Below are positions 1 through 53,460 of a stretch of DNA of 53,460 nt, one piece after another. The stretch spans positions 1-53,460 of the forward strand of contig JANYKT010000079.1 of assembly GCA_025358085.1 (NCBI GenBank). Reading direction: 5' to 3'. The notes beneath the pieces are model-generated. The model did no database searches. It worked only from the letters and a program-made list of their open reading frames with translations, and had not been told where the DNA came from. Made by a program: the position numbers and the translations under genes. How positions within the stretch are numbered: position 1 is the stretch's first letter; each line of letters begins with the position of its first letter. Origin of the DNA: Deltaproteobacteria bacterium. Lineage in GTDB: Bacteria; Myxococcota; Myxococcia; Myxococcales; 40CM-4-68-19.

Positions 1-1710
<1,710 letters not shown>

Positions 1711-1797
1711 GGGAGAACCTCGACCAGGCTTGACGACGGTTTAAATGCGAAGCGCCGCGCCCTCGCGGGCGGACGGCTTGAGCGGATGAAGGACCGC

Positions 1798-1819
1798 CTG
1801 AGAAAGAGCTGTTTCTCAG
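1798..1819. repeat. Perfect 8-bp inverted repeat in the fusA leader
   Basis: CTGAGAAA and TTTCTCAG flank a six-base loop. On the minus strand this lies just downstream of the putative fusA start site (about 1826) and about 88 bases before the GTG. It could be a stem-loop in the mRNA leader or a protein operator. The sequence does not tell which. Confidence 0.6.
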
Positions 1820-1832
1820 CGAGAGCGAGCGG

Positions 1833-1862
1833 CTTTTACACAGGCTCAGGGTCGCGCGTCAA
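1833..1862 (-). promoter_or_regulatory. Candidate sigma-70 promoter for fusA
   Basis: TTGACG (1862-1857) and TAAAAG (1838-1833) are separated by 18 bases on the minus strand, between mazF and fusA. A start near 1826 would give a leader of about 116 nt. This fits fusA being transcribed independently of rpsL-rpsG after the mazEF insertion. Identified by eye only. Confidence 0.5.
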
Positions 1863-1896
1863 GATGGCCCCCGCGCCAGCTGCGCCACTGGCGAGA

Positions 1897-2229
1897 CTAC
1901 AGGCCGAGCGCCAGCCGGAGCCCGGCCGAGACCTGGTCGATTCGCACCGCGGCAAGGGTGCCCAGCTGCTCTGCCAGGAGCGTTCGGTCCAGCGTGTAGA
2001 GCCGGCTGACGTTGACCACCGAGGGCTTTGGCAAGCCTGCTTCTCTCTGACGCAGAAGCACGTTTCCTGGCGCATTTGCCAGGTCCGTGTTCGAGGTGAT
2101 CACCGCCACGATCACCGTTGCGATCTTGCTCGCGTTGAACCGGTCATCGGAGACGATGAGCACGGGCCGCCGGTACCCGGGACCCCGGGGCGCGGGCAAA
2201 GACGCTACCCAGATCTCACCTCGCGTCAC
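1897..2229 (-). CDS. mazF: MazF/PemK-family toxin
   Basis: A 110-residue protein of the MazF/PemK endoribonuclease family, type II toxins that cut mRNA. The N terminus TRGEIWVASLP followed by PGYRRPVLIVSDD is the family's conserved first strand and loop. VIVAVITSN and SVVNVSRLYTLDR are the later core strands. The start is GTG at 2229, whose G is also the last base of the antitoxin stop (TAGTG), so the two genes are translationally coupled. The reading frame stays open upstream, but that extension has no family similarity. Length is normal for MazF. It lies between rpsG and fusA, an unusual location. Confidence 0.88.
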   Translation of the reverse strand: MTRGEIWVASLPAPRGPGYRRPVLIVSDDRFNASKIATVIVAVITSNTDLANAPGNVLLRQREAGLPKPSVVNVSRLYTLDRTLLAEQLGTLAAVRIDQVSAGLRLALGL

Positions 2230-2465
2230 TACCAGTCCTCGCCGCTCAACCCGGCGGCGACTGCACGGGCAAACGCAGGCTCGGCGCGCGACTCGTGCTT
2301 TGGGTAGATTTCGTTCAGCTGCGCGGTGACGCGGGAAGCAGCGTGGTCGGCGAGAAAAAATGCGAGGGCACGGGCGTACAGTTCGCTGCGGGCAAGGCCG
2401 AGCCGGGCGGCGAGCAGATCGGCGCTCTTGAAGAGCGGATCGGGCAGGGAGATGGCTGTCTTCAT
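2229..2465 (-). CDS. mazE: Antitoxin of the mazEF pair, ribbon-helix-helix type
   Basis: A 78-residue protein. The N terminus MKTAISLPDPLFKSADLLAARLG followed by SRSELYARAL-like sequence is a ribbon-helix-helix DNA-binding fold (strand, helix, turn, helix). The C-terminal half (EIYPKHESRAEPAF) is the likely toxin-binding tail. It resembles the MazE6/MazE9 antitoxin type rather than the AbrB-like E. coli MazE. The ATG at 2465 has no Shine-Dalgarno, and a -10-like TATACT ends six bases upstream, which suggests a leaderless message. A near-perfect inverted repeat overlaps that -10, as expected for autoregulation. The stop overlaps the toxin start by one base. Confidence 0.85.
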   Translation of the reverse strand: MKTAISLPDPLFKSADLLAARLGLARSELYARALAFFLADHAASRVTAQLNEIYPKHESRAEPAFARAVAAGLSGEDW

Positions 2466-2471
2466 GAAACG

Positions 2472-2489
2472 AGTATAACCCGGTCATAC
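2472..2489 (-). promoter_or_regulatory. mazEF promoter -10 with overlapping operator palindrome
   Basis: On the minus strand TATACT (2477-2472) is followed by six bases and then the A of the mazE ATG. The arms GTATGACC and GGTTATAC (2489-2473) form an inverted repeat matching 7 of 8 positions around a central G. The -35 region is poor. The layout, an operator over the -10, is what an autorepressing RHH antitoxin would use. Seen by eye; binding is inferred. Confidence 0.55.
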
Positions 2490-2535
2490 CAAGTCGGGCA
2501 CGCCCCTGCCCTTGCCGCGAGTACAAACGCAACGA

Positions 2536-2555
2536 GGGCCGCCGGTTGGCGACCC
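2536..2555 (-). terminator. Hairpin after rpsG, probable terminator or attenuator
   Basis: GGGTCGCC and GGCGGCCC pair over eight positions (one T-G) around AACC, 34-53 bases past the rpsG stop on the minus strand. The following bases are only moderately T-rich (CTCGTTGCGTTTG), so termination may be partial. It separates the ribosomal genes from the mazEF promoter. Confidence 0.5.
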
Positions 2556-2588
2556 CCGTCAGGTGCAAGTGCGCGACTGCTGCCGGAC

Positions 2589-3059
2589 CTACCAGCGGTA
2601 GTGCGCGAAGGCCTTGTTGGCTTCCGCCATCTTGTGCGTGTCTTCGCGCTTCTTGACCGCGTTCCCGCGATTGTTGGCGGCGTCCATCATCTCGGCTGCG
2701 AGCTTCTGGTCCATCGTCTTCTCGCCGCGCTCCTTGGCGTAGTCGATGAGCCACCGCATGGCCAGGGCGACACGCCGGTCCTGGCGGACCTCGACCGGGA
2801 CCTGGTAGGTCGCGCCGCCGACGCGCCGGCTCTTGACCTCGAGCACCGGCTTGACGTTGTCCAGAGCCTTCTTGAAGACCTTCAACGGATCGTCGTTGGT
2901 GCGCTGCTGCACGAGGTCCATCGCGCGATAGCAGACGCGTTCGGCGACTGACTTCTCGCCCTTCCGCATCATGTCGTTGATGAACTTGGCGAGCAGCCGA
3001 TCCTGAAACTTCGGATCGGGGAGGATCTTGCGTTTGGCGACTTCTCGGCGACGAGGCAT
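2589..3059 (-). CDS. rpsG: 30S ribosomal protein S7
   Basis: S7 nucleates assembly of the 30S head and contacts the 3' major domain of 16S rRNA. The 156-residue length is standard. The N terminus [18 protein letters not shown], the [14 protein letters not shown] strand and the C-terminal AHYRW are typical. The ATG at 3059 is preceded by AAGGA at eight bases. It lies 11 bases after rpsL in the str operon. A hairpin and then mazEF follow, rather than fusA directly. Confidence 0.98.
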
Positions 3060-3070
3060 TTCGTGTTTCC

Positions 3071-3442
3071 TTAGCTAGGGCGCTTGGCGCCGTACTTGGA
3101 GCGGCTCTGCTTGCGGCCGGCGACGCCCACGGAGTCGAGGGTGCCGCGAATGATGTGGTAGCGCACGCCCGGGAGGTCCTTGACGCGGCCTCCGCGGATC
3201 ATCACCACTGAGTGCTCCTGCAGGTTGTGGCCAACGCCGGGGATGTAGCTCGTGACCTCCATCCCGTTGGTCAGGCGCACGCGGGCGACCTTGCGCAGAG
3301 CCGAGTTCGGCTTCTTGGGCGTGGTGGTGTAAACGCGGGTGCAGACTCCGCGCTTCTGCGGGCAGCGGGTCATTGCGGGCGCCTTGCCCTTGTAAATGAC
3401 CTTGGTGCGGCCCTTGCGGATGAGCTGGCTGATCGTCGGCAT
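3071..3442 (-). CDS. rpsL: 30S ribosomal protein S12
   Basis: S12 sits at the decoding centre and controls tRNA selection accuracy. The 123-residue length and conserved segments are standard: [25 protein letters not shown] with the lysine region linked to streptomycin response in wild-type form, and [10 protein letters not shown]. The ATG at 3442 has AAAGG five bases upstream. It is the first gene of the str operon, about 110 nt downstream of a strong promoter. Upstream, a block of three plus-strand genes separates it from rpoC. Confidence 0.98.
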
Positions 3443-3559
3443 CAGTGCCTTTCAACTATGACCGCCGCCAGTAGGCCGGCGACGGCAGAAATCGCAGGAT
3501 CGGTAAAACGGAGATTTTTTTCGAGCCCGCAGCTTAGAGCCGGGCCGAGAAGGGCGCGG

Positions 3560-3587
3560 ATAATAGCGATCCGCGTTCCGCTGTCAA
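3560..3587 (-). promoter_or_regulatory. Strong sigma-70 promoter of the rpsL-rpsG operon
   Basis: TTGACA (3587-3582), a 16-base spacer and TATTAT (3565-3560) on the minus strand. The bases after the -10 are very GC-rich (CCGCGCCC), a discriminator type associated with stringent control of ribosomal promoters. The expected start is near 3553. Confidence 0.75.
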
Positions 3588-3704
3588 GAGCCCCCTTCGA
3601 GGAACTGTATGGTCGCAGGTCCTTCAGCAGCAGGAAGCCCCGCGGAGGCATCGCTGCAGGGTGCTATGCATCGAACGGCTTTTGATCGCAAGGAGAGGCG
3701 GCAC

Positions 3705-4358
3705 ATGAGCGAAGAGAACGGCATCCTCCGCATCGGCAGCAAAGCCCCGGACTTCAAGGCCAAGACTACGCACGGCGAGCTCAACTTTTTCGACTGGGCC
3801 AAGGACTCCTGGGTCGTCTTCTTCTCTCACCCGGCCGACTTCACGCCGGTCTGTTCGACGGAGTTCGCCGAGTTCGCGCGCCGCGCCGAGGACTTCAAGG
3901 CCCGCAACGTCAAGCTGCTCGGCCTCTCCATCGACTCGGTCTATTCGCACCTCGCCTGGGTGCGCGCCGTGGAGCAGATGTTTGACGTGCAGATCCCCTT
4001 CCCCGTCGTCGCCGACCTCGACACCAAAGTCGCGCAGCTCTACGGGATGATTCACCCTGGTGCCAGCGAGACAGTGACGGTGCGCGCGGTCTACTTCATC
4101 GACCCGCTGCAGAGCGTACGGGCCATCATCTACTACCCGCTCAATGTGGGCCGGAACATGGACGAAATCATGCGCACCATCGACGCGCTCCAGACGGCGG
4201 CCAAGCACGGCGTCGCCTGCCCCGCAAACTGGAAGCCCGGCGACAAGGTCATTGTTCCCGCTCCGGTCACCTATGACGCGATGAACCAGCGCCTCGGCGA
4301 AGCAGGCCTCGAGCGCAAGGACTGGTGGTTTTCGAAGAAGTCACTACCCCAAGGCTAA
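3705..4358 (+). CDS. Peroxiredoxin, Prx6-type
   Basis: A thiol peroxidase of the AhpC/TSA superfamily that reduces hydrogen peroxide and organic peroxides in the cytosol. It has 217 residues with the peroxidatic cysteine at residue 50 in HPADFTPVCSTEF. The C-terminal dimerisation part contains HGVACPANWKPGDKV, typical of the Prx6 group. The ATG at 3705 has a strong AGGAGAG site; the longer upstream reading has no similarity to the family and was not used. It is transcribed divergently from rpsL. The following permease start overlaps its last codons. Confidence 0.93.
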   Translation: MSEENGILRIGSKAPDFKAKTTHGELNFFDWAKDSWVVFFSHPADFTPVCSTEFAEFARRAEDFKARNVKLLGLSIDSVYSHLAWVRAVEQMFDVQIPFPVVADLDTKVAQLYGMIHPGASETVTVRAVYFIDPLQSVRAIIYYPLNVGRNMDEIMRTIDALQTAAKHGVACPANWKPGDKVIVPAPVTYDAMNQRLGEAGLERKDWWFSKKSLPQG

Positions 4359-5641
4359 GCCGCTTGAGCGAGCGCAAGCTGGGGCTGGTCGACTGTGTCG
4401 GCCTCGGCATCAACGGCATCATTGGTAGCGGCATCTTCCTCCTCCCTGCGCGCGTCTTCGCGGCTTCGGGAGGCTTCTCCTGGGCGTCGTGGTTTGCCAT
4501 CGGCTCCGTCTGCCTGCTGGTGGGCCTTTGCTTCGGCGAGGCCGCCGGCCGGACCGACCGCAACGGCGGCCCCTACGTCTATACCCGCGACGCCTTCGGC
4601 AACCTCGCCTCGGTCGCGGTCGGCTGGATGTCCCTTGCCTCGGTCCTGCTCGGCTACGGCGCGGTGGCGCGTGGGCTGGGCCGCAACCTCTCTTTCCTCA
4701 TCCCCGCGCTCGGCGCGCCCGCAGCGCAGATGGCGCTCGCCATCGCCGTGGTCCTCGTGCTCGGCGCGCTGAATCACCGCGGGGTCAAGCCTGGCGCCAT
4801 CGCCAGCGATTTCTTCAGCGGCGCCAAACTCCTCCCCATCGTCTTCTTCGTCGCGGTGGGCCTCTTCTTCGTCGACTGGACCCGCCTCTCGATCCCGCCA
4901 CCCGGCGGCATCTCCAACCTCTCGGCGCTCAAGGTGGGCGGGCTCGCCGCGCTCTTCGCCTGCACGGGCTTCGAGTACGTGCCCGTCCCCGCGGGCGAGA
5001 CCGACAACCCGCGCCGCAACGTGCCGCTCGCGCTCCTCGGCTCGCTCTTCGGCGCCACGCTGCTCTACGCGCTGGTTCAGGTGGTCTTCATCGGCACGCA
5101 CCCGAATCCAGCCGGCGCAGACAAGCCGCTCGCCGAGGCGGCCGCGGCGTTCGGCGGCGTCTGGGCGGGCCGCGCGCTCACCATCGGCGCGGTGATCTCG
5201 TCTTTCGGCTTCTGCACGGGCGTCGCGCTGGTGGCGCCCCGCTACCTCGCGGTGCTTGGCGAGGACGCCGCCTTCCCGCGAGCCCTCGCGCGCGTGCATC
5301 CGCGCTACGGCACTCCCACTGTCTCCATCGCCATCACCGCCGCTGTCACCATCGGCCTTGTCCTCTTCGCCGACTTCGACCGCCTCTCCGACCTGAGCAA
5401 CGCGGCAGTCTTCGCGCAGTACGTGCCGACCTGCCTCGCGGTGCTGGTGCTGCGCCGCAAGCACCGCGAGCGCAGCGGCTTCGTGTTGCCCTTTGGCCCG
5501 CTCATCCCGCTGCTCGCCACGGCTGGCTGCCTGCTCTTCCTCAACGGCATCAGCCGGGCCGACGTGACCTTCTCGGTGGCCACGCTCGCCGTCGGCCTGG
5601 GCGCGCACTTCGCCTACCGCGTTCTGCGCTCGCCCGCTTGA
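4325..5641 (+). CDS. APC-family amino acid permease
   Basis: An integral membrane transporter of the amino acid-polyamine-organocation superfamily, about 12 membrane segments over 438 residues. The first membrane segment contains GLGINGIIGSGIFLLP, the family's substrate-binding GxxIGSGIF signature. Substrate cannot be read from the sequence. GTG at 4325 overlaps the peroxiredoxin gene by 34 bases. TTG at 4364, just after that stop and nine bases past AAGG, would start close to where other APC proteins begin and may be the real start. Tight packing suggests cotranscription with the peroxiredoxin. Confidence 0.88.
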   Translation: MVFEEVTTPRLSRLSERKLGLVDCVGLGINGIIGSGIFLLPARVFAASGGFSWASWFAIGSVCLLVGLCFGEAAGRTDRNGGPYVYTRDAFGNLASVAVGWMSLASVLLGYGAVARGLGRNLSFLIPALGAPAAQMALAIAVVLVLGALNHRGVKPGAIASDFFSGAKLLPIVFFVAVGLFFVDWTRLSIPPPGGISNLSALKVGGLAALFACTGFEYVPVPAGETDNPRRNVPLALLGSLFGATLLYALVQVVFIGTHPNPAGADKPLAEAAAAFGGVWAGRALTIGAVISSFGFCTGVALVAPRYLAVLGEDAAFPRALARVHPRYGTPTVSIAITAAVTIGLVLFADFDRLSDLSNAAVFAQYVPTCLAVLVLRRKHRERSGFVLPFGPLIPLLATAGCLLFLNGISRADVTFSVATLAVGLGAHFAYRVLRSPA

Positions 5642-5663
5642 GGGCGCGTGCTACAAGCGCCGC

Positions 5664-6152
5664 ATGTTCAAGCGACTCACTTTGACGGCTCTGCTCGGCT
5701 GGTCCTCTGGCTGCTCCTATCTACTGATCTCACCGGCGCCCGAGATCGGGAGCCGGCCGGCCTATCCGATTGCGTGCACCAGCAACCAGAGCGCGCCCCT
5801 CTTCGACGCCTTGGGCGCCGCCTTTTTCGCTGCCAGCACGGTCGGAGTTCTCGCGGGAGTTTCCGTGCCCCTCGAATCAGGCGCGATCGTGAGCGCGATA
5901 GTCGCCACCGCGCTGCTGGGCTCTTCTGTGAGCGGCTTCAGCGCATCCGCCCGTTGCAATCGAGTCCAAGCGCAGAGCCAAGCCTGCGTTGGAGGCTCGG
6001 AAGCGTCCTGCCGCGCGCTCACCTGGGACCCGCGGACGGCGAGGCGGGCGCCTGCTACTTCCTCACCAATCCCAATGGCAAACCCCGGGGACGCCTGCAC
6101 AACCGGAGACGACTGTGGCGTCGGCTATTGCATCGACGGAGCCTGCCGCTAG
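5664..6152 (+). CDS. Hypothetical lipoprotein with Cys-rich tail
   Basis: A 162-residue protein of unknown function. The N terminus MFKRLTLTALLGWSSGC is a lipoprotein signal with the modified cysteine at 17. A hydrophobic pair of segments (about 45-90) with a small loop follows, then a cysteine-rich end with GDACTTGDDCGVGYCIDGACR-like spacing. Such tails are frequent in myxobacterial surface proteins. No Shine-Dalgarno is evident before the ATG. It ends convergently with rpoC, with one hairpin between them. It shares strand and spacing with the permease, but a functional link is not shown. Confidence 0.72.
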   Translation: MFKRLTLTALLGWSSGCSYLLISPAPEIGSRPAYPIACTSNQSAPLFDALGAAFFAASTVGVLAGVSVPLESGAIVSAIVATALLGSSVSGFSASARCNRVQAQSQACVGGSEASCRALTWDPRTARRAPATSSPIPMANPGDACTTGDDCGVGYCIDGACR

Positions 6153-6197
6153 TCGCGAGTCCTGCGCCTCGGGTTTCTTAAAGTCCCTAGAAACGAC

Positions 6198-6225
6198 AGC
6201 GGGGCGCCCCGAAGGACGCCCCGCT
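6198..6225. terminator. Bidirectional terminator hairpin between rpoC and lipoprotein gene
   Basis: AGCGGGGCG and CGCCCCGCT form a nine-pair GC stem with a ten-base loop between two convergent genes. T-runs are weak on both sides (CGTTTC on the minus strand), so its strength is uncertain. Confidence 0.55.
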
Positions 6226-6256
6226 CGTTCGAAACTTGCTGCGCTGAAGCTGGGCG

Positions 6257-10462
<4,206 letters not shown>

Positions 10463-10532
10463 GGTGACCTCGGGTTGAAAGCTGGAAAGTTGGAGTTCAA
10501 AGAGTCAACGACACGCTTTTGACTTCCGCTCC

Positions 10533-14741
<4,209 letters not shown>

Positions 14742-14850
14742 GTGAACGCTTGCTCCTGGTTCGAGACATCCCGGACTGCCTTAAGCCCGCTCGCCTGATA
14801 TTCAGCCTGGTGAGCCTGCTCGCCCTTGCTGCTTCGTCGAAACGACAATT

Positions 14851-14890
14851 CCGGCCCCGACGGGAATCCTCAGATTCCCGCCGAGGCCGG
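14851..14890 (-). other. Strong hairpin in the rplL-rpoB gap, possible attenuator
   Basis: CCGGCC/GGCCGG and CGGGAATC/GATTCCCG form a two-part stem with a CTCA/TGAG loop and a short internal bulge. It lies 22-61 bases past the rplL stop. No T-run follows on the minus strand. The position matches the rplL-rpoB attenuator or RNase III processing site of other bacteria, which lowers rpoBC output relative to L7/L12. Confidence 0.55.
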
Positions 14891-14912
14891 CAGATTCAAA
14901 TGCTTGTTGCGA

Positions 14913-15293
14913 CTACTTGATTTCGACAGTCGCGCCCGCCGCCTTGAGCAGGTCGGCGAACTTGGTAGAATCCTCCTTCGAGAGGCCTTCCTTGACCATC
15001 TTCGGTGCGCCTTCGACCAGGTCCTTGGCCTCCTTCAGGCCGAGGCCCGTGATGGTACGGACCTCCTTGATGACGTTGATCTTCTTCTCGCCAGCAGCCA
15101 TCAGGTGGACCGCGAACTCCGTCTTCTCCTCGACGGGCTTGGCGGCGGCGCCGGAAGCGGCAGCCGGGCCGGCAGCAGCAACCGGGGCCGCAGCCGAGAC
15201 GCCCCACTTGGTCTCGAGCATCTTTACAAGCTCAGCCGCCTGCATGACGGTGAGGGACGACAGGGAATCGGCAATCTGGTTCAGGTCAGCCAT
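14913..15293 (-). CDS. rplL: 50S ribosomal protein L7/L12
   Basis: Forms the flexible stalk that recruits translational GTPases. The 126 residues comprise the N-terminal dimerisation helix pair, an Ala/Pro hinge (about residues 37-55) and the conserved C-terminal domain with [20 protein letters not shown]. The ATG at 15293 has AAGGA at nine bases. It is 75 bases after rplJ, in the same operon. Confidence 0.97.
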
Positions 15294-15368
15294 TGAAGTG
15301 TTTCCTTATAACGGCGCGGACTTTGCCGCGCAGATGGGTTGAGAACGACTCGTTCACAATTCAGGGAT

Positions 15369-15908
15369 TCAAGCGGCTGCCTTCTCGGTCTTCTCCGCTC
15401 GTTCGGACTTGGCTTTCAGGACCCGCGCCAGCTGTCCACCAGGCGTGTTGAGCAGGCGGACAAGCTTGGTAGCCGGGCTTGCAATGATTCCGGCCAGCAT
15501 TCCGCGGAGCTCCAACAGGCCGGGCAAATCGGCTAACGCCTTCAGCCCGTTGGCATCGACCAGGTTTCCCTGGACGACACCTGCCTTGACCGTCATCTTC
15601 TCGCCCTGCTCCCGGAGAATGTCCCGGAGCAGCTTCGCGGGAGCGACGACGTCGTCGTATCCCATGATGATTGCGGACGGCCCCTCGAGCTTATCGATGA
15701 ACTTCTCGAGGGACGTTCCCTTTGCGGCGAGCTTGGCCAGGGTGTTCTTGACCACCTTGTAATCCACCTTCGCCTCCCGGAATGTCTTCCGGAGCTTGAC
15801 GGTGGCCTCGGCGTCGATGTTCTTGTACGAGATGGCGATGGCGATATTCGCCTTCGACATCTTCGCGTGAAGAGCACCCACCATTTCCTGCTTCTCGTTG
15901 CGCTGCAT
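15369..15908 (-). CDS. rplJ: 50S ribosomal protein L10
   Basis: Stalk base protein that binds 23S rRNA and carries L7/L12 dimers. 179 residues, normal length. N terminus MQRNEKQEMVGALHAKMSKA; the mid-part YKVVKNTLAKLAAKGTSLEKF is family-typical. The ATG at 15908 has a near-perfect GGGAGGTGA site. The 157-base leader upstream holds an L10-type structured RNA, so autogenous control by the L10-L12 complex is likely. Confidence 0.97.
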   Translation of the reverse strand: MQRNEKQEMVGALHAKMSKANIAIAISYKNIDAEATVKLRKTFREAKVDYKVVKNTLAKLAAKGTSLEKFIDKLEGPSAIIMGYDDVVAPAKLLRDILREQGEKMTVKAGVVQGNLVDANGLKALADLPGLLELRGMLAGIIASPATKLVRLLNTPGGQLARVLKAKSERAEKTEKAAA

Positions 15909-15984
15909 GATCTCACCTCCCTTTCCTGCGCGTGATTTGTGGCTCGTGAGTCACGCAGCGCGTGGTCTCAGGAACCCCTGGCCC

Positions 15985-16050
15985 AGCTTCTCAAAGTCTC
16001 GGCAGGCAACTGCCTTTAAGGAATCGCACTCCGCCTGCTGTCTGCGACCA
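15985..16050 (-). ncRNA. Ribosomal protein L10 leader RNA (core)
   Basis: Located between rplA and rplJ on the minus strand. It contains the ordered elements AGACAGCAGG, CTTAA, and CCTGCCGAGAC. AGCAGG can pair with CCTGCC, leaving the GAGAC part next to the helix. These match the conserved blocks of the L10 leader family, where L10 binds a kink-turn-like element to repress its own operon. Boundaries are approximate. Confidence 0.65.
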
Positions 16051-16065
16051 GGTACTTCAAGATCC

Positions 16066-16770
16066 TTACTTGTAGAGGTTGGAAATGATCGACGGGTCCA
16101 GCTTGATGCCGGGGCCCATGGTCGTGCTCAGCGAGACGCCCTTGAGGTACACGCCCTTCGCGGTCGCGGGCTTGGCCTTCATGATGGTCTCGAGGATGGC
16201 GTTGACGTTGTCGGTGAGCTTCTTGATGTCGAAGGAGGCCTTGCCCACTGGAACGTGAACGATGCCCGCCTTCTCCACGCGGAACTCCACCTTGCCGGCC
16301 TTCGACTCGCGCACCGCGCGCGCCACGTCGGAGGTGACCGTGCCGACCTTGGGGTTCGGCATCAGGCCGCGAGGGCCCAGCACCTTACCGAGGCGGCCGA
16401 CCACGCCCATCATGTCCGGGGTGGCGATGGCCACGTCGAAGTCCATCCAGCCTTCCTGCACCCTGGCGGCGAGGTCGTCGGCGCCGACGGTGTCGGCTCC
16501 GGCTTCCAGCGCCTCGCGAGCCTTGTCGCCCTTGGCGAACACGGCCACGCGTACCACTTTGCCGATGCCGTGCGGCAACACCACCGCGCCGCGGACCATC
16601 TGGTCGGCGTGCTTGGGATCGACGCCCAGCTTCATGGCGATGTCGACCGTCTCGTCAAACTTCTTCTTGCCGGTCTTGCCGACGATGGCGCAGGCCTCAT
16701 CGACCGTGTAGCGCTTGTTCTCGTCGAACAGCTTGCGGGCCTCTTCGTACTTCTTTCCGTGTGCGGGCAT
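16066..16770 (-). CDS. rplA: 50S ribosomal protein L1
   Basis: Two-domain protein of the L1 stalk that guides deacylated tRNA out of the E site. 234 residues. Typical blocks: [41 protein letters not shown], and [15 protein letters not shown]. The ATG is at 16770, 15 bases after rplK. The L10 leader follows it. Confidence 0.97.
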
Positions 16771-16785
16771 GGTCGTGGTCTCCAG

Positions 16786-17235
16786 TTATCCGACGACGTC
16801 GACGCCCATGGAGCGCGCGGTCCCGGCGATGCTGTTGATGGCTGCTTCCAGCGAGCCGGCGGTCATGTCCGACATCTTCAACTTTGCGATCTGCTCGAGC
16901 TGCTTGCGGGTGATCTGGCCGACCTTCTCTTTGCCAGGCTTGTGCGCGCCGCTGCCCTTCTTCTTCTCGGTGTGCAGACCGATGATCTTCTTGATGAGGA
17001 CGGCGGCCGGGGGCGTCTTCACGATAAACGTGAACGAGCGGTCCGAGTAGATGGTGATCAGCACGGGGACGATCAGGCCCTCTTTGGCCTGCACCTGTGT
17101 CGCCGCGTTGAACTCCTTGCAGAAGCCCATGATGTTGACGCCGTGCTGACCGAGCGCGGGGCCGACTGGCGGCGCCGGGTTCGCCTTGCCCGCAGGCAGT
17201 TGCAGCTTGACCATTCCAGTTACTTTTTTCGCCAT
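16786..17235 (-). CDS. rplK: 50S ribosomal protein L11
   Basis: Binds the GTPase-associated centre of 23S rRNA and is needed for RelA activation. 149 residues, somewhat longer than the usual 141-144. Conserved [26 protein letters not shown] and the C-terminal [21 protein letters not shown]-like end identify it. The ATG is at 17235. It is 73 bases after nusG and 15 bases before rplA. Confidence 0.97.
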
Positions 17236-17308
17236 CGTCGCTTCTCCTTGGTGGTTCGTGCGGCCTCGCGGCCTCCCACCGTCTGAAAATTTGTTTGAGC
17301 CTGGCTGT

Positions 17309-17857
17309 TTACGTCTTTTCGACCTGCATGAAGTCCAGCTCGACCGGGGTCGCGCGGCCGAAGATCGAGACCAGCACCCGGACGCGACCCTTGTCAGGAT
17401 TCACTTCCTCGACCGTGCCATTGAAGTTCGAGAAGGGGCCGTCGACGACGCGGACGTTGTCGCCCTCTTCGAACTCAACCTTGGGCTTCGGCTTCAGCGC
17501 CCCCTCGGAGAGCTGGGTGGTGAGCCGCGCAATTTCGTGCTCGCTGACCGCCGGGGGCTTGGTGGCGTTGCCGACGAATCCGGTGATCTTGGGCGTGTTC
17601 TTGACCAGGTGCCAGGTGCGGTCGTTCAGCTCCATCTGGACCAGGATGTAGCCCGGGAAGAACTTGCGCTTGGAGGCGCGTTTCTCTCCCTTCACCATTT
17701 CGACGACGTTCTCCATCGGGATGAGGATCTCGCCGAAGAACTCTTCGAGCGTGTACTGCTTGATCTTCTCCTCGAGCGACTTCTTCGCCTTGTTCTCGAA
17801 GCCCGAGTACGTGTGGACCACGTACCATTTCTTGTCGATCTTGCTCTCGGCCGGCAT
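17309..17857 (-). CDS. nusG: Transcription antitermination factor NusG
   Basis: Binds RNA polymerase and couples it to Rho or the ribosome. 182 residues from the ATG at 17857. The NGN domain shows [21 protein letters not shown] and [12 protein letters not shown]. The C-terminal KOW domain has [19 protein letters not shown]. The frame stays open upstream, but that part overlaps secE and is not NusG-like. It starts 11 bases after the secE stop. Confidence 0.97.
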
Positions 17858-17868
17858 GGTGGTTGCGC

Positions 17869-18261
17869 TCACAAATTCGGGTTCTGAATCTTGTCGGTCA
17901 GGAATTGCCAGAAGACATCGAACATCCCCAGCAGCACGGCGGCGATGACGGTCGCGACGATGACGGCGATCGAAGCCGCGCGGGTCTCGGCCAGCGAAGG
18001 CCAACTTACGCGCTTGAGCTCCGCGGCGATGTCCAACGAGACATCGTGCGTCCTCGGCAGCTTCCAGAGATAGAGCCCCACCGCCGCTGCGACACCCAGA
18101 CCGATGACCGAACTCCAGGTCCAGTCATTATAGAGCGGGCGCGTGAGCGGCTGGGTCACGGCCCAGCTGCCGAAGGCCAGCAGCAGGATGTGCTCCAGGA
18201 AGAGCCCGGCAAAGAGGCCCATCAGGATATAACCGATCGCGACCAGACGGCTGTTCGTCAC
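17869..18261 (-). CDS. secE: Preprotein translocase subunit SecE
   Basis: Membrane partner of SecY in the translocon. 130 residues from GTG at 18261, which has GGAGAGG about eleven bases upstream; an in-frame start at 18315 would add an unlikely Gly-rich leader. Two N-terminal membrane segments (as in the three-helix E. coli form) precede the conserved amphipathic stretch AAELKRVSWPSLAETRAAS and the final membrane helix. Position before nusG is standard. Confidence 0.93.
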   Translation of the reverse strand: MTNSRLVAIGYILMGLFAGLFLEHILLLAFGSWAVTQPLTRPLYNDWTWSSVIGLGVAAAVGLYLWKLPRTHDVSLDIAAELKRVSWPSLAETRAASIAVIVATVIAAVLLGMFDVFWQFLTDKIQNPNL

Positions 18262-18345
18262 AAAAACCTGACCCTCTCCTACCCCTGTTGCGCCCGGGAC
18301 CCCATGGCTCCCCATGGCTCTGTAGACAGCCCCTGAAGTACTGCA

Positions 18346-18370
18346 GCGCGGGAGTCAACGAATCCCGCGC
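18346..18370 (-). other. GC hairpin between tRNA-Trp and secE
   Basis: GCGCGGGA and TCCCGCGC are separated by nine bases. There is no T-run. It may aid tRNA-Trp 3' processing or partial termination before secE. Confidence 0.35.
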
Positions 18371-18390
18371 GGCTCCTTGCTTCCGAATGT

Positions 18391-18467
18391 TGGCAGGCCA
18401 GCCAGGACTCGAACCTGGAACATGCGGTTTTGGAGACCGCCGCTCTACCAATTGGAGCTACTGGCCT
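18391..18467 (-). tRNA. tRNA-Trp (CCA anticodon)
   Basis: The acceptor arms AGGCCAG and CTGGCCT pair fully, the T-loop TTCGAGT is present, and the anticodon loop reads CTCCAAA. The 3' CCA is encoded. It lies between rpmG and secE, the standard place in this group. Confidence 0.97.
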
Positions 18468-18480
18468 ACAAGGCCTGTCG

Positions 18481-18633
18481 CTATTTGGTCTCTTTGTGGT
18501 CCGTGTGCTTGCGACACCTCGGACAGAATTTGGGCAGGACGAGTTTGTCGGTCATCGTCCGCTTGTTCTTGGTGGTGGTGTAATTGCGTTCCCTGCACAC
18601 CGGGCACTCGAGAGTGATGATCGTGCGGTTCAT
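18481..18633 (-). CDS. rpmG: 50S ribosomal protein L33
   Basis: A 50-residue protein from the ATG at 18633, with GGAG nine bases upstream; the longer reading upstream runs into tRNA-Thr and was rejected. Four cysteines (10, 13, 37, 40) form the zinc site, so this is the zinc-binding form. [16 protein letters not shown] is characteristic. It follows tRNA-Thr directly; the tuf gene usual at that place is absent. Confidence 0.96.
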
Positions 18634-18651
18634 CGGCGCTTCTCCTCGTTT

Positions 18652-18727
18652 TGGAGCCCACCACCAGGATTGAACTGGTGACCTCGTCCTTACCAAGGAC
18701 GTGCTCTACCAACTGAGCTAGGTGGGC
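18652..18727 (-). tRNA. tRNA-Thr (GGT anticodon)
   Basis: Acceptor arms GCCCACC/GGTGGGC, T-loop TTCAATC, anticodon loop CTTGGTAAG centre GGT, encoded CCA. It is fourth in the tRNA quartet and corresponds to E. coli thrT by position. Confidence 0.97.
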
Positions 18728-18746
18728 TTCGATCTGTGTTGCTCCG

Positions 18747-18822
18747 TGGAGCGGGAAACGGGATTCGAACCCGTGACATTCAGCTTGGAAGGCTGACGCT
18801 CTACCAGCTGAGCTATTCCCGC
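18747..18822 (-). tRNA. tRNA-Gly (TCC anticodon)
   Basis: Acceptor GCGGGAA/TTCCCGC, T-loop TTCGAAT, anticodon loop CTTCCAA, encoded CCA. It is third in the quartet, like E. coli glyT. Confidence 0.97.
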
Positions 18823-18834
18823 AGTGTCCTCTAT

Positions 18835-18920
18835 TGGTGGAGGGAGAAGGATTCGAACCTTCGAAGGCGTGAGCCGGCAGATTTACAGTCTGCTCCCTTT
18901 GGCCGCTCGGGCATCCCTCC
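18835..18920 (-). tRNA. tRNA-Tyr (GTA anticodon)
   Basis: A class II tRNA with a long variable arm. Acceptor GGAGGGA/TCCCTCC, anticodon loop CTGTAAA, T-loop TTCGAAT, encoded CCA. It is second in the quartet, like E. coli tyrU. Confidence 0.97.
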
Positions 18921-18983
18921 CAAAAGTGCGCTGCGCTTTGCTGCTCCCTCGCCCCATCCTCACTGCTCACCCACCATCGTTGA

Positions 18984-19056
18984 AGCTGGCGGCGGGAATC
19001 GAACCCGCGACCTTCTGCTTACAAGGCAGGTGCTCTGCCGACTGAGCTACACCAGC
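18984..19056 (-). tRNA. tRNA-Thr (TGT anticodon), no encoded CCA
   Basis: Acceptor GCTGGTG/CGCCAGC with one G-T pair, T-loop TTCGATT, anticodon loop CTTGTAA. After the discriminator T the genome reads TCA rather than CCA, so unlike the other four tRNAs here the CCA must be added enzymatically. It is first in the quartet, like E. coli thrU. Confidence 0.95.
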
Positions 19057-19147
19057 AAAGATTTTCTAGCCTGCTAAGCTACCTAAGTTACTGATTTCAC
19101 AGCTCTTGACAACACTCGACAGACACCCATGCCCGCGGAGACGCAGC

Positions 19148-19176
19148 GTTCTAGGGGATCTGCTGCGGCTTGTCAA
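19148..19176 (-). promoter_or_regulatory. Strong sigma-70 promoter of the tRNA/translation operon
   Basis: TTGACA (19176-19171), a 17-base spacer and TAGAAC (19153-19148) on the minus strand, about 92 bases before the first tRNA. The discriminator is GC-rich (GCTGCGTC). A weaker second candidate (TTGTCA, 16 bases, TAACTT) lies closer to the tRNA. Confidence 0.75.
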
Positions 19177-19206
19177 GCGACCGCCGGTTCCGACGGAAAA
19201 GGCGGA

Positions 19207-19950
19207 TCAATTCGCCTTGGCCGCCCTCTGGCGGGCAACCTCGTACAGCGCGATCGCACCGGCCGCCGAGACGTTGAGCGACCCTACTTTGCCAGCCATC
19301 GGGATGCGCGCGACATGGTCGCAGGTTTTCTTGACCAGCGGCCTCACTCCCGCTCCCTCGCTGCCCATGACGATGGCGATCGGGCTGGTCAAATCGATCT
19401 CGCCCAACTCCTGCGCGCCATCGGCGGCAAGCGCAACCGTCCAGACTCCCGCCTCCTTCAGCTGCTCGAGCGCCCGCGTCAAGTTGGTGACCCGCGCGAC
19501 CGCGCAGTGCTCGAGCGCTCCCGCCGCCGCTTTTGAAGCGGCCGGCGTGACGCCCACCGCGCGGTCCCTGGGCAGGACGACCCCATGCGCTCCCAGGGCA
19601 TGGGCGCTGCGAACGAGCGCGCCGAGATTCTGTGGATCGGTCACGCCGTCAAGAACCAGCAGGAACGCGCCCGGCTTGATGACGTCCGCGAGTTCCACAT
19701 AGCCGTACTCGGCCAGCTCCGCCCCGACTCCCTGGTGAACCCCTCCGGCCGAACGGCGCTGGATCTCATTGAACGGTGCGTGCTCGACGCGAACTCCAGC
19801 TTGCTCCGCAGCCTGCGCGATGCGGTCGCCACCGCTCGAAGGTTTCCCGTCCTTGCCGCGCTCGATGAGTACGCGCAGGACGTCGCGCGGGTGCGCCCGC
19901 AGCGCCTCCAGGACCGGGTTGATGCCATAGACAAAGCGCGGCAGGCTCAC
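19207..19950 (-). CDS. rlmB: 23S rRNA (guanosine-2'-O-)-methyltransferase, RlmB/TrmH family
   Basis: SPOUT-class 2'-O-methyltransferase that acts on rRNA or tRNA using SAM. 247 residues. An N-terminal substrate-binding domain (YGINPVLEALRAHP) is followed by the catalytic domain with LDGVTDPQNLGALVRSA, IAIVMGSEGAGV and IPMAGKVGSLNVSAAGAIALYE, the three SPOUT motifs that form the knot. GTG at 19950 overlaps the previous stop (GTGA). The RlmB assignment is by overall resemblance; other TrmH-like targets are possible. Confidence 0.9.
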   Translation of the reverse strand: MSLPRFVYGINPVLEALRAHPRDVLRVLIERGKDGKPSSGGDRIAQAAEQAGVRVEHAPFNEIQRRSAGGVHQGVGAELAEYGYVELADVIKPGAFLLVLDGVTDPQNLGALVRSAHALGAHGVVLPRDRAVGVTPAASKAAAGALEHCAVARVTNLTRALEQLKEAGVWTVALAADGAQELGEIDLTSPIAIVMGSEGAGVRPLVKKTCDHVARIPMAGKVGSLNVSAAGAIALYEVARQRAAKAN

Positions 19951-20360
19951 TCCACCAGTACGGCGAGGCTAACGTCGCGCTTCTGCCGCTCGCACAACGT
20001 CTCGGTGCAGATGAAGAAGTTCACCGTCGCCTTCACCTCATCGCCGCCGGCCGGGCCCGAGGCAACGAAAGGAACGTCGAACTCGACCCCGCGCGCCTTG
20101 GTCTCGTGCGTGTCGGCCCGCAGCAATTTCGCCTTCTCGAGCTTGACCGCGCCTCCTGAGCTGAGCGCCACGCTCAGCGGCGCATCCGGCGAGACGTGGG
20201 CGCCCGCACGCGGGACGATCTCGAAGTGGGCTTTGCCAGCCGCGCCCTTCTTCACCTTGAGTGGTCCCCGGGTTGATTCGATCCGGTACGCACTCGCGGC
20301 TTCGTCAGCGCGGGCCGCGAGAGGGAGGGCGAACAGCAGCGCAAAGGTCGCGAGTCTCAT
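19947..20360 (-). CDS. Exported protein with DsbD N-terminal-like domain
   Basis: 137 residues with a signal peptide (MRLATFALLFALPLAARA). The mature part is beta-rich and ends with FFICTETLCERQKRDV, a Cys-x4-Cys pattern like that of the DsbD alpha domain (FxxCTxxxCxPxK). A periplasmic thiol or redox-partner role is possible but not demonstrated. Its stop overlaps the rlmB start by four bases, so the two are translationally coupled although no functional link is obvious. Confidence 0.75.
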   Translation of the reverse strand: MRLATFALLFALPLAARADEAASAYRIESTRGPLKVKKGAAGKAHFEIVPRAGAHVSPDAPLSVALSSGGAVKLEKAKLLRADTHETKARGVEFDVPFVASGPAGGDEVKATVNFFICTETLCERQKRDVSLAVLVE

Positions 20361-20463
20361 GAGTGCATAGACGCCCCAACACCGCGTTCGATGCAAGCCT
20401 TGAATGTCCCCGACCGACAACACCTTCCTGATCCGGGTCAAAGGCGCTTTAGCCGGGCTTCGG

Positions 20464-21342
20464 TTAGCCGCGGGCCAGCTCTTCGGCCCGCCCGATGATG
20501 GGCAGCGCCAGATCCTTCCCCGTCGCGCTCTCGAGGCCCTGCAGGCCGGGGCTCGAGTTGACGTCGAACACCATCGCGCCCGCGCTTCCTTCGATGAGAT
20601 CGATGGCCGCCACCTCCAGCCCCACCACACGCGCCGCCAGCACCGCCATCGCATCCAGCTCGGCGGGCACCCGCACAGCCTTGAGCTGGGCACCCCGAGC
20701 GAGCGTATGCAGAAGCCGTCCGGGCAGCGGCCGCCGCTCGACCCAGGCCACCGCGCGGTCGCCGACGACCAGCGCACGCAGGTCTCGCTCGCGCTTGCGC
20801 CGCACGTAGCGCTGCACCAACAGGTTGTGTCCCATCGACAGCACCGCCTCGAGCGCCGCTTCCATGGTTTGCAGCGACTCGCACACCATCACGCCCGGCC
20901 GCTCGCCGACCGTGAGCAGCTTGATCAGCACCGGCACGCCGCCGACCAGCTCGACCATCGCTTTCAGGTCGCTCGCGCTCGAGGCCATCACCGTGGTCGG
21001 GACCGGCACGCCCTGCGCCGAGAGCAGCTGCAGGGTGCGCATCTTGTTGCGCGACGCAGCGATTCCATTCGCGTCGTTGAGCACTGGCACGCCCATCATC
21101 GTGAAGTGATTCACGACGGCAAGCCCGTAGGGCTGGATGGAGGGCGCTATCCGCGGGATCACGACGTCGGTGCGTCCCAGCCGCTTTCGCTGGTAGAACG
21201 CACTCGGCGCTTTACCGTCCAGGTGCATCTCGACTTGCAGCGGGTCGAGCACGCGCACCTTCGCGCCACGCAGCCGCGCCGCCTGCGTCAGCCGCTTCGT
21301 GGTGTAGATGCCGGCCTTGCGGCTGAGGATGGTGAGGTGCAC
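20464..21342 (-). CDS. RimK-like ATP-grasp ligase
   Basis: 292 residues of the ATP-grasp superfamily, alpha-L-glutamate ligase (RimK) branch. N-terminal pre-grasp domain (MHLTILSRKAGIYTTKRL); NDANGIAASRNKMRTLQLL is the segment entering the ATP-grasp fold. PVLIKLLTVGERPGVM is the ATP-binding loop and FDVNSSPGLQGLE the magnesium-binding end. RimK adds Glu to ribosomal protein S6; relatives act on cofactors or amino-group carriers, and the substrate here is open. GTG at 21342 lies eight bases from a divergent plus-strand start, leaving little room for two promoters. Confidence 0.82.
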   Translation of the reverse strand: MHLTILSRKAGIYTTKRLTQAARLRGAKVRVLDPLQVEMHLDGKAPSAFYQRKRLGRTDVVIPRIAPSIQPYGLAVVNHFTMMGVPVLNDANGIAASRNKMRTLQLLSAQGVPVPTTVMASSASDLKAMVELVGGVPVLIKLLTVGERPGVMVCESLQTMEAALEAVLSMGHNLLVQRYVRRKRERDLRALVVGDRAVAWVERRPLPGRLLHTLARGAQLKAVRVPAELDAMAVLAARVVGLEVAAIDLIEGSAGAMVFDVNSSPGLQGLESATGKDLALPIIGRAEELARG

Positions 21343-21350
21343 GCCTGCGC

Positions 21351-21995
21351 ATGAGTTATCTTATGCAGGTGCTGACCGTCATCTCCTGGTTTGCGGCGCG
21401 CAGGTCAAGGCGCCCCCTCTTCGAACTCGTTCAGGGTTCGCTCACCAACCGGCCCGCGCTCATCGCGATCGTCTCCGACCAGTACACCAATGAGCATCAC
21501 ATCCGGCCTTTTGCACCGCTGGCCGAGAGGCTGGAAGGCCGCATGGACGTCATCCTCGCCGCCGAGTGGCACGCCGAAGACCGCGTCGCCGAGGGCGAGG
21601 CACTCTACCGGTCGCTCGCGGTCGCGCCGCAGGTCCGGGCGAGGCTCACGGCCGATGAGGGCGACCAGAGAGTCGCGCTGGTGGTGCGCCAGAAGAAGCC
21701 CATCGCGCTGCTCGAGCTCTTCTTCAGGGAGCGCGCGCGCGTTGACGACGAGGAGGAGCTACGCCTGCGCGCGTTGGAGGACGCGGCGCTGCTCAGGCTC
21801 GAAGAGCTGCTTCGACTGCTGCCGCCGCAGCCCCCGCCGCCGTCTCGGCTGCTCGCGCCCGGCGAACACGACTTTGCCGCCAACGGCTTGTGCCGCGCCT
21901 GCAACCAGGGCAGCTCGACGCTGTCGCTCTGTCCCGGCACGCGCAAGGACGAGGGGCCGCGCCGCGACCGCTTCGAGCTCATCGAGTTGGACTGA
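21351..21995 (+). CDS. Hypothetical protein with C-terminal cysteine pairs
   Basis: 214 residues, family not recognised. The central part (about 90-160) is charged and helical; a Pro-rich linker LLPPQPPPPSRL follows, then GLCRACNQGSSTLSLCPGTRKDEG, which holds three cysteines and could bind metal. No signal peptide. The first ATG at 21351 is very close to the divergent rimK-like start, so a later start (21363 or further in) is possible. Its stop overlaps the next ATG (TGATG), supporting a real, cotranslated gene. Confidence 0.62.
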   Translation: MSYLMQVLTVISWFAARRSRRPLFELVQGSLTNRPALIAIVSDQYTNEHHIRPFAPLAERLEGRMDVILAAEWHAEDRVAEGEALYRSLAVAPQVRARLTADEGDQRVALVVRQKKPIALLELFFRERARVDDEEELRLRALEDAALLRLEELLRLLPPQPPPPSRLLAPGEHDFAANGLCRACNQGSSTLSLCPGTRKDEGPRRDRFELIELD

Positions 21996-22456
21996 TGACG
22001 GCCCTCTTCGCAGCGCTCGTGCTCGCCGCCATTCCGGTCCGATCCATCGCTGCTGCGCCCCGGCTCGCGGCGGAGATCGGCCACGGCAAACCGGTGGTGC
22101 TGCACTTCTGGGCCACCTGGTGCGGGGCCTGCGTCGAAGAATTTCCCCGCATCCGCGCCGAGCTCAAAAAGCTTTCCGGCCGCGGCATCGCGGTGGCACT
22201 GATCTCGATCGATAGACCCGGGGACGCGGCGAAGGTGGAAGAGTTTCTTCAGCGGTTCCAGCTGCAGGATCTGCCAGCCATCATCCTCGACGCGCCCGAT
22301 CCCGAGCCGGTCGCCCGGGCGGTCGGCGACCTGCGCTGGGACGGCACCCTGCCCGCGACGTTCGTCTTCGATGCGCGCGCGAAGCTGGTCAAGGGCTTCA
22401 TCGGCCGGACCAACGCGGCGGAGCTGGATGCGGCAGCGCGCAAGCTCACGCACTGA
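21995..22456 (+). CDS. TlpA/thioredoxin-like exported protein
   Basis: 153 residues. A signal peptide ([20 protein letters not shown]) is followed by a thioredoxin fold with the redox pair C43-C46 in [16 protein letters not shown] and the cis-Pro region [10 protein letters not shown]. Such proteins reduce or oxidise disulfides in the periplasm, for example in cytochrome c maturation. The ATG shares one base with the preceding stop. Its 3' end overlaps the convergent prs gene by 11 bases. Confidence 0.85.
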
Positions 22457-23363
22457 CCGCGGCGGCGAGCAGCTTCGCCACCGAATCGACCTCGAGAAAT
22501 GCGCTGCGCAGCGTCAGCGCGCGCGGATGCGAATCGGTGACGATTACTTTGTCGAAGAGCCCGCTCTGCTGCAGCCGCGGCAGCGCGTCGCCGGGAAAGA
22601 CGCCGTGCGTGGCCACCGCTGAGATGCGCGTGGCTCCGGCGGCCCGATACGCACGCGCGGCGTTCAGCAGCGACCCGCCGGTGCGAATCAGGTCATCATA
22701 GATGACCACATGCCGGCCCTCCACCTGCGCCGAGACGGCTGTAACCTCGGTCCCCGCGGTGGTGCGGCGCTTGAATACGAACGCTGCCGGGACGCCGAGA
22801 TCGTTGGCCATCGCCTCGACCCACTTGGCGCGGCCCGCGTCGGTGCAGGCGATGGCGAAAGCCGAGCCGGGGGCAGTCCCTGAGCCGGTGTCCGCGGTGA
22901 GGCGGCGGATGGCCTGGAGAATCACCGGCTTCGCGGACAGATGGACAGGCCGCAGCGGGCCCTCGAAATAGAAGGGGATGCCTTCGGTGTGCAGGTCCAG
23001 CAGCAGCACGCGCGCGCCCGAGCCCGGCAAGGGAATGGACGACAGCAGCCGCGCCCGCGTCTTGGCCGTCACGATCTCGCGAGGCAGCGCGGCGCGCTCC
23101 ATGGTGGCGTAGCCGAAATAGGGAATCACCAGGCTCAGGCTGCGCGCGCCCGCTTCGACAATGCCGCTGGCGAGGTCGTACAGCTCCAGTGTATCGGCCT
23201 CCGAGACGGTGCCGCCCAGGAGCGCAACGTCCTTGCCGGCCGGCGAGGTTTCCAGCCGCAAATAGCGTTCGCCGTCGGGGAACAGCTTGTTCTCCACGGT
23301 GCCCCGTTCGAGCCCGGTCGCCGCCGCGAGCGCGGCATACGCCTGCGTATGAAAGAGGATCAC
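22446..23363 (-). CDS. prs: Ribose-phosphate pyrophosphokinase
   Basis: Makes PRPP from ribose-5-phosphate and ATP. 305 residues from GTG at 23363, which overlaps the pncB stop (GTGA). N terminus [34 protein letters not shown]; the ATP/flexible-loop region includes [22 protein letters not shown]; the PRPP-binding loop is [15 protein letters not shown]. These differ from the housekeeping enzyme (DLHAxQIQGFF, DDxxDTGGT), so this is a divergent Prs. Placement after nicotinate phosphoribosyltransferase suggests it feeds PRPP to NAD salvage. Confidence 0.86.
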
Positions 23364-24796
23364 GCGCGAGCCTCCAGGATCATCCTCGTCCGGCGTTCGT
23401 GCAACCGCGGCTCCAGCCCCACCGGATACGCGTGCGGGTTGGCAAAGCGCCGGCTCCCCGCGGGCAAACGTGCCACCTGCGCGAGGCAGCGCGCACGCGA
23501 GTCGGCAAGAGACGGCGTGGCGTACACGCTTTTGCCGCCGCGCACGGCCGGCACCAAAAGATCTTCCCACGGCGTTGTTTCCGGGAGCCGCTTGCGCCGC
23601 GTTGGATCGACCGGGTCGACGAGCGTTCCGTCTCCCGGGCCCAGGCGCACGTCGTAGATGCAATCGCCCGCGGGCTCGCCGCCGTGCAGGAACCGCCTGA
23701 CCTGGAGGATGCCCGGAGTGGTGGTCTTGGCGGTCTGCTCCGAGAGCTTGATGCGGCTCTGCCACTCGCCGCCCGGCTCGCGCACCGCCCCGAGCTTATA
23801 GACGCCGGCCAGCGCGCCCTCGCCTCCGCCGGTGACCAGCTGGGTACCTACGCCCCAGGTTCCGATGCGCGCGCCCTGCAGCTTCAGGCTCTCGATCACT
23901 CGCTCGTCGAGATCATTGGATCCGAGCACGCGCGCCTGCGGAAAGCCCGCCTCATCGAGCATGCGCCGCGCCTGGATGGACAGCCAGGCGAGATCTCCCG
24001 AATCGAGCCGGACACCGAGCAGCTCGTGCCCGTGCGCGCGCAGCTCGCGGCCGATCGTGATCGCATGCGCGACGCCCTGAAGGGAATCGAAGGTATCGAC
24101 CAGGAACAGGCAATTGCCGGGCAATGCGCCGGCGTATTCGCGAAAAGCGTGCAGCTCGTCGTCGAAGAGCATCACCCAGCTGTGCGCGTGCGTCCCGCGC
24201 ACCGGAATGCCCAGCAGCTTCCCGGCCATCGCATTCGAGGTAGACTCGACACCTCCGATATACGCCGCGCGCGACGCCAGCAGTGCGCCGTCGATGCCCT
24301 GGGCCCGCCGCAGCCCGAACTCCAGCACCGGATCTCCGCGAGCCGCCACGCACACGCGCGCGGCCTTGGTGGCAATCAACGTCTGGAAATTAAGCAGGTT
24401 CAATAAGGGGGTCTCGAGCAACATGCAGGGAATGATTGGACCTTGCACCCGCAGCACCGGCTCGTAGGGAAAGACCACCGTTCCCTCCGGGACCGCGTCC
24501 ACGTCGCAGGTGAGCTGGAGTTCCGATAGATACTGGAGGAACCCGTCGTCGAAGAGCCCTTGTTGCCCGAGCCACTCGAGATCATCGGATTGAAACCGAA
24601 AGAGCTTGAACAGCTCGAGCGCGGGTCCCAGCCCTGCCGCCACGGTGAAGCCGCCATCGAATGGCGCTTTGCGAAAGAAGTGATGGAACACCGCCTCGCG
24701 CTCGTGCGCGCCCGACTTCCAGGCGGCAAATGCCATGGTCAATTGATACAGATCGGTAAACAACGCGAGTCGCGGTCCATACAGCTCTTCGAGCAT
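23360..24796 (-). CDS. pncB: Nicotinate phosphoribosyltransferase
   Basis: Converts nicotinate and PRPP to nicotinate mononucleotide, the entry step of NAD salvage. 478 residues. Family marks are [18 protein letters not shown] near residue 15, [37 protein letters not shown] with the conserved histidine, [11 protein letters not shown] and [13 protein letters not shown]. The ATG at 24796 is three bases after the preceding gene; the stop overlaps prs. It is the middle gene of a three-gene operon. Confidence 0.92.
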
Positions 24797-24799
24797 TCT

Positions 24800-26011
24800 T
24801 CAGCGCCTCCAGCTCGCTGCCTGTGCCGCAGTGGGATTGACGATCACCTCGCCCGTGTCGCTGTCCAGCGCGATGCGGTCGCCGTTGCCGACGCCATGGA
24901 AAATCTGCCGGACGCCGCACACCACCGGCAGCCCCAGCGAAGCCAGCAGCGCCACTCCTGTCGAGGCGTCGGCGTCGGCCGCGCAGATGGCGCCGACCGC
25001 GCCGTGCGACCAGCCGCGCAGCGCCGCGAGCCCCGGGAGGTGAACGCCGATGAGCAGCTCGCCCCGCCGGAATCGCGAGGGCTCGAGGCCCGAGAGCCGG
25101 TGCGCCACCGCCCCGAGGAACTCCTCGACATCGACCGCGCGCCGCGCCGCCGGCCCGTGAATGGCCAGCGCCCGCGCATACTCGGCAGCGATACGCTCCA
25201 GCGCAAGCGACGGCCCCACCCTCGCTTTGAGAAGCTCTTGCGCACGCTCCTCCAGCCGCCCGTCGTCGAGCGTGGTGCAGATCTCCTCCAGCTCGCGGGT
25301 CGGCTGCGTGGCAGCCGCGCGCGCCTTCTCGACCAGCGCGTGCACCTCTTCCCGGACGGCCTTGAAAGCGGCCGCGAGTTCCTCGCCAGTCGCTTTATCG
25401 CCGCGCTTGCGGGGAATGGCGCGCGACAGCACGGCGGCCATGCCCAGCGTGCGCCCGCACCGGTTGCCGGCGCCGTGGAAGAGGAGGTTCGCGCCCTGCG
25501 GGTGCTGCGCGTCGATCAGCGTCGCGATGCCGCGCGTGCAGGAGATGGCGAGCAGCAGGTCCCGCTCGGAGAAGGGTCCCTCCTCGCGCTGCAGCACCAG
25601 CGCCCCGCGCGCCCGCGCGGAGCTCAACACCGGGATCGCCAGGAAGGCCGGATATCGCTCCTCGCCGAGCTGCGGAAAATAGGAGAACTGTTCAATCAGC
25701 CGCGCGTCGTCCACCGTCACCGGCCGCATCGACTGCACCGCGGTGCCGGTGATGCCCTGCCCCACTTTGAGCCGCACCTCGCCGAGCACGTCCGCGTCGT
25801 AGCCGTGGTTGCCGCGCAGCACCAGCTCCTCGCCGGGTTCGAGCACGTAGACGCTCGCAACCGGCACGGAGCAGAGGGTCGCGAGCTGCTTGCAGATGAA
25901 GCCCAGGCCCGACGAAAGCGTGCCGCCGCTCGCAGGTCCGGCGGCGAGGTTCAACGCTGCCTGCACGCGGGGAGAACCGAAGACGATCTGCAACGGCACG
26001 CGAGAGTCCAC
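24800..26011 (-). CDS. GAF / PtsI-N-like protein lacking the PEP-binding barrel
   Basis: 403 residues resembling the front two-thirds of PtsP (EI-Ntr). A GAF domain (about 25-165) is followed by an enzyme-I N-terminal-like helical domain (about 170-325) and the swivelling domain with a retained histidine near residue 336 in GWSHGAVGAI, ending in GDRIALDSDTGEVIVNPT. It stops there; the roughly 250-residue PEP-utilising TIM barrel of a normal PtsP is absent and the next gene starts three bases later. It cannot self-phosphorylate from PEP as drawn. GTG at 26011 is the assumed start. It is first gene of the pncB-prs operon. Confidence 0.78.
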   Translation of the reverse strand: MDSRVPLQIVFGSPRVQAALNLAAGPASGGTLSSGLGFICKQLATLCSVPVASVYVLEPGEELVLRGNHGYDADVLGEVRLKVGQGITGTAVQSMRPVTVDDARLIEQFSYFPQLGEERYPAFLAIPVLSSARARGALVLQREEGPFSERDLLLAISCTRGIATLIDAQHPQGANLLFHGAGNRCGRTLGMAAVLSRAIPRKRGDKATGEELAAAFKAVREEVHALVEKARAAATQPTRELEEICTTLDDGRLEERAQELLKARVGPSLALERIAAEYARALAIHGPAARRAVDVEEFLGAVAHRLSGLEPSRFRRGELLIGVHLPGLAALRGWSHGAVGAICAADADASTGVALLASLGLPVVCGVRQIFHGVGNGDRIALDSDTGEVIVNPTAAQAASWRR

Positions 26012-26160
26012 GAAGCCAGACTACAAAACATTCGTGCGCTAAAGGGAATGATGAATCGCGACGAGGAGCAGCTGCCGTTCAAATGGGGACACCCGACGCA
26101 ACTCGTGCCAATCGAGGCCTCGAGTCCCTCGCTCTCAACGCGCCATGATAAGCCCCGCCG

Positions 26161-27117
26161 ATGAAAGACTTTCAGGTCGGCGCCGGCGCAGTGCTGTTGC
26201 CGCTCGGCGCTATCGCCTGCTGCTTTCCGCAGGTCTCCACCGGCCTCGGGCTCCTGCTCGGCCTCGTTATCGCGTTGACCGCCGGCAATCCTTATCTCGA
26301 CCGCACTCGCAAGCTGACGCCAAAGCTGCTCGCGCTCTCGGTGGTCGGCCTTGGCGCCGGCATGGATCTGCGCGTCGTCGCCCGCGTCGGTGCGCACGGC
26401 ATCCTCTATACAGTTCTCGGTATATCGACAGCATTGCTGCTGGGCGCGCTTCTCACCCGCTTATTGAAAGTCGAGCGCAATGTCGGCACGCTCATCACGG
26501 TGGGCACCGCCATCTGCGGCGGCAGCGCCATTGCCGCCATCGTGCCGGTCATCCGGGCAAAAGATCACCAGGCCTCGGTCTCGCTCGCCACCGTCTTCCT
26601 GCTCAATGCACTGGCCCTCTTCCTCTTTCCCCCTATCGGCCGGTGGATGTCTCTCAACGACGCCCAGTTCGGACTCTGGAGCGCGCTCGCCATCCACGAC
26701 ACCAGCTCGGTGGTCGGCGCCGCGGTCGCCTGGGGCGGCAAGGCAGTAGAAATCGCGACTACGGTCAAGCTCGCGCGCGCTCTCTGGATCGTTCCGCTCA
26801 CCCTCGCCGTCAGCTGGTGGCACGCGCGCAGTGGCGGTGAGGCAGCGCACGGAAAGGCCCGCCGACCGTGGTTCATCGCCGGCTTCGTCCTGGCTGCCGC
26901 GCTGGTTACTTATGTGCCGGGATTGCAGGCCCCGGGGCACCTGGTCTCGGTCGTCGCCAAGCAGGCGCTGGTGGTGACTCTCTTTTTGATCGGAGCCAAT
27001 CTGACCCGGGGCGCATTGAAAGCCGTTGGCGCGCGGCCGCTCCTGCTCGGCGTCCTCCTCTGGATATTGGTGGCGAGCGCCAGCCTGGCCGCTATCTCGC
27101 AGCGCCTGGTCTTCTGA
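26161..27117 (+). CDS. YeiH-family (UPF0324) membrane transporter
   Basis: 318 residues with about ten membrane segments. The signatures GTAICGGSAIAAIVPVI (about residues 117-133) and LAIHDTSSVVGAAVAWG identify the YeiH / putative sulfate exporter family. Substrate is not established. ATG at 26161 directly follows a short upstream stretch that contains one copy of the ATGGGGACACC motif discussed elsewhere. It is divergent from the GAF/PtsI-like gene. Confidence 0.88.
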   Translation: MKDFQVGAGAVLLPLGAIACCFPQVSTGLGLLLGLVIALTAGNPYLDRTRKLTPKLLALSVVGLGAGMDLRVVARVGAHGILYTVLGISTALLLGALLTRLLKVERNVGTLITVGTAICGGSAIAAIVPVIRAKDHQASVSLATVFLLNALALFLFPPIGRWMSLNDAQFGLWSALAIHDTSSVVGAAVAWGGKAVEIATTVKLARALWIVPLTLAVSWWHARSGGEAAHGKARRPWFIAGFVLAAALVTYVPGLQAPGHLVSVVAKQALVVTLFLIGANLTRGALKAVGARPLLLGVLLWILVASASLAAISQRLVF

Positions 27118-27193
27118 TCCTTAGGTTGCGCGTCACAAATCATCGGCGCAATGTTCGACCTTCGCTTTTCAGAATTACGCCAAGGAGGCTCCA

Positions 27194-29068
27194 TTGGACG
27201 CATCCTCTGCTCCCCGCCGCGCCGCGCGCAATCTGGAACATGCCGTCGTGCGCTTCGCCGGCGACTCCGGCGATGGCATGCAACTGACCGGTACGGAGTT
27301 CACCCGCGAGGCCGCGATGCACGGCAATGACCTCGCCACCTTCCCCGATTTCCCGGCGGAGATCCGCGCGCCCGCCGGCACCACCGCGGGGGTCTCGGGA
27401 TATCAAATCCAGTTCGCCTCTCATGAGGTCTTCTCGGCGGGTGACCAGCCCGACACACTGGTGGCAATGAATCCCGCCGCATTGAAAGTTCATTTGCAGG
27501 ATCTCAAGAAGGGCGGGCTGCTGATCCTCAATGAGGCTGCCTTTACCGAGGGCGATCTCAAGCGCGCCGGTTGGGCCGCCAATCCCTTGACCGATCATTC
27601 GCTCGATGGCTATCGATTGATTCAAATCGACTTCGAGAAGCTGGTCAGTCTCGCGGTCGAGGGGCTGGGACTGCCCACCAAGGACGCCGCCCGCTGCAAG
27701 AACTTCTTCGCGCTGGGGCTCGTCTTCTGGCTCTATTCAAGGGAGACCAAGAGAGAAGAAGAGAGCATCAAGTCGCGCTTCGCCAAGACACCCGCGCTCG
27801 CCCAGGGCAACTTGCGCGCCTTCAAGGCCGGATACTTTTATGGCGAGACCACCGAGGCCGCCGACGCGCCCTATCAAATCGCGCCGGCGAAGCTGCAACA
27901 CGGCCGCTATCGCAACGTCATGGGCTCGACTGGGCTGGCGCTGGGCTTGATCGCGGCGGCGCAGAAGTCCGGACTGCGGCTCTTCTTCGGCAGCTATCCC
28001 ATCACGCCTGCGAGCGACGTCTTGCACGAACTCGCCAAGCACCGGCGCTTTGGCATCACGACGTTTCAGGCCGAGGACGAAATCGCGGCCGTCGCGTCGG
28101 CCATCGGCGCGGCATTCGGCGGCGCGCTGGGGGCGACCGCATCGTCGGGACCGGGCATGGCTTTGAAGAGCGAGGCAATCGGCCTGGCCGTCATCGTCGA
28201 GCTGCCGCTGGTGATCATCAATGCTCAACGAGGAGGCCCGTCGACGGGGCTGCCGACCAAGACCGAGCAGTCCGATCTCTTCCAGGCCGTCTATGGCCGC
28301 AATGGCGAGTGCCCGCTGCCGGTGCTCGCCTGTCGCAGCCCCGCGGATTGCTTCGATACCGTCTTCGAGGCCGCTCGAATCGCCATTGAGTATCGCACAC
28401 CGGTTATCGTATTGTCAGACGGCGCCATTGGCAACGGCACCGAGCCCTGGCTCTTGCCGGACGTTGACTCCCTCCCTGCCATCGACCCGAAGCTGGCCGT
28501 GGATCCGGCTGGGTTCATGCCCTACTCGCGCGACGAAAAGTTGGCGCGGCCCTGGGCCATTCCCGGTACGCCCGGCCTCGAGCACCGGGTGGGCGGCCTC
28601 GAGAAAGACTTCGTCACCGGCAACGTCAGCTACGACCCGCAGAACCACGAGCGCATGACGCATGTCCGCGCCGAGAAGGTGGCTCGCATCGCCGACCAAT
28701 ATCCCCCGCTGCAGGTCGCGGGGGACCCCGAAGGTGAGGTGCTGGTCATCTCGTGGGGCGGCACCTATGGCTCGGTGACGCAGGGAATGATGGAGGCGCG
28801 CGCGGCCGGCGCCCGCGTGGGACATCTTCACCTGCGCCACATCTTCCCGCTGCCGCATGGACTGGTGGACATCGTTGCGCGCTATCGCAGCGTCCTGATA
28901 CCTGAACTCAATCTCGGGCAATTGCGGCTCCACCTGCGCGGCCAGCTTGGAATCGAGAGCCAGGGACTCAACAAGATCCAGGGAAAGCCATTCCATGTCG
29001 CCGAAGTCCGCGCCGCCATCGAGGCGCTCGCCATGAAGGTCGCGCACGCGCGCAGGGAGATCGCATGA
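27194..29068 (+). CDS. korA: 2-oxoacid:ferredoxin oxidoreductase, fused gamma-alpha subunit
   Basis: 624 residues. The N-terminal gamma domain (RFAGDSGDGMQLTGTEF, about 15-190) is fused to the alpha pyrimidine-binding domain (GSYPITPASDVLHELAKH onward, with QAEDEIAAVASAIGAAFGG) and the C-terminal domain. It works with the beta subunit to oxidise a 2-oxoacid, probably 2-oxoglutarate, to an acyl-CoA with ferredoxin reduction; the fused form is typical of KorA. The start is TTG at 27194, six bases after a perfect AAGGAGG. The stop overlaps korB (ATGA). Confidence 0.9.
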   Translation: MDASSAPRRAARNLEHAVVRFAGDSGDGMQLTGTEFTREAAMHGNDLATFPDFPAEIRAPAGTTAGVSGYQIQFASHEVFSAGDQPDTLVAMNPAALKVHLQDLKKGGLLILNEAAFTEGDLKRAGWAANPLTDHSLDGYRLIQIDFEKLVSLAVEGLGLPTKDAARCKNFFALGLVFWLYSRETKREEESIKSRFAKTPALAQGNLRAFKAGYFYGETTEAADAPYQIAPAKLQHGRYRNVMGSTGLALGLIAAAQKSGLRLFFGSYPITPASDVLHELAKHRRFGITTFQAEDEIAAVASAIGAAFGGALGATASSGPGMALKSEAIGLAVIVELPLVIINAQRGGPSTGLPTKTEQSDLFQAVYGRNGECPLPVLACRSPADCFDTVFEAARIAIEYRTPVIVLSDGAIGNGTEPWLLPDVDSLPAIDPKLAVDPAGFMPYSRDEKLARPWAIPGTPGLEHRVGGLEKDFVTGNVSYDPQNHERMTHVRAEKVARIADQYPPLQVAGDPEGEVLVISWGGTYGSVTQGMMEARAAGARVGHLHLRHIFPLPHGLVDIVARYRSVLIPELNLGQLRLHLRGQLGIESQGLNKIQGKPFHVAEVRAAIEALAMKVAHARREIA

Positions 29069-30075
29069 CCTCGCTTCTGAAGCTGACCAAGAAGGATTTC
29101 ACCTCGGACCAGGAAGTCCGCTGGTGCCCCGGCTGCGGCGACTTCGCCATCCTGGCGATGGTGCAGAAGCTGATGCCTGAACTGAACATTCCGCGCGAGA
29201 ACATCGTCTTCGTCAGCGGCATCGGCTGCTCGTCGCGCTTTCCCTACTATATGAATACCTATGGATTCCACGGAATCCACGGCCGCGCACCGGCCATTGC
29301 CACCGGGCTCAAGATGGCCCGGCCGGAACTGACCGTCTTCGTCGTCACCGGCGACGGAGATTCCCTGAGTATTGGCGGCAATCACCTGATTCATGCGCTG
29401 CGACGCAACATCGATCTGAAGATCCTGCTTTTTGACAACCGCATCTATGGATTGACCAAGGGCCAGGCTTCCCCCACTTCCGAGCTGGGGAAGAAGACCA
29501 AGAGTTCTCCTTTTGGAACCGTCGACCGGCCCTTCAATCCAATGACACTCGCACTGGGCGCCGGCGCGACCTTCGTCGCTCGAACGGTGGCGAGCGATAC
29601 TGCGCATATGACGCAGATCCTGCGCCGCGCCGCGCTGCACAAGGGCGCTGCCTTCGTGGAGATCTGGCAGAACTGTCCCGTCTTCAATGACGGCGCCTTC
29701 GACGACTGGTCCGAGCGCGACGTGCGCGAGGAGCAGTTGATCAAGCTCGAACACGAGAAGCCGCTCGTCTATGGAAAAGCCCGCGACAAGGGATTGCTGA
29801 TTGGCGGAGGTTTTTCGCTCGAGCGCGGAAGCGCCGCGGGCGCGCTGGTGCACGACGAGGCGCGAGACAACGTGGCGCTGGCCATGGCGCTCGCTTCACT
29901 GGAGCCGCCTTATCCGCAGCCGGTGGGCGTGCTGCGTGCGGTCTCGCGGCCCACCGTCGATGCGCTGGCGCGCGAGCAGGAACTGGAGCTGGCGGCGGCT
30001 TCTACCAAGCCGGCTACGCTCGAGTCGCTGCTGAACTCGGGGGATACCTGGAATGTATCGGGTGAAATCGGATGA
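29065..30075 (+). CDS. korB: 2-oxoacid:ferredoxin oxidoreductase beta subunit
   Basis: 336 residues binding thiamine diphosphate and one 4Fe-4S cluster. Cluster ligands are expected in WCPGCGD (about 14-19) and GIGCSSRFPYY. The ThDP/magnesium motif is GDGDSLSIGGNH followed by FDNRIYGLTKGQASPTS, the usual beta-subunit sequence. It overlaps korA upstream and the aldo-keto reductase downstream (ATGA in both), so the three are translated as one unit. Confidence 0.92.
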   Translation: MTSLLKLTKKDFTSDQEVRWCPGCGDFAILAMVQKLMPELNIPRENIVFVSGIGCSSRFPYYMNTYGFHGIHGRAPAIATGLKMARPELTVFVVTGDGDSLSIGGNHLIHALRRNIDLKILLFDNRIYGLTKGQASPTSELGKKTKSSPFGTVDRPFNPMTLALGAGATFVARTVASDTAHMTQILRRAALHKGAAFVEIWQNCPVFNDGAFDDWSERDVREEQLIKLEHEKPLVYGKARDKGLLIGGGFSLERGSAAGALVHDEARDNVALAMALASLEPPYPQPVGVLRAVSRPTVDALAREQELELAAASTKPATLESLLNSGDTWNVSGEIG

Positions 30076-30866
30076 ACTTCGCGGACGTGCCGCGCATCGG
30101 GCAGGGGACCTGGCAAATCGAGGACGACGACCGCCCCGCGATGATCGCTGCGCTGCGGGCTGGGTTCGACGCGGGATTGACCCATATCGACACCGCCGAA
30201 TTGTACGGCGGCGGCTATGCCGAAGAGGTGATCGCCGAAGCGCTGGGCGATCGCCGCGAGCGGCTGTTTTTGGTCAGCAAGGTGATGCCGTCGAATGCCT
30301 CGCGCCGCGGGACGGTGACCGCCTGCGAGCGCAGCCTCCGCCGGCTTGGCACCGATCGCCTTGATTGCTACCTGCTGCATTGGCCCGGATCGGAGCCGCT
30401 CGAAGATACCCTGGAAGCCTTTGAAGAGCTGCGCAATGCCGGCAAGATCCGCGCATATGGAGTGAGCAACTTCGGCGAGGATTTGCTGCGCGAGGCAGCG
30501 CGCATCGCCGGCCCGGGAAAGATCGCCTGCAACCAGGTCTTGTATAACCTCGGCGAGCGGCACATCGAGTCAAAGCTGCTCCCCGCCTGCCGCGCGCTGG
30601 ATATCGCCGTGGTGGGCTATTCCCCATTCATGGACTTCAAAGAATCCCCCGCGCTGCGCTCCGTGGCCACCGAGCTGGGCGCGACCGGACGGCAGGTCGC
30701 GCTGGCCTTCCTCGCGCGCAACGCCCTGCAGATCCCCAAAGCGTCTCGCGTCGATCACGTCCGCGACAATGCCGGCGCGCTGCACCTGCGCCTGACAGCC
30801 GAGCAGACCGCCCGCATCGAAGAAGCCTACCCATCAAAAGTGCGCCGCCAACTCCCGACCGCTTGA
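30072..30866 (+). CDS. Aldo/keto reductase
   Basis: 264 residues, NADPH-dependent carbonyl reductase of the AKR fold. The catalytic tetrad is seen at D40, Y45, K70 and H103 (HIDTAELYGGG, LFLVSKVM, YLLHWPG). The C-terminal cofactor segment IPKASRVDHVRDN is typical. Substrate unknown. The ATG overlaps the korB stop. An AKR as third gene of a kor operon is not a usual arrangement; it might reduce a product or use reducing power from the same pathway. Confidence 0.9.
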   Translation: MNFADVPRIGQGTWQIEDDDRPAMIAALRAGFDAGLTHIDTAELYGGGYAEEVIAEALGDRRERLFLVSKVMPSNASRRGTVTACERSLRRLGTDRLDCYLLHWPGSEPLEDTLEAFEELRNAGKIRAYGVSNFGEDLLREAARIAGPGKIACNQVLYNLGERHIESKLLPACRALDIAVVGYSPFMDFKESPALRSVATELGATGRQVALAFLARNALQIPKASRVDHVRDNAGALHLRLTAEQTARIEEAYPSKVRRQLPTA

Positions 30867-30986
30867 TATGGGGACCCAAAGAATATGGGGACACCATACT
30901 CATTTCTCCCCCTGGTAGCTGGGACGAAATCTGTATGGTGTCCCTATATTCTACTCCGGCACGAAATACGTATGGTGTCCCCAGAT
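30865..30986. repeat. Cluster of GGGGACACC palindromic repeats
   Basis: Between the AKR and YbaK genes are four related units: a partial copy ATATGGGGACCC (30866-30877), a full copy GAATATGGGGACACCATAC (30881-30899), its near-perfect reverse complement (30933-30951), and a third copy in the inverted orientation starting at 30970. The last two share a longer direct repeat beginning ACGAAAT, 37 bases apart. The second and third units can form a 19-pair hairpin with one mismatch. The pattern resembles REP/BIME-type repeats. Confidence 0.8.
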
Positions 30987-31009
30987 TGCGAGCCGCGGGA
31001 GTGGCACCG

Positions 31010-31483
31010 GTGAAAACAAATGCGGCCCGGATCCTTGACGCTCTTGGCATTCGCTACCAGCTGCGCGAGTACGCGGTGGACGAGGAAGACCTCTCGGCCG
31101 AGTCGGTAGCGCGCAAGGTCGGCCTTCCGCTTCCGCAGGTCTTCAAAACCCTGGTGGCGCGCGGCGACCGCAATGGTGTCTGCCTCGCGGTGGTCCCCGG
31201 CGACACGCAGCTCGACCTCAAGGCGCTCGCAAAGCTGACCGGCGACCGCAAAGTCGAACCCGTGGCTTTAAAGGAAGTCCAACCATTGACCGGATATATC
31301 CGCGGCGGAGTCACCGTACTTGGCTGCAAGAAAGACTATCCAGCCTTCGTTGACGAAACGATTGAGTTCTTCGACCTCATCTCCGTATCGGCAGGCGTGC
31401 GCGGGACGCAAATCTTCCTCGCGCCAGCGGACTATCTCCGGGCGACGAAGGCACTCGTTGGAGCCATCGCGCGCAGCAGTTGA
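31010..31483 (+). CDS. ybaK: YbaK/EbsC family Cys-tRNA(Pro) deacylase
   Basis: 157 residues that trans-edit mischarged Cys-tRNA(Pro). YbaK/ProX domain with VFKTLVARGDRNGVCLAVVPGD, the conserved lysine in VFKTL, and the GYIRGGVTVLGCKK loop. GTG at 31010 has GGGAG eight bases upstream; longer upstream readings pass through the palindrome cluster and were rejected. It is a monocistronic-looking gene convergent with the kinase/ACAD pair. Confidence 0.9.
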   Translation: MKTNAARILDALGIRYQLREYAVDEEDLSAESVARKVGLPLPQVFKTLVARGDRNGVCLAVVPGDTQLDLKALAKLTGDRKVEPVALKEVQPLTGYIRGGVTVLGCKKDYPAFVDETIEFFDLISVSAGVRGTQIFLAPADYLRATKALVGAIARSS

Positions 31484-31526
31484 ACTCTGCGTACGGCCAG
31501 GCATGAGCGCGGGTCTTTAGCCTCCT

Positions 31527-32570
31527 TCACAGCCGGCTTGACTCCGCGGCGCGGACCGCTTGCTGCGCGAGCAGCTGGACGCCAAAAAGGAAAGAGGCGA
31601 AGCGCTCGTCTTTGGTCAATCCCTGCTTGTAGCGGGCATAGATCTGCTGCGCGACCACTGCCGTCTTGAAGAGTGCGAAGCAGTAGTAGAAGAGCATTCC
31701 AGAGACATCGCGCCCGGTCCGGTCCCCGTACAGCGCCGCCAGCTCCGCGCGCTTGAGGCTGCCGGGCGCGAAGGTAGGCCCGAAAGCGAAAGACTTCAGC
31801 GCCTCGTCGTCACCCGCCTCGATCCAGTAGCCGAGCGCCGTGCCGAGGTCCATGAGCGGGTCGCCGACCGTGGCCATCTCCCAGTCGAGCACGCCGACGA
31901 TGCGCGCGGGGTCGGCCGGATCCAGCACGAGATTGTCGTACTTGAAATCATTGTGAAGCAGCGTCGCGCCGGAGACCTTTGGCACGCGGAGGTCGAGCCA
32001 GGCAGCAATCGCATCGACCTCGGGGATATCGTCCGTGCGCGCGTCGTGCCAGCGCCGGGTCCAGCCGTCCACCTGGCGGCGGACATATCCTTCCGGGTGG
32101 CCTTCGATACCGGCAGCGCGCCAATCAATGGCGTGCAGCGCCGCCAGCTGGTCAATGAAAGCCTCGCACAGCGCGCGCACGCGGCTGGCCGGCATTTCAA
32201 TGCGCAGCGAGGCGCCGCGCAGGATCACGCCGCGGATGGGCTCCATCAGATAAAAAGGCCCGCCCAGCACGGAGACATCCTCGCAAGCCGCCACCACGCG
32301 CGGCGCTTGCGGATAGAGCGGGGAGATCCGGGAGAGGATCCGCACCTCGCGCGACATATCGTGCGCGCCTTTCACCTTGCTGCCGAAGGGCGGCCGCCGC
32401 AGCACCAACTCGCGATCTCCGACGCGCACCAGATAGGTCAGGTTCGAATGCCCGCGAGGAAACTGCTCCACGACCACCTCGCCTTTGAATCCCTGGGAGG
32501 CGAGCCACGGCTGCAAGCGGGCCAGGTCGACCTCCTCGCCCGGGCGGACGTCCCTGGGCGAATCGATCAC
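31527..32570 (-). CDS. Aminoglycoside-phosphotransferase-fold kinase, ACAD10/11 kinase-half like
   Basis: 347 residues. Nucleotide-binding N lobe (RGHSNLTYLVRVGDRELVLRRPP), then the catalytic Brenner motif HNDFKYDNLVL and the metal site DWEMATVGDPLMDLG. In mammals ACAD10 and ACAD11 fuse this kinase type to an acyl-CoA dehydrogenase; here the two are separate genes with a GTGA overlap. The inferred role is phosphorylation of a hydroxyacyl-CoA, the step before phosphate elimination by the partner. This inference rests on family and context only. Confidence 0.85.
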   Translation of the reverse strand: MIDSPRDVRPGEEVDLARLQPWLASQGFKGEVVVEQFPRGHSNLTYLVRVGDRELVLRRPPFGSKVKGAHDMSREVRILSRISPLYPQAPRVVAACEDVSVLGGPFYLMEPIRGVILRGASLRIEMPASRVRALCEAFIDQLAALHAIDWRAAGIEGHPEGYVRRQVDGWTRRWHDARTDDIPEVDAIAAWLDLRVPKVSGATLLHNDFKYDNLVLDPADPARIVGVLDWEMATVGDPLMDLGTALGYWIEAGDDEALKSFAFGPTFAPGSLKRAELAALYGDRTGRDVSGMLFYYCFALFKTAVVAQQIYARYKQGLTKDERFASFLFGVQLLAQQAVRAAESSRL

Positions 32571-33766
32571 TTGATCTCCAGCCCATACGCGCGCAGTACG
32601 CGCTTCGCGACCACGGTCTTGTGCACTTCGTCGGCGCCGTCATAGATGCGCGCCGCACGCTCGTGGCGATAGAACGACGCCAGCACGGTATCGTCCGTCA
32701 TTCCCAGCGCGCCGTGCGTTTGCAAAGCACGGTCCAGAACCTCCTGCATCACATTGGCCACGAAATATTTGATCGTTGAGATTTCGATGCGCGCAGCTCG
32801 CGCCCCGCGCTTCTCCATCTGCCACGCGGCATTCAAGACCATCAATCGAGCCGCGTCGATGGACGCGCGGCTATCGGCAATCCAGGTCTGCACCGTCTGC
32901 CGTGTCCCCAGCGCGCGGCCCGGCGCGATCTCGCGAGTCGCCGCGCGCGCGCACATCAAATCAAAGCTGCGCTCGCAGATGCCAATCCAGCGCATGCAGT
33001 GATGAATGCGACCCGGCCCCAGCCGCTCCTGCGCGATGGCAAACCCCGCGCCCTGCCCGCCCAATAGATTTTCCAAAGGCACCCGGCAGCCGCGCAAGGC
33101 CACCTCGGCGTGGCTCATCCAGCCCGAGCCCGCGTCGCCCATCACGGAGATATTTCGAACCAGCTCAAAGCCCGGGGTCTCGAGCGGGACGATGATTTGC
33201 GAAGCACGCAAGTGCGGCGGCGCCTCGGGGTCGGTCACCGCCATGACGATGGCAAAGCGCGCCCCGTCGGCCGAGCTGCAGAACCACTTGTCACCATCAA
33301 TGACCCACGAGTCGCCGTCGCGCACGGCGCGCGTGGAGAGCCAGGTGGGGTTGCTCCCGGGCCTTTCTCGCTCGGTCATGGCAAAGCAGCTGCGGATCTC
33401 CCCCAGCACCAGCGGGCGCAACCATTGCGCCTGCTGTTCGGGCGTTCCAAACAGATGCAAGATCTCCATGTTGCCCGGGTCCGGTGCCTGGCAGTTCATC
33501 GAGTAGTGACCAAGAGGGCTACGGCCAAGCTCCTCGCTCACCATCGCGTGCGAGAGCAAATCGAGCCCCATGCCGCCCTGCTCTCGCGCGATCTGCGGCG
33601 CCCAGAGTCCCTGCCGTTTCGCCTCGCTGCGCGCGTCATTCAGCGCCGGCGTCAGCGCCCGGAAGCCTTCCGCCAATCGCGGCTCGAGCGGAATCAAGTG
33701 AGTCGCAACGAAAGCGCGAACCTTCGCGACCAGCTTCTGCGTCTCTTCCGGAATCGAGAAATCCAC
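32567..33766 (-). CDS. Acyl-CoA dehydrogenase, ACAD10/11-like
   Basis: 399 residues, FAD-dependent. FAD/substrate segments are FAMTERERPGSNPTWL and the core strand with VIDGDKWFCSSADG; the C-terminal helices end in QTHGALGMTDD and IYDGADEVHKTVVAKRVL, like the ADGPDEVH site of ACAD11. GTG at 33766 has GAGG five bases upstream; the GTG at 33772 overlaps that site. The downstream kinase start overlaps its stop. The pair may act on 4-hydroxyacyl-CoA. Confidence 0.9.
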   Translation of the reverse strand: MDFSIPEETQKLVAKVRAFVATHLIPLEPRLAEGFRALTPALNDARSEAKRQGLWAPQIAREQGGMGLDLLSHAMVSEELGRSPLGHYSMNCQAPDPGNMEILHLFGTPEQQAQWLRPLVLGEIRSCFAMTERERPGSNPTWLSTRAVRDGDSWVIDGDKWFCSSADGARFAIVMAVTDPEAPPHLRASQIIVPLETPGFELVRNISVMGDAGSGWMSHAEVALRGCRVPLENLLGGQGAGFAIAQERLGPGRIHHCMRWIGICERSFDLMCARAATREIAPGRALGTRQTVQTWIADSRASIDAARLMVLNAAWQMEKRGARAARIEISTIKYFVANVMQEVLDRALQTHGALGMTDDTVLASFYRHERAARIYDGADEVHKTVVAKRVLRAYGLEIK

Positions 33767-33928
33767 GGGCACCTCGAGGGGAGCAAGCGGCGCGGATGAG
33801 ACGCTCCGGCACGCGCAAGGTCAAGCCGAAGGAGACAAGTGATCAAGCGACCAGTGGCAGCGGGGGCGGGTTTGTCTTATAGGGAAGCCTTCAGTCGCAC
33901 AGCGGCACTTAATTCTTCAGGAGACGTA

Positions 33929-36795
<2,867 letters not shown>

Positions 36796-36802
<7 letters not shown>

Positions 36803-37080
36803 GCTCGCTTCCGAGGGAGAGCACGCCGTGTAACTCGATTGTGCAGTCTGCGTGAAGGGTCGCCAAAGGCCCCTCGGATGGCGTCAGCGCTGATGGACTT
36901 CTCCTTCTTCTTGATCTCGGCCAGCTTGCTTTTGCACGCCTCTATTTGCCCCTGCCACTCGCCCTGACCGACCTTGCTGCGCTGTCGCGCAACAGCCCGC
37001 TCAAGCCACTTTGGATCAGGGATGCCTATCGAGTGCGACAAGCGCCCTTGGCGGCAGAGACTCCGAGGGCGCGCCTCCAT
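36796..37080 (-). CDS. Small hypothetical ORF, doubtful
   Basis: 94 codons from an ATG inside the inverted-repeat arm. The middle ([13 protein letters not shown] and [15 protein letters not shown]) is Lys/Glu-rich and could be a coiled coil; the ends look random. The other repeat arm carries a similar reading (GAA-x-TNPR), so this may be the degraded second gene of a duplicated pair. It ends inside the last codons of acnA on the other strand. It may not be expressed. Confidence 0.3.
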
Positions 37081-37188
37081 GAGAATGAAAACCCGCGGGT
37101 TCGTCTGCGCGGCACCGCTACTTACGACCGAAACCGGCCAAACGCGACCTTCTTGGCATCGGGGAGTGACTGAAACATTGAGAGAACC
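37045..37188 (-). repeat. Left arm of a 145-bp imperfect inverted repeat
   Basis: The minus strand here matches the plus strand at 38259-38403 at clearly more than 80% by eye. The match begins GGTTCTCTC, covers the last 22 codons of the zinc-ribbon membrane gene and continues about 77 bases past its stop (TAGCGGTGCCGCG, AGACGAACCCGCG). Confidence 0.85.
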
Positions 37189-37967
37189 GGCTCCTCGGGC
37201 GAGAGCCGCCTCGACAACTTAGGCAGCGCCTTCCACTGCTTCTTCTCCATGAACTCAACTTCCTCCGAGACAAGCTCCTGCGAGCACTCGGGGCACTGGG
37301 ACAGAGACACGTTCAGTCTGAATCCTGCGCCCTCAGGCTGTTGTAACGCGCCGAAGTAGTCCGGTGACGGGGTGAGCTTGGCGCGGACAGCGTCGATGAA
37401 CGCGGCGCTACCTTGCTTCGATACTGCGAACCTACGGCGGAAGTAGCGTCCACATTTTTCGCAGAACGCCTCCTTCTGGAGTACCAGGAAGGTGCAGGCT
37501 CCACCGGCCAAGAACTCGAGAGGTTGCACGCCCGCGATCACGTAGCCAAGGTTCCCCACATCGACGCCGAAGCCGCCACCGTGCCCCATCGAGTACCGCT
37601 GGTTACCGAGATATATTTTCACGAAGGTCCAGAAGTCCACCACATCCATTGCCGTTCGACCGTCTGGCAACTGAAGAGTCGCGTATGTGCCAAAGTAAAT
37701 GAGGAATTGCGTTAGTCCTGCGATTGCGACCATGCCGAGGGCCATGACCGCATTCGCTCGCGCATCGAACAGCTTGGCTCCTGCGTAGAAGCCGCTGGAC
37801 GAAGCGATCCCCGTGATTGCCGCACCGGCAGGTATGATGAACCAGACCATCAAAGTGAAGAAACTGAATTCGAGGTAGCGTTGTAAAGCGAGGCAGATAG
37901 CCGCGCAGATCAAAGACGTGACCAACCCACCAGCAAGACCAGCTATCGTGCCGAGCATCGTCCGCAT
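37122..37967 (-). CDS. Membrane protein with C-terminal zinc ribbon
   Basis: 281 residues from the ATG at 37967, which has GGAGG eight bases upstream. Three or four hydrophobic segments (about 5-115) and a further one near 155-170 are followed by a cytoplasmic-looking part with two Cys pairs, FCEKCGRYF and QCPECSQEL, spaced about 60 residues apart, a likely zinc site. The C terminus is VLSMFQSLPDAKKVAFGRFRS. Function not recognised. Base composition is lower in GC than neighbouring genes. A truncated paralogous C terminus lies on the opposite strand nearby. Confidence 0.7.
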   Translation of the reverse strand: MRTMLGTIAGLAGGLVTSLICAAICLALQRYLEFSFFTLMVWFIIPAGAAITGIASSSGFYAGAKLFDARANAVMALGMVAIAGLTQFLIYFGTYATLQLPDGRTAMDVVDFWTFVKIYLGNQRYSMGHGGGFGVDVGNLGYVIAGVQPLEFLAGGACTFLVLQKEAFCEKCGRYFRRRFAVSKQGSAAFIDAVRAKLTPSPDYFGALQQPEGAGFRLNVSLSQCPECSQELVSEEVEFMEKKQWKALPKLSRRLSPEEPVLSMFQSLPDAKKVAFGRFRS

Positions 37968-38219
37968 GATGTTCCCCTCCACCTGTACATTCTACCCGAG
38001 TCCGTGGCGTCCCGAAAAACTGCCCAGAAATTGACCGCTCCAAACTCTGGACCCACACTGCGCCACCCCGGGGGGCCTCGTGTACTGGCGAATCCCGCCC
38101 GATCCGACGTTGACCGGGCTTGTCGTTGCTGCGCGTGCGGAACGGTTCCCGCTCAATCTGGACGCCGTTTGTGCGAGCGCCGCACGGGCTTCTCGATGAT
38201 CTCTTCTACACGCACAAAC

Positions 38220-38326
38220 CTCGTACTTACAAGTTGACGCACGTTACGCCTGGGGATTCGGTTCTCTCCGCGTTTCAGTCACTACCCGATGCCAAGAAGG
38301 CTGCGTTTGGCCGGTGTCGGTCGTAG
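38220..38326 (+). pseudogene. Truncated paralogue of the zinc-ribbon protein C terminus
   Basis: Reads KLTHVTPGD then SVLSAFQSLPDAKKAAFGRCRS and a stop. This aligns with KLSRRLSPEEPVLSMFQSLPDAKKVAFGRFRS of the gene at 37122-37967. Upstream of about 38220 no similarity to the rest of that protein is found, so only the tail survives. Confidence 0.7.
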
Positions 38327-38403
38327 TAGCGGTGCCGCGGAGACGAACCCGCGAATTCTCGTTCTCGCGGCGACGAGTCCTCGGGGTGTCGGCGGCGAAG
38401 GGA
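38259..38403 (+). repeat. Right arm of the 145-bp imperfect inverted repeat
   Basis: Counterpart of 37045-37188 with arms separated by 1070 bases. A single base is missing relative to the other arm just after the stop codon. Similarity fades past 38403. It ends about 210 bases before the ECF sigma gene. Confidence 0.85.
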
Positions 38404-38613
38404 CGTCGATCGCGCAGTTTGTAGACGAAAGCCATCCAGCCCGCATTTTGGCCGAGCGCCGAGCCGCGCGCTGTAGGCCAAACTTGCCTCGTCGCTCGTA
38501 AACCGCGCTTTTGCACCTGCCTTCGGGACAACGCCGCACATTTGTGTCTCCCGCGTGTGATGTTTTGTAGAGCCAGGCGAAACATAGGGAGATCAACCCA
38601 GGACGCCCCGCCA

Positions 38614-39198
38614 ATGACGCCAAGTAGACAAGCGCGTTTCGCCCAGCTTCTCGAGGAGCATCGCCGCATTCTTTACAAGGTCGCGCGGGGCTACTGCCGC
38701 CACGAGAGCGACCGGGCCGATCTAATCCAGGAGATGGCGGGCCAGCTCTGGCGCGGGTTTGCGCGCTACGACAAGCGGATTCGCTTCTCGACCTGGATGT
38801 ACCGGGTCGCGCTGAACGTGGCGATCTCGTTCTATCGAAGCGAGGGCCGCCGCATCCGCGACGCGCTGCCCCTCGATGGCCCGACGCTCCAATGGATCGT
38901 GGAGAACGTGGCCGCTCAGCGGCCGGCCGCGGAAACCGCGCATGAGGAGAGCGAAGAGCTGCGGCGCTTGCGGGAGCTGGTCTTTGCGCTCGCACCGCTC
39001 GACCGCGCGCTGATCACGCTCTATCTGGACGGCAACAGCCACGCGGAGATCGCCGAGATCGCCGGCCTCTCGGTGACCAACGTAGGTACGAAAATTCAAC
39101 GGATCAAAGAGCGACTGCAGCGGACATTCGAGACAGCAGAGCGGCGGGATTTGCAGACAAGGCGCGCCTTGCACACAGAACCAGGAGACGGAATATGA
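38614..39198 (+). CDS. ECF-type RNA polymerase sigma factor
   Basis: 194 residues from the ATG at 38614. Sigma region 2 covers LEEHRRILYKVARGYCRHESDRADLIQE to FSTWMYRVALNVAISFYRSEGRR; region 4 covers LAPLDRALITLYLDGNSHAEIAEIAGLSVTNVGTKIQRIKERL. No other domains, so group 4 (ECF). Its stop overlaps the next start (ATGA), which codes for a membrane protein that may be its regulator. The target regulon cannot be read from the window. Confidence 0.92.
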   Translation: MTPSRQARFAQLLEEHRRILYKVARGYCRHESDRADLIQEMAGQLWRGFARYDKRIRFSTWMYRVALNVAISFYRSEGRRIRDALPLDGPTLQWIVENVAAQRPAAETAHEESEELRRLRELVFALAPLDRALITLYLDGNSHAEIAEIAGLSVTNVGTKIQRIKERLQRTFETAERRDLQTRRALHTEPGDGI

Positions 39199-39854
39199 CG
39201 ATCGACGATCTCAAGAGCGAGTGGTCCGCGGCCAGCGAACAGTCAGGGAGTCCATTTGGGGTGAGGCCACGCCGCGTCTCGATGACCGCGCGCGTTCGAC
39301 GCTCGCTGCGTTGGCTCACCGGCTCCACCGCGATCGAGCTGGTGCTCAATCTCCTTGCCGTCGTCGCGCTGGGAGATTTCATCGCCGGACACGTCAGTGA
39401 ACCCCGATTTCTAATTCCCGCTTTCTGCCTGGATATCGCCGCGATCGCGATCGTGATCTCCAATGTCCGCCAGTTGGTGAAAGTCAGCCGCGTCGACTTT
39501 GGGGCCACGTTGATCCGCCTCCAGACTGACCTGGGAGCTATTAGCCTCGAGCGGGTTCGCGTCACGCTGGGCACGCTGCTCGTCGCGCCGCTCTGTTGGA
39601 CGCCGCTCTTGATCGTGGGCCTCGCTGCGATAGGCGTCGATGCCTATGCGGCGCTGGGCACGAGCTTCCTGCTCGCCAATCTGATCTTTGGCGCGGCGGT
39701 GATTCCGGCGGCGATCTGGGGCTCGCGGCGATATGCGCCTGTTCTCCGCGGCTCGCCGCTTTTGCGAAGCCTGGCCGAGCAGATCTCTGGCTACAATTTG
39801 CAGCGGGCGAAGGCTGCGCTGGTGGAGTTTTCCGAAATGGAGGAGACGGCTTAA
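39195..39854 (+). CDS. Membrane protein coupled to the ECF sigma factor
   Basis: 219 residues. N-terminal soluble part of about 35 residues beginning MTIDDLKSEWSAASEQ, then about four membrane segments (roughly 42-62, 72-92, 122-145, 150-172) and a C-terminal soluble tail. No zinc-binding anti-sigma motif is visible. Similar small proteins follow ECF genes in other bacteria and begin with a DLKxxW motif; a role in controlling the sigma factor is inferred from the ATGA overlap. Confidence 0.78.
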   Translation: MTIDDLKSEWSAASEQSGSPFGVRPRRVSMTARVRRSLRWLTGSTAIELVLNLLAVVALGDFIAGHVSEPRFLIPAFCLDIAAIAIVISNVRQLVKVSRVDFGATLIRLQTDLGAISLERVRVTLGTLLVAPLCWTPLLIVGLAAIGVDAYAALGTSFLLANLIFGAAVIPAAIWGSRRYAPVLRGSPLLRSLAEQISGYNLQRAKAALVEFSEMEETA

Positions 39855-39887
39855 TCAGATTTACCAATCAGCGGTCAATAGACCCGC

Positions 39888-39906
39888 TCGGGCGTCGCGC
39901 CCGAGT
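39888..39906. terminator. Hairpin after the ECF operon
   Basis: CTCGGGCG and CGCCCGAG around TCG, 33 bases past the stop of the membrane gene. No T-run follows. A second short palindrome, GATCCGT/ACGGATC, lies at 39928-39943. Confidence 0.4.
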
Positions 39907-39989
39907 AGTACCAGCTTAAGCGACGAGATCCGTGAACGGATCGCAGCGCTTTCTCGAGCCGAGGCGGCTTTACGTCAGACGCGCAAAGC

Positions 39990-40274
<285 letters not shown>

Positions 40275-40283
<9 letters not shown>

Positions 40284-40347
40284 CTCAATGCCTTCCTTGG
40301 TGGTCCAGCGGTCCCATTTGTCTTCAATGACTGCTTGGCAGACTCTC
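40275..40347 (-). pseudogene. Short remnant of an AHSA1/SRPBCC-type protein
   Basis: The minus strand reads AVIEDKWDRWTTKEGIESW then TGA. This matches the first helix of AHSA1-type SRPBCC proteins (VIEAxxxxVWDxWTTxEGIxSW). Both sides are interrupted by stops, so only about 22 codons survive, fused against the barrel fragment. Confidence 0.5.
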
Positions 40348-40380
40348 TAACGGGCTGTGGCCCGGGGACCGCGGCCGCAC

Positions 40381-40815
40381 TTAGTTGCGCGTAGCGGTCC
40401 GCCCCACATCGATCGCCCGGCGAACCGACTCCAGCAGGACGCTCAGGTCAAAAGGCTTTCGCAGCACGGCGAATGATTTCAGGTCCGCCGCCTCGTAACC
40501 CTGATTCGCGCTCGCGACTATCACCGGAATGAACGACCACTCGGGATGCAGGCGGATCTCGGTCAGGAAGTCGAAGCCGTTGAGCACCGGCATCATCAGA
40601 TCGAGAAGAATCAGGTCGGGGTTGAACTGGAATCCCAGGCGGTCAAGAGCGTCTTGTCCATTCTCGGCCGTGATCACGTCATATCCTTCGTCTGTCAGGA
40701 TCTGCGCCATGGACTGGCGGGTGTCGGAATCGTCCTCCAACAAAAGGATTGAGGCTCTTTCCTCCGAAGGGGTTTGTCGCGACTGCTCCCAGTCATTGAG
40801 CATCGCAGTCGCCAT
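40381..40815 (-). CDS. CheY-like response regulator
   Basis: 144 residues, a single receiver domain after about 20 N-terminal residues. LLLEDDSDTR supplies the acidic pocket, D72 in LILLDLMMPVLNGFDFL is the phosphorylation site, and K in VLRKPFD completes the site. No output domain is seen, so it probably works through a partner protein. The ATG at 40815 follows GGAG by eight bases and shares its A with the previous stop (TGATG). No histidine kinase is adjacent. Confidence 0.9.
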   Translation of the reverse strand: MATAMLNDWEQSRQTPSEERASILLLEDDSDTRQSMAQILTDEGYDVITAENGQDALDRLGFQFNPDLILLDLMMPVLNGFDFLTEIRLHPEWSFIPVIVASANQGYEAADLKSFAVLRKPFDLSVLLESVRRAIDVGRTATRN

Positions 40816-41120
40816 CAGAGGGGCTCCATGATGGTGCCGACGACGATAGCCCGATCCACGTCGGGTGGTGGAGGCAGCACAGGATCTACGGTGAGGAGCG
40901 CGCCGGCCATATGTTGCCGCAGCAGGGGGATCCATTCGCGGACCTCGACCTGGATCCCGCCGCAAGACTCTCCGAGGGACCGGGCCGCGACGAACGCCGC
41001 GGCAGCGGCGCTGGGTGCGAGGCAATCAACCGCGATCGGCCTTTGGTCGCAGCGAAGCCGGCACCTGAAAGTCTTCAATCTTTGAATTGACCGCACTTCG
41101 CCCGGGGGCAGGGCACTCAT
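40815..41120 (-). CDS. Small hypothetical protein coupled to the response regulator
   Basis: 101 residues from the ATG at 41120; a TTG at 41189 is an alternative. The family is not recognised. The first part (SIQRLKTFRCRLRCDQRP) is basic with two Cys, the rest mildly hydrophobic. The stop/start overlap TGATG with the receiver gene is the main evidence that it is real. No Shine-Dalgarno is clear at 41120. Confidence 0.45.
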   Translation of the reverse strand: MSALPPGEVRSIQRLKTFRCRLRCDQRPIAVDCLAPSAAAAAFVAARSLGESCGGIQVEVREWIPLLRQHMAGALLTVDPVLPPPPDVDRAIVVGTIMEPL

Positions 41121-41275
41121 CGGCGTGTGCCGGTTGGCCGGTGCGCCGGGGTCTGCCCGGTCGAATTGAAGCGAGAGCGCCGGGGACAACCGGCGTCTTC
41201 ACCGGAACCTTGAGCGGGGGTCAGCATACCGCCGTACCTGTGCAACCGCGCGGCCACAGTCACAATAACGTATCC

Positions 41276-41304
41276 CCTTGAAAAATGACGGTATTTTTCC
41301 AAGG
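41276..41304. other. AT-rich hairpin in a 360-base non-coding gap
   Basis: CCTTGAAAAAT and ATTTTTCCAAGG pair with one bulge around GACGGT. The gap 41121-41482 otherwise shows no convincing gene and is visibly more AT-rich around 41260-41360 than the rest of the window. It probably contains the promoters for the divergent response-regulator and sugar-nucleotide genes, but no consensus pair stood out. Confidence 0.45.
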
Positions 41305-41482
41305 CAATTTGATGGACTGAATAGATTACAACTGTTTTCGATGGAAAGGCTGTAAGGGCGACAGCTTGTTGTCTAAAGCCGAACTGGACCCTGGCGCCCC
41401 GCTCGAAAGGTTCGAGTAGGATGCAGACTCACTTCTGGAGCCCATCATGAGTCGACTTTTCCCGCTCCGCTGGTCCGCCTGA

Positions 41483-42399
41483 ATGGATTGGCCCTCCGAA
41501 CGCGTCGTGGTCACCGGGGGGGCGGGCTTCCTCGGCAGCTATGTAATCGAAAAGCTGCGCGCACGCGGGTGCCGGGCAATCGTGGTCCCGCGCTCGCGCG
41601 ACACGGACCTGGTGCGGCTCCCCGACGTCCAACGACTGCTCGCCGAGACGCGCCCGACCCTGGTGATGCACCTGGCCGCCCGCGTCGGCGGCATCGGCGC
41701 CAACCGCGACAACCCCGGCCGGTTTTTCTTCGAAAATTTGATGATGGGCGCGCAATTGATTGAAGAATCGCGCAAGGCGGGCGTACGCAAGCTCGTCGCC
41801 ACCGGGACCATCTGCGCTTATCCGCGGGACGCCCCGGTCCCCTTCCGCGAAGAAGACCTCTGGAATGGATACCCCGAAGAGACCAATGCTCCTTATGGCC
41901 TGGCCAAGAAGATGCTGCTCGTCCAGTCGCAGGCCTATCGCCAACAATACGGCTTCAATTCAGTGGTGGTCTTTCCCGTCAATCTCTATGGCCCGCGCGA
42001 CAACTTCGATCTGCAGACCTCGCATGTGATTCCGGCCCTCATCCGCAAGTGCCTCGCGGGCGGCGACGAGCTCACCGTCTGGGGCGATGGCACCCCCACG
42101 CGCGAGTTCCTCCACGCCCGCGACGCGGCGGAAGGCATCCTGCTCGCCGCCGAGCGCTATGATTCATCCGAGGCGGTGAACCTCGGCGCAGGATTCGAGA
42201 TCAGCATCCGTGCGCTGGCGGAGAAGATTGCCGCGCTCACCGGCTTTCGCGGCCAGCTGCGCTTCGATCCCTCGAAGCCCAACGGCCAGCCGCGCCGCAA
42301 GCTCGACGTCTCGCGCGCGAAAGAGCGCTTCGGCTTCGAAGCCAGCATCGGTTTCGACGAAGGCCTGCGCGAGACCATCGAGTGGTACAAGTCCCAGCC

Positions 42400-42403
<4 letters not shown>
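41483..42403 (+). CDS. fcl: GDP-L-fucose synthase
   Basis: Short-chain dehydrogenase/reductase-type epimerase-reductase making GDP-L-fucose from GDP-4-keto-6-deoxymannose. 306 residues. NADP-binding [29 protein letters not shown] typical of Fcl, the Thr/Cys active-site region ATGTICAYP and the YxxxK pair in [10 protein letters not shown]. The stop overlaps gmd (ATGA), and the two perform consecutive steps, which supports the assignment. No clear Shine-Dalgarno precedes the ATG. Confidence 0.92.
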
Positions 42404-43379
<976 letters not shown>

Positions 43380-43404
<25 letters not shown>

Positions 43405-43727
43405 TTGCTGGCCGCGCGCTGACGCTGCGCTGTCCGCGCTGCGGCGTCGGCCCCATCTTCAGGAATGTGCTGCGCTACAGCGAGCACGAGCGCTGTCCGT
43501 CCTGCGGATTCGTCTATGACCCCAAAGGCGAATCAATCGCCTTTATCTACTTGTCCACCGCGGTGCTCACCGGATGTATCGGACTGGTAATGGTGCTGAC
43601 CCAGCCCGAGAGCCGCTTCTGGAGCCGCGTGGCGCTGGTGGCCGGCGCGCTCTTCGTCTACCTCACCACCTTGCCTGTCCGGAAATCAATGGCCATCGCG
43701 CTCAACTATCTCCAGACGCCGGATTGA
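43380..43727 (+). CDS. DUF983-family membrane protein
   Basis: 115 residues. Two Cys pairs (C18/C21 in RCPRCG and C39/C42 in CPSCG) form a zinc ribbon, followed by two membrane helices (about 53-73 and 80-98). [10 protein letters not shown] and [15 protein letters not shown] match the DUF983 family, whose function is unknown. The ATG at 43380 has GGGAG close upstream and lies inside the gmd C terminus in another frame. Confidence 0.85.
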
Positions 43728-43779
43728 ATCAATTCCCGGAAGTGGCACGCGCGTTGCCGACTTCGGGCTCGCGCGCGAG

Positions 43780-45315
43780 TTGGGAGTGGACACCGCGCGC
43801 GCGCATCTCGAGGCAGCCTGGGCACGCGGCTACCGCGACCCCCAGGTCGGTTATGCGCCGGGCCTCGCGCTCGGCACCATCGATCGGCGAGAGCTCAAGC
43901 AGGCCGGGCATTTGACGAGCGCAGCAGAAAAGACGGCGCGCAAGATTTCGCTCGAGCGCAGACTGCGCGATCCCGCGCTCGCTGCGCTTGAGCGCGGTCC
44001 CGCCGGCATCCCTGGCAAGACGCCCGTGGACCTCGACGCCGTGCCTCGCGCTGCGCGCAAAAGGCTCGCCTCCCGCAGCGGGACCGCGCGTTCGTGCTAT
44101 CCCGTCGCGGTGGCCGAGCACGTCCTCAACCGCCCGCCGACCGGCGAGAGCTTTCGTCTCTTCCTCGAGCGTATGCCCGCGGGCCACCGCGTCGAGGTCC
44201 TCTTCGACGGCGCAGCGGCCTATCCGGCCATGCTGGAAGCGATCGCTGGAGCGCGCGAATCAATTGAATTGGAAACGTATCTCTGGGCCTCCGATACCAA
44301 CGGCCGCCGCTTTCTCGATGCGCTCTGCATCAAGGCCCAGGAGGGCGTCAAAGTCCGCGCCGTGATCGATGGCGCCGGCTCGTACTGGTTCGCGGGCGAG
44401 GATATCAATCGGCTGCGCACCGCCGGAGTCCAACTATCGATCTTCCACCCGGTCGGACCGTGGCGCAGGCGCTGGGGCTGGCAGGTGCGCGACCACCGCA
44501 AGCTGCTGGTGGTCGACGCGCGCGTGGCCTTCACGGGCGGCCTCAATCTCGGCGACGACTACGCGCCCGAGTCCTGGGGCGGCCGCGGCTGGCACGATGT
44601 GCACGCGCGGATCGTGGGTCCGGTGGTGGGGGAGCTGCGCCGGCTCTTTGAGATGACCTGGCGCTATGCGATGCCCGAGACTTGGGCGCCGCCGCCGGGC
44701 TTTCCAGGTCTGGAGCGCCGCCGCCGCCTGCGTTCGCCGGTCGAGCAGGCCACGATTGAAACCGCGGGGTCGCGGGTGCATGCGCTCGCAGTGGGCCGCT
44801 GGTTGGGCCGCCGCGCGATCCAGCACCACCTCCAGCACGCCATGAACGCCGCGCGCGAGCGCATCTGGATCGAAGCCGCTTACTTCGTCCCCAATCGCGT
44901 TCTGCGCCGCGCCATGCGTCGTGCCGCCGCGCGCGGCGTGGACGTGCGCGTCATCGTTCCGCGCCACATCGACATTCCCGGCCTGCGCGACGCGAGCCAG
45001 TTCACCTGGACGGACCTGCTCGCCGCGGGGGTGCGCATCTTTGAGTGGCTCCCATCGATGCTGCACGCCAAGACCATCGTGATTGACCGTCATTGGTCTT
45101 CCATCGGCTCGTACAATCTCGACCAGCGCAGTTTGGTCTACAACTGGGAACTCTCACTCTCCATTTTCGACGGCGAGGTGGCGAGTGTGCTCGATGAGCA
45201 CTTTACAAAAGATCTCGAGAGCTGCACTGAAGCGGACGCCGCCGCGTGGCTCGATCGCTCGGTCTGGGCGCGGCTCAAGCAGCGGTTCTTTTATTTCTTC
45301 CGGCTCTGGCTCTGA
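43780..45315 (+). CDS. Cardiolipin synthase-like phospholipase D protein
   Basis: Two HKD motifs, HRKLLVVD (with GGLNLGDD after it) and HAKTIVID (with GSYNLDQRS), identify a PLD-superfamily phosphatidyltransferase, probably cardiolipin synthase. About 390 residues from near residue 125 form the complete enzyme, and no N-terminal membrane helices are seen. The first 110-120 codons are different in character and resemble the tail of a myxobacterial kinase protein. TTG at 43780 is the earliest plausible start of the frame; GTG at 44110 or ATG at 44173 may be the real one. Confidence 0.85.
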   Translation: MGVDTARAHLEAAWARGYRDPQVGYAPGLALGTIDRRELKQAGHLTSAAEKTARKISLERRLRDPALAALERGPAGIPGKTPVDLDAVPRAARKRLASRSGTARSCYPVAVAEHVLNRPPTGESFRLFLERMPAGHRVEVLFDGAAAYPAMLEAIAGARESIELETYLWASDTNGRRFLDALCIKAQEGVKVRAVIDGAGSYWFAGEDINRLRTAGVQLSIFHPVGPWRRRWGWQVRDHRKLLVVDARVAFTGGLNLGDDYAPESWGGRGWHDVHARIVGPVVGELRRLFEMTWRYAMPETWAPPPGFPGLERRRRLRSPVEQATIETAGSRVHALAVGRWLGRRAIQHHLQHAMNAARERIWIEAAYFVPNRVLRRAMRRAAARGVDVRVIVPRHIDIPGLRDASQFTWTDLLAAGVRIFEWLPSMLHAKTIVIDRHWSSIGSYNLDQRSLVYNWELSLSIFDGEVASVLDEHFTKDLESCTEADAAAWLDRSVWARLKQRFFYFFRLWL

Positions 45316-45324
45316 GGTGCATGC

Positions 45325-46368
45325 GTGGCTCCACGCGTCCTGATTCTTTATACCGGCGGAACCTTTGGCATGGAGCCGGGGCTCTCGCTCCCCGAGCTCT
45401 CGGTTGCGTCCTTGCGGGCGCGGCTGCAGGCGCGCGTGCCCGAGCTCGCGCAGCTGGCGGATTGCACCATCGATATCGTGCTCAATTGCGACAGCGCCCA
45501 CGTCGGCCCCGACGAGTGGCTGCTCCTGGCCCGGCGCATCCGGCAGAACTGGAAGCAGTATGACGGCGTAGTCATCCTGCACGGGACGGACACGCTCGCG
45601 TATTCCGCCAGCGCGCTCGGGTTCCTGCTGCGGCCGTGCCTCAAGCCGGTGGTCATGACCGGCGCGCAGCGGCCGCTGTCGGCGCTGCGCACCGATGCGC
45701 GGCGCAACCTGATCAGCGCGGTCGATATTGCGGCGAACGGGCCGCGCGCACTGGTCGGCCAGGTATCCATCTTCTTCAATGACGTTCTCCTGCAAGGGAA
45801 TCGCGCGCGCAAGCGGAGCGCGTCGGAGTTCGCCGCCTTCGAGAGCCCGCAGGCCGCCCCGCTCGCGGTGGTCGGCACCTCGATCCGCTATGCGCAGAAG
45901 CCTTACGTCGCGAACAGCCGCGCCGCAGCCGCCAGGGCTCGCGCGCCTGCATTGAAGCCTGTGTTCAATCGCAAAGTCGGAATGCTGCAAGTAACGCCCG
46001 GCTTCCCGGCGGAAGAGGTCGCGCGCGGACTCCTGCCCGGCCTCGATGGACTGGTGCTGATTGTGTTTGCGTCGGTGACCGCGCCCACCCACGACCCGCG
46101 CTTCCTCGCGCTGCTGCGGGACGCCCGGCGACGCGAGCTGCCGGTCGTGATCGTTACCGAAAGCGCCGCGCACGCGGGCGCGACCGACAGCTCCGCCAAT
46201 CCCGAGAGCTATCCGGCCGGGCGCCAGCTCATTGAAGAGGGCTGCCTCTGGGCGGGCCCGATGACCAAAGAGTGCGCTTATGTGAAGACGCAGATCCTGC
46301 TCGGACAGGGCCCTGGCCGCGCCGCCTTCGCGCGCCGCTGGAAGCGCGACTACGCAGGCGAGGCGTAG
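45325..46368 (+). CDS. ansA: L-asparaginase, type I
   Basis: 347 residues hydrolysing asparagine to aspartate and ammonia. Active-site threonines lie in LYTGGTFGM (near residue 12) and LHGTDTLAYSASAL. MTGAQRPLSALRTDARRN and the Lys/Tyr-containing C-terminal part fit AnsA. There is no signal peptide, so it is cytoplasmic. GTG at 45325 has GAGG seven bases upstream and lies nine bases after the PLD gene. Confidence 0.92.
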   Translation: MAPRVLILYTGGTFGMEPGLSLPELSVASLRARLQARVPELAQLADCTIDIVLNCDSAHVGPDEWLLLARRIRQNWKQYDGVVILHGTDTLAYSASALGFLLRPCLKPVVMTGAQRPLSALRTDARRNLISAVDIAANGPRALVGQVSIFFNDVLLQGNRARKRSASEFAAFESPQAAPLAVVGTSIRYAQKPYVANSRAAAARARAPALKPVFNRKVGMLQVTPGFPAEEVARGLLPGLDGLVLIVFASVTAPTHDPRFLALLRDARRRELPVVIVTESAAHAGATDSSANPESYPAGRQLIEEGCLWAGPMTKECAYVKTQILLGQGPGRAAFARRWKRDYAGEA

Positions 46369-46390
46369 AAAACTGTGGCACATTCCGGGA

Positions 46391-47494
46391 ATGTCCCGGA
46401 CTCGATTCTCGCGCGTTCTCGCCGTCCAGGTCGCAGCGCTCCTGTCGATGGTTGCCTGCGGCTCCGCCCATGCGCCCCAGCCGCCCGATGGCGGTCTTGA
46501 CGCCGGCTCCCCCGCCGACACGGACGCCGGCTCCGCGATCCCCGCGTCCGCGAACCAGTGGACCTGGGTCGATTTCCCCGATTCCACCTGCGACGACGGC
46601 ACGCCGACCGGTATCGGTATCAATCCGAGCGCTACCTCGAGCAATGTCCTCGTCTTCTTGAACGGCGGCGGCGCCTGCTGGGACGAGACCACCTGTCTCA
46701 AGCTCAATACCGCGGTGCACGGTCCCTTTGGCGCGCCGCAGTTTCAATTGGCGATTGCCTTTGTCTCGGGCACCATCCTCGACCGCGCGCTCGCGGGCAG
46801 TCCCGTCGCCGACTGGAATATGGTCTTCGTTCCCTATTGCACCGGCGATGTCCACGCGGGCAGCAACGTCGCGCAATATGGCACCACCGCGTATCACCAC
46901 CAGGGCCATCAAAACGTGCTGGCTTATCTCAAGCGGCTGGTGCCCACGTTTACCGCGCCCGGCAAGCTGGTGGTTTCAGGCTCGAGCGCGGGTGGATATG
47001 GCGCACTCCTGAATTACGACACCTTCCGCGCTGCCTGGCCGCGGGCGACGGGAGCTCTCCTGGACGACGCCGGCCCTCTGCTCGAAGGCGACAGCATCCC
47101 GCCCACGATCCGCACCGCGTGGTTCAGCGCCTGGAAGCTTGGCGCCCTGACCGACCCTCTCTGCGGCACCGCCTGCCACGCCGACGCCTCGCTCTGGATC
47201 GGCGCCTTGCGTGCGCGCTATCCGGCCGACAGGATGGCGCTGCTCTCATCGCTGCAGGACCAGACCATCCGCGGCTATCTCCAGCTCAGCGCCGCTGACT
47301 TCCAGACAGCGCTGCTGAAGCTGTCCTCCGACGATTACGATCCAAATCCAAAGCTTCATTACTATTTCGTCGCCGGGTCACAGCACACCTTCCTGTTTCG
47401 CCCAGGCATGACGACGCAGAACGGACAGGGTCTGATTGACTGGCTCCAGCAGGAGATCAGCGATAGCGCGGCCTGGACTTCAATCAAGCCCTGA
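46391..47494 (+). CDS. Pectinacetylesterase-family lipoprotein
   Basis: 367 residues. The signal ends in LLSMVAC, a lipobox, with the modified cysteine at about 23; a Gly/Asp/Ala-rich linker follows. The catalytic domain shows VFLNGGGACWDETTC and the nucleophile serine in SGSSAGGYGALLNYD, both typical of pectin acetylesterase/Notum-like hydrolases. A surface esterase role is inferred; the substrate is not known. Starts 23 bases after ansA. Confidence 0.85.
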   Translation: MSRTRFSRVLAVQVAALLSMVACGSAHAPQPPDGGLDAGSPADTDAGSAIPASANQWTWVDFPDSTCDDGTPTGIGINPSATSSNVLVFLNGGGACWDETTCLKLNTAVHGPFGAPQFQLAIAFVSGTILDRALAGSPVADWNMVFVPYCTGDVHAGSNVAQYGTTAYHHQGHQNVLAYLKRLVPTFTAPGKLVVSGSSAGGYGALLNYDTFRAAWPRATGALLDDAGPLLEGDSIPPTIRTAWFSAWKLGALTDPLCGTACHADASLWIGALRARYPADRMALLSSLQDQTIRGYLQLSAADFQTALLKLSSDDYDPNPKLHYYFVAGSQHTFLFRPGMTTQNGQGLIDWLQQEISDSAAWTSIKP

Positions 47495-47508
47495 TGACCG
47501 CAGTTGAA

Positions 47509-47952
47509 TCACCGGGCCAGGAGCGGGGCGAGCACGGCGCGCACCTGTTCCGGCACAGGCACGGGTTTCCGGCTCGCCCGGTCCACATAGACCTGGACGA
47601 AATGTCCCGTGGCAGCTGGGTCGGTCTCCCCGCGGCGGAAGATGGCGAGTTCATATCGCACGCTCGAGTTGCCGATCTTTGCCACCCGAAGGCAGATATC
47701 GAGGAGGTCGGGAAAGACGAGCGATTTGAAGTAGCGGCAGCCCGTCTCCACCACCACGCCAAAGATTTCGCTGCGGATGGCATCAAGCACGCCGTGGTCG
47801 ATCAGGTATCGATTCACCGCGGTATCGAAGAATAAATAGTAGGCCGCATTGTTGACGTGGCCATAGATGTCGTTGTCTGCCCAGCGGGTGGCGAGCTCGA
47901 ACAGGTGCGGATAGCGCTGCCGCGTCTCGGAGGTCTTGTCCATGGAACTCAA
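47509..47952 (-). CDS. Acyl-CoA thioesterase, 4HBT (YbgC-like)
   Basis: 147 residues with a single hotdog fold. RWADNDIYGHVNNAAYYLFFDTA contains the catalytic Asp of the 4-hydroxybenzoyl-CoA thioesterase type. A GGAGG lies four bases before TTG 47952 and about twelve before ATG 47943; either may be the start. It is convergent with the esterase gene. Confidence 0.88.
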   Translation of the reverse strand: MSSMDKTSETRQRYPHLFELATRWADNDIYGHVNNAAYYLFFDTAVNRYLIDHGVLDAIRSEIFGVVVETGCRYFKSLVFPDLLDICLRVAKIGNSSVRYELAIFRRGETDPAATGHFVQVYVDRASRKPVPVPEQVRAVLAPLLAR

Positions 47953-47988
47953 GCTACCTCCATGAACGGCCCTCGCGCGCTGGCAGGG

Positions 47989-48528
47989 TCAGCAATTGGG
48001 TTTTGCCTGCGCGAGGGCGTGGACCGCCTTCGCAACGCCAGTGCTCGTCACCATGCCGGCGTAGGTGCCGGCGATGCGGCCCTCGGAATCGATGAGCACC
48101 GAGTGGGGCAAGGTCACGACTGAGTAGCTCGTCCCCGCGTCGCCGTCGTCCACCAGCAGAGGATAGGTCAGGCCGCGCTTCTGCGCGAACAGAGCGAGCT
48201 CGGCCGCGCTGCCGCTGCTTTCGGCGATGCCCACCACCAGAAGGCAGTCGGGGTGCGCCTGCGAAAGCGCCTCGAGCGCCGGCAACTCGGCGCGGCACGG
48301 CGGGCACCAGGTGGCAAAGAAGTTCACCAGCACGGGCCGGCCACGGAGCGACGCGAGGGAGACTTTCTTGCCCTGCAGATCCGGCAAAGTGAAGGCGGGC
48401 GCGGAGGCAAAGGGCTCGCGCGGCGGGCGCAGCTCGGCGCCGGCGCGCGCCTGCACCACGGCGAGCACCGCGAGTGCCGCGAGCGCGACGGGGATGAACG
48501 AGCGACGGGCGAGATCGATGGTGCGCAT
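47989..48528 (-). CDS. TlpA-like periplasmic thiol-disulfide oxidoreductase
   Basis: 179 residues. An N-terminal anchor or signal (residues 9-29), then a thioredoxin fold with C75-C78 in FFATWCPPCRAELPAL and the cis-Pro segment VTLPHSVLIDSEGRI. Likely maintains reduced cysteines outside the membrane, for example in cytochrome maturation or sulfur handling. It lies 21 bases after the DsrE-like gene on the same strand, probably one operon. Confidence 0.9.
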   Translation of the reverse strand: MRTIDLARRSFIPVALAALAVLAVVQARAGAELRPPREPFASAPAFTLPDLQGKKVSLASLRGRPVLVNFFATWCPPCRAELPALEALSQAHPDCLLVVGIAESSGSAAELALFAQKRGLTYPLLVDDGDAGTSYSVVTLPHSVLIDSEGRIAGTYAGMVTSTGVAKAVHALAQAKPNC

Positions 48529-48549
48529 GCGGTGTCCTCGGGACTGTCC

Positions 48550-48957
48550 TCAATACTGCATGGGGACGAAACTTTCGCTGACCAGCTCGGCGATCTTAGC
48601 AGCGCCTTGCGGCACCCGCTGCGCTTCCGGCATCACATCCTCGATGCCGGCACTCGAGAGCGCGCTCTCGCAGACGTAGATGGGCACGCCGGCCGCGTGC
48701 GCCTCGCGGATGGCATTGCGGACCGGCTCCGGGATGCCCTTGGCCTTGGTCGAGAGCGCCGCGACCGCGCGTCCGTAGACGACGATGGCAATGTCCTTCA
48801 GCTTTCCCGTCTTTTTCATGATCAGCGCGTGGTGGTAGGGGCCCAGCAGCTTCATGGCGTCTTCGGGACCGCTCAGGGCAACCAGCACGATCTTGCCCTG
48901 CGGCGCGGCGAGAGGGGCCGTTCCCAGAAGCGAAGCGGCGAGGAGGAGGAAGCTCAT
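48550..48957 (-). CDS. Exported DsrE-like protein
   Basis: 135 residues from the ATG at 48957, which has AAAGGA seven bases upstream. A signal peptide (MSFLLLAASLLGTAPLAA) precedes a DsrE/F-type alpha-beta fold: IVLVALSGPEDAMKLLGPYHHAL, IAIVVYGRAVAALS, GVPIYVCESALSSAG. The cysteine in VCESAL is at the position used by sulfur-carrying relatives. Export of a DsrE fold next to a TlpA-like protein suggests thiol or sulfur transfer in the periplasm; this is inference. It is divergent from the efflux operon. Confidence 0.78.
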   Translation of the reverse strand: MSFLLLAASLLGTAPLAAPQGKIVLVALSGPEDAMKLLGPYHHALIMKKTGKLKDIAIVVYGRAVAALSTKAKGIPEPVRNAIREAHAAGVPIYVCESALSSAGIEDVMPEAQRVPQGAAKIAELVSESFVPMQY

Positions 48958-49053
48958 GGCGTTTCCTTTTGGTGGAGGACTGCGTGCAGACGGAGCGCCG
49001 GCCACTGGGCGGCCGTTGCGCATGGCGTGCGCGTCAGAGCCAGCGCCCGGAGG

Positions 49054-49096
49054 AAAGGTTCGAGCGCCGCACCCCGAAAGGCCCGGTCGAACCTTT
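49054..49096. promoter_or_regulatory. Inverted repeat upstream of the efflux operon
   Basis: AAAGGTTCGA (49054-49063) and TCGAACCTTT (49087-49096) are perfect complements 23 bases apart. A third AAAGGTTCG lies at 49126-49134 and covers the tolC ribosome-binding site. All are in the divergent gap between dsrE-like and tolC-like genes. It may be an operator; no regulator gene is adjacent. Confidence 0.5.
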
Positions 49097-49134
49097 TGTC
49101 CAGCGTCTGGCTCCCACGCGCCGGAAAGGTTCGC

Positions 49135-50469
49135 ATGCGCTCCTCGCGGGTTGCCATTCATCTATTGCTCCTTTCGAGCGCAGCGGTTGCGGCCCCCGCG
49201 ACCTCGCTTACCGTCGCCACGGCCATTCGTCGCGCGCTCGCGCAGAGCCCGGCCCTGCGCGCGGGCCGGTCGTCTTTGGAAGCAGCGCGGGCCGACGCGG
49301 CCGCGGCCCGGGACGGCCACCTGCCGACACTCGAGCTCGGCGCGCGCGCGACGCGCACCGACGAGCCCGCGGGAGCCTTCGCGCTGCGTCTGGACGAAGG
49401 CCGCCTGGGCGCCGCCGACTTTGATCCTGCACGCCTCAACTCGCCTGTTGCCGTGGGCGGACTCGGGCTTTCCGCCACCTTGAATCTCCCCCTCTATAGC
49501 GGCGGCCGGACGCGCGCAGGCGAACGCGCTGCGCGGGGTCTCGCGAACGCAGAGGAACAATCGCAAGAGCGGCGCAAGCAGGAGATCGCCTTTGCCGTGG
49601 TCCGGGCCTACTTCGGGACCACCGCCGCAACGCAAGCCGCGCTGCACGCGGGAGACGCCGTGGCGAGTGCGCGCGAGACCGAGCGCTTCGTGGGTGAGCG
49701 CGTCGCGCAGGGACTGTTGCTCGAGGCAGACGCCTTGCGCGCGACTGCGTTCCGGGCCGAGGCGGAGGCGCGGCTGGCACAGGCGCGCGGGATGATCGGC
49801 TCGTCGCGTGCGGCCCTCGAGATGCTGCTCGGCGACGAGGTGGACGCGGGCACTCTATCGACTCCGCTCGAGGACGCGAGCGCGCCAGTCGAGCCTTTGA
49901 TTGCGGCGGTCATCAACGAGGACGCGCCTGACCGCGCCGACCTGCGCGCGGCGTCGCTGCGGACGGGCGTTGCGCAGGCGCAGGCGAGCGCGATCTCGGG
50001 CGCGCTGCTGCCCGAAGTTTTCCTGCAGGCGAGTGCGCAGACTCTGCGCTCGGGATTCGACCAAGGGACGACGTGGACCGCGCTGCTGCTCGGCGCGCGC
50101 TGGCAGCTCTCGCTCGGCGCGGTGCACGCGGCCGCCGCGGCGCAGTCCAGGGCCGCCGCCGCCGCCGCTTCCGCCCAGGCCGAAACAGCCGAGGCACGCC
50201 GGCAGGCCCGGGAAGCGCGCTTCATCATCGAAGCCGCTGTCGCCCGCACCTCCGCGGCGCGCGAGGCCGTCTCTGCCTCGTCCTCCGCCCGCACGCTGCG
50301 CCTCGCGCGCTATCGCCAGGGATTGTTGCCCCTGACCGACCTGCTCGACGCGGAGCTCGCCCTCTCGAATGCCCAAGCCCTGCTCGTGCAAGGGCTGCTC
50401 GAATCCCGTCTTGCCCGCGGGGCCCTGCAACTCGCGATCGGCCAGCCCGTCGAAGGAGTCCAGCCGTGA
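49135..50469 (+). CDS. TolC-family outer membrane efflux protein
   Basis: 444 residues from the ATG at 49135. Signal peptide to about residue 20 (LLLLSSAAVAAPA), then two OEP repeats of long alpha-helices with the strands GLSATLNLPLYSGGRTRAGERAA and the second-half equivalent ALLLGARWQLSLGAVHAAA. It forms the outer-membrane channel of a tripartite pump. The stop overlaps the adaptor start (GTGA). Reading upstream of 49135 stays open but has no similarity. Confidence 0.9.
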   Translation: MRSSRVAIHLLLLSSAAVAAPATSLTVATAIRRALAQSPALRAGRSSLEAARADAAAARDGHLPTLELGARATRTDEPAGAFALRLDEGRLGAADFDPARLNSPVAVGGLGLSATLNLPLYSGGRTRAGERAARGLANAEEQSQERRKQEIAFAVVRAYFGTTAATQAALHAGDAVASARETERFVGERVAQGLLLEADALRATAFRAEAEARLAQARGMIGSSRAALEMLLGDEVDAGTLSTPLEDASAPVEPLIAAVINEDAPDRADLRAASLRTGVAQAQASAISGALLPEVFLQASAQTLRSGFDQGTTWTALLLGARWQLSLGAVHAAAAAQSRAAAAAASAQAETAEARRQAREARFIIEAAVARTSAAREAVSASSSARTLRLARYRQGLLPLTDLLDAELALSNAQALLVQGLLESRLARGALQLAIGQPVEGVQP

Positions 50470-51500
50470 GGACTGCACCGCTTTTGCTTGTCTTCAGCTT
50501 CGCCTGCGCGGTGCACCCGGTTGCGAACGCGCCGCCCGCGCTCCCGCCCGTCAAGGTCCATCTCGCCACAGCGACGGCGAGCGCCCGCGCTGCCTGGATC
50601 CCCGCCACCGTGCAGGCGCAGGAGCGCGCGGCTCTCTCGACCCGGATCGCCGCCCGCGTTCAACAAGTTTTGGTGCATGAGGGCTCGCGCGTCGCGAGAG
50701 GAGCCGTGCTGGTGCGCCTCGATGACGCCGACGTGCGCGGTCAGCTGCTTGCCGCGGAGGCCGCGCTTTCGACCGCGCGGGCGCAGGAGCGGCGGCTTCT
50801 GGCCTTGCTGCAGCAGCGCGCCGCGACGCCCAGCGAAGTCGAGGCCGCTCAATCCCAGCGCGCCCTGGCGCAGTCCCAGGTCGATGCCGCGCGGGGAGCG
50901 CTCGGGTACTCGGAGCTGCGCGCGCCATTCGCCGGAGTGGTGCAGGCGAAGCTCGTCTCGGCCGGCGACCTCGCCGTTCCTGGCCAACCGGTCCTTCAGC
51001 TCGAGGGTCTGGAGTTGGAACTCTCCGCCACTCTCTCCGCGGCCGAGGCGGACCAGCTGAAGGCCGGAATGCCGCTCACCTTCGAAGCGGGCGGCGCGCG
51101 CGGCGTAGCGAAGCTCACGGCAGTCTCTCCCGGCGAGGACGCCGTCTCGCACCGGACGCTCGTCCGCGCCCGCGTCGCCCTGGCGCCGCCGGGCTTGCGC
51201 CAGGGCGACTACGCCCGCCTGCTGTTGCCCGGAAACCCGCCGATCTCGTCAGGGCCGACTCGTAATCAGTATGCTGTCCCGACATTTTCGTTGCCGCGGT
51301 CGGCGCTGGTGGAGCGAGGCGATCTCACCGGCGTGTTCGTGGCGCGGGAAGGTCACGCCGAGCTGCGCTGGCTGGCGCTCGGCGATGAGACGGCCGCGTC
51401 GGTTTCGATCCGGGCCGGCTTGAGCGCGGGCGAGAAGGTGATCGACGCACCGGGTTCGCTGCGCGACGGACAGGCCATCGAGGTCGTCGATGTCCGGTGA
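50466..51500 (+). CDS. RND periplasmic adaptor (HlyD/MFP family)
   Basis: 344 residues from GTG at 50466. A short signal with FSFACAV is possibly a lipobox. The lipoyl halves are VQAQERAALSTRIAARVQQVLVHEGSRVARGAVLVRLD and GYSELRAPFAGVVQAKLVSAGDLAVPGQPVL, separated by a coiled-coil hairpin rich in Ala/Gln/Arg, then a beta-barrel and membrane-proximal domain. It bridges TolC and the RND pump. It overlaps the next gene by 11 bases. Confidence 0.92.
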   Translation: MRTAPLLLVFSFACAVHPVANAPPALPPVKVHLATATASARAAWIPATVQAQERAALSTRIAARVQQVLVHEGSRVARGAVLVRLDDADVRGQLLAAEAALSTARAQERRLLALLQQRAATPSEVEAAQSQRALAQSQVDAARGALGYSELRAPFAGVVQAKLVSAGDLAVPGQPVLQLEGLELELSATLSAAEADQLKAGMPLTFEAGGARGVAKLTAVSPGEDAVSHRTLVRARVALAPPGLRQGDYARLLLPGNPPISSGPTRNQYAVPTFSLPRSALVERGDLTGVFVAREGHAELRWLALGDETAASVSIRAGLSAGEKVIDAPGSLRDGQAIEVVDVR

Positions 51501-53460
51501 AGCGCGCCTCGGGGTCGCCGGGTGTCTGGCCAAGGCCTTCCTGCGCAGCAAGCTCACGCCCCTGATCGTGGTCGCGTCGATCCTCGCGGGGCTGCTTGCC
51601 ATCGCCGTCACCCCGCGCGAGGAAGAGCCGCAGATCGTCGTCCCGATGATCGACGTGCTGGTCCCCTTTCCGGGCGCCTCTCCGCGCGAGATCGAGAGCC
51701 AGCTCACCACTCCGCTCGAGCGGCGGCTGTGGGGCATCCCGGGCGTCGAGTACCTCTACAGCTCGAGCCGGCCAGGCGCGGCGCTGCTCACGGTGCGCTT
51801 CAAGGTGAACGAGCCGCTCGAGCCCAGCATCGTCAAGGTCCAGAAGGAGATCGCGGCCCATCCCGAGGTGCTGCCACCCGGCGCGCTTTCTCCCGTGGTG
51901 CGCCTGCTCACCATCGATGATGTGCCTTTCCTGACCCTGACGTTGCATGGCGGAGAGCTGCCGGCGGGAGGGCTGCGCAAGCTCGCCGACGAGACGGCTC
52001 GGGAGATCGCGCGGGTCCCCACCACCGCGCAGGTGCAGGTGATCGGCGGCGCGCGCCGGACGGTGCGTATCGAGCCCGATCCGGATCGCTTGCACTCATT
52101 GTCGCTCTCTCTCGCCGAATTGATCGCGCCGTTACGCGCAGCCGACGCGCAGCTTCCCGCTGGCGCGCTGGTCGATAGCGGGACTCGCACCGTTCTCGAG
52201 ACGAAAGGCTTCTTGCGCTCGGCAACAGACCTGCGCCGGCTGGTGGTCGCGACGCGCGCCGGCCGTCCCGTCTATCTGGAAGACGTGGCGAACATCACCG
52301 ACGGTCCCGAGCCCGAGCCAGGCGTAGTGCTGGTGGCGCGCAAAGGCGAGGCGGGCTTCGAACAGGCGGTGTCCATCGCCGTGGCCAAGCGCGCCGGCAC
52401 CAACGCGACCGCGCTCGCCGAAGAGGTGCTGCGCAAAGTAAACACGCTGCGCGGCCGTCTGCTCCCTTCGAACGTGAGCGTGACCGTCACGCGCAACTAC
52501 GGCGAGACCGCCGGCGAAAAGTCGAGCGAGCTGATTGAGCATCTGCTGATTGCGACGCTCGCCGTGATCGCGCTCATCCTGCTGGCGATGGGCTGGCGCT
52601 CGGCAGCCGTGGTCGCGGTGGCCGTCCCGGTGACGCTCGCGCTCACGCTCCTGCTCACTTATCTGCTCGGGTACACGCTGAACCGGGTCACGCTGTTCGC
52701 GCTCATTTTCTCCATCGGCATCCTGGTGGATGACGCCATCGTGGTGGTCGAGAACGTGCACCGCCACTTGCACCTGCCGGGACCACGCCGAGGTTTCGCG
52801 CGCACGGTGATCGAGGCGGTGGACGAGGTCGGCAACCCCACCATCCTCGCCACCTTCGCAGTCATCGCCGCCATCTTGCCGATGGCGATGGTGCGCGGCC
52901 TGATGGGTCCATACATGCGGCCCATCCCGGTGGGCGCGAGCCTCGCGATGCTCTTCTCGCTCGCAGTCGCATTCATCGTCAGCCCGTGGGCGGCGCTGAA
53001 GATCTTCCGGCAGGACGACCGCGCGGCGGGCGGCAACGACGCGCGCGGCACCGGCGCGCCCAGCGGCGCTGCGGCAACTGACCACGATGAGCACACAGCG
53101 CTGCTGCCCGAGACGCGGCTCACCCGCCTCTACCGCTGGGTGATGAGGACGCTGCTCCATCGCCCGGCCGCGCGCTGGGGGTTCTTCGCGGGCGTGCTGG
53201 TGCTGCTCGGCGTCGCCATGTCGCTGGTCGCGACCGGCACCGTCAAAGTGAAGATGCTTCCCTTCGACAACAAGTCCGAGTTCCAGGTGCTGCCCGAGCG
53301 CGAGCGTATCCTCGCGCGCCGCGCCGGCCGGCAGATCGAGCTGCACCTGGAACTCGGACTTGTTGTCGAAGGGAAGCATCTTCACTTTGACGGTGCCGGT
53401 CGCGACCAGCGACATGGCGACGCCGAGCAGCACCAGCACGCCCGCGAAGAACCCCCAGCG
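51490..53460 (+). CDS. RND-family efflux transporter, partial and disrupted at window end
   Basis: Inner-membrane proton-driven pump of the HAE1-like RND type. The first 600 residues are credible: first membrane helix (LIVVASILAGLLAIAVTP), porter domain (FPGASPREIESQLTTPLERRL), helices 2-4 with ILVDDAIVVVENVHRH carrying the proton-relay aspartates, and a loop leading to VKVKMLPFDNKSEFQV. After about 53290 the plus-strand frame is a reverse complement of the preceding sequence and is not real coding. The genuine continuation (QLDLPAGAAREDTLALG) is read on the minus strand of the loop. A normal RND pump has about 1000-1100 residues. Confidence 0.9.
   Translation, partial: MSGEARLGVAGCLAKAFLRSKLTPLIVVASILAGLLAIAVTPREEEPQIVVPMIDVLVPFPGASPREIESQLTTPLERRLWGIPGVEYLYSSSRPGAALLTVRFKVNEPLEPSIVKVQKEIAAHPEVLPPGALSPVVRLLTIDDVPFLTLTLHGGELPAGGLRKLADETAREIARVPTTAQVQVIGGARRTVRIEPDPDRLHSLSLSLAELIAPLRAADAQLPAGALVDSGTRTVLETKGFLRSATDLRRLVVATRAGRPVYLEDVANITDGPEPEPGVVLVARKGEAGFEQAVSIAVAKRAGTNATALAEEVLRKVNTLRGRLLPSNVSVTVTRNYGETAGEKSSELIEHLLIATLAVIALILLAMGWRSAAVVAVAVPVTLALTLLLTYLLGYTLNRVTLFALIFSIGILVDDAIVVVENVHRHLHLPGPRRGFARTVIEAVDEVGNPTILATFAVIAAILPMAMVRGLMGPYMRPIPVGASLAMLFSLAVAFIVSPWAALKIFRQDDRAAGGNDARGTGAPSGAAATDHDEHTALLPETRLTRLYRWVMRTLLHRPAARWGFFAGVLVLLGVAMSLVATGTVKVKMLPFDNKSEFQVLPERERILARRAGRQIELHLELGLVVEGKHLHFDGAGRDQRHGDAEQHQHAREEPPA
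53173..53460. repeat. Perfect 118-bp foldback at the window end
   Basis: 53173-53290 is the exact reverse complement of 53343-53460, with a 52-nt loop. The arms lie within the RND gene. The symmetry and the coding evidence indicate an inverted chimera at a contig end rather than a biological palindrome. Confidence 0.95.

Follow-up and report, generated by a model that had tools for sequence, protein, structure and literature searches.

The PtsP-like protein encoded in the window, the whole 53,460-nucleotide stretch analysed (contig JANYKT010000079.1 of a Myxococcota genome), is a genuine, conserved Myxococcota variant and not a sequencing error. Its enzyme I (EI) part stops before the PEP-binding barrel and carries no histidine at the catalytic position. 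The protein is probably a phosphotransfer-dead derivative of PtsP (EI-Ntr), that is, a GAF-ligand sensor that would report by protein contact and not by phosphate. The features concerned are listed in Table 1.

Table 1. Positions of the PtsP-like gene, its downstream neighbours, and the codons and domains discussed. Nucleotide positions refer to the window and residue numbers to the PtsP-like protein.
Feature	Position	Strand	Description
PtsP-like gene	24800..26011	minus	Barrel-less, His-less protein, 403 aa, GTG start
pncB	23360..24796	minus	Nicotinate phosphoribosyltransferase; NF006695, E 1.2e-169, above cut-off
PRPP synthetase-like gene	22446..23363	minus	TIGR01251, E 3.8e-52, above cut-off
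Thr351 codon	24959..24961	minus	Catalytic phospho-His position of enzyme I, from alignment to canonical EIs; coordinates computed from residue number
His336 codon	25004..25006	minus	In 'GWSHG'; supposed catalytic His of the preliminary description; not conserved
GAF domain	residues ~12-172
EI N-terminal helical domain	residues ~177-315		HPr-binding type
Swivel domain	residues ~316-393

The GAF domain was matched by Pfam at 1e-10, and the EI N-terminal and swivel domains gave weak Pfam matches (0.005 and 0.014) below the cut-off. For the EI part, TIGR01417 of NCBIfam was a better match than Pfam and covered residues 211-402. The NCBIfam PtsP model, NF008283, matched the GAF part with 51.8 bits, below its curated cut-off of 583 bits. 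When a profile of 15 members was compared with the PDB, PtsP GAF domains were found (3ci6, E 1.2e-27, and 3trc), and EI N-terminal structures were found clearly, including the NPr:EIN-Ntr complex 5t1o. The AlphaFold2 model had a mean pLDDT of 83.8 and a pTM of 0.59. Solved PtsP GAF domains were the best structural match for its GAF domain (Z 20.6), and residues 175-403 matched EI 2wqd (Z 19.5, 227 residues, rmsd 3.6) and EIN-Ntr 5t1o (Z 17.8). Because of these profile, NCBIfam and predicted-fold matches, the architecture given in the preliminary description is right: a GAF domain, an EI N-terminal helical domain and a swivel domain, ending at the linker before the barrel. The protein thus shares with PtsP the GAF type, the domain order and the EI-N and swivel folds, whereas PtsP (GAF-EIN-swivel-PEP barrel; NF008283) has about 750 aa against 403 aa here, and its barrel, catalytic histidine and TSHTAI.AR motif are absent here.

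The absence of the barrel was confirmed. A frameshift hiding a barrel had been considered beforehand as a possible sequencing error, and it was ruled out: a six-frame search of the genome gave no match to PF02896 (PEP-binding barrel) on the window's contig, and the relatives end at the same point. Counting the window's genome, whose relatives are Myxococcota MAGs, the PtsP-like gene was present in 10 of the 12 family genomes. The 7 other complete family copies have the same C-terminus as the window's. A scan of named genome contigs yielded 22 loci, 8 of which were the window's family relatives. The remaining loci include eleven complete distant Myxococcota members (~30% identity) that also lack the barrel and end shortly past the NPS motif. 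The control was L037, a canonical PtsP whose source MAG carries the label Proteobacteria; it retains both TSHTAI and the barrel. For the closest pairs, dN/dS over the whole gene was ~0.07-0.25, and the swivel value was also well below 1. Because these values are well below 1, purifying selection acts on the GAF, helical and swivel domains.

A free-standing PEP-binding domain gene, which the preliminary description had proposed to look for, was not recovered from the window's genome, since the candidate on contig C17 (261 aa) and a piece on contig C182 together make up one ordinary EI. The two contigs overlap exactly over 141 bp, which joins the pieces. The remaining PEP-binding-domain matches in this genome were an EIIA-HPr-EI fusion and two further proteins, which we take to be PPDK and PEP synthase.

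The catalytic histidine was stated at first to be kept, and this did not hold. The canonical EIs used for alignment included two encoded by the window's own genome, whose true EIs keep TSH. The catalytic column is occupied by Thr351 in the window and by T, P, K, R, A or L across the 15 aligned members. His336 lies 15 residues before the catalytic position; in the model it falls just past helix 327-335 and ahead of strand 340-343, and the EI helix that follows the catalytic histidine corresponds to residues 351-358. Family relatives have A, Y, S or Q at position 336. His336 as phospho-acceptor was therefore ruled out, being at another position and not conserved among relatives. Canonical Myxococcota EIs have a TSHTAI.AR motif and, in the helical domain, an AHrxM motif; the members have lost both. 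Judged from the composition of the catalytic column, the protein cannot carry an EI-type phosphohistidine, and PEP-dependent autophosphorylation and NPr transfer in the EI form would likewise be excluded. Homologues without a conserved histidine had been named in advance as evidence against a phosphate-carrying protein, and such homologues are what the 15 members proved to be. Because the catalytic histidine is not conserved, the suggestions that phosphate is received from another protein and that NAD synthesis is under phosphorylation-linked control have lost their support.

The PTS of the window's genome includes the classical EI split across C182 and C17, the EIIA-HPr-EI fusion (L003, G000:C211:15774-17270), two EIIA-type genes (C88 and C155) and one HPr (C19). 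With the fusion present beside a separate EI, phosphate could enter the PTS at two points. Across 193 Myxococcota genomes, no full-length GAF-EI PtsP scored over the NF008283 cut-off, and among the best matches, which are those listed, all start at or after the GAF end. When a tree was built from the EI part, the members stood apart from canonical EIs with support of 98/96 and long branches. This separation agrees with one old loss, without proving it. In the literature collection that was searched, no earlier description came up for PtsP in Myxococcus, for PtsP with nicotinate phosphoribosyltransferase, or for truncated EI-Ntr.

For the contact-based sensor, the GAF domain would bind a small metabolite, and by analogy with PtsP the likeliest ligand class would be glutamine or 2-oxoglutarate. 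Ligand binding would be reported through the EI-like helical and swivel domains via protein contact, which is the sole signalling route left because both the acceptor histidine and the barrel are missing. The output may be an altered affinity for a partner, either one of HPr/NPr type, for which the protein would compete with the true enzymes I or act as a decoy, or a different one. The EIs, HPr and EIIA proteins of its own genome are possible contacts. HPr binding is not assured, since the helical domain no longer has the AH motif. The sensor or scaffold that had been offered as the second option thus remains the best reading, for which we infer a protein partner and an output. Its more specific form, a Myxococcota-specific pseudo-enzyme I whose ligand gates its role as decoy or competitor at HPr/NPr, so that the true phosphorelay is tuned by binding alone, is put forward as a tentative possibility.

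The EI fold may also have been put to another use. A rather doubtful alternative is that the EI-like part was reused outside the PTS, for example for dimerisation or as an adaptor, which would leave all sensing to the GAF domain. The loss of the AH motif is in line with such a reuse, as is the helical domain of one distant group, which evolves about 3 times faster than its GAF and swivel domains. However, the overall EI-N and swivel fold is kept.

The gene neighbourhood was compared among family and distant loci. In the window, pncB starts 3 nt past the stop codon of the PtsP-like gene, and the pncB stop is overlapped by the start of the PRPP synthetase-like gene. On the plus strand, divergent and upstream, are a YeiH-type transporter gene and a 2-oxoacid:ferredoxin oxidoreductase pair. 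The YeiH-family gene (window 26161-27117) separates the PtsP-like gene from the oxidoreductase pair; at this place the relative L020 has an amino acid permease gene, and the relatives L025 and L026 have an alcohol dehydrogenase-like gene. A RimK-type ligase gene and a thioredoxin-like gene (window 20464-22456) are kept near the family PtsP-like gene, with or without pncB. Besides RimK and a thioredoxin-like protein, the family flanks encode POR subunits and a SpoU methylase; outside the family the flanking genes are unrelated. In one Myxococcales MAG, a Ser/Thr protein kinase gene is directly 3' of the PtsP-like gene (L038:8412-10361). From the neighbours, no conserved partner common to the family and the distant groups was found.

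The 3-nt spacing to pncB and the pncB-prs overlap in the window, and the order ptsP-like, pncB repeated in G002, G005, G007, G008 and G009, would suit a regulator that binds the nicotinate salvage enzyme PncB, or PRPP synthetase, and tunes it without phosphate where the genes form one operon. This is unlikely, however, since the PtsP-like gene stays while pncB is on a different contig (G003, G004) or was not found (G010, where a thioredoxin-like gene is next), and the flanks covered at the distant Myxococcota loci contain no pncB. In G001, a contig end truncates the PtsP-like gene, and pncB is elsewhere. The tight linkage that had been described is therefore real in the window and, for pncB directly downstream, in 6 family genomes including the window's own (G000), but PRPP synthetase was found after pncB only in the window and in one relative, L021. 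The homologues sought with the same truncation and the same neighbours were likewise found for the truncation (7 family, 11 distant) and only in part of the family for the neighbours. The linkage to pncB, and here also to prs, occurs in only part of one family and lies outside the core function; because of this restriction, its weight for NAD synthesis is small.

A phospho-acceptor intermediate, whose swivel domain would be phosphorylated by another EI or HPr and would control NAD synthesis, is very improbable. The DhaM phosphoryl-donor subunit (EIIA-HPr-truncated EI) speaks for it together with the pncB genes that adjoin in 6 family genomes. Like the protein here, DhaM has an EI N-terminal part without the PEP barrel, and its truncated EI domain still takes part in phosphotransfer; its model NF008478 matches the PtsP-like protein weakly. 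However, DhaM keeps phosphorylatable histidine residues, and its EIIA-Man and HPr domains are absent here, where only GAF precedes the EI part by Pfam. All aligned members lack the catalytic histidine, His336 is private to the window and in another position, and other genera have no pncB linkage. The Agrobacterium plasmid pDG3-1h protein WP_254229256.1 (448 aa) is also GAF-EIN-swivel without a barrel, but unlike the protein here it keeps the TSH motif, has strong Pfam matches and groups with canonical EIs. Its gene (L086:3917-5263; NZ_CP074401.1, 7088-8434) is a His-bearing truncation such as the preliminary description imagined, and is perhaps a recent gene fragment. Least credible is a functionless PtsP remnant or decaying pseudogene, which the lost barrel and active site might suggest, but an open frame ending near the same point is kept by the 7 complete relatives in the family as well as by distant members, and dN/dS is well below 1, swivel included.

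If the contact-based sensor is the true reading, the PTS would have yielded a pseudo-enzyme in which sensor and fold survive but the chemistry does not, in a phylum without a full PtsP above cut-off among the 193 sampled genomes. There would then be a second route, besides phosphorylation, from GAF-sensed metabolic status to the PTS.
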